Source: Trueperaceae bacterium (GTDB lineage Bacteria > Deinococcota > Deinococci > Deinococcales > Trueperaceae). Taken from it: a stretch of DNA of 64,000 nt. The stretch's first letter is position 1. Each line of letters begins with the position of its first letter. The position numbers were made by a program, and so were the translations under genes. The stretch covers positions 1 through 64,000 of the forward strand of contig PAMQ01000010.1 in NCBI GenBank assembly GCA_002707365.1, written 5' to 3'. The notes under the pieces were generated by a model, which saw only the letters and a program-made list of their open reading frames with translations, was not told the DNA's origin and did no database searches. Of the stretch, positions 1 through 64,000 are shown piece by piece.

Positions 1-197
1 TGAAGGAGTTCCTCCCAGCCCTCCATCACTGCACGTGACGGGTCAGCTGGCGTCGTTAAAGTCTTATAACTCGAAATCTCACCAGTCGACGCGTCTATTA
101 GGACAAAGTCTGTAAACGTGCCCCCAATATCGAACCCAAAACGATAATTTGGGCCATCAGCTTTTGAAGGGACAACATCCCGTTGGTTATTACTCAT
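1..197 (-). CDS. hyuA: Hydantoinase/oxoprolinase subunit A, N-terminal fragment (runs off the window edge)
   Basis: The reverse strand opens with ATG at 197 and stays open to base 1 (65 codons). The visible peptide contains FDIGGTFTDFVLID, the phosphate-binding start of the HyuA/acetone carboxylase/5-oxoprolinase family, which carries out ATP-dependent opening of hydantoin-like or lactam rings together with HyuB. A GGGAG ribosome site lies 8 bases before the ATG. Its partner subunit hyuB is about 6 kb away on the opposite strand (6287), rather than directly downstream as usual. The gene is cut only by the window edge. The substrate cannot be told from this fragment. Confidence 0.85.
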   Translation of the reverse strand, partial: MSNNQRDVVPSKADGPNYRFGFDIGGTFTDFVLIDASTGEISSYKTLTTPADPSRAVMEGWEELL

Positions 198-378
198 TTT
201 GGACACTCCCTGGCCTGGCGGAAATCAGAAATATCCCTGAATTAGGGTGGCGATTCCAAGGCTAACGAACCACATGGTTGTCAAAACAACCTTTGGACGT
301 GAGTACACTATAACTGTTAAATTTTGGTATTAGCATCTATTCCGGTATCAGGTTTTAAAATTTTTAGGGGGAATACTC
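198..378. promoter_or_regulatory. Divergent intergenic region between hyuA and the first enolase-superfamily gene
   Basis: These 181 bases separate two genes transcribed away from each other, so both promoters should lie here. I see an AT-rich stretch at about 310-365 before the GTG at 379, but no box pair good enough to name and no clear operator palindrome. Confidence 0.4.
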
Positions 379-1467
379 GTGAAAATAACTGAAGTTTTAG
401 CAAACGTGATCCGTATCCCGAGGACCGCTCAGCTAACAACCTCATACGGTAGCGAAAATTGGGCCACGACAGTTCTTGTACAAATCAAAACTGATGAGGG
501 GGTAACAGGCCTTGGTCAGGCCTCGGTTGACGCTCCTTTTTATGGTGAGTCGGCTGAGGGCATGATCGCTAATGTGCGAGCACATCTGACACCTGCCATA
601 GTTGGTGAGGATCCCTTCGATATTTCGCGCCTTAATCGTAAATTGCAAGCTGCCCTACCTGACCATACTTTTTCCCACTCAGGAGTCGATATGGCTCTAT
701 GGGATTTGAAAGGTAAAGCCCTTGGAGTACCCGTTCATCAACTCCTCGGCGGTAGGGTTAGACAGGGACTTACGCTCATGGGCTTCGTGCACCACGACAC
801 CCCTGAGCGCATGGCTGAACAGGCGGACCAAATTCTTCAGGAACATCCCTACTCTGTATTAAAAATGAAGGTTGGGATCAACCCGAAGGAAGACCTCAAA
901 CGATACGCAGCTGTGGCGGAAGCAATAGATGGGCGAGCAGTTATTCAGGCTGATGGCAACATCGGGTACACCATCGCTGAGGCAGTACCAACCCTGATGG
1001 CAATGGAAGCCATAGGCTCCCTTGGCACAGCTGAGCAACCCGTGAAACGGATCGAAGATATGGCTGACTTAGCTAATAGGCTTAATGCTCCAATCATGGC
1101 TGATGAGGCGATTTACGCTCCCGATGACGCTATAGAGGTAGTCCGGCGTAAAGCCGCTACCGTCGCGTTGATGAAGATCAGTAAGCATGGTGGCCTTGAG
1201 AATGTCCACCGGATCGGCATGATTTTTGAGGCAGCCGGCCTATCCTTATCCATTGCTATTTACTACGATTTAATTGCAGTAGCTGCCGCTCATCTTGCCG
1301 CAGCGCTCCCTTGTGTCACTTGGCCTTCGCCAGCCACAGACCTGAATGACACAATTGTCGATACCCCATTCCAACCTGAAGGACTTGACCTGCGAGCGCC
1401 AGATGCGCCTGGCTTGGGTGTTGAGCTCGACTGGGATAAAGTCACTCAATATACAGCTGATCTGTAA
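379..1467 (+). CDS. Enolase-superfamily enzyme, muconate-lactonizing type (paralogue 1)
   Basis: The 362-residue protein has the two-domain enolase-superfamily plan: an N-terminal capping domain (about 1-120) and a barrel. Visible catalytic elements are KMK at 162-164, metal ligands D192 (QADGN), E219 (AEQP) and D242 (ADEA), and the opposite-face lysine K266 (LMKISKHGG). This lysine-pair pattern belongs to the MLE/dipeptide-epimerase subgroup, whose members do cycloisomerisation, epimerisation or racemisation; the substrate is not readable. It begins with GTG at 379 after an AGGGGGA ribosome site. It leads an operon with a Gfo/Idh/MocA oxidoreductase, a serine hydrolase and a peptidase. A close paralogue lies at 8023, roughly two thirds identical by eye. 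Confidence 0.85.
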   Translation: MKITEVLANVIRIPRTAQLTTSYGSENWATTVLVQIKTDEGVTGLGQASVDAPFYGESAEGMIANVRAHLTPAIVGEDPFDISRLNRKLQAALPDHTFSHSGVDMALWDLKGKALGVPVHQLLGGRVRQGLTLMGFVHHDTPERMAEQADQILQEHPYSVLKMKVGINPKEDLKRYAAVAEAIDGRAVIQADGNIGYTIAEAVPTLMAMEAIGSLGTAEQPVKRIEDMADLANRLNAPIMADEAIYAPDDAIEVVRRKAATVALMKISKHGGLENVHRIGMIFEAAGLSLSIAIYYDLIAVAAAHLAAALPCVTWPSPATDLNDTIVDTPFQPEGLDLRAPDAPGLGVELDWDKVTQYTADL

Positions 1468-1475
1468 ACGAGATT

Positions 1476-2597
1476 ATGTCGCCTAATCGTCCTCTCCGTA
1501 TCGGTCTCGTCGGTGCCGATCGCCACGCTCGTGGTTTCGGCGCCCGAGCACATATACCCGCAATTTTATCTGGACCTGAGTTTGAATTAACTGCAGTTTG
1601 CACCACACGCGAAGAAACTGCTCAACTTGCAGCTGAGCGATACGGGGCTAAGCGTTACCACGTAGGTATCGATTCCCTAACCAAGGACCCCGAAGTTGAT
1701 TTAGTCATTGTTTCCATCACTGTCCGATCGCACTACCCAGTGTCCTGGGCAGCCCTCAAGGCAGGAAAGATGGTGTACTGCGAATGGCCACTCGGACTCA
1801 ACTCAGATGAAGCTGAGACCCTCTCTAGGCTGGCTAGGGAAGTTGGAGTTCTTACTGCTGTCGGCACTCAAGGGCGCCATGCACCTGGCATTATTTACCT
1901 GAAACAACTGTTAGAGGAGGGATACGTTGGACGCCCGTTGTTCTTCCGAATGTCCCACCTCCTTCCTCGCTTTCCAGTAAGGTCGGACCACTGGTGGTCG
2001 GCCATGGAGGAAGAACACAGTGGGGCTTTGGGCGTAGCATGCTCGCATGCAACTGACACCCTCGAGTCTGTACTGGGGCCAGTAGTATCTTTAGCGGGTT
2101 GTGCCGAGACGCTTCATCCTGAGGATATTTATTCTGACACCGGAGAAGCGTTCCGGTGGACCGCCCGAGATACAGTGAGCTATCAAGCAAAAATGGAAAG
2201 CGGGGTTAGTGGGACAGCCAACGTCAGCAACGTCACGACTGAACAGATAGGCTTCCGGCTAGAGATATATGGCGAGGAGGGACAAATAACCGCAACAACG
2301 CCCTATTATGTTTCTTATAGCCCCGTTACTCTTTCAGGAATGCGTAAAAACGATAACGCCCCAACCCAACTAGACATTCCCAAAGAACTACACCGAGCAG
2401 GGGATCTAGAGGTAGGTAGCGCCGGGTACAACATTGCACACGGGCTTGCCCACTTCCGCGATTGTTGGCTTAACGGTAAGTCTTTTGCCCCTAACTTTGC
2501 TGATGCCCACCGATTACACCAATTGGTAGCTACAGTGAAACGATCTTGGGAAGAGAAAAAATGGCTTGACATTCCTCATCGCGAGAACTTCGAGTAA
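1476..2597 (+). CDS. Gfo/Idh/MocA-family NAD(P)-dependent oxidoreductase
   Basis: This 373-residue protein starts with a Rossmann nucleotide-binding segment (IGLVGADRHARG, about residues 8-19). It has the family's EKP-like motif as C-E-W-P near residue 103, followed by the alpha/beta domain that shapes the substrate pocket. Members oxidise or reduce sugars, inositols or related polyols; W in place of K in the EKP motif is a departure, so the activity may differ from a standard dehydrogenase. It starts 8 bases after the preceding stop and ends 4 bases before the next gene, so it belongs to the same operon. Confidence 0.82.
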   Translation: MSPNRPLRIGLVGADRHARGFGARAHIPAILSGPEFELTAVCTTREETAQLAAERYGAKRYHVGIDSLTKDPEVDLVIVSITVRSHYPVSWAALKAGKMVYCEWPLGLNSDEAETLSRLAREVGVLTAVGTQGRHAPGIIYLKQLLEEGYVGRPLFFRMSHLLPRFPVRSDHWWSAMEEEHSGALGVACSHATDTLESVLGPVVSLAGCAETLHPEDIYSDTGEAFRWTARDTVSYQAKMESGVSGTANVSNVTTEQIGFRLEIYGEEGQITATTPYYVSYSPVTLSGMRKNDNAPTQLDIPKELHRAGDLEVGSAGYNIAHGLAHFRDCWLNGKSFAPNFADAHRLHQLVATVKRSWEEKKWLDIPHRENFE

Positions 2598-2601
2598 CCT
2601 C

Positions 2602-4005
2602 ATGTCTACTGGCTTTTCTAAACCGGCGACCTTGGAAGCTTTCGTGCTCGAGAAAATGGTTACTACTCGACTTCCCGGCTTGGCTTTCGCCTTGATCGAA
2701 AAAGGACAAGTTGTTCACCAACGCGGAATGGGGTTCACGAACTTAGACCGCCGAAATACGCCAACTGAAAAAACCATGTTCGGTATCGGTAGTGTGACGA
2801 AAGTGTTTACGGCGTTAGCCGTCATGCAGCTCCGGGAACAGGGCAAACTCGACCTCGAAGATCCAGTAGGTGACTACCTAGGAATCCCGCTCCTAGCACG
2901 TGATGAGCCTATCCGGATCCGTCATTTTCTTTCTCACTCAAGTGGCATCCCAGCCCTTGGTTTCTCCGAATCTAAGATGTCACGCCGCTGGCACACCGAA
3001 GGTTATCCCATCGGCAGCACGGCTGACCTGCTGACATTCATGGCCGGTTCCGAAAGCTGGATCCATTCAGAACCAGGAAAACGCTGGGCTTATCTCAACG
3101 AGGGCTATGTCTTACTTGGAGCAATCATCGAGGCTGCCTCAGGAGTGCCCTACACACAGTACATAAAGCAAGCTCTGCTTGAGCCGCTTGACATGAAAAG
3201 AAGCCACTTCGAAAGAAAAATTGTAGAGCAGGACGAGAATCGCGTTACCCCTTACATGAGGGACCGCGATAACAAACTCTTCGTTGGCAGCAACCTTTAC
3301 AGCGATATTCCTGCTGCTGGCGGCCTCGTAAGCACCGTTGAAGACCTCTCAAAACTCACATTGGCGCTTTTGAACGACGGCATTACGGAAGATGGCGTTC
3401 AGATTATCGAAAGCGAATCGCTCTCTTTGATGCAAACACCTGCTGTGGAAATGACCGCTTCAGAGACTAATTTATTCCCTAACCAGAGAGGGTCTTGCTC
3501 GATAGAACGATTTGGACTGGGACTCTACCTGCAAGAAGATTTCCTAGGCATCAATGTTGCTGGACACGGGGGAGGAGTCATGGGCAGTACCGGTCACATC
3601 GCGTTTGCCCCGAAGGAAGGACTCGGGGTTGTACTCCAGACCAACGGTCATGGCTACCCAATGCGGCAGTTGACTTTAGCTGCTATTGCCCACGGCCTGG
3701 GCTTAGATTTTGAAGACCTGCCATTCATTAAACTTGATCGACTGCTACAACGCCTGACTGGTTCGTACCGCTCATTCCGTGACACAATGGAAGCCGAAGT
3801 GCACCGTCGGGGAGATAATTTAGAATTGTCAATCTGGATGTTCAATGAGGACCGTAAGGTATGGCTGACACCAGAATCAGTAACTGAAGATCACGCCCTT
3901 TTTACTACCTTCTCGAGCGGCCGCAGTTCACCTGTCGAATTTATTTTTTCTAACGAACGTGTTGATCTGCTTTACGAGCGGTACGCTTTTCGCAAAACCA
4001 ATTGA
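2602..4005 (+). CDS. Serine hydrolase, class C beta-lactamase/esterase family
   Basis: Taking the ATG at 2602, just after the previous stop (2597), gives 467 residues. The class C penicillin-binding fold is shown by SVTK (S64 nucleophile, K67), YLN (Y164, N166) and HGG at 322-324 in place of KTG. Such enzymes include D-aminopeptidases, esterases and lactonases as well as beta-lactamases. There is no obvious signal peptide, so a cytoplasmic esterase, lactamase or D-peptidase acting on imported compounds is more likely than cell-wall work. A C-terminal lipocalin-like tail (about residues 370-467) is present, as in many family members. The next gene is 19 bases downstream. Confidence 0.85.
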   Translation: MSTGFSKPATLEAFVLEKMVTTRLPGLAFALIEKGQVVHQRGMGFTNLDRRNTPTEKTMFGIGSVTKVFTALAVMQLREQGKLDLEDPVGDYLGIPLLARDEPIRIRHFLSHSSGIPALGFSESKMSRRWHTEGYPIGSTADLLTFMAGSESWIHSEPGKRWAYLNEGYVLLGAIIEAASGVPYTQYIKQALLEPLDMKRSHFERKIVEQDENRVTPYMRDRDNKLFVGSNLYSDIPAAGGLVSTVEDLSKLTLALLNDGITEDGVQIIESESLSLMQTPAVEMTASETNLFPNQRGSCSIERFGLGLYLQEDFLGINVAGHGGGVMGSTGHIAFAPKEGLGVVLQTNGHGYPMRQLTLAAIAHGLGLDFEDLPFIKLDRLLQRLTGSYRSFRDTMEAEVHRRGDNLELSIWMFNEDRKVWLTPESVTEDHALFTTFSSGRSSPVEFIFSNERVDLLYERYAFRKTN

Positions 4006-4024
4006 GAGTAACGAGGGAGGAAGC

Positions 4025-6106
4025 ATGACTCAAAAACGGCGCATCAACTCACGGGACCTGTTCAGTTTTACGATGGTTGACGACCCTCAGGTCTCCCCAG
4101 ACGGCACCTGTGTCGCTTGGGTGAAAACGTGGATGGATCCTGAAACCAACAGGTACCGGTCGAACGTGCATGTTACTGATCTTGGTAGTAACGTAACCAC
4201 GCAACTCACTTCCGGCGGTGGTCAGGACACCCGCCCGCGCTGGTCACCCGACGGCCAAACCGTTGCCTATTTAGCTTCAGTTACTGCCCCCGAAAGCGAC
4301 TCAGAAGTAGCAGAGGCAACCTCGTTTCGTGGACGTTTACCACAACTTTTCGCAATCTCCTCCTCAGGCGGAGAATCCACCCAACTCACTTCGCTGGCTG
4401 GCGGAGCATCAGAACCACATTGGTCACCTGACGGTACACAAATCGCTTTCACTACTTTAATAGACCCAGAAAAGGGATTGGAACCTCTAAAGCCACCCCC
4501 TACCGATCTCGATCCTTTCGAAAGATTTAATCGGGATGTTTTGGTCGTCGATCGAATCCGTTGGAAATCAGACGCCTTGGGACTTCTCGGTAGTCACTAT
4601 CGACATGTCGCCCGAGTACCATTCGACCCGAAGCTTGGTGTTGCACAAAGTCCCGTACTTCTAACATCCGGTCGCTCCGAGTACACCTCTCCCACCTGGA
4701 GTCCTGACGGGAGTACCCTAGCAATAGCTGGCAACCTAGATCCTGACTTCGAATTTGAACGCAAACTGTTTATCTACCTTGTAGACGCAACATCTAACGA
4801 ACCTGTTGAGCCCAGGGAGCTATTTGGACTAGAAGACATGCGTAGTAACGACCTCGCGTTTTCTCCTGACGGTTCCACTCTCGCCGTTTGCGGACACGAT
4901 GATCCGACACTGGGACACTATGGAATCCAGAAACTGTGGCTCGTGGATGTTTCTTCTGGAGTTGGTGAGTGTGTCTCCGAACACCTAGAAGTAAGTCTCG
5001 GGGATTACTCTCGGAATCAGGATTTGCGACGGTACGGTGGCGATGACGGTCCCGTCTGGCTGCCGGATGGCAAAAGCTTGTTGGTGTTAGCAAATGAGGG
5101 TGGGGAAGTCCACCTGGCTGAGTTCAACATAACTTCCCGAAACCTTACCCGCCTAACTCAAGGTGACTGTGCTGTATACGCCTTCTCTACCGATATGACT
5201 CGAAAGAGGCGGGTGGTTCTCATCACGACTAGCGTCCACCCTTGTGATCTTTACGAGGTTGTTGATTCAACGTCCTTACAACAAGTTACTGATGTCAACT
5301 CCACGTTACTGGATGAGTTGGAACTGTGCGAACCGATTCGCTTCCGTTCAGAGTCGAGTGGCGTAGAGGTGGACGGTTGGGTTATGCCGCCAGTAGGTTA
5401 CGAGGCGGGTAAGCGTTACCCAGTGATCCTATATACCGGTGGAGGGCCAGGGGGAATGCGCGCTAGCGTTTTCGTACACGAATGGCAAACCTATGCCGCC
5501 CAAGGTTACGCCGTGCTCAACTGCAATGCACGAGGAAACTACGGTTACGGACAAGAGTTCTCTGCAGCGACCCGTGGTAAGTGGGGTGACCTTGACTATG
5601 AGGACAACATGGCTTTCCTTAAGGACGCCCTGGCGAAGTTCGACTTCCTCGATCCAAAACGTCTCGCCGTTTCAGGCGGTAGCTACGGGGGTTACATGGC
5701 CACGTGGATCATTGCCCGCCACCCGGAGTTCAAGGCAGCAGTGGTTGACCGAAGCCTTGTTAACCGAAACGCTTTCTACGGGACAGGGGACATTGGCTTT
5801 TTGTTAGATAAAACCGAATTTGACGGGAAAGTACCTTGGGAAATCCCGGACATCTACCTTGAGCGCTCACCAATTCATTATGTGGGTTCAATCAAAACCC
5901 CAACACTGGTTGTTCATTCCGAACTTGACCACCGTTGCCCTGTAGGAAACGGCGAGCAACTATATATCTCACTTAAACGATTAGGAGTACCCACAGAGTT
6001 GGTACGCTTTCCTAACGAGACGCATGAACTATCTAGGAATGGCAGGCCTTGGCACCGAGCCTTTCGCATAGAACGTTACTTGGACTGGTACAGGCGCTGG
6101 CTATAA
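4025..6106 (+). CDS. S9-family serine peptidase (acylaminoacyl-peptidase/prolyl oligopeptidase type)
   Basis: The start is the ATG at 4025, seven bases after GAGGGAGG; upstream in-frame codons overlap the previous gene. The 693-residue product has an N-terminal beta-propeller with PD40-type blades (repeated W/F-SPDG motifs) and a C-terminal alpha/beta hydrolase domain. The nucleophile is S553 in GGSYGGYM, and the rest of the triad is D635 (SELD) and H667 (ETHE). There is no signal peptide, so it probably trims short or N-blocked peptides in the cytoplasm. It is the last gene of the 379-6106 operon. Confidence 0.9.
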   Translation: MTQKRRINSRDLFSFTMVDDPQVSPDGTCVAWVKTWMDPETNRYRSNVHVTDLGSNVTTQLTSGGGQDTRPRWSPDGQTVAYLASVTAPESDSEVAEATSFRGRLPQLFAISSSGGESTQLTSLAGGASEPHWSPDGTQIAFTTLIDPEKGLEPLKPPPTDLDPFERFNRDVLVVDRIRWKSDALGLLGSHYRHVARVPFDPKLGVAQSPVLLTSGRSEYTSPTWSPDGSTLAIAGNLDPDFEFERKLFIYLVDATSNEPVEPRELFGLEDMRSNDLAFSPDGSTLAVCGHDDPTLGHYGIQKLWLVDVSSGVGECVSEHLEVSLGDYSRNQDLRRYGGDDGPVWLPDGKSLLVLANEGGEVHLAEFNITSRNLTRLTQGDCAVYAFSTDMTRKRRVVLITTSVHPCDLYEVVDSTSLQQVTDVNSTLLDELELCEPIRFRSESSGVEVDGWVMPPVGYEAGKRYPVILYTGGGPGGMRASVFVHEWQTYAAQGYAVLNCNARGNYGYGQEFSAATRGKWGDLDYEDNMAFLKDALAKFDFLDPKRLAVSGGSYGGYMATWIIARHPEFKAAVVDRSLVNRNAFYGTGDIGFLLDKTEFDGKVPWEIPDIYLERSPIHYVGSIKTPTLVVHSELDHRCPVGNGEQLYISLKRLGVPTELVRFPNETHELSRNGRPWHRAFRIERYLDWYRRWL

Positions 6107-6286
6107 CTACTTTTAGGATTTGCTACTTTCCCAAATACTCTGTATTGGAGTTTTGTAAGGGTGAATAGTTAGCGTCACAGACGTTAATCCTGAGCTACCG
6201 GGCTTTGACTTGAAGCTACTCGTATGTTAGCGTTGGGCTCTAAAATTGAATCTGAATTTAGATACTAGCGCACCTAGAAGGAGAAG

Positions 6287-7954
6287 ATGACTAAAACAGT
6301 TGGGACAGACATTGATGCTGTCACTCTCGAGATCCAATGGCAGCGCCTGATTGCCATCATGGACGAGGTTGACAATGCAGTAATCCGGACCTCTTTCTCG
6401 ACAATAGTCGGAGAGAGTCACGACTTCGCTTGTATTCTTTTGGACGGCCAGGGCTCGTCACTATGCCAATCGAGTTTTAGTCCGGCTGACTTTTGCGTCA
6501 TTTTGCCCAGAACAGCGAAAATTTTACTAGAAAAGTATCCACTTGAAACATTACAAGAGGGGGATGTTCTTGTAACCAATGATGCTTGGCTTGCAGCGGG
6601 TCATCTTCCGGATTACGCACTAATTACACCAATTTTTTGGCGAGGCAAAGTGGTGGCATTCATGGGAACTATTGCTCACCTCTCCGACGTGGGTGGTCAT
6701 GACGGTGACATTGTTGCGCCTGACGTGTTCACGGAAGGCCTTAGGTTGCCACCAACGAAACTTTACGAGGCGGGTGAAGAGAACGAGCTTCTATTTGAGA
6801 TAATTGGGAATAATTGCCGGGTTCCCGACCTTGTGCTTGGTGACCTCCGAGCTATTGTTGGTACCCACATGGTTGGTGCTCGTAGGGTCAAGGAATTCCT
6901 TGATGACTACGCCATGGAAAGCCTAGAAGGTCTTTCTCACGAAATACTTAAGCGTTCTGAAGCTCTCCTACGACGTAAAATAGGTGAGCTCCCCGATGGG
7001 AAGCATGAGTTTGGGCTTGACATTGACGGGTACATTGACACTGTACACTTGCACGCAACAGTCGAAATTCGCGGTACCGACATTTACGTGGATTACGCTG
7101 GCACGTCTCCACAAACCCCAACGGCTGCAATAAATTGCGTTTATAACGTGACATTCTCGAGTACAATGTACCCCTTCAAGTGTGCTTTAGCTGCGGAAGT
7201 TCCCAATAATGAAGCTCTTTTTAGACCAATCCATGTAAGTGCACCTGAAGGAAGCATTTTGAATACAACCTTCCCTCACCCGGTGCGCGCCCGCGCCAAA
7301 ACTACTAACAACATTAACCAGGTAATCTTTGGAGCAGTGTGGCCTGTTCTGGGAGAACAGGCTCAAGCTGGTAGTGGTTCCATCTGGCCGTTTAGCGTAA
7401 GTGGTACTTCCGAAGGCTACGGCACTTTTAGTGCCCACATTCTTCCTCACGGAGGACGCGGGGCGATGCAGGGCCTGGACGGGTTAATTCCCGTCGCTTT
7501 TCCCCACAACAGTGTAGTTACTCCAGTCGAGATTATGGAATTGCGGTCGCCGGTCCTGTTCCTCAACAAGGAGCTTCTGCCTGACTCCGCAGGGCCAGGT
7601 AGGCGCCGCGGAGGGGTTGGGCAGGTCATGACAGTCCGGAACGTTGCAGACGTAACTTACAATGCCCGAGTCCGACCCGACAAAATTTTTTGTGCACCTC
7701 CCGGTCTTGACGGCGGCTCAGTGGGGACTACAGGTGAGGTGCGTTTCAATGGGAAAGTGTTAGAAGAGTTCCCCATCCTGGCTTTCGGTCCAGGAGACGA
7801 AATTGAAATGAGAATGCCAGGAGGCGCGGGATTCGGCGACGTTAAAGAAAGAGAGAGAGAATTGGTCGTAAGGGATGTGGCGCTTGGCTACGTAACTCCA
7901 GAGGGCGCCTACCGAGACTACGGAATTGAGATCGCGTCGCCTAAGGATCATTGA
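6287..7954 (+). CDS. hyuB: Hydantoinase/oxoprolinase subunit B
   Basis: This 555-residue protein matches HyuB along its whole length: an N-terminal EIQWQRL...MDEVDNAVIRTSFSTIV segment, the GHLPDYALITPIF and AHLSDVGGHDGD regions near residues 105-145, and the glycine-rich RRRGGVGQ and MPGGAGFGD motifs near the C terminus. With HyuA it forms an ATP-dependent enzyme that opens hydantoins, 5-oxoproline or similar cyclic amides. The start is supported by AAGGAGA seven bases before the ATG. The hyuA gene is on the other strand at the window's left edge, so subunits A and B are not in one transcript here. Confidence 0.9.
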   Translation: MTKTVGTDIDAVTLEIQWQRLIAIMDEVDNAVIRTSFSTIVGESHDFACILLDGQGSSLCQSSFSPADFCVILPRTAKILLEKYPLETLQEGDVLVTNDAWLAAGHLPDYALITPIFWRGKVVAFMGTIAHLSDVGGHDGDIVAPDVFTEGLRLPPTKLYEAGEENELLFEIIGNNCRVPDLVLGDLRAIVGTHMVGARRVKEFLDDYAMESLEGLSHEILKRSEALLRRKIGELPDGKHEFGLDIDGYIDTVHLHATVEIRGTDIYVDYAGTSPQTPTAAINCVYNVTFSSTMYPFKCALAAEVPNNEALFRPIHVSAPEGSILNTTFPHPVRARAKTTNNINQVIFGAVWPVLGEQAQAGSGSIWPFSVSGTSEGYGTFSAHILPHGGRGAMQGLDGLIPVAFPHNSVVTPVEIMELRSPVLFLNKELLPDSAGPGRRRGGVGQVMTVRNVADVTYNARVRPDKIFCAPPGLDGGSVGTTGEVRFNGKVLEEFPILAFGPGDEIEMRMPGGAGFGDVKERERELVVRDVALGYVTPEGAYRDYGIEIASPKDH

Positions 7955-8022
7955 GGTATGTACCTTTCTACCGTAATCCCTGAAACGCCTTTAACGAAGC
8001 AACGCTGTCGGAAGGAATACAC

Positions 8023-9123
8023 GTGAAGATAATCGAAGTAAAGACGAATGTCGTCCGACTGCCCCGGGTAGATACACTCACCACTTCCTACGGCAGTGGT
8101 GACTTTGCCACCACTGTGCTAGTCCAACTAGTTACGAGTGAGGGAAAAACTGGTATTGGACAAACGGCTGTGGCGCCACGTTCTTACGGAGAAACGGCGG
8201 AAGGAATTGCGGTCAACATTCACACGCACCTCGCACCTGTAATTGTTGGTGAGGAACCCTTCGACATCGAGCGGCTCTACGCCAAGATGCAGACGGCGTT
8301 ACCGGACCACTGGTCATCACATGCGGGAGTGGAAATGGCCTTGTGGGATCTGAAAGGCAAAGCTTTAGGGGTCCCGGTTTATCAACTACTCGGTGGTAAG
8401 GTTCGGAGTGGTGTTGACTTAATGGGCTTTGTTCATCACGATACGCCCGAGCGGATGGCCAATGAAGCCGATAGCATCCTTTCTCAGCAAGCTTTCCCCG
8501 TTCTGAAGATGAAAATTGGTCTAGACCCGAAAGAAGACGTTGCTAGATTTCGCGCTGTCGCCGAGGCCGTGAACGGTCGCGCCGTCATCCAGGCTGACGG
8601 AAACACCGGCTATACCCTTCATCAAGCAATTCCGGCTTTGAGTGAGATGGAAGCTATTGGTGGACTTGGTACGGTTGAACAACCTGTCGCCCATCTTGAC
8701 GACATGAGTACCTTAGCGCGGAGGCTCAACACGCCAATTATGGCTGATGAAGCAATCTACGCCCCACCGGATTCGATAGAGGTAGTCCGCCGTAAGGCCG
8801 CCAGCTTGGCGCTCATGAAGATCACTAAACATGGTGGGCTCCTTAACGTGGTGAAGATTGCATCGATTTTCGAAGCAGCTGGCTTGTCGTTATCAATTGC
8901 TATTTATTTTGACGTTATTGCTGCTATGGCTGCCCACGTTGCAGTAGCCTTCCCTTGTGTACGGTGGCCATCACCTTTTACGTACCTGAAAGACACGCTT
9001 CTAACTGAACCCTTCGAACCAGATGGTTTAGTTCTCAGGGTGCCCGAAAAACCTGGTTTTGGTGTTGATCTCGATCCTGCTAAAGTAAAAACCTACACCA
9101 CTGCAAACGAAACCTATCGTTAA
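8023..9123 (+). CDS. Enolase-superfamily enzyme, muconate-lactonizing type (paralogue 2)
   Basis: A 366-residue homologue of the protein at 379 with the same signature elements: KMK in LKMKIG, the QADGN aspartate, the VEQP glutamate, the ADEAIYAP aspartate and the LMKITKHGG lysine. Both paralogues share the segment LMGFVHHDTPERMA and both use GTG starts; here GGAAGGA precedes the GTG. It directly follows hyuB and precedes a peptide-type ABC importer, so its substrate may be imported or released by the hydantoinase-like enzyme. The reaction (epimerase, racemase or cycloisomerase) is unknown. Confidence 0.85.
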   Translation: MKIIEVKTNVVRLPRVDTLTTSYGSGDFATTVLVQLVTSEGKTGIGQTAVAPRSYGETAEGIAVNIHTHLAPVIVGEEPFDIERLYAKMQTALPDHWSSHAGVEMALWDLKGKALGVPVYQLLGGKVRSGVDLMGFVHHDTPERMANEADSILSQQAFPVLKMKIGLDPKEDVARFRAVAEAVNGRAVIQADGNTGYTLHQAIPALSEMEAIGGLGTVEQPVAHLDDMSTLARRLNTPIMADEAIYAPPDSIEVVRRKAASLALMKITKHGGLLNVVKIASIFEAAGLSLSIAIYFDVIAAMAAHVAVAFPCVRWPSPFTYLKDTLLTEPFEPDGLVLRVPEKPGFGVDLDPAKVKTYTTANETYR

Positions 9124-9243
9124 TTACTTTGGGAGGTGTTTTAAGCCAATATTTAAGGGAATTTTCGCTAAAAACAAATTTCCGTGCTAAACTCTATAAG
9201 CCATAAACTATTTAGCAACAAGCCATTTAAGGAGGCTGCTTTG

Positions 9244-10800
9244 ATGAAGCTCGTTATAAAAAGAGTGACCGGCTTGGGGTTAGTCGCCCTAGCTGTCCTG
9301 CTCCTGTTCGGTAACGCACAGGCGCAGAAGACTCTAACTATCGGTATGAATGAACTACCATCGTTGCTTGACCCGCCACGTGATTGGGCGATTGCAGCAA
9401 CCTGGATCCATATGAACCTGTTCGATTGCCTCGTTTGGCGTAATCGCGCAACAGCTGATTTCGAGCCCTGGCTCGCCACGTCTTGGAAGAACATCGATCC
9501 AACCACTTGGCGTATGCAGCTCCGGGAGGGCGTAACCTTCCACAACGGCGAGGAATTCAACGCCGATGCGGTTAAATGGACCTATCAGCGAATTACGAAT
9601 GCTTCAAGGGCCGAATTCATCACTTTCGGTCAATGGGCGTTCATTACTGACGTGGTGATTCATGGACCATATGAGGTCGATATCATTACTGACAAGCCCC
9701 AACCTGCCTTCCTCAGTAAAATGGCTGGCACCGGTTGCGGCATCCAAGCGCCTGGCGCAGGCCCAGCAATGACCCCTGTGGGTGATGGCGACTACCACCC
9801 AGTCGGCACTGGACCTTACAGTTTGGTCAGCTATGACCAAGATGATAATTTAGTCCTTGCAGCTAATTAGAGCTACTGGCATGGCAAGCCTGACATCGAC
9901 ACGATCATCTGGCGGTCCATTCCGGAGACTTCCACCCGGATTGCTAACCTCCTCACTGGCGACATCGATCTTTCGGTAGGTGTGCCTCCTCAGGATTGGG
10001 ATCGCATCAATGCCAACGACGGAACTTCGACGGAAGAGTTCCTGACCACGCGGGTAATGCTACTGTCGCTCCGGCAGGGTGGTTCGGAAGATCTGCCTGA
10101 CTGGGAAGGACCTACTTCGGATGTCCGCATCCGCCAAGCAATAAGCTATGCCATCGATCGCGAGACCCTGATCGATGTTGTCGGCGGACTTGGCATTCCA
10201 ACCTTGTCTCGTCTCACACCGCCAACCTTAGGCTGGGATCCCCTACACTACAACCAAGTAGGTGTTTATGATCCTCAAAGAGCTAAGGATTTACTTGCTG
10301 AAGCTGGCTACGATGGTGAGGAACTAACCTTCCACAGCAGCACTTCCTGGCTCATGCAGAAGGAAGTCAGCGAAGTTCTCGAAGCCATGTTAGAAGCCGT
10401 CGGTCTTAATATTGACCTTCAGGTTCTCGACGTGACTACCTTCCGTGAGCAGATTTACCGCCCCAACAAGAACGAAGAAATCTACATGGATGCCTTAGGA
10501 AACTCGTTCTTTGATCCATGGATCGCTGTTCGTTCGTTCGAAGAAGGCCGTCGATTCCGAACTGGCTGGGAAGGCTCAAGAGCCGACCAAGCTGAAGCTT
10601 TAATCCAAGCTGGTGCGGTTAACATGGACCCAGTCGAACGTGGTGCCCAAATGAGTGCAGTCTTCGATATCGTGCTACAAGAAGCGATTATGATCCCCCT
10701 TTACCAGATGAAGGATGCAATGGGTCGTACATCAGATCTTGAGTGGAGCATGCCACTTGACGGCTTCCTCTGGATGGGTGACGCTGTACTGAACCGCTAA
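9244..10800 (+). pseudogene. Peptide/nickel-type ABC transporter substrate-binding protein interrupted by an in-frame TAG
   Basis: From the ATG at 9244 (after AAGGAGG) the frame encodes a signal peptide (MKLVIKRVTG, hydrophobic core, AQAQ cleavage region) and the first lobe of an SBP_bac_5 protein through the GTGPYSLVSY motif. It then meets TAG at 9868-9870 (codon 209). The same frame continues without a break to 10800 with the expected second half: YWHGKPDIDT, the GDIDLSVG element, VRIRQAISYAIDRE and the C-terminal lobe. Only one codon separates the halves, at the position where this family has N-x-x-Y-W, so a single substitution (for example GAG to TAG) explains it. It may be a recent nonsense mutation, a sequencing error or readthrough. 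Both permease genes downstream are intact. Confidence 0.85.
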
Positions 10801-10864
10801 GCTATTAGGCTAAAATGTGGATCTCTTGAGAGTTCAACATTTCGCCTAGCTTTATGAAGTCGAT

Positions 10865-10895
10865 GCGGGAGCGAGGGTTTTTCCCTCGCTCCCGC
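10865..10895 (+). terminator. Perfect 13-bp hairpin between binding-protein and permease genes
   Basis: GCGGGAGCGAGGG (10865-10877) pairs perfectly with CCCTCGCTCCCGC (10883-10895) around a five-T loop. There is no U-tract right after it, so rather than a full terminator it may be a partial terminator or 3'-end stabiliser that keeps binding-protein mRNA more abundant than permease mRNA, as is common in importer operons. Confidence 0.65.
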
Positions 10896-10942
10896 AATCA
10901 CTACAAAATCTTTATATATAATAGATTCTTGAAAGATAAATC

Positions 10943-11860
10943 GTGACTCGCTATCTTCTCTCCCGACTTTTCCAAATGATCCCTCCTCTTCTGGGACTCA
11001 CTGTGGTCCTGTTTATCCTTATTCGTGTCGGTGGTGATCCCGTAGCGCACATGGTGGAACCGGATGCGACTGAGGAGGAAGTTCAACTTGTCCGTGAGGC
11101 TTACGGCTTTGATAAGCCATTTCTTGAACAGTACTTCACACAATTCAGCCTAATCATCCGAGGGGATTTCGGAGATTCCTTAAGATTTAAAGAGCCAGCC
11201 ATGCCACTTGTAATTGACCGTCTTCCTGCAACTTTAGAATTAGCACTTGCCTCCATTGTAGTTGCTCTTCTGATTGCAGCGCCGGCTGGCATATTGTCTG
11301 CGGTTTACCAAAACACATGGATTGACTTCTTAGTAACTACAAGCAGCACACTGGGCCGTGCAATGCCGAACTTCTGGATTGGAATAATGCTTATTTTAGT
11401 GGTGGGGGTGCAACTCCGGTGGTTACCGCCCTCAGGTCGGCTCGAGTTAGTATCAATTATCCTGCCGGCCATTACGCTTGGAACAAGTATCGCTACAACC
11501 TTAGCTCGAGTGCTGAGGTCAAGCCTGCTTGAAGTAATGCGGCGGGACTACATGACAACTGCCCACGCTAAGGGTTTAAAAAAGTGGACGGTTATCCTGC
11601 GCCATGGTTTACGCAACGCATTGATTGCAGTAGTAACAGTATTTGGTCTGCAAATGGCCTGGCTATTAGGCGGATCAGTAATTATTGAAGAAGTCTTTGC
11701 TTGGCCTGGCATGGGGCGCCTGCTACTTCGTTCGGTGCTTCTACGTGATCTTGCGGTAGTACAGGCTGGTGTGATGGTTTTCGCCCTGGTGATTATGTTC
11801 ACTAATTTAGTGGTAGACATTCTTTATGCCTATCTTGATCCCCGCATCCGGTACAGCTGA
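10943..11860 (+). CDS. Peptide/nickel ABC transporter permease, DppB type
   Basis: A 305-residue integral membrane protein starting with GTG at 10943 and the typical N terminus of the family (MTRYLLSRLFQMIPPLLGLTV). About six hydrophobic segments are visible, and the cytoplasmic EAA loop that docks to the ATPase is seen in the DYMTTAHAKGL region. It pairs with the DppC-type gene that begins on its last base. The cognate ATPase genes are not adjacent; they may be elsewhere or shared with the fused ATPase at 21340. The ribosome site is weak. Confidence 0.88.
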   Translation: MTRYLLSRLFQMIPPLLGLTVVLFILIRVGGDPVAHMVEPDATEEEVQLVREAYGFDKPFLEQYFTQFSLIIRGDFGDSLRFKEPAMPLVIDRLPATLELALASIVVALLIAAPAGILSAVYQNTWIDFLVTTSSTLGRAMPNFWIGIMLILVVGVQLRWLPPSGRLELVSIILPAITLGTSIATTLARVLRSSLLEVMRRDYMTTAHAKGLKKWTVILRHGLRNALIAVVTVFGLQMAWLLGGSVIIEEVFAWPGMGRLLLRSVLLRDLAVVQAGVMVFALVIMFTNLVVDILYAYLDPRIRYS

Positions 11861-12765
11861 TGCCCGCTACTGACCTTTCTGCTGAGGCAGCGTCTCGCAA
11901 GCCCCCACGATTTAGGTGGGTAAGAAGTCTATTGCGCAGTCCTGTGGGACTGCTTGGGTTTGTTTTAGTAGCAGGCGCTGTGATTCTAGCGGTCGGAGCC
12001 CCCCTGCTTGCACCCCATGATCCGACAGCCTTCAATTTTAAAGGGCGTTTGTTGCCCCCAAGTTGGCTTGGGGGTGAACCCGGATATTTTCTCGGCACTG
12101 ATCAGCTCGGCCGGGATCTTCTTAGCCGGTTGATTTTCGGTACGCGTATCTCGTTAGCGGTAGGTGTGATAGGCGTTGGTATTTCGCTATTAATGGGCGT
12201 GACTTTAGGCTTAATTAGTGGCTACATTGGTGGTTTAGTTGATAGTTTCATTTCCCGAGTTATTGATACTTTTATGGCCATCCCGTTCATCTTACTGGCC
12301 CTCGCTGTCGTCGGGGTGGTAGGAACAAGTGGCGGTAATAGCATATTAATTCTCGTGGTCGTACTTGGTCTTGCAAATTGGGTTGTCTTTGCCCGCGTAG
12401 TGCGAGGAGAAGTGCTTTCTGTCAAGAATCTCGAATATGTCGAGGCGGCAAATGCACTGGGACAGGTCTCTTTTCGCGTGATATATAAGCACGTCCTGCC
12501 GAACGTTACGGCTTCGATCATTGTCCTTGCAACTCTGCAAATCGCCACCGTGATTATTGCTGAATCGTCATTGAGCTTCCTCGGTCTTGGTGTCCAACCC
12601 CCGACCGTAACCTGGGGAATAATGCTCGCTGATGGTCGTGATCACCTTGCAACCTCCTGGTGGTTATCTACTTTTCCTGGTATCGCCATCACCCTGACTA
12701 CTCTAGGTATGATTCTATTGGGCGACTGGCTACGCGATGTACTTGATCCACGCATGAAAACCTGA
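11860..12765 (+). CDS. Peptide/nickel ABC transporter permease, DppC type
   Basis: A 301-residue permease whose ATG overlaps the stop of the DppB-type gene by one base (TGATG), indicating translational coupling. It has the DppC hallmarks: an N-terminal first helix (about 30-52), the FLGTDQLGRDLLSRLIFGTR segment near 80-98, and the EAA loop in VEAANALGQVSFRVIYKHVLPN. With the DppB-type partner it would form the inner-membrane channel for the importer whose binding-protein gene (9244) carries a nonsense codon. Confidence 0.9.
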   Translation: MPATDLSAEAASRKPPRFRWVRSLLRSPVGLLGFVLVAGAVILAVGAPLLAPHDPTAFNFKGRLLPPSWLGGEPGYFLGTDQLGRDLLSRLIFGTRISLAVGVIGVGISLLMGVTLGLISGYIGGLVDSFISRVIDTFMAIPFILLALAVVGVVGTSGGNSILILVVVLGLANWVVFARVVRGEVLSVKNLEYVEAANALGQVSFRVIYKHVLPNVTASIIVLATLQIATVIIAESSLSFLGLGVQPPTVTWGIMLADGRDHLATSWWLSTFPGIAITLTTLGMILLGDWLRDVLDPRMKT

Positions 12766-12824
12766 TCGCTAAAATGCAGAGAATAACCACACCTGAAATA
12801 CTCACAAGCACGTTAAACTAAGTT

Positions 12825-13826
12825 GTGATGAAAAAAAGCAGATCGAGCGTTCTGGTAACAGGGGCTTTGGGATTCGTTGGATTAAATGTTGTATACCGAC
12901 TAGCCAGTGTAGGTTGGCGCGTGATTGCACTTACCCGCCGCGCCCCAGATGAAACCACATTGTCATTTTTGGGAAACTATAGATCTCAGGTTAATTGGGT
13001 CAAAGGTGACGTAACTGATAGGGAGGGAATGCAGGACCTCGTGCAAAGCCAAGGCGTTACCCACATTTTGCACGCTGCCGCGGTCACTGCTACGCCAGAT
13101 GAAGAATACTCTGACCCAGCAAAAGTATTCGACGTAAATGCTACTGGTACGTTGAACTTGCTTGAGGCTGGTCGTTCTTCTGATGTCAAGCGCCTAGTAT
13201 TTGTGAGCTCAAGTGGCATATACGGCGCAGCACCACCAATACCGCTTAAGAAAGAAGAAGTCTCATTAGATATCACCAACATTTATACGATTGCTAAACA
13301 GGCTTCGGAACACCTTTGTCGGCGCTATGGCGAGCTTACTGGAATGAGTGTAGCTGTAGGAAGACTCGGCTCCGCGTACGGACCGATGGAGCGAACTACT
13401 GGCTCTCGCCTCGGCCTATCTCGTATTCACCAAGCTGCTCACGCAGCTTTGAATGGAAAAGAGATTACCGTTTTTGGAGCATCCACCTCACGCGATTACT
13501 GCTATGTTACCGATGTTGCGGAAGCTTTCGCATCACTCTTAGAGGTTGAAGTGCTCAACCACAACGTCTATAACGTTGGCGGTAACCAAGCTGAGACTCT
13601 TAAAACTGCACTAGAAGCAATAAGTGAAGCCGTTCCCACATTCAAGTGGCAAGAATCAGATGAACCGGAGGGCGCAGACATAACACTAGAGGCAAGCAAA
13701 GCCCGTGCCGGTATGGACCTACAACGGCTTAAAGCCGACACAGGCTGGTATCCTCATTTTGACCTTTATAGAGGGGTTCTGGCCTACATAAACTGGTTAC
13801 AGGAGGCACATCATGACAATTCTTAA
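12825..13826 (+). CDS. NAD-dependent epimerase/dehydratase (extended SDR)
   Basis: A 333-residue extended short-chain dehydrogenase with the GxxGxxG NAD-binding motif (VTGALGFVG, about residues 11-19), an SSSGIYG serine near 125, and the catalytic YxxxK as YTIAK near 150. Members act on nucleotide sugars or, in catabolic clusters, as sugar dehydrogenases. There is no Shine-Dalgarno; instead TAAACT sits five bases before the GTG (eight before the ATG at 12828), which fits a leaderless transcript. The next gene begins 18 bases after its stop. Confidence 0.82.
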   Translation: MMKKSRSSVLVTGALGFVGLNVVYRLASVGWRVIALTRRAPDETTLSFLGNYRSQVNWVKGDVTDREGMQDLVQSQGVTHILHAAAVTATPDEEYSDPAKVFDVNATGTLNLLEAGRSSDVKRLVFVSSSGIYGAAPPIPLKKEEVSLDITNIYTIAKQASEHLCRRYGELTGMSVAVGRLGSAYGPMERTTGSRLGLSRIHQAAHAALNGKEITVFGASTSRDYCYVTDVAEAFASLLEVEVLNHNVYNVGGNQAETLKTALEAISEAVPTFKWQESDEPEGADITLEASKARAGMDLQRLKADTGWYPHFDLYRGVLAYINWLQEAHHDNS

Positions 13827-13844
13827 AACGGATAGAAGTTCACA

Positions 13845-14843
13845 ATGAGTCTTCGTGTCGGAATTGCCGGAGCCGGTCAGGCAGGTGACCACCACGCTGT
13901 TGGGTTCTCCACGACCGAAGGAGCCGAAATCGTTGCGATAGCCGACCTCAACAAAGAGCTTGCCTCCTCAGTAGCTGATCGATACGGCGCCCGTGCAGTA
14001 ACCGATTGGCAGGACATGCTAAACATGGATCTTGACATATTGGTTGTAGCGTTGCCACACAATCTACACCTTGAGCCCGCTGAGGAAGCCGCTGCTAGAG
14101 GCATTCACGTACTGATGGAAAAACCGATAGCCATTACCCTTGAGGATGGGAAGCGCATTGTCGAAGCATGTAATAGGGCTAATGTAAGTTTAACTATTAG
14201 TTTTGTCCATAGGTACCGCGAAGAACTACAAATAGCCCGCCAATGGATCGATGAGGGGGCTATCGGTAAACCCATGGTGGCAAGAGAAACTATGGGGGGC
14301 CAGCGTGGCCCTCACTTAGGTGGCTGGGTAGAGAATCAAGCAGCAGCAGGTGGAGGCGTACTAATGTACAGCTCTATCCACGGCCTTGACCGACTCCGCT
14401 GGCTCATGGGATCCGAGGTTGCGTCTGTAACGGCCCAAGCTGCACGTTTTGACTCAAGTAGCGAAATCGAATCGAGCATCTCTGCCCTTTTGAACTTTAC
14501 GAACGGCGCAGTCGCCACCCTCACTTCTAGCGCTCCTCTCTACCGAGCTCAGCCCAAGTTCTGGGAAACTGAGATTTACGGTAGTAATGGGCTTTTAAGG
14601 CTTCGGACGCGCGAATGGGCCGAACTGAGTAGCGATAGTCGTCTTGAACGCATCGAAACCCACACGTTAAGCGAAGAGTTAGGTCCGCATTACAATTTTG
14701 GGCGACAGGCTGAAGCTTTCGTACACGCTATTAACCAAGGTACCGACCCTTACGTTAATGCAAAAGACGGGATTCGTTCACTGGAGATCGCCCTAGCTAT
14801 CTACAATTCTGCAGAACAAAATGAAACTGTTTATTTAGCCTAA
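13845..14843 (+). CDS. Gfo/Idh/MocA-family oxidoreductase
   Basis: A 332-residue protein with an N-terminal Rossmann motif (VGIAGAGQAGDHHA, residues 5-18), the family EKP motif intact in LMEKPIAI (near residue 94), and the usual C-terminal alpha/beta substrate domain. It is predicted to oxidise or reduce a sugar or polyol with NAD(P). It lies 18 bases after the epimerase gene and 127 bases before the GH127 gene, so a role in handling the sugar released by that hydrolase is plausible but unproven. Confidence 0.85.
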   Translation: MSLRVGIAGAGQAGDHHAVGFSTTEGAEIVAIADLNKELASSVADRYGARAVTDWQDMLNMDLDILVVALPHNLHLEPAEEAAARGIHVLMEKPIAITLEDGKRIVEACNRANVSLTISFVHRYREELQIARQWIDEGAIGKPMVARETMGGQRGPHLGGWVENQAAAGGGVLMYSSIHGLDRLRWLMGSEVASVTAQAARFDSSSEIESSISALLNFTNGAVATLTSSAPLYRAQPKFWETEIYGSNGLLRLRTREWAELSSDSRLERIETHTLSEELGPHYNFGRQAEAFVHAINQGTDPYVNAKDGIRSLEIALAIYNSAEQNETVYLA

Positions 14844-14970
14844 AACACTACTCTTAGGAACCTCAACATGAAAATAGGCTGTAAGAGACATTATTAGGCG
14901 TTTGCGAAGCTAATGGCCCAACAGATTACGGTAGAATCACTCGAAAAATAAGTTTGAAAAGGAGGTTTCT

Positions 14971-16839
14971 ATGGACTACCCCATTACCACAGTTTTATTC
15001 ACAGGCGTACGATTCAACGACCAATTTTGGTTACCGCGCCTTAAAATTAACCGTGAAGTAAGCATCCCCTTCAATTTTGCCAAATCCGAAGAGACAGGCC
15101 GAATTGATAATTTCACAAAAGCTGCTGGCCTGATGGAAGGACCCCACGAAGGAATTTTTTATGACGATTCGGATGTCTTTAAAGTAATCGAAGGTGCTGC
15201 TTATTCGCTCCATCTTCACCCAGATAAGGAGTTAAGCACTTATCTAGACGAGCTGATCAAAAAAATATCAGGCGCTCAGGAGGAGGATGGTTACCTCTAT
15301 ACTGCCCGCACGATAGATACAGAAGCAGTAACTCCAGAGAAGGAAGGAAGTACGCGCTGGTCAAACCTGGCGATTAATCATGAGCTATACAATGTTGGGC
15401 ACATGTACGAAGCTGCCGTTGCTCACTACCAAGCAACCGGTAAGCGTACTCTCCTGGATGTTGCGATCAAAAACGCTGAGTTGATCAACGATACCTTTGG
15501 TCCCGGAAAGATTAATGACGTCCACGGCCATCAAGAAATCGAAATTGGCCTAGTTAAGCTTTATCGCGAAACTCAAGAAAAACACTACCTTGATCTCGCT
15601 AAATTCTTCTTAGATCAGCGTGGTTATCTAGATCATCCCGATAGGCCCCCTTCCTATTCGGACGACCCGAGGGTTCATCAGGATCACCTACCAGTCATTG
15701 ATCAGCGCGAAGTTGTCGGTCACTGTGTAAGGGCAGGCTACATGTACAGCGCCATGACTGACATCGCTGCACTTACTGGTGACCAAGATTACGTTGAAGC
15801 GCTCGATGCTCTTTGGACAAATGCCGTTGAGGGACGCACATACGTAACTGGCGGCATAGGCTCTAGGCATAAATGGGAAGCCTTTGGTGAGGATTTTGAA
15901 TTACCTAACTCCGAAGCTTATGCCGAAACTTGTGCCGCAATAGCTAACATGATGTGGAACCACAGGATGTTCCTTTTGCATGGTGATGCAAAGTACATAG
16001 ATTTACTTGAAAGAACGCTTTATAACGGATTCCTTTCCGGAGTATCTATGCAGGGAGACGCTTTTTTCTACGTGAATCCATTATCCTCCGATGGGAAATG
16101 GGCCTTTAACAATGGGATTTCTGCGGAACGAAGTCCTTGGTTCGAAACCTCTTGTTGTCCAACAAACGTGACCCGAGTAATGCCGTCATTACCTGGCTAC
16201 GTTTACGCCTATAGTGGAACCGATATCTACGTTAATCTTTTTGTTGCTGGCACCGCTACCATCCCAACCTCTACTGGTAACGTAATGATTAATCAGGAAA
16301 CCGATTACCCGTGGTCAGGCGACATAACCCTCACAATAGATATAGAGCGGGAATTAGATTTCACCCTCCATCTCCGAATTCCTGGCTGGACAAGAAATCA
16401 ACCCTTCCCTAGCAATCTCTACCGCTACCTAAATAAGTCGGACCAGGAAACCTCCGTGTGGATAAACGGTAACCCCGTCAAGACTACGATAAACCAGGGA
16501 TTTGCCGTTCTCGAACGAACTTGGTTGCCGGGAGACAAGATTCATCTACGGTTGCCAATGGAAGCAAAGCGAATAGTAAGTCACGTTAATGTTGAAGAAA
16601 ACCGGGGTCTTACAGCTATTGAGCGTGGGCCAATCGTTTACTGTGCTGAGGGAGTCGATAACAACGGTAAAGCCCTGAACATTTCCCTCCCGGACAATGC
16701 TGACCTTGAGGCTGAATACAATCCAAACCTACTTGGTGGCGTTACCAAAATCTGTTGGAATGACGTGACCCTGATACCTTACTATGCGTGGTCACACCGA
16801 GGCTTAGGCGAGATGAACGTCTGGTTAAAACGCTCATGA
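14971..16839 (+). CDS. Glycoside hydrolase family 127 (beta-L-arabinofuranosidase-like)
   Basis: The 622-residue protein has the GH127 (former DUF1680) layout: an alpha/alpha barrel followed by beta-sandwich domains. The catalytic and zinc site of the characterised Bifidobacterium enzyme (Glu322, Glu338, Cys340, Cys417, Cys418) is matched with near-identical spacing by E303 (KWEAF), E319 and C321 (ETC), and the CC pair C395-C396 (TSCCPTN). These enzymes cut beta-L-arabinofuranosyl bonds using a zinc-bound cysteine nucleophile. There is no signal peptide, so it works on imported oligosaccharides. The start is fixed by AAAAGGAGG eight bases upstream. The mandelate-racemase-type gene follows after 73 bases. 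Confidence 0.87.
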   Translation: MDYPITTVLFTGVRFNDQFWLPRLKINREVSIPFNFAKSEETGRIDNFTKAAGLMEGPHEGIFYDDSDVFKVIEGAAYSLHLHPDKELSTYLDELIKKISGAQEEDGYLYTARTIDTEAVTPEKEGSTRWSNLAINHELYNVGHMYEAAVAHYQATGKRTLLDVAIKNAELINDTFGPGKINDVHGHQEIEIGLVKLYRETQEKHYLDLAKFFLDQRGYLDHPDRPPSYSDDPRVHQDHLPVIDQREVVGHCVRAGYMYSAMTDIAALTGDQDYVEALDALWTNAVEGRTYVTGGIGSRHKWEAFGEDFELPNSEAYAETCAAIANMMWNHRMFLLHGDAKYIDLLERTLYNGFLSGVSMQGDAFFYVNPLSSDGKWAFNNGISAERSPWFETSCCPTNVTRVMPSLPGYVYAYSGTDIYVNLFVAGTATIPTSTGNVMINQETDYPWSGDITLTIDIERELDFTLHLRIPGWTRNQPFPSNLYRYLNKSDQETSVWINGNPVKTTINQGFAVLERTWLPGDKIHLRLPMEAKRIVSHVNVEENRGLTAIERGPIVYCAEGVDNNGKALNISLPDNADLEAEYNPNLLGGVTKICWNDVTLIPYYAWSHRGLGEMNVWLKRS

Positions 16840-16912
16840 GTTGTAAAATTGACCTAACAAACAAGATGTATGCCCGAAAAAGATCCCCTTACTGGGCTCC
16901 TCAACACTCGCG

Positions 16913-18034
16913 ATGGGAGCAATTGACTTGCAAATAACCGACGTTACTGTAAATCGTTACGCTTGGCCCCGACCTCAACCAATTCGGAACGGACGATACA
17001 CCTACGTTACTATCGGGCTTAATCTTGTCCACGTAACCACTGACGCCGGCATAACGGGTATTGGTTACAGTGGTGGCACCGCTGCAGGCCGACCGGGTGC
17101 TGTCACCGAAGCCCTAATAGAACACTTCAAACAGGCCTTAATCGGCCGAAATCCCTTTCAGTACAGACGCATTTGGGATGAAATGTGGCAACCCAAGATC
17201 ATTGGTCGGCGGGGCATCTCAACGCAGGTCATCAGCGCAATAGACATTGCCCTTTGGGACCTAATGGGGAAAACTGTGGGTAAATCGGTACACAGTTTAC
17301 TTGGGGCCTACACCGACCGTATTCCTGCCTACATTGCGGGAGGTTATTACGAGGAAGGGAAAGGCCTCACTGAATTAGCTACTGAGATGGAGGAAAACCT
17401 CGCCCTAGGAGCAAAAGCTGTAAAGATGAAAATTGGCGGAGTTACCATTCAGGAGGATGTGATACGTGTAGCCGCTGTTCGTGAAGCAATAGGCCCTACG
17501 GTCAAACTATTAGTTGATGCGAATAACGCTTATGTAGCTTATGAGGCTATCGATATCGCCCGTCGGTTAGAGCCTTACGACGTCTTTTGGTTTGAAGAAC
17601 CGGTCGCCCCAGATGATTACCGTGGCCACGCCCGCGTTGCTAGGGCTACTTCTATCCCTATAGCGACAGGGGAGAATGAATATACGCGTTACGGTTTTCG
17701 AGATCTTATTGAACATGAGGCCGCTGCCATTTTCAACGCGGACGCACAAATCCTAGGTGGAATTACCGAATTCATGAATGTTGCTGCTTTAGCCGCATCG
17801 CAAGACCTTCACATCGCACCTCACGGTGCTCAGGAGGTACATATTCATCTAGTAGCCGCTATTCCGAACGGTCTCATGCTCGAGTACTATCGCGAAACAG
17901 TCGACCCATTAAGAGGCCAAATTTTCAAGGAAGAACTAGTTTTAGATGAAGACGGCTATGTACTAGTTCCTGACCGTCCAGGCCTTGGCATAACACCTGA
18001 CTACGATCTGCTAGAACCATATCGGATCAAGTGA
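16913..18034 (+). CDS. Enolase-superfamily enzyme, mandelate racemase/sugar-acid dehydratase type
   Basis: The protein is 373 residues from the ATG at 16913. That ATG has no ribosome site; TTG at 16928 follows GGGAG and would give the usual family start (LQITDVTV), so the true product may be 368 residues. Motifs include KMKIGG (the KxK base pair), LLVDANNAY and FEEPV metal ligands, ATGENEYTR, NADAQILGG, and APHGAQ with the His of the Asp-His dyad. The dyad marks the mandelate-racemase subgroup, mostly sugar-acid dehydratases, and separates it from the two MLE-type paralogues upstream. It sits after the GH127 hydrolase and sugar oxidoreductases and ends at a strong hairpin. Confidence 0.85.
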   Translation: MGAIDLQITDVTVNRYAWPRPQPIRNGRYTYVTIGLNLVHVTTDAGITGIGYSGGTAAGRPGAVTEALIEHFKQALIGRNPFQYRRIWDEMWQPKIIGRRGISTQVISAIDIALWDLMGKTVGKSVHSLLGAYTDRIPAYIAGGYYEEGKGLTELATEMEENLALGAKAVKMKIGGVTIQEDVIRVAAVREAIGPTVKLLVDANNAYVAYEAIDIARRLEPYDVFWFEEPVAPDDYRGHARVARATSIPIATGENEYTRYGFRDLIEHEAAAIFNADAQILGGITEFMNVAALAASQDLHIAPHGAQEVHIHLVAAIPNGLMLEYYRETVDPLRGQIFKEELVLDEDGYVLVPDRPGLGITPDYDLLEPYRIK

Positions 18035-18086
18035 AACCATAACAATGGCACTCCTGAGTGGGAGGGATCTTGAACATCAACGACAA

Positions 18087-18116
18087 TTCCCGAGCATCGC
18101 CAACGATGCTCGGGAA
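18087..18116 (+). terminator. Rho-independent-like terminator after the dehydratase gene
   Basis: TTCCCGAGCATCG (18087-18099) pairs perfectly with CGATGCTCGGGAA (18104-18116) around a CCAA loop, and five Ts follow a few bases later (18121-18125). It lies 52 bases after the stop at 18034 and closes the plus-strand unit. The rest of the 18035-18275 gap holds nothing else I can name. Confidence 0.8.
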
Positions 18117-18275
18117 AAGATTTTTAGGATTAGAAAAGTGGAGTTAATACCCGGTTCCGTCAAAATTCCGAAACATATTTAAACAAAAAAATTGCCCAGA
18201 AGAAAGTAATTTTAGGGAAACTAATGCCGTGTATTCGCTACATTTACGCCGTCTTACCCGTGTTTTCCTCTTAGG

Positions 18276-19073
18276 CTAGGTAAGGGATTTTGCTTTTAAG
18301 CGCTCACTCCAATAGCGTTCAGTCTGTGTAACTTCCATTCTTTTTCCATCTTTTAAGAAAGGCACAGCCTGGCCCCATAAGTCAGACCCGTCCTTATTCA
18401 TTATTTGTTCGGCAGAGTACTGAGTTAGGTAACTCCGTCGTGGTTGGTCAGTAATATTCGGACCACTACGGTGGAACGTGCGACTTGAAAACACCACGAT
18501 ACTCCCCGCCGGTACAATTGCGGGTACTCCTGGGTCTTCTCCAGAGTATCCGACCTTGTCATTACTCCCTACTTCGCGCTCGTGATCAAAAAGGTCATCT
18601 GGTTTCATTCCTGCACGGTCAAATGGCAGAACATATACCGTACCATTCTCCTCCGACATATCATCAAGTGCGCACCAGCAAGAAAGGTAAGGTTGATGGT
18701 AGTGCCCGATATATCCAGAATCTTGATGCCAAGCGAATTTGCCGCCGACTCTTGGTGCTTTAACTACAAATTGTTCATTAAACAGGTAAGCAGTCTCACC
18801 GAGAGTAGCTCGAGCGATATCAGCCATTAGATCACTGAACATTAATGCAAAACTGTGAGGATTTTCGTGCCCTCGACTAGAAATAAAGTAACGGCTTTTA
18901 TAGTGAGTGATATTGGATTTTGACCGGCCCTCTTCGATATCACGCTCTACCTGTTCAACGTGTTGATCACATTCAGCACGGATTCCTTTAACCTGTTCAT
19001 CAGACATGACTCCCTCTAGGAAGAAAAATCCTTTATCACGATAAGAATTTATGTCTTCTTGTGTTATCAGCAC
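18276..19073 (-). CDS. Phytanoyl-CoA dioxygenase (PhyH) family Fe(II)/2-oxoglutarate oxygenase
   Basis: A 265-residue protein with the PhyH iron-binding facial triad: H116 and D118 in WHQDSGY, and H201 in TFHRSGPN, followed by an arginine (RRSYLTQYS) that would bind 2-oxoglutarate. Family members hydroxylate unactivated carbons of lipids, small metabolites or antibiotics; here the substrate is unknown. It begins with GTG at 19073, seven bases after CCGGAGG. It stands alone on the minus strand between a convergent terminator and the divergent peroxidase gene. Confidence 0.85.
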   Translation of the reverse strand: MLITQEDINSYRDKGFFFLEGVMSDEQVKGIRAECDQHVEQVERDIEEGRSKSNITHYKSRYFISSRGHENPHSFALMFSDLMADIARATLGETAYLFNEQFVVKAPRVGGKFAWHQDSGYIGHYHQPYLSCWCALDDMSEENGTVYVLPFDRAGMKPDDLFDHEREVGSNDKVGYSGEDPGVPAIVPAGSIVVFSSRTFHRSGPNITDQPRRSYLTQYSAEQIMNKDGSDLWGQAVPFLKDGKRMEVTQTERYWSERLKAKSLT

Positions 19074-19218
19074 AACGAACCTCCGGGTTTAATTAACCTA
19101 TCTTTTCATACCAGGTGCAAAACTATCAATACAATAGGGCAGAATATTCCAGAGGCAATTAATCTCGAAGCGTTGCAAATCTTTTTTTCCTTAAGTTACG
19201 TTTGGTACTCTCATGTTC

Positions 19219-19704
19219 ATGTCAAGCTTTTACGAACACACCCTAGAGACAATCAATGGTGAATCTTGTTCCCTCAAAAAGTACGCGGGCAGGGTTTGCT
19301 TAGTAGTTAACGTAGCATCAGAGTGCGGGAAAACCCCGCAATATCAGGGACTACAGGTAATCTACGATGAATATCGTGACCGAGGCTTTGAGGTTCTGGG
19401 GGTCCCTTGCAACCAATTCGGAAGCCAGGAGCCCGGGAATGAAAAAGAGATCCGGGCTTTTTGCACTAACAATTACGGAATCACCTTCCCAATGTTCGCT
19501 AAGGTGGACGTAAATGGTGCTGGTCGTAACTCTCTATATGCCTGGTTAACCGAACAGGATACCCAACCAGACGGAGCCGGAGATATCTCCTGGAACTTCA
19601 CAAAATTCTTGGTTAACAGGGAAGGTCAGGTGGGAGCCCGTTTTGGACCAGATGTTGAACCGGAATCGACCGATCTATTGAAAGCCATAAACGTAGCTCT
19701 TTAA
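19219..19704 (+). CDS. Glutathione peroxidase family protein (Cys type)
   Basis: The 161-residue protein follows the GPx fold with the peroxidatic cysteine C36 in NVASECGKT (Cys, not selenocysteine), the glutamine in PCNQFGSQEPG and the W-N pair in DISWNFTKFLV. Most bacterial Cys-type enzymes of this family use thioredoxin to reduce lipid or alkyl hydroperoxides. I prefer the ATG at 19219 over the one at 19213 because TACTCT lies seven bases ahead of it and no ribosome site exists, which fits a leaderless message. It is divergent from the PhyH oxygenase and convergent with the sulfatase. Confidence 0.88.
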   Translation: MSSFYEHTLETINGESCSLKKYAGRVCLVVNVASECGKTPQYQGLQVIYDEYRDRGFEVLGVPCNQFGSQEPGNEKEIRAFCTNNYGITFPMFAKVDVNGAGRNSLYAWLTEQDTQPDGAGDISWNFTKFLVNREGQVGARFGPDVEPESTDLLKAINVAL

Positions 19705-19762
19705 CCTCTCGTTCGGGAAGCACAATACATCCGGTTATATCTCGCGAAGGAATAGGAAAAAC

Positions 19763-21259
19763 CTATTCTTCTACGGAACTTCCATCGTATAGGTGGTCAT
19801 CAGCGTCAACAACACGACCGTCAGGTAACCGGTAGTGAGTCGCGGCGCGGCTTGTAGTTTTTGGTGACTTCTTATGCTTTTCATCATTTTCGCGGGCATG
19901 ATCGAGACTGTCCCAGTCATCAAAAGACTCGAAAATTTCGTTTAAGGGTAGGTCAAGATTCTTATCTATATGACTCTTGGCAAGATCTTGTGTTTCCCCT
20001 GGGTCGTTCTGAAGATCGAACAATCTTGGTGGCGCTGCGGGGAATTCTATTCGCTTCCACCGTTGATCTCGCACCATCCGGAACCTAGTCTCCTTAGCAC
20101 CACCCAATATTTGGCTGATGGCGTAAGTTTTCCGCCGGAGATCAGAGCAACCATCGATTAAAGGACCTAGGGTCTCGCCGTCCAGTCCATTAGGAGGTTC
20201 AATTCCAGCCCAGGAGCAGAAAGTTGGGAAGAGGTCGGTCAATTCAACAGGCTCTTCGACCCGCGTACCTGGGGGTATTCCGGGACCGGCAATGAGCAAT
20301 GGTACGGCTGCGGAAGCTTGATAATAGCTGCGCTTCCACCACAGACCGTGTTCTCCAGCCATCTCACCGTGGTCGGCACTGTAAATCACAAAGGTATTAT
20401 CAAGCAATCCATTACGCTGAAAACCAGCTAGGAGCTCTCTAACCTGGTCGTCAACATAATCAACTGAAGCGTAGTAAGCAGTTAGAGCGTTACGGTGCTC
20501 GTCTTCGCTGAAATGTTGGAGGCCAAAATCCTCGACAATAAATCGATCGTGTGGGTGGAAATGATCGAGATTATCGGGTGGTTTAAGTTTGGGCAATTCT
20601 CTATTCTGGTATTTCCGGACGTATCGACCAGGTGCAGTAAGCGGAAAATGAGGTCGAAAGTAGGAGGTACATAGAAACCAGGGGGTTTCCGGATTTTCAT
20701 CAGAGAATTCTGAGGCCCAAGCTAAACTCTCTCTTGTGACTATCGTGTCAGAGTGGAGACTCTCGGGAATAACGGATGGGCCAGCGAAGGGAAACCGCCC
20801 TACGGCGTGATCAGTAGAACGACCATCAGCTGTCGAAGGGGGATCAGGTTGGTGCAAATCAATTTTCGAAGCAACAAGGTCACCGAAGGGTCGGTGTTGG
20901 AAACCGTGATTTTGCTCAATGCCTCTAAAGTGCATCTTGCCAACTGCTGCGGTAGCGTAGCCGTGATTTCCTAGCCATTTTGGGATGGTCTGATACTCTT
21001 CGGACAGCTGAGCTTCGTTGTCCCAGGCTCCGCAACGATGTGGGTAACGACCAGTTAGGAGCGATAAACGACTTGGGATGCATTGGGGTGCCTGACAGTA
21101 AGCAGCACCGAACTGAACACCCTTTTGAGCAAGTGCATCTAGTGCTTTAGTGTCAACTATTTGGTTGCCATTGAAACCTGCAATGTTTCCACTACGTTGA
21201 TCACTAAGGATAAGAAGAATATTGGGCTTACCCTTAATCGATTTCATTACGACATCCAT
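19763..21259 (-). CDS. Sulfatase, Cys-type (formylglycine-dependent)
   Basis: A 498-residue type I sulfatase. The N-terminal ILSDQRSG segment supplies calcium ligands, and C60-I-P-S-R (C60 to R64) followed by LSLLTGRYPHR is the CxPSR site in which Cys is converted to formylglycine. Further on, SADHGEMAGEHGLWWKR is the usual metal and substrate site. There is no signal peptide, so it would act on sulfate esters inside the cell. The maturase is not in this window. A second ATG at 21247 could be the real start. A short inverted repeat overlaps its 3' end (19750-19768). Confidence 0.87.
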   Translation of the reverse strand: MDVVMKSIKGKPNILLILSDQRSGNIAGFNGNQIVDTKALDALAQKGVQFGAAYCQAPQCIPSRLSLLTGRYPHRCGAWDNEAQLSEEYQTIPKWLGNHGYATAAVGKMHFRGIEQNHGFQHRPFGDLVASKIDLHQPDPPSTADGRSTDHAVGRFPFAGPSVIPESLHSDTIVTRESLAWASEFSDENPETPWFLCTSYFRPHFPLTAPGRYVRKYQNRELPKLKPPDNLDHFHPHDRFIVEDFGLQHFSEDEHRNALTAYYASVDYVDDQVRELLAGFQRNGLLDNTFVIYSADHGEMAGEHGLWWKRSYYQASAAVPLLIAGPGIPPGTRVEEPVELTDLFPTFCSWAGIEPPNGLDGETLGPLIDGCSDLRRKTYAISQILGGAKETRFRMVRDQRWKRIEFPAAPPRLFDLQNDPGETQDLAKSHIDKNLDLPLNEIFESFDDWDSLDHARENDEKHKKSPKTTSRAATHYRLPDGRVVDADDHLYDGSSVEE

Positions 21260-21339
21260 ATTTTTCCGATAAACCTTTTTGTTTTACTGTATTCGCCTCG
21301 AAAAGGATCAACCAATTTCCACAGAAATATCTTTTGTCT

Positions 21340-23415
21340 TTAATTTTTTCCACCACCCTCACCTGGGTACAAATGACAAGCTACATCATGCCCTTCACCA
21401 TGATTAGATTTTGTTGGAAAAGTAACGTCGCAAATCCCTGGTATTGCCTCTGGGCATCGTGCGTGGAATGGACAACCACTAGGCACTGTTAATGCGTTAG
21501 CAGGTTCGCCATCTATGACGGAACGCATTTTGTGGCGGTTTGCTGGATCCGGTTCCGGAACCGCGGCAAGTAGACCACGGGTGTATGGATGCATTGGCGA
21601 ATCTATGACCCTCGAAGCCGGCCCAATCTCAACTACGCGACCAAGGTACAACACCACAATCCGGTCAGCGAAGTATCGGGCGCTAGCGAGGTCGTGAGTA
21701 ATAGTCAGGAGGGTTAGGTCACTGTCTTCCTGTAGTTCACGGAGTAAATATAAAATCTCGGCACGACTACTAGCGTCGATCATCGAAACCGGTTCGTCAG
21801 CCACCAATAATTGTGGCTCTAATACCATGCCTCGGGCAATGCTCACTAGTTGTCTCTGACCACCAGAAAGCACGTGAGGGTATAGTTTTGCGAACTCTGA
21901 AGTAGGTTCGAGTTTTACTTTTTCAAGTGCAGTTTTGACGCGTCTTTGTCGCTCTTTTACGGATTTTACTCCTTGTACCACAAGTGGCTCTTCAACTAGA
22001 TTGTACACCTGTTGGTAAGGACTCAAGCTGGCATAGGGGTCTTGAAAGACTGCCTGTACTCTTTGGCGAAAATACCGTAAATCAGCTTCGGTCTTAACCG
22101 TGACGTCCTGATTATCGAACTTGATTCGTCCTTGCACTGGGGTTCCCAATCGTAAGAGCGCCCGTGCGAGTGTAGATTTTCCACTTCCACTCTCCCCTAC
22201 TACTGCAACACTTTCACCGCGGTAAAGATTAAGATCAACTAGTTCTAATGCTTTTACCGGAGCATTACCGAGGAAACCGCGTCTAACCCAATAGTAAAAA
22301 CTGACACCCTTCATCTCTACTAGTGGGTCCTCATTATGATGTACGTCAGCTACTGGTAGGGTTTCAGAACGAGAAGAATTAGGATGAACAGATGAAGATT
22401 TACCGGATTCTGATTCATTGCCGCTGTCCGACAAGTTAGCTTCTTGTTTCACTCCATCAGGTAACGGCTGGTATTGCCAGCAGCGGGCTGACGGGCCGGC
22501 TTTGATTTCAACTAGAGCAGGTTCATGAGTTTGGCAAGGCTCGAACGCTACGGAGCAACGGGGTTGAAAGCGACACCCTAGGAAGGGATAACTTGGGTCG
22601 GGCGGTGTACCGGAAAGGAAAGTTGGGCGTGTGTTACTTCGTAGTCGCGGAATGCTGTTCAACAGCGCCTGAGTATAAGGATCATTAGGGGCTGTAAGGA
22701 CTTTTTCAGCTGGACCAATTTCACGTACTTGTCCTGCATAGAGAACTGCCAGTCTATCGCACAGGTCACTAGCGAGGGCAAGATCGTGAGTAATGAAAAG
22801 CATCGACACGCCATATTCCGAACACAAATTCTTCAGAAGGTTCATGATTTGTGCCTGGATCGATACGTCAAGTGCACTAGTGGGCTCATCTAGAATTAGA
22901 AGATCGGGCTTTAACGCTAGGGCCATGGCAATCATGACACGCTGGCGCATACCCCCTGAGAGCTCGTGCGGGTACCGAAGTCTAATCTCTGGCCCAAGGC
23001 CGACCTGTTCTAGCAATTCAGATGCTCGGTTACGGCTCTCACGTCGACCCAAAGCATCAAGTCGCCAACACTCTGCCAATTGTTCCCCTACCCGCAACAC
23101 CGGGTTAAGAGCATGCATTGCGTTCTGAAGCACCATTGATATGCAACGCCAGCGTATGTCGGTACGGAATTGCTCATCGCTCATGCTCTCTAGGCTGAGG
23201 TCCCCAAGGCGCATTCGACCGGAGATAGTAGTACCTTTTGGTAGTAGACGCATTAGCGCCCTAGCGAGGCTACTTTTACCACTGCCCGATTCCCCGATTA
23301 TCCCTAAAGCCTCACCACCGAGGGCCAGGTTTAACGACACGTTATCGACCGCTTTTACCTCGTTTCCGCCACGCCGATAACTTACATTCAAATTATCAAT
23401 TAGAAGATGTTTCAT
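21340..23415 (-). CDS. Fused dipeptide/oligopeptide ABC transporter ATPase (DppD-DppF fusion)
   Basis: The 691-residue protein holds two complete ATPase units. The first (about 1-320) has Walker A GESGSGKSS, signature LSGGMRQR, Walker B LLILDEPTSALD and the DppD-type cysteine-rich tail (CRFQPRCS). After a Ser/Glu-rich linker (about 325-355) the second (about 360-690) has GESGSGKST, LSGGQRQL, LLVADEPVSMID and its own tail (CPFHARC). Normally these are separate DppD and DppF proteins; fusion fixes the heterodimer ratio. Its ATG overlaps the stop of the DppC-type permease by four bases. It powers the minus-strand importer. Confidence 0.92.
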   Translation of the reverse strand: MKHLLIDNLNVSYRRGGNEVKAVDNVSLNLALGGEALGIIGESGSGKSSLARALMRLLPKGTTISGRMRLGDLSLESMSDEQFRTDIRWRCISMVLQNAMHALNPVLRVGEQLAECWRLDALGRRESRNRASELLEQVGLGPEIRLRYPHELSGGMRQRVMIAMALALKPDLLILDEPTSALDVSIQAQIMNLLKNLCSEYGVSMLFITHDLALASDLCDRLAVLYAGQVREIGPAEKVLTAPNDPYTQALLNSIPRLRSNTRPTFLSGTPPDPSYPFLGCRFQPRCSVAFEPCQTHEPALVEIKAGPSARCWQYQPLPDGVKQEANLSDSGNESESGKSSSVHPNSSRSETLPVADVHHNEDPLVEMKGVSFYYWVRRGFLGNAPVKALELVDLNLYRGESVAVVGESGSGKSTLARALLRLGTPVQGRIKFDNQDVTVKTEADLRYFRQRVQAVFQDPYASLSPYQQVYNLVEEPLVVQGVKSVKERQRRVKTALEKVKLEPTSEFAKLYPHVLSGGQRQLVSIARGMVLEPQLLVADEPVSMIDASSRAEILYLLRELQEDSDLTLLTITHDLASARYFADRIVVLYLGRVVEIGPASRVIDSPMHPYTRGLLAAVPEPDPANRHKMRSVIDGEPANALTVPSGCPFHARCPEAIPGICDVTFPTKSNHGEGHDVACHLYPGEGGGKN

Positions 23416-24854
23416 TGTTGTTCCCGAAGACGCGGGTTAACGACCGTTTCCATCCCTAGTGCCAGTAGCATGAAGGTAACGGCTGTAAGTACAATCAGGA
23501 GTCCAGGCGGTACTATCCACCACCAATAACCTAAAAACACTGCACCCGTTCGGAATCCCTGCTCTAGTATCTGACCCCAGGTCGGTAAACTAGGATCTCC
23601 AAGCCCAAGAAAAGAAAGACCTGCTTCGGCAAGTATCGCTCCAGGAGCGAAGAAGATCAATTGCGCAAGCACGAAGGGCGCAGTATGGGGGAATACATGA
23701 TGACGCAATATGTGAGCTGTCGATGCTCCTAATGTACGTGCTGCCTCTACCTCAGGACTGTTGCGAAGGGGCAACACCATTGACCGCACTAAGATGGTTA
23801 AACCCGGCCAGCTAAATACCACTAAGATCGCTAGGATTAACCACAACTGTGATCCCAAAATAAACACTAGGAAGATCAGTAGTGGTAGAGCTGGTACGTT
23901 GTTCATAACGTCGGCAACTCGTTGGATTACTAGGTCGGTACGCCCGCCAACAAATCCACTCACTAATCCGAGGGTAGTACCTATCAGAGTGCTGAGGGTG
24001 GAAGCCAAAACACCGATTAGAAGAGCAATGGGCAAACCAAATAGGAGGCCCTCGGCAAGGTCACGACCCAATGTATCCGTCCCAAATAAACCAAATGCAG
24101 CACCACCAGCAACACCTCGCACGCTTGAGACCACATCACCCGAGTCAGCAAGTGTAAAACGTACTTCGAGAACATAGCGGCCGGTCAATGGATCGATCGT
24201 TCCGTCCGAATTTGGTGCACCGAACAGCCCTCTCAAGGGTCTTGATTTGATCTCATCACGGAATGAGGCTTCGCCTGCTGATTCATATACGGAATAGAGC
24301 GAGTCGACGATAATCGGTACTACATCCCTACCACTGGTAAGAAGTAATCGTTTAGGTGTCTCTGCGTAGCGAATGAAAGGTCCGCTCTCTCCTAACCTTG
24401 GCCCTGACACTACCTCGCGCGCTAACGGTATGCGCAAACCGTCGGGCCTTATCAGCGTTACCCAGTATTGGGGAGGCCTCGCAAAGTAGTTAATCTCTCC
24501 CAATGTAAGAGAAAGGAAGGTAGGTGCCAAATTTGAGTCGTGATTAAACGGTAGTTCGAAAACGCGAGATTCCCCTGGGCCTAGGGGCCCGACTACTGTT
24601 GGCTCACGAGTTTCTGTGACTTGGTGCACTGGTCCAGGTTCGCGTGAAAACCAGTTCGTCCACCTAGGGGGGGCAGCGGACGGATTATCGGACCACACAG
24701 CTGGGTTGCTCCAACGCGAGGGACCAAAGTCGAGTGGATAGGTGAACACCACATAAAGGGACGTAAGTGTCAGTCCCACCAGTAAACTCAAGCCCAAGCG
24801 CCCAGGAGCTGAGTCGAAAAGTTGTCTAAGAACCGAGCGTTTGCCCATGCTCAT
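23412..24854 (-). CDS. ABC transporter permease, DppC type with large extracytoplasmic insert
   Basis: From the ATG at 24854 (or 24848) the product is about 480 residues against about 300 for ordinary DppC. After the first helix (LGLSLLVGLTLTSLYVVF) there is an insert of about 200 residues, rich in Pro, Trp and Arg with beta-strand character, on the outer face. It ends at the standard FGTDTLGRDLAEGLLFG segment and the five remaining helices. The EAA loop is seen in VEAARTLGASTAHILRHHVFP. The 5' end overlaps the DppB-type gene by about 29 bases. The insert could help dock the unusual binding protein encoded upstream. Confidence 0.87.
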   Translation of the reverse strand: MSMGKRSVLRQLFDSAPGRLGLSLLVGLTLTSLYVVFTYPLDFGPSRWSNPAVWSDNPSAAPPRWTNWFSREPGPVHQVTETREPTVVGPLGPGESRVFELPFNHDSNLAPTFLSLTLGEINYFARPPQYWVTLIRPDGLRIPLAREVVSGPRLGESGPFIRYAETPKRLLLTSGRDVVPIIVDSLYSVYESAGEASFRDEIKSRPLRGLFGAPNSDGTIDPLTGRYVLEVRFTLADSGDVVSSVRGVAGGAAFGLFGTDTLGRDLAEGLLFGLPIALLIGVLASTLSTLIGTTLGLVSGFVGGRTDLVIQRVADVMNNVPALPLLIFLVFILGSQLWLILAILVVFSWPGLTILVRSMVLPLRNSPEVEAARTLGASTAHILRHHVFPHTAPFVLAQLIFFAPGAILAEAGLSFLGLGDPSLPTWGQILEQGFRTGAVFLGYWWWIVPPGLLIVLTAVTFMLLALGMETVVNPRLREQQ

Positions 24855-25905
24855 AACGCACACGAGGATCGAGAAGCACGTACAGCACCTCCAACACCAT
24901 GCGGGCTGAAACATAAAGTAATGTAAACATGAAGGTCAGCCCAATAATGAGCCCTTCATCTGGCGTGCCTACAATAGCATCGTAGTAGAGTCTCCCCATA
25001 CCTCGCCAATCAAATACTGTTTCCACGAGGATCGAGCCCCCTAACGAGCCAGCAAGCCCTAGAATCAGACCTGTAACTATTGGGGCCGCTGCCGGACGTA
25101 ACACGTGCCGGCGCTCCACCAAGTGCCCAGGCAAACCTTTAGCTCGTGCCAGCATAACGAAGTCCTCCTGGGCCACATCTAACGTGATGGTCCGAACCAC
25201 ATATATATATGGCCCTAGACCAACAAGTACGAGAGTTAACACTGGTAGGATAGCGTGAAAGGCTAAGTCGATAAAGCGTGCGAATCCACCCTCTGGCGGA
25301 GGGGTACTGTACATTCCTCCTGCTGGCAAAAGTCCAAGCTGAAACGATAATAGTAATATCAGCAAGATCCCTGTCCACCAAGCTGGTAGAGCGTAACTAA
25401 TTGATGCCATGTATGAAACGATACGATCGATAAGGCTGCCAACACGAGTGGAAAGCCAAACCCCTAGTGTCAAACCAATAACAGCTGTAATCATCATTGC
25501 TGTGGTGAGCAAAAGAATAGTCGGGGGAAGCCGCTCAAGGACAATATCAGCTATACGGTTGCTTCCGTCAGTAGCTCGCATGGTACGAGCTACACCCAAA
25601 TCAAGGGTAAATACTTGTAAAGCCATACTGGGCAAACGCTGAAACCATGCTCGGTCAAGGCCATAGGAAGAGTTAAGTTCAGTACGCCGTGCTTCAAGCG
25701 CTACTTCTAGGGCCTCTGGGTCTTTGATTGTCTCTGCTAGAGCCGGGCGCAGGGCACGTAACTCCTCCCCAATAACAGCACCGAGCATTCGCTCGCTAAA
25801 TCCAGTCGCACCAAGACTCACCACAAGAAGGATGAGAACTACGAAGAGAACCGCGACCAAGCTTACTGCTCGCACCACTAGTGGGCGCAACAGCGAAGGA
25901 GTCAC
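24826..25905 (-). CDS. ABC transporter permease, DppB type
   Basis: A 359-residue permease with an N-terminal helix, an expanded extracytoplasmic segment (about 35-110) that includes a short charged helix (PEALEVALEARRTEL), then the helices and the EAA loop (EDFVMLARAKGLPGHLVERRHVL) that contacts the ATPase. It starts with GTG at 25905, one base after the stop of the binding-protein gene, with GAGG upstream. Its 3' end overlaps the DppC-type gene. It is part of the 32797-to-21340 operon. Confidence 0.88.
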   Translation of the reverse strand: MTPSLLRPLVVRAVSLVAVLFVVLILLVVSLGATGFSERMLGAVIGEELRALRPALAETIKDPEALEVALEARRTELNSSYGLDRAWFQRLPSMALQVFTLDLGVARTMRATDGSNRIADIVLERLPPTILLLTTAMMITAVIGLTLGVWLSTRVGSLIDRIVSYMASISYALPAWWTGILLILLLSFQLGLLPAGGMYSTPPPEGGFARFIDLAFHAILPVLTLVLVGLGPYIYVVRTITLDVAQEDFVMLARAKGLPGHLVERRHVLRPAAAPIVTGLILGLAGSLGGSILVETVFDWRGMGRLYYDAIVGTPDEGLIIGLTFMFTLLYVSARMVLEVLYVLLDPRVRYEHGQTLGS

Positions 25906-25906
25906 G

Positions 25907-28294
25907 CTACGGAAGAACCTCTACATCTACGCGTCGTTCAGCAATAAGCGCAAGCTCGCTAGACGAAGCAGCCAAATGCAGATGATAGAGACCTGGGAAT
26001 AAATCCTTAGATACTTCGGTCGTCACCTCGACTTTGAACAACCCATTTTCGTCCTGCTGGGCAATACCACTATCAACTGTTTGGTTAGTAGCAGCATCTA
26101 GTAAAAGATAACGCAATTCGAGCTCACCGGGAGCCGTAACATTGATTTCCCATTCTCCTTCTTTGCCGGAGCGCAACGCACTTTCAACAGGAGCATCAAT
26201 AAGAATTTCTTTTGGCTGACCAAGGTATCGCTGTCCCGGCTGAAAGGGATAGGATTCATCTCGGAAAGCCCGTAGCTCAGCAAATTGTGCTGGTGGATCG
26301 TAACGAGCCAACCAAAAGGGACCATTACTAATCACTAGATGATCTGTCTCGTCAATCCAGGTTAGTGCAGCTCTATAACGCTCCTCAGCTTCATCGGCGG
26401 CCACAAGGGTACGGCCTCCGAAATCAAATACGCCCTCTGGCTGAAACTCTTCTCTTGAGAACCTCTTTAGGGTGCGCTCAACCAACTTAGCGTCGCGTTT
26501 CATTACAAGGCTGATCCAAGGCACATTGAAACGTGCTGCGGCTGTGTCGCTATAAGCAGCCCGGCGTTGCGAAAACACCAAATCATCCATTGCGGCAAGA
26601 ACTTCCCATGGGGTTGAGAAGGACGCTGGACTCGCGTACTCAGCAATAGAACTCTGGTCAAAGTGCCAAAAGTCGACGTATACCTCGAGCCGGTTGTCTT
26701 CTAGTAGGCGGTAGCCTCGGAGGGTCTCAAGATACGGTCGAGAGGTAATGGCTAACGCAGCTTCGGTGCGGGCCTTATCCGGGTCATAGGCTAGTTCATA
26801 AGCTTGCGCGATGCTGTATAGAGCGTCGGCAATGGTTATTGGCTGGCCGTGATGCCAGTTACTACCAATATACTTTGAGTAATCGAATATTACTTTGCTG
26901 CGCGCTTGAGCTGTTGGTTCCACAGGCACCCAGCGCTTTGCCGTCACGTCCCAAAGCATCGCATCGTCTGGAATCTCCAGAGTAGAATCCGGCCCGGCAG
27001 TTTGAACTTCGAAAGATGCACGAAAAGGGCCTGGTACGCCTGTAAATGGATGGTTCCAGAGGGGAGGATCCGTAAGGTTTCGCCAAATGTCAACGCCGTA
27101 AACATCACCAAATCCAGCTATCGGATTCCAGGTGGTGCGTTCAGTCCATACCCATAGGTGTCCTACGGTCAAGTCCTGGCGCCCTGGGACGTACGCTTCT
27201 CGAAGGGTCCAAGGCGACCGCGGTCCAGCGACTACATCACTTGTCACACCTTTTAACTCTGCAGTAGAGACAAAGTTGTTAGTAACTGTGGCTAACCACA
27301 CTCTCACTGACTCATCAAGTGCCAGAGAAGTCATCTCTGCGTATACGGCGTCGCGCTCTTCGCGACTTGAAAACTCGCCCCGGAAAAGCTGTTTGCCTAA
27401 TTCATCTAAACGGGGCATTTCGTATTGCCAGAATCCCATTTCCTGCCAACCTGGCATGTTTCCCAACCAGGGGGCAGTCATGGAATTTATGGTGCCAACA
27501 TCGTACCGCCGCGGTGCACCTCGACTCCAACCCTCTGTGTATAGATGCCACTCAAACGAAGCAGGGTCAGTGGAGTAAACGGTAAGTACAGCCGGAGCAA
27601 AGTTTTGATATGAGATAGCAACGTCGAACCCAGCCTGGTCAAGCTCGGCTCGAATTAAATCGCTAATCTCACGCCGTTCATCCTCTACGCGACCGATAAA
27701 ACGTAGGCGAATCGGCTGACCACCGTAGTGCCAACGATCGTCAACAAATTCAGCTCCTGCACCGCGCATTGCTTCTGCAATGCGCTGTCGGGCAAATTCC
27801 GGGTCATATCGAATGCCCGAACCTCGATCTATCTCGTACACCGTGAGGTAATCGTAGTCGAGTGGACTTACGTGCGACAACATCGGTGTTGCAAGACCCC
27901 TGTAGAGATCTTGAGCTATGAATTCTCGGTCTACAAGAAACTGCATCGCGCGCCGGACCTCAGGCAGAGAGAAGGGATTAAGTCTGCCATCTGGAGCAGG
28001 TGCTGGATTGAGAATAAGCGAAAGTGTTGTGGAAGGAGCTTCGTAAAGTTGAGTTGTTGGGTCGTCCTGTAAATCTAATGCGGCGTCTGTACGTAAACCA
28101 AAATAGTACAGATCCATGTTGCCACTAGTAAGCTCGAGCGGTGCGCGATCAACATGAAAAGATCGAAAAAACACTTTATCAGCTGCAGGACCAGGCTGCG
28201 AGTGGGGAGGCTCGTATTCCTCGGCAAGAACAGTGGCTGTTATTAGAACAAAGCATGTTGTGATTGCCCACACGACTTTAGTAGGACGATTCAT
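25907..28294 (-). CDS. Large ABC transporter substrate-binding protein with SBP_bac_5 halves in swapped order
   Basis: From the ATG at 28294 this is a 795-residue exported protein with a signal peptide (MNRPTKVVWAITTCFVLI, Ala cleavage region near 23-25). It is far longer than the usual 500-550. Residues about 40-365 read like the second half of SBP_bac_5 proteins (SGNMDLYY; NPFSLPEVRRAMQFLVDRE near 106-124; YDPEFARQRIAEAM). Residues about 375-690 read like the first half (LTVGHLWVWTERTTWNP; NWHHGQPITIADAL near 479-492; SNGPFWLARY near 656-665). A beta-rich tail (700-795) follows. It should capture peptides or oligomers for the permeases downstream. Confidence 0.85.
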   Translation of the reverse strand: MNRPTKVVWAITTCFVLITATVLAEEYEPPHSQPGPAADKVFFRSFHVDRAPLELTSGNMDLYYFGLRTDAALDLQDDPTTQLYEAPSTTLSLILNPAPAPDGRLNPFSLPEVRRAMQFLVDREFIAQDLYRGLATPMLSHVSPLDYDYLTVYEIDRGSGIRYDPEFARQRIAEAMRGAGAEFVDDRWHYGGQPIRLRFIGRVEDERREISDLIRAELDQAGFDVAISYQNFAPAVLTVYSTDPASFEWHLYTEGWSRGAPRRYDVGTINSMTAPWLGNMPGWQEMGFWQYEMPRLDELGKQLFRGEFSSREERDAVYAEMTSLALDESVRVWLATVTNNFVSTAELKGVTSDVVAGPRSPWTLREAYVPGRQDLTVGHLWVWTERTTWNPIAGFGDVYGVDIWRNLTDPPLWNHPFTGVPGPFRASFEVQTAGPDSTLEIPDDAMLWDVTAKRWVPVEPTAQARSKVIFDYSKYIGSNWHHGQPITIADALYSIAQAYELAYDPDKARTEAALAITSRPYLETLRGYRLLEDNRLEVYVDFWHFDQSSIAEYASPASFSTPWEVLAAMDDLVFSQRRAAYSDTAAARFNVPWISLVMKRDAKLVERTLKRFSREEFQPEGVFDFGGRTLVAADEAEERYRAALTWIDETDHLVISNGPFWLARYDPPAQFAELRAFRDESYPFQPGQRYLGQPKEILIDAPVESALRSGKEGEWEINVTAPGELELRYLLLDAATNQTVDSGIAQQDENGLFKVEVTTEVSKDLFPGLYHLHLAASSSELALIAERRVDVEVLP

Positions 28295-28344
28295 GAACGC
28301 CAAAACCCGTTGAGTCCACAATATTTTGGAGCCATTATTCCCAT
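28291..28344 (-). CDS. Candidate 17-codon leader ORF coupled to the binding-protein start
   Basis: After a strong ribosome site (AAAGGAG) just behind the stop of the BNR gene, ATG at 28344 opens a 17-codon frame (MGIMAPKYCGLNGFWRS) whose TGA overlaps the ATG at 28294 as ATGA. The binding-protein ATG itself has no ribosome site, so ribosomes finishing this mini-ORF would restart there. Alternatively the ribosome site serves a TTG at 28321 in the main frame, or a frameshift separates an old start from the gene. Confidence 0.45.
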   Translation of the reverse strand: MGIMAPKYCGLNGFWRS

Positions 28345-28358
28345 ATTGGTTTCTCCTT

Positions 28359-30767
28359 TCAGTCTCGCTCCTGAGTCTGTTTCTTAGTTAACAATGTTCT
28401 CCGCAAACTCCATACAGATAGTGAACTCCAAGCAGCTAGGACTAACAGGATCACTAAAAATGCGAGTGCCCACGGTATTAGTCTCCCTATACTGGTGAAA
28501 CCTGAGCCGGGGAAACCTGAGGCGGCAGCGGGTATATCTAAACCTGCAGACGGCGGACCACTAATACCAGTACCACTTTGAGAGAGTGGCCCATCCAAAT
28601 CTTCGTCCGTGGAAGGCTGATCTTTTATTTCATCAACTTGTTGTTCGAGACGCAGCATCAAATCTTCTATTGATCCAAAACCGAATTCAGTAAAGAATGA
28701 TGTGCTGGCAACATTACCGCTAGCGTCAACTGCTCGCAATGTTTGAGCACCTTCCCCTGTTACCGGCATGAACAATCGACTAGAGAAACGTCCTTCATCG
28801 TTGGTGCGGGCTAGGGCTATGGTTGAGTCTCCAAGTAATACAAAAATGTCCATTTTAGGTTGGAAGCCAAATCCTTGGAGAGTAACTTCCTGGCCCCCTG
28901 GTCCGGCTGCAGGCGAAAGAAATACTTCGGGCGATGGTATAGCACTTAGGCGCGAAAAGCCGATCTTTTGGTTGACACCACCAAATTCACCGAGGCGGGA
29001 ATCAGCCCAAGCCATATAGACTTCGTCCTCAGTGGCACTGATCGAGAAGTAGTCACCAATAAATAGGCCATTAGGGAATGCTCGGTTTGGGTTGGACGCG
29101 AAGTCGGTAACTCGCGTATCTCCCACACTGTATCCAAGGCGTTCGTCTTCGAAGCCCCAATTTTCTCCGCCGTCCTCTGACCTTGTGTAGTAGATATGGT
29201 AACTAGTCTGAACTGGGTCATCCCGCATGTCACCCCACATCGCATGAACCACTCCATCAGGACCTACATCTACTGATGGGAAGAATTGAAGTGCTGATTC
29301 AGTATCGTCATTCAGCCGACGTGGACGCGTCCAACTTTTTCCTTGATCCTTTGAAGTGACAACAAAAACATCACCATCATCATCTAGTCGATCTGAAGGC
29401 CGAGCCACGTAAACAACGTACAACTCATTTTCAGGCCCAATAGCTAACTGTGGGAACGAGCTTGCCCAGTATCGGAAGTAAGCATTGCGAGGCCTGAATG
29501 GGATTTCGTTGAACGAGGTGGCTACCGACGGCGCTTCAAAATTAATGCCCTTATCTTTGGAGCAAGCTGTCCAGATTTCGGCGGCACCTTTCATGCTGCC
29601 GTCATCTGTACTGTCAACCCAAGCGACACAGAGAGTACCATCGCGACCAACGACTGGTTGTGGGCCCTGAACCACGCGATCGGAGCCAAATATCCCAGGA
29701 GCACCCCCACTATCTATCTCTCCATAACCTTTCCTAACGGTTGGACTAATAGCAATTGGTTCTGTCCAGGTGAGACCATCGTCTTCAGATGAAACCATTC
29801 TGATAGTTGAGCGTGTTTCCCGTGGGATAAGAGCAGGCACCTCGCCAACCCAAAACACCTCATGTCTGGTCTCAAAATCCGTGTATACAAGGTACAAAAC
29901 ATCGCGTGTCTCATCCTCAGGATTTGGTCCACTAGCCATCCAGGGTTTGTCGAGAAAACCGACATCAATATTGCCTCGAAGACGACCAAACTGGTCGGGG
30001 GCAAGATCGTCAGTACTTACTCGTGAACGCGCTGCTGAAATCGGCTGGGGCCAACTAAAACCATCGTCAGTTGAGCTAGATACAGCAATGCTGGACACCA
30101 TTGAGTAGATTGCTACAGGTCCTACTGCGAACTCTTCAACTCCCATCGAAATCATAGCCATGTAAACATTGCCATCGTTATCGAAGGTCAGTACTGGATC
30201 GCCGCCCGAGACCCGATCATCTTGAAGATAGGGCACCTGATTAGGACCCTCCCAAGTTTCTCCACCGTCAAAGCTAACGTAAGAACTATTTGAAGGAAAA
30301 TTGTAATCAATGATCCCGAGAACTAGGTGCTCGGGATCATTCGGGTTCGCTTCTAGGTGAGGTTCGGTTTGAATTGGCATCTGACTGAAATCTCTGGTGA
30401 TCAGGAGATCTCTACTGAACGCTGGACCAGGTTGACGAAACGGTACAAGTGCTGCAGCACCGGGTGCCTGTGTAAGCGATCCTGGTTGCGACATTCCGTT
30501 CTGAAGTCCCGTCCAATTCATGCGGGTGAGAGTATTGGTACCAGGCCTCCGGGATAAACCAGGATCTATACCCTCAACTAGAAGCCATGCTCTCCCTGAG
30601 AGCATGTTCTTTATAGGTGCGAGAAGGTTAATAGCTTGGCCCGAATCTGGTCGTTTGACGGGTGCAGTTGGGATCTCAATGTTACTTTTAGCCGACGAAA
30701 CTCCCAACACCAAACAAATTGTCAGTACTAGACATGCTAGAGCCATTGTTGTGTATCTGGTCGTCAT
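28359..30767 (-). CDS. Membrane-anchored BNR/Asp-box beta-propeller (sialidase-like fold) protein
   Basis: Using the ATG at 30767, the product is 802 residues with a signal peptide (MTTRYTTMALACLVLTICLV). Its core carries at least six Asp-box (S/T-x-D-x-G-x-x-W) motifs, such as SFDGGETW, SEDDGLTW, SKDQGKSW and SEDGGENW, indicating a sialidase-type six-bladed propeller. It is followed by an IPT/TIG-like beta domain (PAAGPGGQEVTLQGFGF), a short acidic coiled coil, a Gly/Pro/Ser-rich spacer and a C-terminal helix (WALAFLVILLVLAAW) with a basic tail that anchors it. I cannot assign sialidase activity. It ends 14 bases before the leader ORF of the binding-protein gene, so it is in the importer operon. 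An upstream GTG at 30875 would add 36 residues. Confidence 0.8.
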   Translation of the reverse strand: MTTRYTTMALACLVLTICLVLGVSSAKSNIEIPTAPVKRPDSGQAINLLAPIKNMLSGRAWLLVEGIDPGLSRRPGTNTLTRMNWTGLQNGMSQPGSLTQAPGAAALVPFRQPGPAFSRDLLITRDFSQMPIQTEPHLEANPNDPEHLVLGIIDYNFPSNSSYVSFDGGETWEGPNQVPYLQDDRVSGGDPVLTFDNDGNVYMAMISMGVEEFAVGPVAIYSMVSSIAVSSSTDDGFSWPQPISAARSRVSTDDLAPDQFGRLRGNIDVGFLDKPWMASGPNPEDETRDVLYLVYTDFETRHEVFWVGEVPALIPRETRSTIRMVSSEDDGLTWTEPIAISPTVRKGYGEIDSGGAPGIFGSDRVVQGPQPVVGRDGTLCVAWVDSTDDGSMKGAAEIWTACSKDKGINFEAPSVATSFNEIPFRPRNAYFRYWASSFPQLAIGPENELYVVYVARPSDRLDDDGDVFVVTSKDQGKSWTRPRRLNDDTESALQFFPSVDVGPDGVVHAMWGDMRDDPVQTSYHIYYTRSEDGGENWGFEDERLGYSVGDTRVTDFASNPNRAFPNGLFIGDYFSISATEDEVYMAWADSRLGEFGGVNQKIGFSRLSAIPSPEVFLSPAAGPGGQEVTLQGFGFQPKMDIFVLLGDSTIALARTNDEGRFSSRLFMPVTGEGAQTLRAVDASGNVASTSFFTEFGFGSIEDLMLRLEQQVDEIKDQPSTDEDLDGPLSQSGTGISGPPSAGLDIPAAASGFPGSGFTSIGRLIPWALAFLVILLVLAAWSSLSVWSLRRTLLTKKQTQERD

Positions 30768-30937
30768 TTTGGCCTGAACTATGTCATTATTTTTAACCCA
30801 GTCGTGCTTACCTCTCGTTTGAAACAACACAGGTTCCTTCACAATTGAACTACTATCTCCCGCCACCATTTTCACTCGTCATCACCACTTTCATAAAATT
30901 TTCTAACAATTAAATTTCCGTTACCACTTTTTATGGT

Positions 30938-32797
30938 TCATTCAACCAACACCAACAGGGCTTCTATTCTGTTACTCACACTAAGGAGTACAGCGTCACG
31001 GTATTTACCTAGAGCTGTGGGAAAACCGTGAGCACCAGTCTCTGCAAGCGCCCGAGAGCTTTCCTCTTGACTGGAATAATCGGCGTGCCTCCAATCAAGA
31101 AATACTTGGCTGGTTTCTTGTACTCGCCTAGCTAGTGTCCCTAATCGTACGGGATCAGCTTTTAGTCCTAGGGTTCGAATTCTCTCCAGATAAAATTCAG
31201 CTTCCGCGCGGGATTCTGGTATATCTTTACGCATTTCTATGAGAAGAAGGCGGCTAGCTTCCATCTGTTCGGCCTGGTTTTGTAATAACTCAACCAGTTC
31301 CTGGTATCTATCTTTATCACGCCGTGCATCGTAAAGTTCTCCCAGTAGTTTAGTGTTTTGTTGCTCAAGCTGCTCAATCCGCAGTTCCGTCTCAGAAAGT
31401 GTTTGTTCGCTAGCATCCTCGACTAAGACCTCTTCCGCCATCTGGGAGCGAATAGCTGGAATCGCAATCGTCCAGAGTAAATGTCCTATCCCGCCACTAG
31501 CAGATGGTAAAGATCTATTAAAAGCCTGTGTATCGCCTCCTGAGCTACGTTTGGCTAATAACTCGAAGGCCTTGATTAGGTATGGGTCATTTTGTTCACT
31601 GTACTGAGCCCAGTCCACTTCAACTAATACATCTGGCTCAACTCCAGCTCGTTCAAGTACGCTACCATCAGTAAGACGTAAACCAACCACTGTCAGCTGC
31701 AAAAGCGAGCCGCCAACAAAGTCTAGAGGCCGCACACCGTGTGTAACCCCCAAGGTCGGTTGGCCCACCACTTGCGCCCTTCCTTGAGATTGGAGTAGTA
31801 CAGCAAGTTGCTCGGCCTCGGCAACTGTGGTGTCGTCTACAAGCACCACAATAGGTACCTCGTCAAAACCACGCTTGAGGGGAGCCGGCGGCAATTCGAT
31901 CACACTATCACCAGCCCGGGTATACAAAGAACCTACCTCTCCCTCTAAGAAGTACGAAAGGAGCGGGAAAAGCACACCTGGAGCCCCTGTGCGAGTACCA
32001 CGCACATCAAGAATCAAACCTTCGATACCGGGTGGCGTTGCAAAGAACGCCATAGCCTGCTCGATAGCACGAAGAGTCTCGGCACCTGACAAGCTCACCA
32101 GCCGAAGGTATCCATAAGTGCTGTCTGGTCCTACTTTGCGCACTTCAGGCAATATAAGTGCGGTTACAGTACCCCGCTCGATTGGTATCTCACGTGGATC
32201 CTCATCAGGAGATGCCACCAGTAATCTTACGGTAGTTTCCGCTGGCCCACGAATGATCTCCACACGAGCGCAGGTGTCATCGTCAACAGCCAATATCCTG
32301 TCACGAGGACGAAGTCCCGCTTCCTCCGCTGGACTATCTGGAAATACAGCCACCACCCGCAACGCATCATCAGGACGTTTAACCCAGGATCGGTCAAGTA
32401 ATGCACCAATACCACCATAGGAAGCTTCTCGAGCAGCAGCAGCCTCTAACACAAGAGGATTCATAAAAGTGGTTAGAGGATCATCAAGAGTCCCAACCAT
32501 CCGGTCAAGAATGTCGTAATAAGCCCAAGCGTTCTCAGTCTCCAATACGAAAGGAGCAAAATCTTTTGTTACAGCATCCCAGTCAACACCATTAAAATCC
32601 TCAAAAAGGTAAAAATCCCGTACCGCACTTGAAACCGCGTTAAACAGACCAATGCGAACGTCTTCAGGCATCGCTATAGGTGTTTCAGGCCGCGGCATTT
32701 CGGGTGGATCGGGCTCAGCACACAAGTCTTGCGCCAAAACCACTCCAACGCATAGCAAAAACATGATTGCCATGAAACGAAAAGCTGAACGGCTCAT
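30938..32797 (-). CDS. S41-family (C-terminal processing protease-like) protein with catalytic Ser and Lys lost
   Basis: From the ATG at 32797 (signal peptide MSRSAFRFMAIMFLLCV) the product is 619 residues: an N-terminal helical region, a PDZ domain (about 125-195, GLRPRDRILAVDDD), an S41 core (about 220-360), and a C-terminal coiled coil (about 440-540). Aligned without gaps to the Prc/CtpA segment that holds the Ser-Lys dyad 25 residues apart, the Ser position is A326 (TTVAEAEQ) and the Lys position is V351 (PTLGVTHG), also 25 apart. The fold is kept while the dyad is gone, so it is probably a binding or scaffold protein. It lies upstream of the BNR protein and importer on the same strand. 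Confidence 0.8.
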   Translation of the reverse strand: MSRSAFRFMAIMFLLCVGVVLAQDLCAEPDPPEMPRPETPIAMPEDVRIGLFNAVSSAVRDFYLFEDFNGVDWDAVTKDFAPFVLETENAWAYYDILDRMVGTLDDPLTTFMNPLVLEAAAAREASYGGIGALLDRSWVKRPDDALRVVAVFPDSPAEEAGLRPRDRILAVDDDTCARVEIIRGPAETTVRLLVASPDEDPREIPIERGTVTALILPEVRKVGPDSTYGYLRLVSLSGAETLRAIEQAMAFFATPPGIEGLILDVRGTRTGAPGVLFPLLSYFLEGEVGSLYTRAGDSVIELPPAPLKRGFDEVPIVVLVDDTTVAEAEQLAVLLQSQGRAQVVGQPTLGVTHGVRPLDFVGGSLLQLTVVGLRLTDGSVLERAGVEPDVLVEVDWAQYSEQNDPYLIKAFELLAKRSSGGDTQAFNRSLPSASGGIGHLLWTIAIPAIRSQMAEEVLVEDASEQTLSETELRIEQLEQQNTKLLGELYDARRDKDRYQELVELLQNQAEQMEASRLLLIEMRKDIPESRAEAEFYLERIRTLGLKADPVRLGTLARRVQETSQVFLDWRHADYSSQEESSRALAETGAHGFPTALGKYRDAVLLSVSNRIEALLVLVE

Positions 32798-32980
32798 CCC
32801 TAAGAAATGATGAAAGGGAAGAGTGTTTATCAACACAATCGCGACCCCCTGCCGCGTCTCGTACCCTCAAACTCCTAAAAGTCTACCAACCATCCACGAA
32901 TTAGAAAGTAAGCCTGAATGAGTTGTATTCACCCCGTAACACAACAACGATTTAAACAAAATCTGATAAAAACATTCATC

Positions 32981-33814
32981 CTACAGTGAAGAAACTTTGT
33001 TAGTTAAAGTTAACTGGCCAACTTTGATTTCGACTGAATCACCCGATTCTAGAGAAAAATCATCCGGGGGTATGATACCTGTTCCTGTCATCAGAAAAAC
33101 CCCGTCTGGGAAGTCCAACTCCCGACCAAGGTGTGAAGCTAGTTCTGTAAAGGAACGTTTCATTTGAGAGGTATCGGTCTCCCCATTAAAAACAAGAGTT
33201 TCGCCTCGGCTGATATTTAATGATATCGGTAGCCCAGCAAAATCTTTCTGGCTTCCATCCGAAATAACGATTCCAGGGCCTATTGCACAAGAACCGTTGT
33301 ACACTTTTGCCTGTGGCAGGTACAGCGGGTTTGCCCCCTCAATTTGGCGAGAACTAACGTCGTTTCCAGCAGTAAACCCAACGATCTCCAGTTGCGAGTT
33401 AATTACCAGTACAAGTTCCGGCTCAGGGACGTCCCAGTCACTATCGCTGCGCACACGGATTGGTCCCTCGTGACCACTAACACGCCAACCTAATGCCTTC
33501 AAGAACAGCTCTGGCCGATCTGCGTCATAAACTAGGTCGTAAACATCTGCAATGTCCGATTCAGCCATTCGTGCATCGCGACTCCGAAGGTAGGTTACTC
33601 CACTAGCCCACACTTCCTGAGCAACATCGATCGGCGCGACTGACGATAGACCGGAGGGAATCTTCTCTGAAGTAAGCCTAGATTCGATGGTGCTCACCAA
33701 GTCCCTTAAAGGTTCGCGGAGCAAGTCTGCCAGGGTTGTGCCAACCGTGAGGAGCTGTTCATCATAAGACCATCTCTCCTTTCCTTGGTAACAGTACTTA
33801 CTGAGCAACATCAT
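32981..33814 (-). CDS. Fumarylacetoacetate hydrolase (FAH) family protein
   Basis: A 277-residue protein with the FAH-fold segments GVTYLRSRDARM, PELFLKALGWRV, DWDVPEPELVLVINSQ (acidic metal ligands) and VGFTAGNDVSSRQIEG, and a C-terminal TGTGIIPPDDFSLESGD. The family includes acylpyruvate hydrolases and 2-keto-3-deoxy-pentonate dehydratases; the latter would match the sugar-acid dehydratase candidates in this window, but the exact reaction is not shown. AGGAGG lies six bases before the ATG pair at 33814. It follows the second sulfatase gene after 49 bases, on the same strand. Confidence 0.85.
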   Translation of the reverse strand: MMLLSKYCYQGKERWSYDEQLLTVGTTLADLLREPLRDLVSTIESRLTSEKIPSGLSSVAPIDVAQEVWASGVTYLRSRDARMAESDIADVYDLVYDADRPELFLKALGWRVSGHEGPIRVRSDSDWDVPEPELVLVINSQLEIVGFTAGNDVSSRQIEGANPLYLPQAKVYNGSCAIGPGIVISDGSQKDFAGLPISLNISRGETLVFNGETDTSQMKRSFTELASHLGRELDFPDGVFLMTGTGIIPPDDFSLESGDSVEIKVGQLTLTNKVSSL

Positions 33815-33863
33815 TAACCTCCTGATTTAAATCGTACCCTCCGGGGCCTTATTTTTTGCTAAC

Positions 33864-35354
33864 TCAACCCCGAAGGTCTGTTTCGTAAGGTACAACGTCA
33901 GCAGTTTCAAGCAAAAACCGAGTTGTTCGACCCCGTAGATCTTTTAGCACAGAACTAAGAACGGGATCTTCGATACGGTTCTTTTCCTCCCCTGGATCGG
34001 AACTTAGGTCGTAGAGTTCATCAGTCTCATACAAACGCATAACGTACTTATAGTGCTTCGATCTACACATCAGGGCTTTAGTATGCTCAGGTCCTTCCTG
34101 AACCTGCCAATTGAGCCGAGGAGAGTACAGTCCATCTGTACCAGCTGAGTTAGATTCGTGTTCCATAGCCTGAGTTTCATAGTGACGACGACCACCCTCA
34201 CAAAAAACAGTTTCCCTGTGTTCAAGGGTCTCCCCAGCTACTAAAGGCAAGAGAGAACATCCGAAATGGTCGTGCCGAGGCTGTATTCCTGCGAGGGCCT
34301 CAATAGTTGCAGGAAGGTCAACCAACTCAATAAGGGCATCACTGACTCCAGGTGTTACTGGCAGCCATGAGGGTGGCTTAATTAGGAATGGCACCCTTGT
34401 AAGGACATCTTCGAAAGTGTTCTGGGTTTTTTCCACCAGGCCATAATCGCCAGTAAAATCACCATGATCCGAAAAGAAAAAGATTGCCGTGTCGTCATAC
34501 ATACCGGAGAGCCTTAAAGCTTCTAGAACCTTGCCAAACTGAAAATCAACCCGAGCACACATCCCATAATAGGTCGCTCGGAGTTCATTCCAACGATCCT
34601 CAGTCCAACCCTCCAGCCTTTGGCCTTGAGCAAGCCGACTCAGAATACTCGGCTTGTCGACCCAACTCTCAGGAGTAGGAATCCTAGGTGGTAATGCCGC
34701 TCGATCAATCATCCCGTGCCATGGCTCCTCCACACCATATGGAGGGTGCGGGTATGTGAGGGGCAAGTAGATGCAAAAGGGTTGGCTAGAGGGAGGATTG
34801 TTGATGAAATCAATTGCACCTTCAACATTTGCCCAGTCACGGTCAAAGTAGACGTTGTCACCTTGAGGAATCGGTACACGACCCGCATAAAACGAGAAAT
34901 AATTATCTCCATCAGGGTCTCCCCGCCAAGCATCAGCTTGATGCAATGAGGGTTGGAGTGGCCGTAAAACAGTATCAGGCGGGGTGTACTTCAAATCACA
35001 ATAAGCATCGAAGCTATTCTGGGCAGGCACTACATCATTTTTGCCTCCCCACCACACGAAATACCCTTCTTCCTTTAGGGTCTTCAAAATCATCGGTTCG
35101 TCGGGTCGGAGCATGTGATGCATCGTTCGGTGACCACGTACGTGGGGATACCAACCTGTCATGAAAGAGCAGCGACTTGGAGTACAGACTGTGTTCTGAC
35201 AGAAAGCGTTAGAGAATGAAGTAGCATCAGTTTCGGCAAAACCATCCAGCGTAGGTGTAACGGCTGCCGGATTACCGAAATGGCCCATGACATCTGCACG
35301 CCATTGGTCAGGATTAAAGAGCAGAATGTTGGGCCGCTTGTGGACATCAGCCAT
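33864..35354 (-). CDS. Sulfatase, Cys-type (formylglycine-dependent)
   Basis: A 496-residue type I sulfatase with NPDQWRAD near the N terminus (metal ligands), C57-T-P-S-R as the formylglycine site followed by CSFMTGWYP, and FFSDHGDFTGDYGLVEK as the second metal/substrate site. There is no signal peptide. GGAGG precedes the ATG at 35354. It is only distantly similar to the sulfatase at 19763, so it probably has a different sulfate ester. It is followed by the FAH-family gene on the same strand. Confidence 0.88.
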   Translation of the reverse strand: MADVHKRPNILLFNPDQWRADVMGHFGNPAAVTPTLDGFAETDATSFSNAFCQNTVCTPSRCSFMTGWYPHVRGHRTMHHMLRPDEPMILKTLKEEGYFVWWGGKNDVVPAQNSFDAYCDLKYTPPDTVLRPLQPSLHQADAWRGDPDGDNYFSFYAGRVPIPQGDNVYFDRDWANVEGAIDFINNPPSSQPFCIYLPLTYPHPPYGVEEPWHGMIDRAALPPRIPTPESWVDKPSILSRLAQGQRLEGWTEDRWNELRATYYGMCARVDFQFGKVLEALRLSGMYDDTAIFFFSDHGDFTGDYGLVEKTQNTFEDVLTRVPFLIKPPSWLPVTPGVSDALIELVDLPATIEALAGIQPRHDHFGCSLLPLVAGETLEHRETVFCEGGRRHYETQAMEHESNSAGTDGLYSPRLNWQVQEGPEHTKALMCRSKHYKYVMRLYETDELYDLSSDPGEEKNRIEDPVLSSVLKDLRGRTTRFLLETADVVPYETDLRG

Positions 35355-35468
35355 AATTAAAGCCCTCCTCCAAAACCAACATAAATCCCGGCAGGGTTAC
35401 TTACAAGAGGGAGCGTAACCCTTATTAGCTCTCAACACGCCCTTAACGTGCTTCGGTTAAAGTTGGGT

Positions 35469-36452
35469 ATGACCAAAACAATTCGATGGGGCATCCTAGG
35501 CACCGGCAATATCGCAAAAAGCTTTGCGCAGGGACTGAAAGACCTTCCAGGCATTGAGTTGGAGGCTGTAGGATCACGAACAGAAAAAACAGCTCGGGGC
35601 TTCGGTGAACAATTTGGCATCCCAAAACACTATGCTAGTTACGAAGCGCTTGTCGACGACCCCAATATTGACATTATCTATATCAGCACCCCCCACCCAA
35701 TGCATGTCGATAACGTTATTCTCTGCCTGAGTGCCGGTAAACATGTCCTATGCGAAAAACCGTTCGCCATTAACGCACAAGAGGCCCGGCGAGCTATGGA
35801 ACTAGCTAAACGCCAGCAATTGTTTCTGATGGAGGGAATGTGGACCCGCTTCCTACCCCACATTGTTAGGATTCGAGAATTATTAGAAGAAGGCGTAATT
35901 GGCAATCCAAGGGCATTACAAGCCAGCTTTGGTTTCCGTACCAACTACGACTCTAAACATCGCCTTTTTGACCCATCACTCGGTGGTGGAGCTCTCCTCG
36001 ATGTCGGCGTTTACTCAATAGCACTAGCCCATATGTTTTTTGGCCCTCCGAGTGATGTCTCAGGGTTTGCAAATCTAGCACCTACTGGTGTTGATGAAGA
36101 GGCTGCACTCGTACTGCGGCACGCTGGTGGCGAGCTTTCTACTCTTTTAACAGCCATCCGTTTAAATACGCCCCACCGAGCTACCCTGATTGGCGTGGAT
36201 GGTTGGATCGATCTGCATCCTAACTGGTGGTCACCATCTAACTTCACCGTAAATCGGAATGGTGAGAAGCCTGAATTCTTCGACATAGAGACTCCGCTAC
36301 ATGGCTTCAGTTACGAAGCTTTGGCTGTCAGCGAGCATTTACGGGTTGGAGAATTGGAATCACCCATTATGCCATTAAGGGACACACTTGCTATAGCTGA
36401 AACGATGGACCAGGCAAGGCAGCTATGGGGAATCACTTACCCTATGGAGTAA
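35469..36452 (+). CDS. Gfo/Idh/MocA-family oxidoreductase (dihydrodiol dehydrogenase-like)
   Basis: From the ATG at 35469 the product is 327 residues with an N-terminal WGILGTGNIAKSF Rossmann motif and the intact CEKPFAIN motif near residue 95. The EGMWTRFLP and GGGALLDVGVY segments are typical of the dimeric dihydrodiol dehydrogenase/glucose-fructose oxidoreductase branch. There is no ribosome site, but TAAAGT lies five bases before the ATG, matching a leaderless start. It is divergent from the sulfatase gene and stands alone. Confidence 0.86.
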   Translation: MTKTIRWGILGTGNIAKSFAQGLKDLPGIELEAVGSRTEKTARGFGEQFGIPKHYASYEALVDDPNIDIIYISTPHPMHVDNVILCLSAGKHVLCEKPFAINAQEARRAMELAKRQQLFLMEGMWTRFLPHIVRIRELLEEGVIGNPRALQASFGFRTNYDSKHRLFDPSLGGGALLDVGVYSIALAHMFFGPPSDVSGFANLAPTGVDEEAALVLRHAGGELSTLLTAIRLNTPHRATLIGVDGWIDLHPNWWSPSNFTVNRNGEKPEFFDIETPLHGFSYEALAVSEHLRVGELESPIMPLRDTLAIAETMDQARQLWGITYPME

Positions 36453-36521
36453 GGAATGCTGCTGTCTGTCTTACCCAAATTTGTTCCTGCTTTGAAATGC
36501 ACCTATAGAGGCTGTTGAGCT

Positions 36522-36698
36522 ATAGAAAAGGTTCTAGTAACAGGAAGTACTGGGTTTATAAGCCGCGCTATAGCGGCGGACCTTACGGAGGCAGATTATC
36601 AAGTAACTGGGGCAGAGAAGACCTCCTACAGCGCTAGAAAGAACAATGAGATGCGTGGTTTGATGGTACGGGGAGTGAGGAAATCCATTGTTGATTAA
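36522..36698 (+). pseudogene. Remnant of an NAD-dependent epimerase (N-terminal piece only)
   Basis: One frame across this gap reads IEKVLVTGSTGFISRAIAAD and continues DLTEADYQVTG, which is the NAD-binding beta-alpha-beta start of an extended SDR (GxxGFxxxA). It then runs into unrelated sequence and stops at 36698. There is no start codon in frame (TGA at 36516-36518) and nothing of the rest of the enzyme. This and the flanking bases make up the 36453-36769 gap; I see nothing else in it. Confidence 0.6.
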
Positions 36699-36769
36699 AG
36701 TATTTTTTGTATGGCGTTAGCTTATTAATTAGTTCTATAAACAGTGTTTAGAACAATATTATCCATTTT

Positions 36770-37429
36770 CTACTTTGTTTTTTTTAGCCAGTAACCTCCC
36801 TCCAGAAACCGATTGGGGATATAACCACGAGCCATGTATTTCTCCATGACGCATTGAAGTTCTTTTTGATGAAAAAGTGCTTTGTCTGCATCATGTAATT
36901 TAAGGTGGCTAATATCTTCAGGAATAGATATCCTCACCCACTCAGTATCAAGGTCTAGTTGCCGACTTGATCCTTCTCCTACCGATAATAAATCCCTAGG
37001 CGGTTGACGCCGCACCTCGCCCAAAGCAAGTTTTGCAACTTCATCAGACGTTAGATCCCAACGGACCAGCAATCTATCCGTGGGTAAACCAGCATTAAGT
37101 TTTCCACCAAGTTCTCCGTAGAAATTTGGGAGGTACTCGTAACCATATGAGCCAAGATGCTCAAGGTTTAATTTGGCGTTTCGCGCTTGCATTGGATCAA
37201 AAGTCCAACTAACCCAGTTTATTCCGCAATTCAAACACCATTCTCGCTGAAACCACTTTAAGTCTTGACCAATCCGCATTCCACGAAATGCAGGCAGCAC
37301 CCCCAGCATGTGGGAGTGGAGACCCGGTTCACCTCTATCAAGAACAATAATTCCAAACACAAAACCAACTAGTTCCTCTTTAACGAAAGCACCCGCAGCT
37401 AAACCACCACCATGGACAACCGCCTGCAT
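36770..37429 (-). CDS. GNAT-superfamily acetyltransferase-like protein (COG3375 type), 5' end uncertain
   Basis: The first ATG in frame, at 37429, gives 219 residues with GNAT elements (GAFVKEELVGFVFGI; SHMLGVLPAFRGMRIGQDLK acetyl-CoA loop; NWVSWTFDPMQARNAKLNLEHLG). The frame stays open upstream to 37571 and encodes further conserved sequence (AQLKNCEAIQRSVWGF) normally found at the start of this family, but no ATG, GTG or TTG occurs there. An ATG at 37563 lies in another frame and stops after 12 codons, so a one-base frameshift at about 37525-37540 or an odd start codon is likely. The function is unknown; the acetyl-group acceptor cannot be guessed. Confidence 0.65.
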   Translation of the reverse strand: MQAVVHGGGLAAGAFVKEELVGFVFGIIVLDRGEPGLHSHMLGVLPAFRGMRIGQDLKWFQREWCLNCGINWVSWTFDPMQARNAKLNLEHLGSYGYEYLPNFYGELGGKLNAGLPTDRLLVRWDLTSDEVAKLALGEVRRQPPRDLLSVGEGSSRQLDLDTEWVRISIPEDISHLKLHDADKALFHQKELQCVMEKYMARGYIPNRFLEGGYWLKKTK

Positions 37430-37638
37430 TAGTGCTCGAGAAACAACTTCAGTATCAGAAAATCCCCAGACCGAGCGTTGGATTGCCTCGCAATTTTTCA
37501 GTTGGGCTATATCTTCAAGCTGTTTTAAAACAACATTTTCGTAAAGATCGTGGTTACCCTCATAATGGACGACTTATCTCACCGTATTTCGTTAGGCACT
37601 CTTTGTGAAGCGGAAAAAGCACACTTTCTCTTTTTGAC

Positions 37639-38079
37639 TTAAGATCTTTTTTCAGGAGCAAGGCCCCTGAATTCCAACCTAGGCTCACGTACTTGCCAAC
37701 CAGTCTCCTTCTCGATTCGTTCTTTCAAATAACGACCGAGCGGGACACCATTAATTTCTATCTCCGGCAAATCTACAACCTCACCTGACCGTTCACACAA
37801 AAGATGGTCGTGCGGCTGTAAATTACTATCGTATATTGTCTCGCCTGAGACGCCCTTAAACTTTCGCAACAAGCCGGCATCAGAAAGCACACTTAGATTC
37901 AGATAAACGGTCGATAGGCTCAAATGCCCACCACGGCGCTTCAGTTCCAGATAGAGGCTTTCTGCGCTAACATGTCGTGGTGCCTCCCGGAACAACTGCA
38001 AAATACTTGCCCTCGGAGCGCTGTACCTTAGCCCGTACCGTTTAAGCAAATTACGAAGCGAGTCTTTTCGTACTTCCAT
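37639..38079 (-). CDS. Fur-family transcriptional regulator
   Basis: From the ATG at 38079 the product is 146 residues: a winged-helix DNA-binding domain (about 8-80; APRASILQLF, HLSLSTVYLNLSVLSDAGLL) and a short dimerisation domain with the metal-site segment PHDHLLCERSGEV. The CxxC zinc pairs of many Fur/PerR/Zur proteins are missing: the second Cys of the first pair is Ser and there is no C-terminal pair. It could sense iron, manganese, zinc or peroxide; sequence alone does not decide. An upstream start at 38142 is possible but adds no recognisable family sequence. Confidence 0.82.
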   Translation of the reverse strand: MEVRKDSLRNLLKRYGLRYSAPRASILQLFREAPRHVSAESLYLELKRRGGHLSLSTVYLNLSVLSDAGLLRKFKGVSGETIYDSNLQPHDHLLCERSGEVVDLPEIEINGVPLGRYLKERIEKETGWQVREPRLEFRGLAPEKRS

Positions 38080-38426
38080 AAGACTTATCAATCGTACCAC
38101 ACGCCCCAAATAACCGCTAAATTTTTCCTTAATCCAGCGCACATTAGAACACTTTTTAATACTCTAAAAACACCGAGACTTAACTTTGAACAAATATCCC
38201 CCGCTCTATTTCACCCGATCCCAGCACTTTCCTGCACAACCCTCACCACAACCCGTAAAAACAGGGGATCGTGGTCTTTCATCGGTGCGCAACCCCCACC
38301 ACAACCCCGGTTGCGCATTAACTTCTGCTATTTATGTCCGATGTTTTCCTGAACCTATTTTTTGCTTACCTACCTCAACTTGCACCTAGATTGTATTGTA
38401 GAGCACAATCTAGGTGATATCCCCCT
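38080..38426. other. Intergenic region between fur and mdh with repeats
   Basis: This 347-base gap lies upstream of fur and downstream of mdh (both minus strand). It contains CACCACAACCC twice as a direct repeat (38244-38254 and 38297-38307), an inverted repeat TGCGCAACC/GGTTGCGCA (38286-38294/38309-38317), and a perfect 12-bp inverted repeat near mdh (separate entry). Near fur, TTAGA...TCTAA half-sites (38144-38167) could be an operator, but the match is weak. No gene is recognised. Confidence 0.5.
38383..38416 (-). terminator. Perfect 12-bp inverted repeat downstream of mdh
   Basis: CACCTAGATTGT (38383-38394) and ACAATCTAGGTG (38405-38416) are exact complements around a 10-base loop, ten bases beyond the mdh stop. 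There is no long U-tract in the mdh direction, so termination is possible but not certain; it could also protect the 3' end of the message. Confidence 0.5.
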
Positions 38427-39407
38427 CTACCCGAGAAGGCCTTTAACAGTTGTTCGTTCTTCCAGTAGTTCTAATTCCGAAACTTCCATTCGACGTCGGA
38501 CGTCATCAGAAACCGCCAAGCCTTTAACTACAGCAACTACTCCATTTTCAACTGTTACAGGAAAGGAGTATATTAAGCCTTTAGAAATACCGTACTCTCC
38601 TTTACTTGGCACTCCCATGCTCACCCAATCACCCTTTGGCGTACCAAATATCCAATTCCGCATATGATCAACGACGGCGGAAGCAGCGGAAGCAGCGCTA
38701 GAAAGACCGCGGGCGTCAATAATCGCCGCCCCCCGCTTCTGTACATTAGGAATAAATTCCTCTGACACCCAAGATTGTTTTACTAATGCAGTCGCCGACT
38801 CTTCGGCAACCACTGCATGTGAAATATCAGGAACCTGCGTATCGGAATGATTTCCCCAAATAATCATTCTCCTAATTTCGGCCGTATTAAAACCAGTCTT
38901 AACCGCAAGTTGGGAAACAGCTCGATTATGATCAAGTCTGGTCATTGCCGAAAATTGTTCAGGAGGAATACCAGGAGCATGGTTCATTGCGATCAAGGCG
39001 TTCGTGTTTGCGGGATTTCCCACCACAAGAACCCGCACCTTCCTATCCGCGTTTTCGTTTAGCGCTTGACCCTGCACAGAAAATATAGCGCCATTAGCCT
39101 CAAGAAGATCCTTTCTCTCCATACCTGGGCCACGAGGCCTTGAACCTACTAATATCGCGTGTTGGGCGCCACTAAACACTTCCCCGGGTTGATCAGAGGC
39201 ACTCACATTGCTAAGCAATGGGAACGCACAGTCATCCAACTCCATTACCGTGCCCATGAGGGCATCCATGGCTTGTGGGATTTCAAGCAGCTGAAGCCTT
39301 ACTGGTTGGTCGAGACCAAAAATATCACCTGATGCTATCCTGAACAAAAGAGAGTACCCAATCTGGCCAGCGCCGCCTGTTACAGCCACACGAACAGCTT
39401 CCCTCAT
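38427..39407 (-). CDS. mdh: Malate dehydrogenase (NAD-dependent)
   Basis: A 326-residue protein of the cytosolic-type MDH group: NAD-binding [21 protein letters not shown], substrate-binding loop [20 protein letters not shown] with the arginines that select malate/oxaloacetate over lactate, NPANTNA, and catalytic histidine in [13 protein letters not shown]. It interconverts malate and oxaloacetate in the TCA cycle. A GGAGG ribosome site precedes the ATG at 39407. It is transcribed alone toward fur. Confidence 0.95.
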
Positions 39408-39449
39408 TATGTCGCCTCCAAATTTACCCTAAAAGATGACCAAAGTTTT

Positions 39450-39465
39450 TGTTTCACGTGAAACA
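39450..39465. promoter_or_regulatory. parS: parS centromere site 1 (between mdh and parB)
   Basis: TGTTTCACGTGAAACA, an exact match to the conserved 16-bp palindrome bound by ParB. It abuts the last base of parB. A second identical copy is 2.1 kb away at the start of rsmG. ParB loads here and spreads to organise the origin region for segregation by ParA. Confidence 0.95.
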
Positions 39466-40281
39466 CTATGGGACATAACCTAGAAGTTCGATTAGTCTTT
39501 CTAGCTCGTCCCTTGAGTGAAAGTGAAGTTCAATTTTTCCCCTTTTTTCTCCGCGAATTGTTACTTGAGTACTAATGTGTCTAGTCAAACCTCTTTCTAG
39601 ATCAGCATAAGGTTGGTTAATATTTTCCATTGGGCGCGCTACTTTAGGTTGCCGAAGCTTCTCGGTCTCGCGAACACTTAATTGTCGAGCGACAACCTGA
39701 TCTAAAGCCCAGTCTCTTTCATCCTCATCAAGGGACAACAAGGCTCTAGCATGGCCGGCAGATATTCTACCTTCAACAACTGCGTCAAGGCAGCTTTGCG
39801 GCAAACTTAGCAATCGAAGTGTATTTGCTACAGCACTTCTACTTTTCCCAACCGCCTTAGCAACTTTTTCCTGCGTTAGCCCGAATGCCAATAGCCTCTC
39901 GAACGCACGGGCTTCGTCCACAGGATTTAAATCTTCCCTTTGTAAATTCTCGACAATGGCTATTTCTAGCGCTTGTTGGTCAGAAAGTTTTTTAACTATC
40001 ACTGGGACTTCCGATAATCCAGCTCTCTTTGCAGCCCTATATCTTCGTTCACCAGCTATAATCTCAAAACCTGTGCCAACTTCACGAACTAGTATTGGTT
40101 GCAATACACCCTGACGCTGGATTGAAGCGGCTAACTCAGAAATAGCAGCGTTGTCTAACGTCCTTCGCGGCTGTAGTGGTGAAACATTTAGCTGTTGAAG
40201 CGAGATTTTCCTTATACCCTTCTCTACTTTAGGCAGCAAATCGTCTAGTCCTCGTCCTAAACCTCTAGGTTTGGCTGACAC
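39466..40281 (-). CDS. parB: Chromosome-partitioning protein ParB
   Basis: The start is the GTG at 40281, nine bases after GGGAGG, giving 271 residues beginning near the standard KPRGLGRGL motif; longer frames run back into parA. The CTP-binding domain carries LQPRRT, GERRYRAAKRAG (box II) and VENLQREDLNPVDEARA. The helix-turn-helix is TQEKVAKAVGKSRSAVANTLRLL, and a C-terminal dimer domain ends the protein. It binds the two parS sites on either side. It overlaps parA by 17 bases. Confidence 0.93.
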   Translation of the reverse strand: MSAKPRGLGRGLDDLLPKVEKGIRKISLQQLNVSPLQPRRTLDNAAISELAASIQRQGVLQPILVREVGTGFEIIAGERRYRAAKRAGLSEVPVIVKKLSDQQALEIAIVENLQREDLNPVDEARAFERLLAFGLTQEKVAKAVGKSRSAVANTLRLLSLPQSCLDAVVEGRISAGHARALLSLDEDERDWALDQVVARQLSVRETEKLRQPKVARPMENINQPYADLERGLTRHISTQVTIRGEKRGKIELHFHSRDELERLIELLGYVP

Positions 40282-41023
40282 GCTCGATAACCTCCCTGGA
40301 TAATGCTTGATACGCTTTAGCCCCACTAGAGATCGGAGCAAATTCTAAAGCCGGCTGTCCAAAAGACGGGGCCTCCGCCAAACGAACACTCCTAGGTATA
40401 ACAGCTTTGAACACTAGGGGCCCAAAGTGCTGCCGGACATTTTCTTCAACCTGTACAGACAACCTTGTCCTAGAGTCAAACATTGTAAGCAAAATCCCCA
40501 AGACTGTTAGGCTTGGATTCAAAGAACCCTGAACTCTGGTTATTGTATCCATCATGTGTGCAATTCCCTCCAAACCATAGTATTCCGCTTGCAACGGTAT
40601 AATTAAGTGATCGGCGGCCGCCAAAACATTAAGAGTCAGGGCTCCTATCGATGGAGGTGCATCCAAAACTATGAAGTCATATTTGGACCTAGTGACTATA
40701 AGGGCTTTAGATAACAGAAGCATGTTCTCTGTATTAGTATCTAAGTCCATAGCTGCTCCAGCAAGCTCGGGGGAGGAAGCAAGAATGTCTAGGCCAGGTA
40801 AAGAAGTCTCAGATACTATTGTTTCTGCTGTTGCATTACCAATCAATACATCATAAACGGTCTTTTGTGGATTTAAGATCCCTAACCCACTACTAGCATT
40901 GGCCTGAGGGTCCATGTCAATCAACAAAACTGAGTGTATTCGCGCAATAGCGGCAGCAAGATTTACCGCTGTAGTGGTCTTGCCCACCCCACCCTTTTGG
41001 TTAATGATGCCTACTATTGGTAT
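40265..41023 (-). CDS. parA: Chromosome-partitioning ATPase ParA (Soj) with a non-standard start
   Basis: The protein carries the deviant Walker A KGGVGKTT (lysine at both ends), FIVLDAPPSIGALTLN and LEGIAHMMDTI, typical of chromosomal ParA/Soj. The frame is open back to a TAG at 41057-41059, yet no ATG, GTG or TTG occurs before the GTG inside the Walker motif (40987), which cannot be the start. I place the start at ATA 41023, six bases after GGGGG, giving IPIVGIINQKGG as the N terminus (252 residues) and overlapping the end of rsmG by ten bases. ATA 41017 or ATC/ATT at 41008/41005 are alternatives. Confidence 0.88.
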   Translation of the reverse strand: MPIVGIINQKGGVGKTTTAVNLAAAIARIHSVLLIDMDPQANASSGLGILNPQKTVYDVLIGNATAETIVSETSLPGLDILASSPELAGAAMDLDTNTENMLLLSKALIVTRSKYDFIVLDAPPSIGALTLNVLAAADHLIIPLQAEYYGLEGIAHMMDTITRVQGSLNPSLTVLGILLTMFDSRTRLSVQVEENVRQHFGPLVFKAVIPRSVRLAEAPSFGQPALEFAPISSGAKAYQALSREVIERVSQT

Positions 41024-41619
41024 TCGATACCCCCAGGTATTTGGACAGTAATAAGCCTACCATGGGTCCCCAATGACCTTTCTTTAGTCATTTTTGCTTT
41101 TACTCCCAAATGATCCTCTAGTTGCTCTAGCTCAAGAATCCAATCAGCGGATTTACGACTAATGATCGTTATGTCCTCAGTGTGTAGATGTAGGGTGGAG
41201 TTATATATTTTGGTAAGAGCCCCAAACGCCAACGCCGTAATTACTTCATAGTTCTCGCCTCCCAAATGCCTCACGTCACCCAAAAACACCTCTGTGTTTC
41301 TCAAATCAAGCTGAGACCTAGCAATCTCAAGAAAAGCGCCTCTCCGGCGCCTTCTCTCGGCCAAGATGACTGTTGTGTCCGGCAAAAGAATTGAGATTAC
41401 AACACCCGGCAACCCAACACCAGAGCCCAAATCAAGAATGCGGCGGGGGAGGTGAACCGAGTTTTGAATAGCCCTAGCAACTGCCTTTGCATCTGAAAGG
41501 TGCTGGTCGATATTTTCGTAAGCACTTTCGGACATAAGGTCCAGGCTGTCTTTAAATCTGCCAATTAAGCTCTTATATTGGGAAATTCTTTTCTGAGAAA
41601 AGTGTTTCACGTGAAACAC
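41014..41619 (-). CDS. rsmG: 16S rRNA (guanine-527 N7)-methyltransferase
   Basis: A 201-residue SAM-dependent methyltransferase (GidB) that methylates G527 of 16S rRNA. The SAM-binding motif is ILDLGSGVGLPGVVISILLP, followed by ILAERRRRRGAFLE and the SRKSADWILELEQLE region. It sits between mnmG (seven bases upstream) and parA (overlapping), the conserved order near bacterial origins. Its first codons (MFHVKH) coincide with a parS site. Confidence 0.94.
   Translation of the reverse strand: MFHVKHFSQKRISQYKSLIGRFKDSLDLMSESAYENIDQHLSDAKAVARAIQNSVHLPRRILDLGSGVGLPGVVISILLPDTTVILAERRRRRGAFLEIARSQLDLRNTEVFLGDVRHLGGENYEVITALAFGALTKIYNSTLHLHTEDITIISRKSADWILELEQLEDHLGVKAKMTKERSLGTHGRLITVQIPGGIEYQ
41603..41618. 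promoter_or_regulatory. parS: parS centromere site 2 (inside the rsmG start)
   Basis: A second exact TGTTTCACGTGAAACA lies within the first codons of rsmG (start codon at 41619-41617), so DNA-binding and coding functions share the same bases. The pair of sites brackets rsmG-parA-parB. Confidence 0.95.
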
Positions 41620-41626
41620 TTTTTAA

Positions 41627-43432
41627 TTAACGTGCCCTCAAGTGAACTAACAAGGCAGTGATGTCGCTATCCCTGACACCCCTCAGGCGCTGAGCTGCCC
41701 CTAAGGTTCTCGGCTTATGCTTTTGTAGAACCTCTGATCCTTCACTGGACATGCTTGGCACGTGCCAATAATCGATGCCCTCTAATACCAAACCCTCGAA
41801 CTTTGATCGCCCTTTAAGGTGATTCATAGCCCTTGTAATGTATGGGCTGTAGCGAGCCAAAACCTCAAGGCGTCCGATTTCGTCTTCGTTTAATTGATTC
41901 TCTGGAAGGCCGACTATTTCGGTAACCATTTTGTAAGTATGCTTGGGTCTGCATAGTATTGATAAGCCTGTCTTGCCTTTATAGTGTACAGCCTTGAGGC
42001 GTTCTAATTCTTTATGGATTCTGGCTGTTTTTTCTATTTCTTGGTCTAGCACCCTTTTTTCCACGAGCCCCCAGGAATACCCTGTCTCTGTAAGTCGTTC
42101 GGCTGCGTTATCTTGCCTATGGTGAAGGCGATATTCATTTCTGGACGTCAACATGCGATAAGGCTCATCTATACCCCAACGCACTAGGTCGTCCAAAAGT
42201 ACGCCGATATAACCCTCTGTTCTTGGTATCCACACAGGTTCTTGATTTTGGGAGAACCTAGCCGAATTCACTCCTGCAACCAACCCTTGCGCTGCGGCTT
42301 CTTCATACCCACTAGTACCGTTTATCTGGCCTGCGGAAAAAAGTCCTTCCACGACCTTCGACATAAGAGTTACATCGAGTCCCGTGGGGTCGAGAGCATC
42401 GTACTCAACCGCATACGCATATCGGTGTATCTCTGCGGACTCAAAACCAGGGAGTGTTCGAATCATGTCGTCTTGTAAGTTGGGTGGCATCGAGCTAGAA
42501 AAACCCTGAAGATATACTTCACTAGTTTCTAAGCCGTCCGGCTCTACAAAAAGAAGATGTCGATCTTTATCCGCAAATCGAACGACTTTGTCTTCGATTG
42601 AAGGGCAGTATCTTGGTCCTTGGCCCTCAACCATACCTCCATACATTGCCGATTTATGAAGATTGTCTTCTATCAAAGCATGGGTCTCGGTGGTTGTATG
42701 GGTAATCCAGGTAGCACTAGAACCCGCGTTAGGACCCGGCTGACCCGAAAATGATTTAGGGGGAGACTCAGCATTTACTACACTTAAGACAGAAAAATCT
42801 ACCGACTGTGCTCGAATTCTCGGAGGGGTCCCTGTTTTAAATCTGACGAGTTTATGTCCTGTATCTCGTAAGCTTTTTGACAAGTGCCTAGCTGGGGGCT
42901 CTCCCTGTCTCCCGGCTTCTCGTTTATTAGTGCCGTACCACACAACTCCAGCAAGAAACGTGCCCGTACACAAGACTGCAGCGCTAGTTTCAATAGTGCG
43001 TCCATCTGTGAGCGTAATCCCCTTCAACTTAAGACCCTTAGTCTGTTCTGTTTCCAGGGTAGCTACTTCACCCCTAATAATTTCTATACCCGGAATGCCT
43101 TCAACAAGATGCCGAGCTATTTTGGCGTATTCATCGCGGCCATTTTGAACCCTTAACGATCTCACTGCAGGCCCTTTACTCTCATTGAGCGTCCTCGTGT
43201 GAATGGCAGCCTGATCAGCAAGGCGGCCCATTACTCCACCCAAAGCTTGAAGTTCAAATACTAGTTGAGATTTTCCTGGCCCGCCAATCGCAGGATTGCA
43301 TGGCATAAGACCAATTTTCTCAGGGTTAGGTATTGTCATAACAACCTTAGCACCAAGGCTAGCAGCAGCATGTGCCGCCTCAATGCCAGCATGACCACCC
43401 CCTATGACCACTACATCAGCCTTCAACAACAA
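41627..43432 (-). CDS. mnmG: tRNA uridine-5-carboxymethylaminomethyl modification enzyme, FAD subunit
   Basis: A 601-residue MnmG (GidA) protein, which with MnmE modifies U34 of certain tRNAs. The FAD-binding GGGHAGIEAAHAAASLGAKV opens the protein; MPCNPAIGGPGKSQLV, the ARHLSKSLRDTGHKLVRFKTGTP active-site region and the conserved YRMLTSRNEYRLHHRQDNA segment follow. It starts at one of three consecutive TTG codons (43432, 43429, 43426) after GAGGAG. It heads the leftward mnmG-rsmG-parA-parB operon and is divergent from dnaA. Confidence 0.95.
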   Translation of the reverse strand: MLLKADVVVIGGGHAGIEAAHAAASLGAKVVMTIPNPEKIGLMPCNPAIGGPGKSQLVFELQALGGVMGRLADQAAIHTRTLNESKGPAVRSLRVQNGRDEYAKIARHLVEGIPGIEIIRGEVATLETEQTKGLKLKGITLTDGRTIETSAAVLCTGTFLAGVVWYGTNKREAGRQGEPPARHLSKSLRDTGHKLVRFKTGTPPRIRAQSVDFSVLSVVNAESPPKSFSGQPGPNAGSSATWITHTTTETHALIEDNLHKSAMYGGMVEGQGPRYCPSIEDKVVRFADKDRHLLFVEPDGLETSEVYLQGFSSSMPPNLQDDMIRTLPGFESAEIHRYAYAVEYDALDPTGLDVTLMSKVVEGLFSAGQINGTSGYEEAAAQGLVAGVNSARFSQNQEPVWIPRTEGYIGVLLDDLVRWGIDEPYRMLTSRNEYRLHHRQDNAAERLTETGYSWGLVEKRVLDQEIEKTARIHKELERLKAVHYKGKTGLSILCRPKHTYKMVTEIVGLPENQLNEDEIGRLEVLARYSPYITRAMNHLKGRSKFEGLVLEGIDYWHVPSMSSEGSEVLQKHKPRTLGAAQRLRGVRDSDITALLVHLRAR

Positions 43433-43456
43433 CTACTCCTCTCCAGATAAACAAAG

Positions 43457-43474
43457 AATACCCCTAGGGGTATT
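43457..43474. promoter_or_regulatory. Perfect 18-bp palindrome between mnmG and dnaA
   Basis: AATACCCCTAGGGGTATT reads the same on both strands and sits 25 bases before the mnmG start in the 189-base divergent gap upstream of dnaA. Flanking CTCCA (43441-43445) and TGGAG (43474-43478) are also complementary. It could be an operator for mnmG, dnaA or both. Confidence 0.45.
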
Positions 43475-43621
43475 GGAGTTTACTAAGCAACGCGAACGCA
43501 TAGAGTATAGCGCAACCAGTGGTTAACCGAAACGGTATTTCTTTCCATCTGGTAGACTGCTTTTCCCGACCGGGACGAGTTAGGGAAACTACATCTTATT
43601 AGGAAGAGGCAAGAAAGGCCA

Positions 43622-44953
43622 ATGCTGAGCAGTGAAACAGCTATCTGGGACGATATTCTCGATTATGTCAAGAACGCCATCCCTGAAGTAGAGTACAGAA
43701 CTTGGTTCGAGCAGGTTAGACCTCTTGGAATAGAGAATGGTGCCTTTATGATCGGCGTTCCTCATTCCTTTGCGAGAGACTGGCTTCGCAACCACTATGG
43801 GAATCTTCTCGAGAAAGCACTCGAGGGTCTTGGTGCAGACTCACCAAGGATAGAATTCCAGGTTGTCGCTTTCCAAAGCACCGAACAAAAAGACATGTTT
43901 GCTACTCAGGAAAAGGAAAACCCGACCGATATTAGGCCATTATTTAACCCAAAATACATCTTCTCTAATTTTATCGTGGGACCTAATAACAACCTATCTC
44001 ATGCAGCAGCTTTAGCTGTTGCTGAGGCTCCCGGCCGAGCCTACAACCCACTGTTCCTTTACGGAGAAACGGGTTTAGGGAAAACCCACCTCATGCAAGC
44101 AATTGGGCACTCAGTGGCTGATCTTTTTCCTGGCTTACGCATTGAGTATGTGACGACAGAAGCGTTCACTAATGAAATGATTAGCTCTATAAGAGAAGAC
44201 CGTAGGACATCCTTCAGAGATCGTTATCGTTCTATTGACCTCTTACTTGTAGATGACATACAGTTTATTGCTGGGAAAGAACGTACTCAAGAGGAGTTTT
44301 TTCATACCTTTAATGCTCTGTACGAGTCCGGCAAACAGATTGTTGTGTCATCAGATCGCCCACCTAAGAACATTCCTACGCTAGAGAATAGGCTACGTAG
44401 TCGATTCGAATGGGGCTTAATTACTGATATCCAAGCCCCAGATTTAGAGACTCGCATCGCTATCTTAGGGTTGAATGCCGAGTATCGGGGTATAAAAATT
44501 CCAAGCGAGGTCATAGACTTCATTGCTCACCAAGTAACCTCTAACATTAGGGAATTAGAAGGTGCCCTCCTTCGGGTATTGGTTTATACCAGCATGAATC
44601 AAGAGGATTTGACTCCCCAAACAGCTGCAAAAGCACTGTCTGACGTATTTACACCAAGCGATATCAACCTCACGATGAATGACATTCTTAGAATCACTGC
44701 AAACCACTTTGATTTGGAACCCGGTAAGCTTAAATCAAAAGGCCGTAGGCGGGAGTTAGTTGTAGCACGCCAAGTCGCCATGTATTTGATTAGAGAGCTT
44801 ACTCCTCATTCTTACCCAGAGATTGGGCAGTTTTTTTCTGGTCGTGATCACTCAACCGTCATGTATGCGGTGCAAAAAATTGAAGAACAAACCAAAGATA
44901 CAACGAATGATCTACATAAAAAGATTTTGGAAATTAAAGAAGAACTATTTTGA
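43622..44953 (+). CDS. dnaA: Chromosomal replication initiator DnaA
   Basis: A 443-residue DnaA with all four domains: an N-terminal helicase-loading domain (about 1-80), a short linker (80-108), the AAA+ core ([15 protein letters not shown], Walker A GETGLGKT with K154, Walker [11 protein letters not shown]), and the C-terminal DNA-binding domain with [18 protein letters not shown] and [15 protein letters not shown]. It opens oriC by binding DnaA boxes, the best of which lie just downstream. AAAGG precedes the ATG. It is divergent from mnmG and followed by dnaN, eno and pyk. Confidence 0.97.
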
Positions 44954-45081
44954 TGGTTGACTAAATATTTATAAACAACACCTCATTACTTTGTTAATTC
45001 ACCCGAGTAATTTAGTTGCTTTACTAAACCAGCTGATTTTTAGAGAGGCCCTCAACCTGTTTCCTTAAGTAAAAAAGTACG

Positions 45082-45090
45082 TGTGGATAA
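45082..45090 (-). promoter_or_regulatory. DnaA box (perfect)
   Basis: TGTGGATAA is the exact complement of the consensus TTATCCACA. Confidence 0.85.
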
Positions 45091-45171
45091 TGCTGTAGAA
45101 ATCCTGTGAATATTTTTGGGGAGCATTTTATTTTTACTCGCCCTGTTAAATTCTGTAGAAAACTTAGGTAG

Positions 45172-45180
45172 TTATCCACA
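45172..45180 (+). promoter_or_regulatory. DnaA box (perfect)
   Basis: TTATCCACA matches the consensus exactly. TTTTCCACA (45193-45201, one mismatch) has the same orientation 12 bases further on, and the triplet array follows at 45267. Confidence 0.87.
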
Positions 45181-45266
45181 GATCGCACATTCTTTTCCAC
45201 AGTTTTAATACCTTTATTTTAGTTGGTGGACACAAAAAACACTTTTTTCCCCAACATAAACAACCA

Positions 45267-45290
45267 CTACTATTACTATTACTATTACTA
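45267..45290 (-). repeat. DnaA-trio-like triplet array
   Basis: Eight consecutive triplets, CTA CTA TTA CTA TTA CTA TTA CTA on the plus strand, read TAG/TAA on the minus strand. This matches the 3'-GAT/AAT-5' DnaA-trio pattern used to load DnaA onto single-stranded DNA at many bacterial origins. It lies after the plus-oriented DnaA boxes and next to the AT-rich tract. Confidence 0.6.
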
Positions 45291-45496
45291 AAAATTAATT
45301 TTTTCTAAGTCAGTTGTTAGTAATATTTAACCAAATCTGTGAATATTTCCTAAAAATCTGATAAACCTTTCAATTAAAACTAAACTATTAATGTTTTCCT
45401 TATTTTATCTCCTACGTTCATAAAGAGCTTATTTCCGGTATGCTCGTAGTGGCCCGTTAGCTATCAGCATAAAGGCCTCTCGTCGGGAGTGACATC

Positions 45497-46588
45497 ATGG
45501 TGGAAGTTCAGGTACAAAAAAGGGAATTGGTTACTAGTCTTGGTAATGTTGTCCGAATTATTCCCAGTAGAGCTAGTAATCCTGGGTTGGGTCTTTTGAA
45601 AACAGAGATTACTGATAAATCGATTGTTTTAAGCGGTTCAAACATGGAAATAGATATAGAAGCTACTGTTCCTGCTGACGTAACTGGAACAGGGAGTTTT
45701 TGTTTATCGGGTCACGTATTTTCGCAAGTAATTGGCTCTTTACCAGGGGATATGGTGACCCTCAAGTTAGGGGATAAGGAAGTAGTAGTGTCGTCAGGTA
45801 ATTTCGACACAACCCTGAGACTAGAAGACTCAGAAAGTGCGCCGGTCATATCTTTTAGTGAAAAATTGGTTGGAAAGGTGGAAGCACCAGAGCTAGCAAA
45901 AGCTTTGTCAAGCGTCCGTTATGCCGCAGCTACAGCCGACTATCAAGCTATCTTTAGGGGCGTAAAAATAGAGTTTAAAGAACAAGAGATGCGTACAGTC
46001 TCCACCGATGGATTTCGTCTCGCATATTACAATAGCGATTACAGCACTGGGCTCAAGGGAGACGTTGTTGCTCCTGCAAGAAGTATAGATGAAGTGGTTA
46101 GGCTTCTTGCAGAAGGTACAGTGCGGTTTGATCTTTCTGATTCCCGCTTAAGTATTCAGGCTAAACCTTATCGGATTAACGTAAATTTAATGGATGGTTC
46201 TTTTCCTGACTATGAGAAAGTAATACCAAAATCTTTCCCTGTGAGCATCTCTGTTGATGCAGGACTTCTTACCGAGGCTGTTTCCAGGGTTGCTCTAATG
46301 GCGGATAAAAATGCCAACAATAGAGTTGATCTATTTATTAAGGGAGGTATTTTACAAATTACAGCTGAAGGTAGTTACGGCCGTTCCCAAGAGGCAATTG
46401 ATGTTTTACAGACAGGTAATGACCAGGAAATTGCCCTTGCATATAATGCAAAGTACCTTACCGACGCCTTGAGTCCCATAAGTGGGGATTTACAAATTTC
46501 CTTTTCTGGGACCTCTACACCTAGTGTTATGGCTAGCAGTGAAGATCCAAGCTACTTAGCAATGGTTGTCCCATTGAGAACTGGATAA
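45497..46588 (+). CDS. dnaN: DNA polymerase III sliding clamp, beta subunit
   Basis: A 363-residue protein with the three-domain clamp fold and family segments such as AAATADYQAIFRGV, TVSTDGFRLAYY, LMDGSFPDYEKVIPKSFP and a C-terminal YLAMVVPLRTG. It forms the ring that tethers the replicative polymerase to DNA. GGGAG precedes the ATG by seven bases. It follows the origin spacer and precedes eno by 30 bases. Confidence 0.96.
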   Translation: MVEVQVQKRELVTSLGNVVRIIPSRASNPGLGLLKTEITDKSIVLSGSNMEIDIEATVPADVTGTGSFCLSGHVFSQVIGSLPGDMVTLKLGDKEVVVSSGNFDTTLRLEDSESAPVISFSEKLVGKVEAPELAKALSSVRYAAATADYQAIFRGVKIEFKEQEMRTVSTDGFRLAYYNSDYSTGLKGDVVAPARSIDEVVRLLAEGTVRFDLSDSRLSIQAKPYRINVNLMDGSFPDYEKVIPKSFPVSISVDAGLLTEAVSRVALMADKNANNRVDLFIKGGILQITAEGSYGRSQEAIDVLQTGNDQEIALAYNAKYLTDALSPISGDLQISFSGTSTPSVMASSEDPSYLAMVVPLRTG

Positions 46589-49320
<2,732 letters not shown>

Positions 49321-49374
49321 AAGTTGACCTGATATTCATAAATAACCAAAGCAGAACTACGGCGGATAGCTGGC

Positions 49375-49470
49375 AATGACGATAAAAAGGTTATTCCATG
49401 GGTTGGGCGGCAACCCCTACCCTAGAAGGGAAGAGTTTGCTGCCCGTACTTTTTACTAGCGTCATTTTTA
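49375..49470. terminator. Structured convergent-gene terminator region (pyk / rplI)
   Basis: Between two convergent genes, AATGACG (49375-49381) pairs with CGTCATT (49460-49466), and just inside these AAAAAG pairs with CTTTTT. Inside that, GGGCGGCAA pairs with TTGCTGCCC with one mismatch. The structure is followed by a short T-run on the plus strand, so it probably stops transcription of pyk and perhaps also of rplI from the other side. Confidence 0.55.
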
Positions 49471-49486
49471 GTTGAACGGTTTCTTC

Positions 49487-49936
49487 TTATTCTTCCTCAG
49501 CACTAACTAGAACATTAAGGTTGATTGTTACTTCGGGATGTGGCCGGTAAGCTACCAAATACTCCCCTAAAACCTTGATTGGCTCCTGGAGAACTATTTT
49601 CCGCCTATCCACTTCTACATCAAAAAATGCTTGCACGGCATCGGCAATATCGCGGTTACCAACTGAGCCGTAAATACGTTCCTCACCTGCTCGTACTTTT
49701 ATCTCTAATTTCGCCTCTCCAAGCAGTTCTTTGAGGCGTTCAGCATCAGATTTACGCTCTGACAGTTGCTTAGCTCGTTGGGCTAAGCGGGTATTAAGCT
49801 CAGCCTCGTTAGCAGCTGTTGCTGGTAAGGCGAGACCTTGTGGTATCAGCCAGTTCCGAGCATGGCCGTCCCGGACTGTTACCATCTCCCCCGCTTCGCC
49901 AAGTGAATCGACTGGTTCAAGGAGTATTATGTTCAT
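49487..49936 (-). CDS. rplI: 50S ribosomal protein L9
   Basis: A 149-residue protein with the L9 N-terminal domain (MNIILLEPVDSLGEAGEMV, VRDGHARNWLIPQGLALPAT), a long connecting helix (about 40-80) and the C-terminal rRNA-binding domain (RIYGSVGNRDIADAVQ). It is the last gene of the rpsF-ssb-rpsR-rplI operon, and its ATG overlaps the rpsR stop by four bases. Confidence 0.96.
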   Translation of the reverse strand: MNIILLEPVDSLGEAGEMVTVRDGHARNWLIPQGLALPATAANEAELNTRLAQRAKQLSERKSDAERLKELLGEAKLEIKVRAGEERIYGSVGNRDIADAVQAFFDVEVDRRKIVLQEPIKVLGEYLVAYRPHPEVTINLNVLVSAEEE

Positions 49937-50220
49937 TTGCGAACCAATTTTTGAGTGATTGGAATGATGGCTAGCATACGAGCTCGCTTAATTGTTGTTG
50001 CTAGACGTCTTTGGTGTTTTGCGCACACACCTGTTCGCCGCCTCGGTAGAATCTTAGCAGTGTCTGAGATAAACCTTCGCAACATTCTTTGGTCGTGGTA
50101 GTTAGTTATCTCAAGATCTCCCGAACAGAATTGACATACCTTTGGGCGTCGGCCTCGTCGGCCTCCTGCACCTCTACGCGTCCTACGATCTCGATCGTTA
50201 TTATCCCGTTCTTTTGGCAT
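49933..50220 (-). CDS. rpsR: 30S ribosomal protein S18
   Basis: A 95-residue protein: a basic N-terminal extension, CQFC plus a downstream Cys (TGVCAKHQRR) suggesting a zinc-binding form of S18, and the conserved ILPRRRTGVCAKHQRRLATTIKRARMLA core (read in two overlapping parts, ILPRRRTGVCAKHQRR and RRLATTIKRARMLA). It pairs with S6 in the 30S subunit. Its ATG follows directly on the ssb stop. Confidence 0.95.
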   Translation of the reverse strand: MPKERDNNDRDRRTRRGAGGRRGRRPKVCQFCSGDLEITNYHDQRMLRRFISDTAKILPRRRTGVCAKHQRRLATTIKRARMLAIIPITQKLVRK

Positions 50221-51042
50221 CTAAAATGGTAAATCCTCTTCCGGTGGGAACTCTTCATCAATATCTAGCTGACTCGCCTGAACGCCCTGGTTTTCAGGTT
50301 CAGGGCGGGTACCGGCTCCACCAGCGCCGGGACCGCGGGCCAGGTACTCAACGCGCGACCCTTCGATGCGCGTTGAGTATCGGCGGTTACCTTCCTTATC
50401 AGTCCACGAGTCGTTTACAAGACGACCTTTTACAAATACGGGATCTCCTTTCGCCAGTTCACCGCATGCCTCGGCCAGGTCACGCCACACATTCACATCA
50501 ATGAAGTGAGTCCGTTCCTGATCATTGCCACTGCGATCCCTATAGCGCTCATTGACAGCCACGCTGAACCGAGTTACTCCATTACCCGATGGTGTGTACC
50601 TAAGTTCGGCATCACGAGTGAGATTACCTACGATTACAACCTCGTTTAGAGCATCGCGTAAGCGGTGCTGTCCACGTGTGTCTGTAACTGTCGTGTCACC
50701 ACGTCGCGCACCAAAATTGAGCACATCAACTCGTAATGCTTTTACGTCCAAAGCAGTACGTCGTTGGCCTTCAGAGTTTTCCCAACTGCGATAGTCTAAC
50801 CTACCTTCAGCAAAAACAGGTGTTCCTGCTTCAACCTGATTAACCAATGCTTCAGCGGCATTCCCAAAGACTGTTACCCTGTGGTACCAGGCAAGTTCTC
50901 GCAACTGACCATCATCACCAATAACATTATCATTCCCACCTAAGTTCAACTCCAGAATTGCTAGTCCTGCAGGGGTATACCGTAGTTCTGGGGCTTGTGT
51001 AAGCGTGCCAGCTAGGTAGACATTATTGAGTCCTCGTGCCAT
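50221..51042 (-). CDS. ssb: Single-stranded DNA-binding protein with two OB folds
   Basis: A 273-residue SSB, much longer than the usual 150-180. It contains two OB folds in tandem: the first starts LNNVYLAGTLTQAPELRYTPAG (about 4-105) in two parts, LNNVYLAGTLTQ and APELRYTPAG; the second starts LNEVVIVGNLTRDAELRYT (about 130-230). A flexible Gly/Pro/Glu linker and an acidic tip ending EEDLPF, which recruits replication and repair partners, complete it. Two OB folds per chain, acting as a dimer, is the arrangement known from Thermus and Deinococcus. It lies between rpsF and rpsR. Confidence 0.96.
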   Translation of the reverse strand: MARGLNNVYLAGTLTQAPELRYTPAGLAILELNLGGNDNVIGDDGQLRELAWYHRVTVFGNAAEALVNQVEAGTPVFAEGRLDYRSWENSEGQRRTALDVKALRVDVLNFGARRGDTTVTDTRGQHRLRDALNEVVIVGNLTRDAELRYTPSGNGVTRFSVAVNERYRDRSGNDQERTHFIDVNVWRDLAEACGELAKGDPVFVKGRLVNDSWTDKEGNRRYSTRIEGSRVEYLARGPGAGGAGTRPEPENQGVQASQLDIDEEFPPEEDLPF

Positions 51043-51087
51043 AAAATCATCTCCTCATAGGAAGAGTGGTGAGCGGTTGTGAAATTC

Positions 51088-51435
51088 TTAGTTAGGGTCA
51101 CCTACTGGCTCGGTAGTGGTGACTTTTAGGGTCTTCCACTCCGGTCGATCCTTGACTACCAAAACTCGCATAACGTTGTCACGTTGGCGCAAGGCGGTTT
51201 CGATGATTTTTGGTGTTTCACTAGGTAACCTAAGGCAATAAATCAAATAGTAGCCGTCATCAATTTTTCGAATAGGGTAGGCTAACCGTCGCTTTCCCCA
51301 TTCATCAACTTTAATCAGTTCACCCTCGGAACGTTCAATCTGGGTCGTGATAGCGTCTTTTTCCGTTTGTAACTGGCTTTCACTAAGATTTGGGTCAAGA
51401 ATTACGTTCAAATCGTACTGAGCATTTTCTTGCAT
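51088..51435 (-). CDS. rpsF: 30S ribosomal protein S6
   Basis: A 115-residue protein with the S6 fold (YDLNVILDPNLSESQL, VDEWGKRRLAYPIRKIDDGYY, RQRDNVMRVLVVK). It heads the rpsF-ssb-rpsR-rplI operon and has a strong GGAGGAGGTG ribosome site before the ATG at 51435. S6 binds S18, and in many bacteria the S6:S18 pair also represses this operon through its leader. Confidence 0.96.
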   Translation of the reverse strand: MQENAQYDLNVILDPNLSESQLQTEKDAITTQIERSEGELIKVDEWGKRRLAYPIRKIDDGYYLIYCLRLPSETPKIIETALRQRDNVMRVLVVKDRPEWKTLKVTTTEPVGDPN

Positions 51436-51485
51436 CGTTCACCTCCTCCACATCCTACTGAGCCTAAATAGTTCCGAAATTTGGC

Positions 51486-51530
51486 TTAGGCCGAGTAACT
51501 TACCCGGCATCTACTCTCGCTCGGCTTAGA
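51486..51530 (-). promoter_or_regulatory. Candidate S6:S18-type leader structure upstream of rpsF
   Basis: About 50-95 bases before the rpsF ATG, the minus-strand leader can fold: GAGTA pairs with TACTC around a loop containing ATGCCGGG, and flanking GCC pairs with GGC, leaving a GAGCGA bulge. A CCG-bearing element next to a short stem is the general pattern of the S6:S18 autoregulatory motif, but the match is by eye only. The remaining 51436-51698 gap holds no gene; CGGCATTGT occurs twice in it. Confidence 0.35.
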
Positions 51531-51698
51531 ATCTCAGGCCACTCGCGTTTTTTACGCTAACTGCGGCAGCTCGGCATTGTAGCATTTTAAGCGGCATTGT
51601 GGTGAAGATTGCTTACGCTGGTTAGCATCAAGGGTAAAAGTGCCCTGGAAATCAAAGTTCTTGGCACCTTAATCCGGATAGTCGGCCACCATTAATAT

Positions 51699-53069
51699 TT
51701 AAAAATCATGTGTTAATTCGGAGGCTAAAGTAGTAGCTACCCTGTGTGCGTCCTGTATACAAGAGTTAAGTCCTATTCCATGATAGGCGTCACCGGCCAG
51801 GGTGATGCCAGGAAAGTCTGTTAAGGCTATCTCGATCTGTTTAACTAGTTGCTGATGTCCACATAAGTATTGGGGAATTCCTTGTGGCCAATTAATATCT
51901 CCAGTGTATTGGGGGGAAGCAGTGATGCCCATTGTGATTTCCAGATCACGCTGTACTAGTTTAAGGGCTTCTTCTGTCGAGAGAGAAAGAATATTGGGGT
52001 CATGTGTCCCGCCTGTAAATACGTTCAACAACACCTTTCCTTTGCTTACTCGATTAGGGAAGATAGAAGAACTCCAGAGAACACCTAGGGCGCTAACCCC
52101 CTGGTTCCGGGGTACCAGAAAACCAAATCCATCCATAGGTCGAGGTACTTCTATACGGTCATACCCAAGCGCAAAGACCCGGACGCCAGCGTAAGGAATT
52201 GATCCTAGTAATTGTGCGGCATCTGGTAAGTGTGTCTTGAGTAATTTCCCGGAGACGAAGGCTGGTGTGGCAAGAACAACTTTATCAGTGATGAACTCAG
52301 TGCCCTCCTTAAACCTTAGCCGGATCCGATTAGATGAACTCTTTTCCAAAGCTATAAGCTCTGCGTCTGTGGTTATTTCTTTCCTCAAATCTGCATTGAG
52401 GCCATCTATGAGCTTCTGGATTCCCCCCTCTAGAAAACTAGTAAGGGTGGCTCTTCTATCTGGGTGTCGTTTTTGTGAGTTAAAACCACGGATTAGACTA
52501 AGGTGGTTGGATTCTAACTGGCGAATATGAGGAAATAACGCGTCGAGGCTTAGTTTTAGGGCGCTACCTGCGGTATGACCTATTACCAGTGGGTCCGCGA
52601 AGGTATTGGCGAACCCAGTACCAAAATGCCGCTGGAGGAATTCGTATACTGTTTCTTCCCCTTTGAAACGTGAGGCAAAGACCGGCTCGAGCAAAGCACG
52701 GAATTTCCCTGAAGTAGTGAGTAATTCGGAACCAAGAAAAGTTGATAGTGAAGTTGGGATGGGTCTTAGTCCCCCATCGTAAAAAAGGTATCGGCGTTGG
52801 GATCCAGGAGTAGCTTGTACAAGATCTTCGGAAAGGCCAACTGCTTTCACCAAATCTAGGATGGGAGATGGTTTAGTTGTATCTGTAGATAAAAAACCAT
52901 TAGGACCCCAGTCGAACGTGAAACCTTTTTCTGTGGTTGATCTAGTTCTTCCACCAACTTGTCGAGACCTTTCGAAGAGGTTAATAGAGATGTTCGGTGC
53001 AAGACGTTTCAAAAAAGCGCCTATAGCTAGGCCAGTTATACCGCCACCGATAATAGATACTGAGGGCAT
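51699..53069 (-). CDS. hemY: Protoporphyrinogen oxidase (oxygen-dependent type)
   Basis: A 456-residue FAD enzyme with N-terminal GGGITGLAIGAFLKR, NLFERSRQVGGRTRS and EKGFTFDWGPNGFLS, and a C-terminal ITLAGDAYHGIGLNSCIQDA-type FAD-binding end (ITLAGDAYHGIGLN then SCIQDA). It oxidises either protoporphyrinogen IX or, in some Gram-positive lineages, coproporphyrinogen III. Together with a HemF and a HemH of mitochondrial type in the same locus, the classical protoporphyrin route is favoured. It is divergent from the hemA operon. Confidence 0.9.
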   Translation of the reverse strand: MPSVSIIGGGITGLAIGAFLKRLAPNISINLFERSRQVGGRTRSTTEKGFTFDWGPNGFLSTDTTKPSPILDLVKAVGLSEDLVQATPGSQRRYLFYDGGLRPIPTSLSTFLGSELLTTSGKFRALLEPVFASRFKGEETVYEFLQRHFGTGFANTFADPLVIGHTAGSALKLSLDALFPHIRQLESNHLSLIRGFNSQKRHPDRRATLTSFLEGGIQKLIDGLNADLRKEITTDAELIALEKSSSNRIRLRFKEGTEFITDKVVLATPAFVSGKLLKTHLPDAAQLLGSIPYAGVRVFALGYDRIEVPRPMDGFGFLVPRNQGVSALGVLWSSSIFPNRVSKGKVLLNVFTGGTHDPNILSLSTEEALKLVQRDLEITMGITASPQYTGDINWPQGIPQYLCGHQQLVKQIEIALTDFPGITLAGDAYHGIGLNSCIQDAHRVATTLASELTHDF

Positions 53070-53448
53070 CGAACACCAATATATGAGGAATGTGCTGTCT
53101 TGTGCAGCCTGAAGCGACTCGTAAGTTAGTGGAATGAATATTTCTACAATCCTGAAATGGTGAAGGTTTTTTAGAAGAGTTTATTGCCGAAAAGGATTTT
53201 TTGGAGTAACTCCATCTTTCCCAAGCCTAGCTATATCACTTGATAATGGCCTCATCAACTCTACTTGGTGCACGAGGCTATAGGGTTATAAATATATGAG
53301 GTAACCACGTGTTTTTTACTCCCGATTACGAGTATGTTTATAGGTACTAATTTGATCTTTAAATCAGAGTTTCAGCGCTGATCATATTTACTGACTAGCT
53401 TGATGACACTTTCGTGACACATTTTTCGCTTAGGGAGCCCTACGATAG
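53070..53448. promoter_or_regulatory. Divergent region between hemY and hemA
   Basis: A 379-base gene-free region that must hold the promoters of hemY (leftwards) and hemA (rightwards). TACGAT (53441-53446) lies eight bases before the GTG at 53455 and could be a leaderless -10 box for hemA. I see no good -35 partner and no clear operator or riboswitch. Confidence 0.4.
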
Positions 53449-54630
53449 TTGATCGTGAATAGGCTTGCGCTAATAGGGGTTTCGCACCGCAGGGGTGGTG
53501 CTGTGGCCTTGGAGGCGTGGCAAGAGAATTTTGATACTCAAATTCTCGGCCAACTTGGTTTTGATTCTTTCGTCATTATTGCAACCTGTAACCGATGGGA
53601 AGTCATCATGATTCTTCCTGAAGGAATGGATTTGGACTCCGCACGTAGACTTCTAACTGTCTCTGGTCATAAACGACCCTATGCATTTCTAGGAGAAGCC
53701 GCCATTGAGCACCTAGCTCTAGTAGCCACTTCGATAGATTCCCTCAACCCTGGTGAGGATCAAATCATGGGGCAGGTTCGTGAGTCTTACAGAGAAGCTA
53801 AGGGTAGAGGAGTTATGAACGGTACTTTAGCATTCGCCGTTGAAACAGCGCTTCGTGTGGCTAAACAGGTTCGTAAAGATGTAGTCCTAGCACCGGTGGA
53901 TACTTCCCTCTTTAGTTTGGCGCGTCCTGAGATAGAGAGGTACTTAACTCCCGGGTCGGCCGCTGCCATTTTAGGAGCAGGGGAGATGGGTTCAATTGCT
54001 ACTAAAATCCTGGCTCGTATGGATGGGATCCACCTAACTTTATTTAACCGTACCGTTGAACGCGCTGCTCAAGTTGCAAATTCACTTAACGTGAAAGTCC
54101 GAAGCTTGACAGATTTTCCGGCAGAGTGTTCGGACATTAATGTTCTGGTGTGTGCTACCAAGGTCAGCGACCTAGTAACACAAGGTTCACTAGTCTGTCT
54201 TCCTAACCTCAAGTTGATAGTTGATCTGGGTTTGCCACGAAATGTGCAGGAAGGGGCTACCAGCACTCAGGGAATTAAGGTGCTCGATGTTGATACTCTT
54301 CGAGATGCTGGGATTCTGCGGCGTGAGGAATTAAAAGAACAGCTTGCTCTGGCAGAAGGCCTTGTGATGGAACATGTAGCTGAGGCCATGGCGATGTGGA
54401 GTGAGAGAGAAGCAGCTCCTTCCATACTGCGCTTACAAGATTGGATTGGGGAAACTATCGAAGCTACTATCTTAGAGCTAGATCCAGAGGTGACATTATC
54501 CCAGGAGGAGTACCACCGACTTGCCCGTAGAGTCTCTTATGCTCCTATTAGGGGTCTTCGGGCGCTGGCCCGAGAGTATGGTCCAGAGGCGGCACAAATT
54601 TTTCTTGCTGAGAGTGGCCTAACAGAATAA
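53449..54630 (+). CDS. hemA: Glutamyl-tRNA reductase
   Basis: A 393-residue protein making glutamate-1-semialdehyde from glutamyl-tRNA, the first step of C5-type tetrapyrrole synthesis. The catalytic Cys is in IIATCNRWEV (about residue 48-50); SLNPGEDQIMGQVRESYREAK and the NADPH-binding AAILGAGEMGSIATKIL follow, with a C-terminal dimerisation helix. The start is TTG at 53449 (AGGGAG eleven bases upstream) or GTG at 53455. Its stop overlaps the hemC start by one base. Confidence 0.94.
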   Translation: MIVNRLALIGVSHRRGGAVALEAWQENFDTQILGQLGFDSFVIIATCNRWEVIMILPEGMDLDSARRLLTVSGHKRPYAFLGEAAIEHLALVATSIDSLNPGEDQIMGQVRESYREAKGRGVMNGTLAFAVETALRVAKQVRKDVVLAPVDTSLFSLARPEIERYLTPGSAAAILGAGEMGSIATKILARMDGIHLTLFNRTVERAAQVANSLNVKVRSLTDFPAECSDINVLVCATKVSDLVTQGSLVCLPNLKLIVDLGLPRNVQEGATSTQGIKVLDVDTLRDAGILRREELKEQLALAEGLVMEHVAEAMAMWSEREAAPSILRLQDWIGETIEATILELDPEVTLSQEEYHRLARRVSYAPIRGLRALAREYGPEAAQIFLAESGLTE

Positions 54631-55544
54631 TGACCAGCGAACGCGGCCATATCCGAATCGCGAGTCGGACAAGTGCCCTAGCGATTCGGCAGGTAGAAGA
54701 GATCCAAGATGCGATTGAGCGCCAAGATTGCTCCATTGAAATAATTCCGGTTAATACTCAAGGAGATATAGACGACCGTCCATTTCCGGAAATGGACGGT
54801 CAGGGGTTTTTCGTAAAGGCTGTTCAGGAGGCTCTTTTACATGGTGAAGCAGATCTCGCAGTACACTCATATAAAGATTTGCCATCAGCCCAAGTATTGG
54901 ACTTGGAGGTGGCTGCGGTCCCTCTTCGAGCAGATCCTCGCGATGCCCTTCTCGTTCGCCCTGAACAATTCAAAGCTGAAGGCAATAGCCTCCCCCTAAA
55001 ACTCTCGGCTCGCGTAGGAACCAGTTCTGCGCGACGAAAAGCACAGTTACTTAGCTTAAGAGAGGACCTTGAGTTATCAGAAATCCGAGGTAATGTTCCC
55101 ACACGTATCGACAAGCTCCGGAACGGAGATTTGGATGCCATTGTGGTAGCTGCAGCTGCTCTAGAGAGACTAAGATATGAACCAGTTGATCTGAAGTTGG
55201 AATTACTTGATCCACGGATATTTGTTCCAGCACCTGCTCAAGGAGCCCTGGCTTTAGAGATACGTCGTAATGATTACTACATGGCAAGCCTTTTGACTGA
55301 ATTGCATGACCCAAGTGGTTATCGAGCAGTAGCTGCTGAACGGGGCCTACTGGCGATGTTGCAAGGGGGTTGTCAAGTTGCACTTGGAGCACATGCCACC
55401 TTTAATCAGGGCCTTATTACGCTTTGTGCTTGGTATGAGGGAAATAGTGTGGTGGTAGAACATCCCAATTCGGAGGGTGCTGCAATGCTAGCCTATGACG
55501 CACTTGGTCGACCAACGCCACATTCAACAGGGGAGGTAAAATAA
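54630..55544 (+). CDS. hemC: Hydroxymethylbilane synthase (porphobilinogen deaminase)
   Basis: A 304-residue protein that polymerises four porphobilinogens. Recognisable segments are RIASRTSALAIRQVEEI, FVKAVQEALLHGEADLAVHSYKDLP (as FVKAVQEALL and GEADLAVHSYKDLP), GTSSARRKAQL, EIRGNVPTRIDKL and the cofactor-bearing cysteine in LQGGCQVALGAHA. It is translationally coupled to hemA (TAATG) and followed by hemD after one base. Confidence 0.95.
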   Translation: MTSERGHIRIASRTSALAIRQVEEIQDAIERQDCSIEIIPVNTQGDIDDRPFPEMDGQGFFVKAVQEALLHGEADLAVHSYKDLPSAQVLDLEVAAVPLRADPRDALLVRPEQFKAEGNSLPLKLSARVGTSSARRKAQLLSLREDLELSEIRGNVPTRIDKLRNGDLDAIVVAAAALERLRYEPVDLKLELLDPRIFVPAPAQGALALEIRRNDYYMASLLTELHDPSGYRAVAAERGLLAMLQGGCQVALGAHATFNQGLITLCAWYEGNSVVVEHPNSEGAAMLAYDALGRPTPHSTGEVK

Positions 55545-55545
55545 A

Positions 55546-56241
55546 GTGCGGGTGGCGCTTACCCAGGCACAAGGAAGGCTAGAGGGTTTAGGAGAAGAAT
55601 TAACTTCTCTAGGATTAACGGTGGTCCGGGTACCACTTTTAGAGATCCAACCTAGATTATGTGATGACGTTCGTCGACAAGGTCATGCCTTCTCAATATT
55701 TCCATGGCTGTTATTCTCTAGCCGCTCCGCAGTGGAGGCTTGGAGTGCTCTGGAACTGTCGTTTTCAGGACCTAGCCTAGGGGCTGTCGGTCCCGCTACT
55801 GCAAGAGAGATTGAGCGAGCGGGAGGGAGGGCAGAAATTGTTGGTGCTCCTCCTAATGCTGAAGGTTTAGCCACCCTCTTTCTTCAGCACACTTCAATAT
55901 CGAACTTTAAAGGCCCAGTTGGATTACCCCTTGGAACTCTCTCCCCCCCTTGGCTTCGTCGCAGACTTGAGATTGCTGGACATCAAGTGGTTACTTTGGA
56001 GGTATACGAGACTCTTACCCTAGGATGGCCTAAAGACATCGAGGTTGATGCTGTTATTCTCGCCAGCGCCTCTGCTGTGAAAGCTTTGCCAACTAGAGTA
56101 GCTGGGGACTCGACTCTAATAACAATTGGGAGAAGTACAAGCCGAGCAGTCCGGGATCGAGGGTTTGTACCTATTGAGGCTAGGGCTCCGTCTCGGACTG
56201 CGATTGTACAAGCGGTTCACCAATCACGGAGAACAGAATGA
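55546..56241 (+). CDS. hemD: Uroporphyrinogen-III synthase
   Basis: A 231-residue protein starting with GTG at 55546. Sequence conservation in this family is low, but LFSSRSAVEAWSAL, GAVGPATAREIERAG and VILASASAVKAL are the typical paired-lobe motifs, and the position between hemC and hemB decides the call. It closes hydroxymethylbilane with inversion of ring D. It overlaps hemB by four bases (ATGA). Confidence 0.9.
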   Translation: MRVALTQAQGRLEGLGEELTSLGLTVVRVPLLEIQPRLCDDVRRQGHAFSIFPWLLFSSRSAVEAWSALELSFSGPSLGAVGPATAREIERAGGRAEIVGAPPNAEGLATLFLQHTSISNFKGPVGLPLGTLSPPWLRRRLEIAGHQVVTLEVYETLTLGWPKDIEVDAVILASASAVKALPTRVAGDSTLITIGRSTSRAVRDRGFVPIEARAPSRTAIVQAVHQSRRTE

Positions 56242-57287
56242 CTACTGAAGTTGTTTACCAGGATGAATTGCGGCGAAGGCCGCGTCGTTTTCGACGCACA
56301 GCTGCGTTAAGGGAACTAGCTGCGGAGACATCTCTAAATCCACATCAGCTAGTACTACCCGTTTTCGTAGTGTCCGGCCGAGATCAGATTCAACCAGTTT
56401 CTAGTTTGCCTAACGTAAATCGACTAAGCGTTGATCAATTACTACCGCGCCTGGAGAATGCACTTGAACTCGGTATTCGGGCGGTGCTTCTTTTTGGTGT
56501 TGTTAGTTCAGACCTTAAGTCGGCTGATGGTCTTGCGGCCTATGACCCACATGGCCCGGTCCCTACGGCTCTTAGAGAAATCCGAAAGCATTTTGGGACC
56601 AATATTGTTCTCATTACGGATGTGTGTCTTTGTGCATATACGAATCACGGGCATTGTGGTCTTTTAACCGAGACTCCCAGGGGGATTCGTATTGATAACG
56701 ATGCTAGCCTCAAACCACTTGCCAGTACGGCACTTATTCATGCCGAGGCGGGTGCTGATTTCGTAGCCACATCAGACATGATGGATGGTCGGGTTGCGAC
56801 GATTCGCCATACTCTAGATAAGAGTGGTTTTGATGATGTAGGAATATTTTCTTACGCCGTAAAGTACGCTTCGGCGTTTTATGGTCCATTCCGGGAGGCA
56901 GCCGGTTCATCTCCAGTTACAGAAATCAAACGTTTCAGCCAAAAAATACCAGAGGACCGAAAGAGCTACCAAATGGATCCACGAAATGTACGTGAGGGAC
57001 TGATTGAAGCTGCTCTGGATGAGGCTGAGGGAGCAGAAGTACTAATGGTGAAGCCCGCCCTACCTTACCTAGATGTTTTAACTAGAATAAGAGGTGTTAC
57101 AGACTTACCTTTAGCGGCATATCAGGTCTCTGGTGAATACACTATGTTGAAGGGCGCAGCTGCTTCTGGTGTTCTCGATGAGGCTGCTGCAGTTCGTGAA
57201 TCACTCTTGTCTATACGTCGTGCAGGTGCTGATCTGATTGTCAGCTATTACGCGCTAGAGGTCCTTGAAAAAGGTTGGTTGTTTTGA
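56238..57287 (+). CDS. hemB: Delta-aminolevulinic acid dehydratase (porphobilinogen synthase)
   Basis: A 349-residue enzyme joining two 5-aminolevulinates. The zinc-type cysteine cluster is present (DVCLCAYTNHGHCGLL), the two Schiff-base lysines lie in FSYAVKYASAFYGPFREAAG (split as FSYAVKYASAF and YGPFREAAG) and VLMVKPALPYLDV, and SDMMDGRVATIR is conserved. The Cys cluster indicates a Zn-dependent rather than Mg-only form. It overlaps the kinase gene that follows by four bases. Confidence 0.95.
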   Translation: MTTEVVYQDELRRRPRRFRRTAALRELAAETSLNPHQLVLPVFVVSGRDQIQPVSSLPNVNRLSVDQLLPRLENALELGIRAVLLFGVVSSDLKSADGLAAYDPHGPVPTALREIRKHFGTNIVLITDVCLCAYTNHGHCGLLTETPRGIRIDNDASLKPLASTALIHAEAGADFVATSDMMDGRVATIRHTLDKSGFDDVGIFSYAVKYASAFYGPFREAAGSSPVTEIKRFSQKIPEDRKSYQMDPRNVREGLIEAALDEAEGAEVLMVKPALPYLDVLTRIRGVTDLPLAAYQVSGEYTMLKGAAASGVLDEAAAVRESLLSIRRAGADLIVSYYALEVLEKGWLF

Positions 57288-58456
57288 AGCGGAAGTCGAC
57301 ACTACTGTTTCGTACACGGTCAGGTGCTTCTAGGACTTACATCACGATTGCTTTTATAGTGATTGCAATTTTTCTATTGGTGCAGGTTGCTTGGTGGGGA
57401 ATATTTCAGAGTCGGTACATAGATAAAGTAAGTCGTGATCAATTCACATCCTGGCAACGAGATGCAGAAATCACATCCCTGCTGTTAGCCTCGAGCGACG
57501 ATCTAAACCTAAAACTACATTTGTTGGAACAGTATCCCCATCTCCGTTTTAATGAGTCTGATTACCGCTTTAAGATCAATGAAGTGTCCCTTAAGTCATT
57601 TCAGAACGCACAGAGGGGATACATCCGAATGTTTTCGTTTGAAGGACCAGTATTTGCTCTCGTAGTTTTATCTTTACTTTTTTTTATTGCCAGGAGCATG
57701 TGGGCTGAACGTGAGCTTAAACAGCGCCAACATAATTTCCTTTCCGCTATAACCCATGAGTTTAAAACTCCCCTCTCCTCCTTGCGGTTATTGGTGCAAA
57801 CTGCGCGTCTACGGGATCTATCTGTCAAGAAGCTAGATGAGTATTTAGGGAATATGGAAGAAGAATTAGACCGGCTTGATCGTACTAGCGAACAAGTCCT
57901 TGCCAGTGCCCGACTGGAGCAGGCAAAAGAACCACCTATTCTTGAAGCAGCAGATCTTAATCAGGTTCTCGAAGCTCTAATTAATGAAGCTCGCAGAGGA
58001 ATTGAGGCGAGAGGCGCTAACCTAACGTTCCTAGCTAGTGCTGAAGCCCTCCCAGTTTCTATAGACCAAGCTGCCTTTGGTGTAGTGATAAATAACCTAC
58101 TTGATAACGCAGTCAAATATAGTCCCGGCCAAGAGAAGCAAGTTTTGGTTTCTTTAGAGAGCACGAAGAACGTAATCTATCTGCACGTTGATGACCAAGG
58201 TATTGGGTTTGAAGAAAGTGGGGCGTCACGTTTGTTTGAACGTTTCTATCGAGCTGGTGAGGAGATGACCCGTTCAACTCCGGGTGTTGGTCTGGGCCTT
58301 TATCTGGTCCGCTCAATTACAGAGGCAATGAACGGTTGGGTGCGGGCCGTACCCAACCCAGTAGGGCGTGGGGCTCGATTCACAGTTGTTCTACCCCGGC
58401 GCTTGTCGATTGGTCGTTCTGACGAGAATGTTTCCACAGTCGAGGAGGCTATATGA
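57284..58456 (+). CDS. Sensor histidine kinase embedded in the haem operon
   Basis: Counted from TTG 57284 (TTGA overlap with hemB; TTG 57275 is also possible), the protein has 390 residues. Two membrane helices (about 18-41 and 121-138) flank a small outer sensor domain of about 80 residues with no recognised fold. The kinase part carries H158 in SAITHEFKTPLSSLR, the N-box VINNLLDNAVKYS, DDQGIGFEE and GVGLGLYLV. It is coupled by four-base overlap to the response regulator. The signal is unknown; its position suggests haem, a porphyrin intermediate, iron or redox stress. Confidence 0.9.
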   Translation: MKRKSTLLFRTRSGASRTYITIAFIVIAIFLLVQVAWWGIFQSRYIDKVSRDQFTSWQRDAEITSLLLASSDDLNLKLHLLEQYPHLRFNESDYRFKINEVSLKSFQNAQRGYIRMFSFEGPVFALVVLSLLFFIARSMWAERELKQRQHNFLSAITHEFKTPLSSLRLLVQTARLRDLSVKKLDEYLGNMEEELDRLDRTSEQVLASARLEQAKEPPILEAADLNQVLEALINEARRGIEARGANLTFLASAEALPVSIDQAAFGVVINNLLDNAVKYSPGQEKQVLVSLESTKNVIYLHVDDQGIGFEESGASRLFERFYRAGEEMTRSTPGVGLGLYLVRSITEAMNGWVRAVPNPVGRGARFTVVLPRRLSIGRSDENVSTVEEAI

Positions 58457-59175
58457 CAACCTATACTGTGCTTGTTGTTGAGGATGAGAATACCCTAGCT
58501 GCGGTGTTGAGTGATAACCTCCGGCACGAGGGTTACAGTGTTACGACGGCAACGGATGGTGAAATCGCATACCGTTCCTGGAGTGATTCTCCCCCTGATT
58601 TAGTTGTTCTAGACGTAATGTTACCGGGCATCAACGGGGTGGATCTTTGTCGTCGACTTCGTGCTCAAGGAGATCAGACACCTGTCCTATTCCTAAGCGC
58701 TCGTAGTCAGGCTAAAGACCGAGTAGAAGGATTAGTTGCTGGTGGGGATGATTACTTAGCTAAACCGTTTCATTTGGAAGAACTGCTCTTACGCATAAAA
58801 TCCCTCCTCCGGAGGCAGCAGAGTAACAACGTAGCCTTGCCAGAAATGGGTTTTAACTTCGGCGGCCATCGAGTTGATTACCGAAGTTGGACAGCACATC
58901 TAGCTGGAGGGGGTGAGGCCTTACTCGGTGAGCGTGAACTTGGAATCTTTCGACTTCTTGCTTCACGAGTTGGCGAGGTCGTAAGTCGCGATGACATTCT
59001 TGATGGGGTCTGGGGAAATGATGCGTTCCCTGCAAGCCGCACGGTTGATAACTTCGTAATGAGACTCCGACGACTATTTGAGCCTGATCCTTCTAAACCA
59101 ATATACTTCCATACCGTCTGGGGTGTAGGTTATCGATTTACACCCCAAAGAACAAAAGAGGAGAATGCTTCTTGA
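58453..59175 (+). CDS. OmpR/PhoB-family response regulator embedded in the haem operon
   Basis: A 240-residue regulator: a receiver domain (1-120) with acidic pocket E10/D11, phosphoacceptor D54 in LVVLDVMLPGING and K104 in YLAKPFHLEEL, then a winged-helix DNA-binding domain (about 135-235; GERELGIFRLLASRVGEVVSRDDIL, read as GERELGIFRLLASR and VGEVVSRDDIL; RTVDNFVMRLRRLFEPDP). It forms a pair with the kinase upstream and probably controls the haem genes or an efflux or storage system elsewhere. Confidence 0.92.
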   Translation: MTTYTVLVVEDENTLAAVLSDNLRHEGYSVTTATDGEIAYRSWSDSPPDLVVLDVMLPGINGVDLCRRLRAQGDQTPVLFLSARSQAKDRVEGLVAGGDDYLAKPFHLEELLLRIKSLLRRQQSNNVALPEMGFNFGGHRVDYRSWTAHLAGGGEALLGERELGIFRLLASRVGEVVSRDDILDGVWGNDAFPASRTVDNFVMRLRRLFEPDPSKPIYFHTVWGVGYRFTPQRTKEENAS

Positions 59176-59215
59176 CAAACGAAACGAATCTTATTATTTG
59201 GACTATCTTTTTGTA

Positions 59216-60241
59216 ATGAGCCTATTTTTAGATGCTGCTCGAGGTCGAGATACTGAACGTGCTCCGGTCTGGATAATGCGCCAGGCAGGACGCTATCTAC
59301 CGGAATACCGAGCTCTCAAGGAACGATATTCCTTTTGGGAACTAGTGCGCACACCCGACCTAGCAGTAAAAGTTACTATGCACCCGGTAGAGCGATTTCA
59401 GTTGGATGCTGCTATTCTTTTCAGCGACATCATGACCCCTTTACCAGCAATGGGCATTGAAATAGATTTTGTGCCTGGTCCTGTCATTGAAAGTCCAATA
59501 CGTTCAGCAGCAACTGTGGAGTCTCTACGCATCCCGCACTCTGACGAGATTGCGCCATTCGTAGCCGATACCATTTCTTGTATCCGAGATGTATCCCAAG
59601 TCCCATTAATCGGGTTTGCCGGAGCGCCTCTGACACTTGCTGCGTATTTGATTCAGGGTAGTGGTAGTAAAGATTTTGCGGAATTTCGAGGTTTATTGCG
59701 CAGTGCTCCTGAAATAGTGCACACACTTCTGAAAAAACTTTCTCTAGTTACTTCACGATACCTACAGATGCAGGTGCGAGCTGGTGCCCAAGCCGTTCAG
59801 TTATTTGATTCTTGGGCTGGGTTGCTCGATGCGAAAACCTATGCACAATTTGCCGCACCGTACAATCAGCAGGTCTTAGAATCACTCGCAAGTCTTAACA
59901 TTCCTCGTACCTATTTCACCGTTAACGGCGGCCATCTTTACAATGAGATTAATTCTCTATCCTGTGAAGTTGTAGGGGTTGATTGGCGTCATCCACTAGA
60001 CCATGTTCGTCCGCAACTCCGCAATAAGGTTTTGCAAGGTAATCTTGATCCAGCTGAACTGCTAGGACCTCGTAATCGCCTAATCCGAGTTGCTCAAAAG
60101 GTACTCCAAGCTGGGCTCGGTGGTCCCCACATATTTAATCTTGGACACGGCATTCTTCGGCAGACTAACCCCGACAAGTTGCACATCTTAATAGATACAG
60201 TTCGTGCTTTTAAAAGGCACGGGGCGGAACAAGCAATCTAA
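59216..60241 (+). CDS. hemE: Uroporphyrinogen decarboxylase
   Basis: The ATG at 59216 gives 341 residues, the usual family length; upstream codons overlap the regulator. APVWIMRQAGRYLPEYR is the signature near the N terminus, with DAAILFSDIMTPL, LIGFAGAPLTLAAYLI, LFDSWAG and FNLGHGILRQTNPD. It converts uroporphyrinogen III to coproporphyrinogen III. There is no clear ribosome site, but TATCTT lies six bases before the ATG, so an internal leaderless promoter inside the operon is possible. Confidence 0.95.
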   Translation: MSLFLDAARGRDTERAPVWIMRQAGRYLPEYRALKERYSFWELVRTPDLAVKVTMHPVERFQLDAAILFSDIMTPLPAMGIEIDFVPGPVIESPIRSAATVESLRIPHSDEIAPFVADTISCIRDVSQVPLIGFAGAPLTLAAYLIQGSGSKDFAEFRGLLRSAPEIVHTLLKKLSLVTSRYLQMQVRAGAQAVQLFDSWAGLLDAKTYAQFAAPYNQQVLESLASLNIPRTYFTVNGGHLYNEINSLSCEVVGVDWRHPLDHVRPQLRNKVLQGNLDPAELLGPRNRLIRVAQKVLQAGLGGPHIFNLGHGILRQTNPDKLHILIDTVRAFKRHGAEQAI

Positions 60242-61206
60242 TGCTGAGTTTTCCTAACAACGGTGTTGGAGGACGGGTTGTTGAACTTATGCAGACAGCT
60301 CAAGCGGGACTAGTTCAAATTCTTGAGGAAATTGACCAAGATCAACAATTTAACGAGCACACTTGGGATCGTCCTGGAGGAGGAGGTGGTAGAAGTTACC
60401 TCCTTGAGAACGGTTCTATTTTCGAGCGTGCCGGTGTTAATGTTTCAGTCGTGCATGGGGGAAAGGCCCCTCCTAGCTTGGCAAAGCGACACCCTATCGT
60501 AAGCGACCTTCCGTTTTGTGCTACTGGCCTAAGTGTGGTGATTCACCCAAGAAACCCCTTTGTTCCAGCCTTTCACGCCAACTTTAGATATTTTGAGGTT
60601 GTTCACCAACTAGGGAACAAACCAGTAGCCTGGTGGTTTGGCGGAGGAGCAGATTTGACGCCCAGCTATCCGTTCGAAGAGGATGTACACTACTTTCACA
60701 GCAAGCTTTTTGAGTTGTGTGACCGTCACCAAGTAGCTGATTACTCTAAGTTCAAAACTACCTGTGATGCTTACTTCATTATTCCTCACCGTAACGAAAT
60801 GCGGGGCGTAGGAGGCATATTCTACGACACCCTTAGCGCCCCAGACGAGGGTAATTTTGAAGAGGAATACGCATTTACCGCAGATGGCATAGAAACGCTC
60901 TATGAAGCTTACCTTCCGTTAGTCGAGAAGCATAAGAAGGCTCTATATAGTGAACGGGAGCGGGAATGGCAACTTTACCGACGTGGACGTTACGCGGAGT
61001 TTAATCTTGTTTATGACCGAGGAACCCTTTTTGGTCTTCAGACCCGGGGTAATATCGAAGCGATTCTCATGTCGATGCCACCATTAGCTGCATGGCGTTT
61101 TGACCTTATTCCTAATCCAGGTAGTCCAGAGGTCGAAACCCTCAGGTTTTTTCAGCCGCGTGATTGGATAAGCGATACGAATGCAAACTATAGGAGAGGC
61201 GAATGA
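60241..61206 (+). CDS. hemF: Coproporphyrinogen III oxidase, oxygen-dependent
   Basis: A 321-residue HemF with the conserved HPRNPFVPAFHANFRYFEV region (also WWFGGGADLTPSYPFEEDV), FKTTCDAYFIIPHRNE, RGVGGIFYDTL and LVYDRGTLFGLQTRGN. It needs molecular oxygen, indicating an aerobic life. Its ATG overlaps the hemE stop by one base and its end overlaps hemH by four. Confidence 0.95.
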   Translation: MLSFPNNGVGGRVVELMQTAQAGLVQILEEIDQDQQFNEHTWDRPGGGGGRSYLLENGSIFERAGVNVSVVHGGKAPPSLAKRHPIVSDLPFCATGLSVVIHPRNPFVPAFHANFRYFEVVHQLGNKPVAWWFGGGADLTPSYPFEEDVHYFHSKLFELCDRHQVADYSKFKTTCDAYFIIPHRNEMRGVGGIFYDTLSAPDEGNFEEEYAFTADGIETLYEAYLPLVEKHKKALYSEREREWQLYRRGRYAEFNLVYDRGTLFGLQTRGNIEAILMSMPPLAAWRFDLIPNPGSPEVETLRFFQPRDWISDTNANYRRGE

Positions 61207-62300
61207 GTGATGGGCCCACTGGCATTGTTCTTCTCAATATGGGTGGACCCCGAGATCTACCTGAAGTAGAACCGTTCCTCCATCGCTTGTTTAAAGACAA
61301 AGAACTTATCAATTTACCTGTACAGAACTTTTTGGGCCCGTTTCTTGCCCGCAAGAGATTACAAAAGGTACGGAGAAACTATAGTGAAATTGGGGGAGGT
61401 TCTCCGATCCTTAAATGGACCGAGGAACAGGGTCGCGGTATGTGTCAGCGGCTGGATAGCTTATCCCCAAGTACCGCGCCTCATTATTTCTACACAGCAT
61501 TCCGCTACGCCGAGCCGCTATCAGAGACAGCTCTCAAAGCTATGGCGCACAAAGGCGTAGAGCGCGCTATAGCTTTTTCACAGTATCCGCAGTTTTCCTG
61601 TTCGACTACTGGCTCATCCCTGAACGAGCTCTGGCGGGAGGTATCGCGTCTCGACTTACAGAATAAGTTTACATGGAGCGTGATTGATCGTTGGCCTGCC
61701 CACCGCCGTTTCGTGGAGGCCATGAAAGAGACAGTAGTCGAGGGACTTAATCTATTTCCAGTTGAGGCTAGGGATGATGTAGTAATTGTTTTCAGTGCCC
61801 ACTCTTTACCTATGAGTGTGATTAATCGAGGTGACGCCTACCCACAGGAAGTAGGAGCGACCGTCCATGAAGTAATGAAGGTACTTGAATTCTCCCACGA
61901 GTATCTTCTGGCTTATCAATCCGATGTTGGACCCGTACCATGGCTTGGGCCCTCAACCGAGCACGTTATAAGAGCATTGGGTACCAAGAATAAAAAGCAC
62001 GTATTAGTGGTTGGGATCGCTTTCACCTCAGATCACATCGAAACCCTCCACGAGCTTGATATAGAATATGGCGGATTAGCTCATGAATCAGGGATTATCA
62101 ACTTCTACCGAGCGCCTGCACTCAATGGCCTTCCAATTTTCCAAGACGCACTAGCTGAGATAGTTCTAGAACACCTAGAATCGCACGACGCCTGCACTAA
62201 GCAGTACAAGCTTCGTTGCCCCGGCTGTAAAAACGCACAATGTAGAAAAATCCTAAATCCAATCACCCCAAATAGTTGCAAAACAAAAAGCATTTACTGA
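61203..62300 (+). CDS. hemH: Ferrochelatase with a predicted [2Fe-2S] cluster
   Basis: A 365-residue ferrochelatase inserting iron into protoporphyrin IX. VLLNMGGPRDLPEVEPFL, IGGGSPI, SQYPQFSCSTTGSSL, VIDRWPAH, FSAHSLPM, YQSDVGPVPWLGPST and GIAFTSDHIETLHELD (with the catalytic His) are clear. Four cysteines, C133 in QFSCSTTG and C339, C342, C347 in the C-terminal RCPGCKNAQC, have the spacing of the animal enzyme's cluster ligands, so a [2Fe-2S] centre is expected. The tail carries one more Cys (C359). Confidence 0.94.
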   Translation: MSDGPTGIVLLNMGGPRDLPEVEPFLHRLFKDKELINLPVQNFLGPFLARKRLQKVRRNYSEIGGGSPILKWTEEQGRGMCQRLDSLSPSTAPHYFYTAFRYAEPLSETALKAMAHKGVERAIAFSQYPQFSCSTTGSSLNELWREVSRLDLQNKFTWSVIDRWPAHRRFVEAMKETVVEGLNLFPVEARDDVVIVFSAHSLPMSVINRGDAYPQEVGATVHEVMKVLEFSHEYLLAYQSDVGPVPWLGPSTEHVIRALGTKNKKHVLVVGIAFTSDHIETLHELDIEYGGLAHESGIINFYRAPALNGLPIFQDALAEIVLEHLESHDACTKQYKLRCPGCKNAQCRKILNPITPNSCKTKSIY

Positions 62301-62347
62301 AAACCACTAATTGATCGAAAAAATATTGGCAGAGAGGATTTTCCAAA

Positions 62348-63643
62348 TTGACAACCAAGACAAATTCCCAATCCATCACCCTATTTGAGCGCGCGTTAAG
62401 ACTCATACCTGGCGGCGTGAATTCTCCTGTCAGAGCTTTCGGGAGTGTCGGGGGAACTCCCCGTTTTATTGATCGGGCAAAAGGATCCTACCTTTGGGAC
62501 GCGGATGGTAATAAATTTATTGACGTTGTCGGGTCATTGGGTCCAATGATTCTGGGACACGCTCACCCTGCAGTTCTCGAAGCAATCAAAAGGGTTCTCG
62601 CTAACGGTACAAGCTTTGGGGCCCCAACAGAACTTGAACTTGAACTCGCAGAACGAGTCCTACGAAATTACCCTAATTGCGAGCGGATTCGCTTTGTCAA
62701 CTCAGGCACTGAGGCAACAATGAGTGCTCTACGGTTAGCCAGAGGGCACACTGGGCGTGACCTAACAATAAAATTTGAGGGAAACTACCACGGACATGCC
62801 GATTCCTTATTGGTCGCTGCAGGTTCAGGTGCTCTCACCACGGGAGTCCCGTCAAGTGATGGCGTACCAGCTGCGGTTGCTGGTACCACCCTTGTTGCAA
62901 CATACAATGATCTTGATTCAGTCCGAAACTTATTTGAACGTTGGCCGGATAGAATTGCTGCGGTCATTGTTGAGCCTGTCGCTGGGAACATGGGTGTTGT
63001 GCCACCAAACTCGGGATTCCTAGACGGGTTGCGTGCAATTACACTTGCCCACGGCAGCTTACTGGTCGTAGATGAAGTCATGACAGGTTTCAGAATAGCT
63101 CCTGGTGGAGCGATCGAACGCTATTGCATAGATGCTGACTTGGTTTGTTGGGGAAAGATCCTAGGTGGCGGTCTTCCAGTAGGAGCCTATGGGGGTTCAG
63201 CTAATTTAATGGACAACATCTCGCCAGTTGGCAGGGTTTACCAGGCGGGCACCCTTTCTGGAAATCCGTTGGCTATGGCTGCGGGAATTGCCACTTTAGA
63301 TGCTGTTGCGTCCTTACCTGAACTTTACGAGACGCTAGACGGTCGAGGTGCTGACCTCGAGGCTGGCCTACTCGATGGAGCTAAAAGTGCAGGTAAGAAA
63401 GTCACAATTAACCGTGTCGGTTCCATGTTGACCGTTTTCTTCACCGAAGGACCCGTCAATAACATGGCTGGTGCTCAGAGTGGGGATCAAAACGCCTTCG
63501 GTCGCTGGTTCCATGCCCTTTTGGCACTTGGTGTTTACTGGCCACCCAGTCCCTATGAAGCAGCTTTTTTATCTCATGCCCATGAAGACTCAGATATTGA
63601 AAAGATTGTTGAGTTAGCAGCATTGGCGTTCCATGAGGTTTGA
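62348..63643 (+). CDS. hemL: Glutamate-1-semialdehyde 2,1-aminomutase
   Basis: A 431-residue PLP enzyme of aminotransferase class III making 5-aminolevulinate. It starts with TTG at 62348 after GAGAGGA. RLIPGGVNSPVRAF, NSGTEATMSALRLAR, YHGHADSLLVAAGSG, VDEVMTGFR and the PLP lysine in CWGKILGGGLPVGAYGG are conserved. It is the last gene of the haem operon, 47 bases after hemH, and supplies its second step. Confidence 0.96.
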   Translation: MTTKTNSQSITLFERALRLIPGGVNSPVRAFGSVGGTPRFIDRAKGSYLWDADGNKFIDVVGSLGPMILGHAHPAVLEAIKRVLANGTSFGAPTELELELAERVLRNYPNCERIRFVNSGTEATMSALRLARGHTGRDLTIKFEGNYHGHADSLLVAAGSGALTTGVPSSDGVPAAVAGTTLVATYNDLDSVRNLFERWPDRIAAVIVEPVAGNMGVVPPNSGFLDGLRAITLAHGSLLVVDEVMTGFRIAPGGAIERYCIDADLVCWGKILGGGLPVGAYGGSANLMDNISPVGRVYQAGTLSGNPLAMAAGIATLDAVASLPELYETLDGRGADLEAGLLDGAKSAGKKVTINRVGSMLTVFFTEGPVNNMAGAQSGDQNAFGRWFHALLALGVYWPPSPYEAAFLSHAHEDSDIEKIVELAALAFHEV

Positions 63644-63702
63644 TACTCAATTCTAGTAAGGATATTCTCTAAAGGAATGAATCACTTACCCAGGAGGAAT
63701 AA

Positions 63703-64000
63703 ATGAAACTCGAGCATATCGCCCTAAATGTTTCTAACCCAAAAGAGGCCTGTGTATGGTACCAAGAGCACTTGGGAATGAAAATAGTTTTGGCTAATGA
63801 CACTGAACCTTACATCCACTTCTTAAGTGATGGGCAAGGGTCGATGATTGAACTTTACAGCAACCCTATTGCTGAGGTACCTGATTACGGAGCCATAAAT
63901 CCGTTTACTTTTCATTTAGCGTTTACAGTTGACGATCTCGAAGGAGAAATCACTCGACTCGTGGAAGCGGGAGCTCGTCAAGAAGGAGACATACAGGTGA
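63703..64000 (+). CDS. VOC-superfamily (glyoxalase/bleomycin-resistance fold) protein, N-terminal part
   Basis: ATG at 63703, eight bases after CAGGAGG, opens a frame that is still open at the window's end (99 codons). The start LEHIALNVSNPKEACVWYQEHLGMKIV and the later HLAFTVDDLEGEITRLVEAG are the beta-alpha-beta-beta-beta pattern of the vicinal-oxygen-chelate fold, with an H/E metal-ligand pattern (LEHIAL, MIELY). The exact activity is unknown. It follows hemL by 59 bases and has its own ribosome site. Confidence 0.85.
   Translation, partial: MKLEHIALNVSNPKEACVWYQEHLGMKIVLANDTEPYIHFLSDGQGSMIELYSNPIAEVPDYGAINPFTFHLAFTVDDLEGEITRLVEAGARQEGDIQV

Follow-up and report, generated by a model that had tools for sequence, protein, structure and literature searches.

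The described protein closest in both sequence and fold to the one analysed here is OppA of Thermococcus kodakarensis (PDB 7FI3), with which it has in common a long first half and the YTEGW motif. If the second (C-terminal) half of an ordinary DppA/OppA is called A and the first (N-terminal) half B, 7FI3 is built in the order B-A, whereas our protein of 795 amino acids is built as A-B and does not meet the canonical order, although similarity extends over both halves (147.5 bits after their exchange in silico). The structure 7FI3 was solved with a pentapeptide, while a peptide ligand of the permuted protein is only inferred. Likeness to the cluster C proteins of the SBP_bac_5 family (DppA, OppA, NikA) consists in a Pfam match over the cut-off and in Dpp-type permeases and ATPases encoded downstream; the differences are reversed halves, a length of about 800 amino acids and an extra C-terminal beta domain. 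A natural circular permutant is known: TpMglB-2 (Tp0684) of Treponema pallidum, conserved in its subfamily, for which the name “Type Ic / cluster Bc” was proposed and whose permutation the authors suggest to be linked to tethering (PMC4990184). It has, however, a cluster B sugar-binding fold and comes from an unrelated sequence family, so that only the kind of rearrangement is in common. Thus, natural permutation of binding proteins is established for cluster B, while in cluster C it is apparently undescribed, as far as the literature searched can tell: no account was found, but most subscription papers were outside the search and a prior description is not excluded. For the membrane part, E. 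coli DppBCDF and OppBCDF (8Z1W, 8Z1X, 8Z21) serve for comparison; their OppC/DppC are matched by the core of the DppC found here, which carries on its outer side a further domain of some 230 amino acids.

The window analysed is a stretch of 64,000 nucleotides from a Trueperaceae bacterium (contig PAMQ01000010.1). A sequence-only reading of it had noticed that motifs of the second half of dipeptide-type binding proteins precede those of the first half, and inferred a permuted or domain-swapped receptor. One correction concerns the strand: the gene lies on the minus strand (28294..25907, protein P0001) with the ATG at 28294 and the stop at 25907-25909, while the plus strand across 25907-28294 contains many stops. 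All motifs were found in the claimed order in the 795-residue frame: SGNMDLYY at residues 57-64, NPFSLPEVRRAMQFLVDRE at 106-124, YDPEFARQRIAEAM at 163-176, LTVGHLWVWTERTTWNP at 375-391, NWHHGQPITIADAL at 479-492 and SNGPFWLARY at 656-665. The gene and its parts are as follows:

25907..28294, minus strand: circularly permuted family-5 solute-binding protein, 795 aa (open frame, reversed Pfam and PDB matches, conserved homologues)
28223..28294, minus strand: hydrophobic N-terminal segment, probable signal peptide, residues 1-24 (sequence reading; low-confidence helix 4-22 in the model)
27179..28189, minus strand: half A, residues 36-372, second (C-terminal) half of ordinary DppA/OppA (PF00496 profile 146-351; 7FI3 332-596; half-order table)
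26225..27172, minus strand: half B, residues 375-690, first (N-terminal) half of ordinary proteins in its long archaeal OppA form (7FI3 22-310; weak Pfam match to profile 27-55; half-order table)
25925..26206, minus strand: C-terminal beta-rich domain, residues 697-790 (strands in the model; conserved domC profile)

PF00496, the only family that Pfam returned at E up to 10, scored 78.2 bits against a curated cut-off of 32.4 (E 8e-22), thus meeting the membership score, and placed residues 36-261 on profile positions 146-351, that is, it reported mainly half A. The match to 7FI3 consisted of two stretches in reversed order: residues 388-684 fell on chain positions 22-310 (i-Evalue 8.5e-15) and residues 47-284 on positions 332-596 (i-Evalue 1.2e-23). 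Residues 373-695 were then joined in silico ahead of residues 27-372 and the searches were repeated. The swapped construct gave one collinear alignment with 7FI3 (16-581 on 22-596, 147.5 bits, 575 chain residues), and Pfam coverage widened from profile 146-351 to 39-351. The collinearity from N- to C-terminus expected of SBP_bac_5 is therefore not met by the native protein and becomes continuous only once the halves are exchanged. Each half is present in one copy, and comparison of half A with half B revealed no significant similarity (best E 0.096). Taken together, the reversed match, the swap test and the single-copy halves mean circular permutation rather than a collinear or tandem arrangement, and the protein is a descendant and topological variant of the SBP_bac_5 family. 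The permuted receptor inferred earlier is in this way supported; SBP_bac_5 collinearity and a pair of complete domains in tandem, either of which had been named in advance as refuting it, were checked for and neither was found.

In the half-order table every clear family member showed the order A-B, and 7FI3 the order B-A. All 17 aligned homologues keep the permuted order, with identity falling to 30% and about 85 invariant columns distributed across both halves; E254 in YTEGW is an invariant acidic residue of this alignment. Since no homologue of the set departs from this order, assembly error is ruled out. As a control, the same genome was found to contain 12 PF00496 loci, 11 of which are matched continuously from near the profile start, the permuted gene alone being partial. 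When a canonical-order model was run over 300 Thermoproteota genomes, the strong hits listed were split into two reversed pieces (in G084, for instance, 312-662 and then 1-349), while the permuted-order model covered the same hits in a single piece; match counts picked out four genomes (G123, G202, G330 and G335) with canonical-order relatives.

The AlphaFold model of the 795-residue protein (pTM 0.79) was built on 17 sequences and is weak at residues 257-289 and 392-398. Its best PDB match in Foldseek was again 7FI3, of which only a part was alignable in sequence order. Against family members 300-400 columns were aligned, a coverage limited because Foldseek aligns in sequence order.

Directly downstream of the binding protein the operon continues with dppB, dppC and a fused dppDF, so that the receptor is, as expected of an SBP_bac_5 protein, encoded together with Dpp/Opp-type permeases and ATPases:

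24826..25905, minus strand: DppB-type permease, 359 aa (NCBIfam and Pfam)
23412..24914, minus strand: DppC-type permease, 500-aa frame (NCBIfam and Pfam; AlphaFold pLDDT 90.8, pTM 0.83)
24060..24740, minus strand: insert of DppC, about 230 aa, residues ~59-285, between TM1 and the transport core, predicted extracytoplasmic (loop lengths, PPxWxNxF motif, well-folded beta-rich domain in the model)
21340..23415, minus strand: ATPases DppD and DppF as a fusion, a single frame of 691 aa (NCBIfam at residues ~5-314 and 360-682)

NCBIfam offered no equivalog for any of these binding or transport proteins. The true start of DppC is likely an internal ATG, because residues 1-23 are of low confidence. 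In Foldseek only the core of this DppC matched E. coli OppC/DppC (about 220 columns), and the insert is folded well by AlphaFold. DppC proteins encoded next to permuted proteins of both families (the second is described below) have 446-543 amino acids (24 cases) against 267-397 next to ordinary ones (17 cases), without overlap; the rank test applied ignores relatedness, and one frame with an uncertain start (L298) was omitted. The stretch from TM1 to the core is about 215-275 residues in permuted-linked permeases against about 50 in ordinary ones and about 115 in one ordinary class, and the inserts have the PPxWxNxF motif in common. That class, a separate one with ordinary order (L267-L269 and L272; binding proteins of 638-701 aa), is intermediate, with DppC of 375-392 aa and the loop of about 115 aa. 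Specificity of the insert for permutation was considered and rejected: canonical-order relatives (L223, L225, L226) also have a long DppC of 434-503 aa, and the insert is therefore a marker of lineage, not of the permutation itself.

Genes dppB and dppC also adjoin the permuted relatives in Trueperaceae, Chloroflexota and most other archaea, while in Nitrosopumilales and Caldarchaeum the permuted gene is unlinked from them. The ammonia-oxidiser genomes whose dpp genes were read each encode a DppB of about 350-370 aa together with a DppC roughly 455 aa long. In a permease tree built from DppB and the DppC core, with the insert left out, the permeases linked to the first family all formed one clade with the unlinked pairs of the ammonia-oxidiser genomes and Caldarchaeum (99), and the permeases of both permuted families stood together against ordinary ones (98.5).

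Several neighbouring genes deserve mention. Directly upstream of the binding protein lies a gene for an 838-aa BNR/sialidase-like repeat protein whose C-terminal part includes a hydrophobic segment (28359-30875, minus strand); it is kept upstream in Truepera, in a Chloroflexota bin and in Caldarchaeum, where no dpp genes follow. Next in the row is an S41 peptidase with tricorn-C1-like and PDZ domains (30938-32836, minus strand), present also by the relative in Truepera, and a possible source of peptides. Elsewhere in the window an ordinary-order SBP_bac_5 gene (9184-10800, plus strand) is broken by an in-frame TAG into frames 9184-9870 and 9982-10800 and followed by intact dppB and dppC; it may be a pseudogene or reflect a sequencing error.

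A second permuted archaeal family, more DppA-like than the first, was also found. In its Desulfurococcales member of 762 aa (L110) Pfam positions 146-363 come first and 16-156 later in one frame, and a relative of this protein is matched in NCBIfam by NikA 25-193 at residues 380-570 and by Opp4A 237-542 from residue 45. Members, collinear with one another, were found in 19 of 250 genomes. As a control, profiles of this family matched ordinary proteins as B-A in 48 frames (not all of them distinct proteins) and permuted ones as A-B. The break lies in the same loop as in the first family: half B ends with “GTGPF...GEY..L..N..Y” and half A opens with “GPR.D......A...A...GE.D”. A C-terminal hydrophobic anchor is present in all 19 members analysed; in the first family the anchor survey found one after the C-terminal beta domain in archaeal members and none in the Trueperaceae protein. 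In one permuted protein from Desulfurococcales (L008) a long coiled-coil-like stalk separates beta domain and anchor (residues ~840-980). Both families were encountered within 10 kb on one contig (G111:C14, L277), each with its own long-DppC permease pair.

In the half-A tree the first family, including its canonical-order members, formed one clade (100). A single clade of both permuted families that leaves out the canonical-order relatives was rejected (AU p 5.7e-5), while a clade uniting both families and those relatives against ordinary proteins was not (p 0.70); the tree therefore requires the order to have changed at least twice, whether by two permutations in one and the same loop or by a single permutation and its reversion. 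Independent permutations are not claimed: the permuted members of the first family as one clade were not rejected either (p 0.586), and long branches make finer claims on origin unsafe. A lipobox-like motif, considered as a sign that an N-terminal lipoprotein anchor was the driver, occurred in 12 of 85 permuted representatives and in none of four canonical ones, which is uninformative.

Trueperaceae, Chloroflexota and Thermoproteota all have members that keep the permuted order, so that the guess of long related receptors in archaea and Chloroflexota held. Close relatives (62-78% identity) come from Trueperaceae and one Chloroflexota bin, the archaeal ones being more distant. Among 61 genomes near the source genome there were two close orthologues and a few permuted relatives of 30% identity. 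Of the 300 Thermoproteota genomes sampled, 191 contained a match to the permuted model at 1e-10, a small number of these matches being weak, partial, of canonical order or from the second family; in Chloroflexota the figure was 28 of 301 at 1e-30. In five genomes of the Nitrosopumilales, or ammonia-oxidiser, type (G067-G071) the permuted protein is the only SBP_bac_5 match; one of them is recorded as Gammaproteobacteria, yet clusters with Nitrosopumilales. In one Chloroflexota genome (G065, L111 2332-7232) two permuted paralogues stand in tandem upstream of one dppBC set.

Pfam by itself shows mainly half A and is potentially misleading, so that one might suspect the permutation to be a misreading of a normal collinear protein, of tandem copies or of a chimeric assembly. 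All three were rejected on the reversed 7FI3 coordinates obtained in an independent search, the swap test and the single copy of each half, and the same order recurs in unrelated contigs, including large single ones; this explanation is practically eliminated. A domain-swapped dimer, in which two chains exchange halves and each cleft combines half A of one chain with half B of its partner, was the other option of the sequence-only reading and is excluded by no computed result. It nevertheless remains a remote possibility: the A-B linker is about 3 residues in the profile (372/375), and in the AlphaFold model one chain packs on its own (pTM 0.79). In ordinary relatives both termini lie in the same lobe, and given this, joining them needs no swap.

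It may also be proposed that, at least in ammonia oxidisers, the protein is a secreted or surface protein using the binding-protein fold outside any ABC importer, for instance a sensor or a structural component. The absence of linkage to dppBC in Nitrosopumilales and Caldarchaeum and the presence of a C-terminal beta domain and anchor speak for it. Against it stand the adjacent dppB and dppC at the locus, in Trueperaceae, in Chloroflexota and in most other archaea, as well as the grouping of the ammonia-oxidiser DppBC pair with permuted-linked permeases in genomes lacking any other SBP_bac_5 protein, so that we consider it very improbable.

The reversed order, its conservation, the single copy of each half and the matching permease phylogeny are shown. 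Most probably, and with high confidence, the protein is the circularly permuted extracytoplasmic solute-binding protein of the downstream DppBC(DF) ABC importer with an archaeal OppA-like fold; its ligand and transport are inferred, neither having been shown. By analogy with 7FI3 and from the invariant E254 in YTEGW, oligopeptides would be the most likely ligand, there being no binding data. In the permuted-receptor reading, the old N- and C-termini of a family-5 fold of the archaeal OppA type have been naturally joined, and new ends have opened in a loop of the first half that lies behind two strands, GxGPF and “N..Y”, and ahead of “(G)P..D.I......(A)L..G..D”. The two-lobed clamp would be retained, close on the ligand and hand it to DppBC. 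With less confidence one can assume that the large outer domain of DppC helps to dock the receptor, and that through the permutation the C-terminal beta domain (and in archaea the membrane anchor as well) leaves from the loop before half A instead of the usual C-terminus, so that the receptor may be tethered at a different point; this role in tethering or docking is likewise inferred. The suggested reshaping of ligand access found no supporting evidence, the data showing instead that the termini are relocated and that the outer domain of the partner permease is enlarged.

A bolder reading combines these elements: permutation at one loop would be recurrent in cluster C (at least two origins, or one and a reversion), would work together with the enlarged DppC outer domain that docks the receptor, and would give much of Thermoproteota its main receptor for peptide-type import, and ammonia-oxidising archaea their only one. 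As a whole we regard this as falling a little short of an even chance.

Few nutrient receptors are as common as the binding proteins of family 5, and their annotation relies on collinear profiles. A widespread permuted branch means that Pfam only half-recognises many receptors of archaea, and that models and alignments assuming one order are wrong for this branch. Canonical and permuted relatives with traceable permeases offer a natural experiment on why chain ends move. Di- and oligopeptide transporters are listed in genome papers on ammonia-oxidising archaea (e.g. PMC5398378), and the permuted protein is the likely receptor for peptide-type uptake in these organisms, where its gene is unlinked from the permease.
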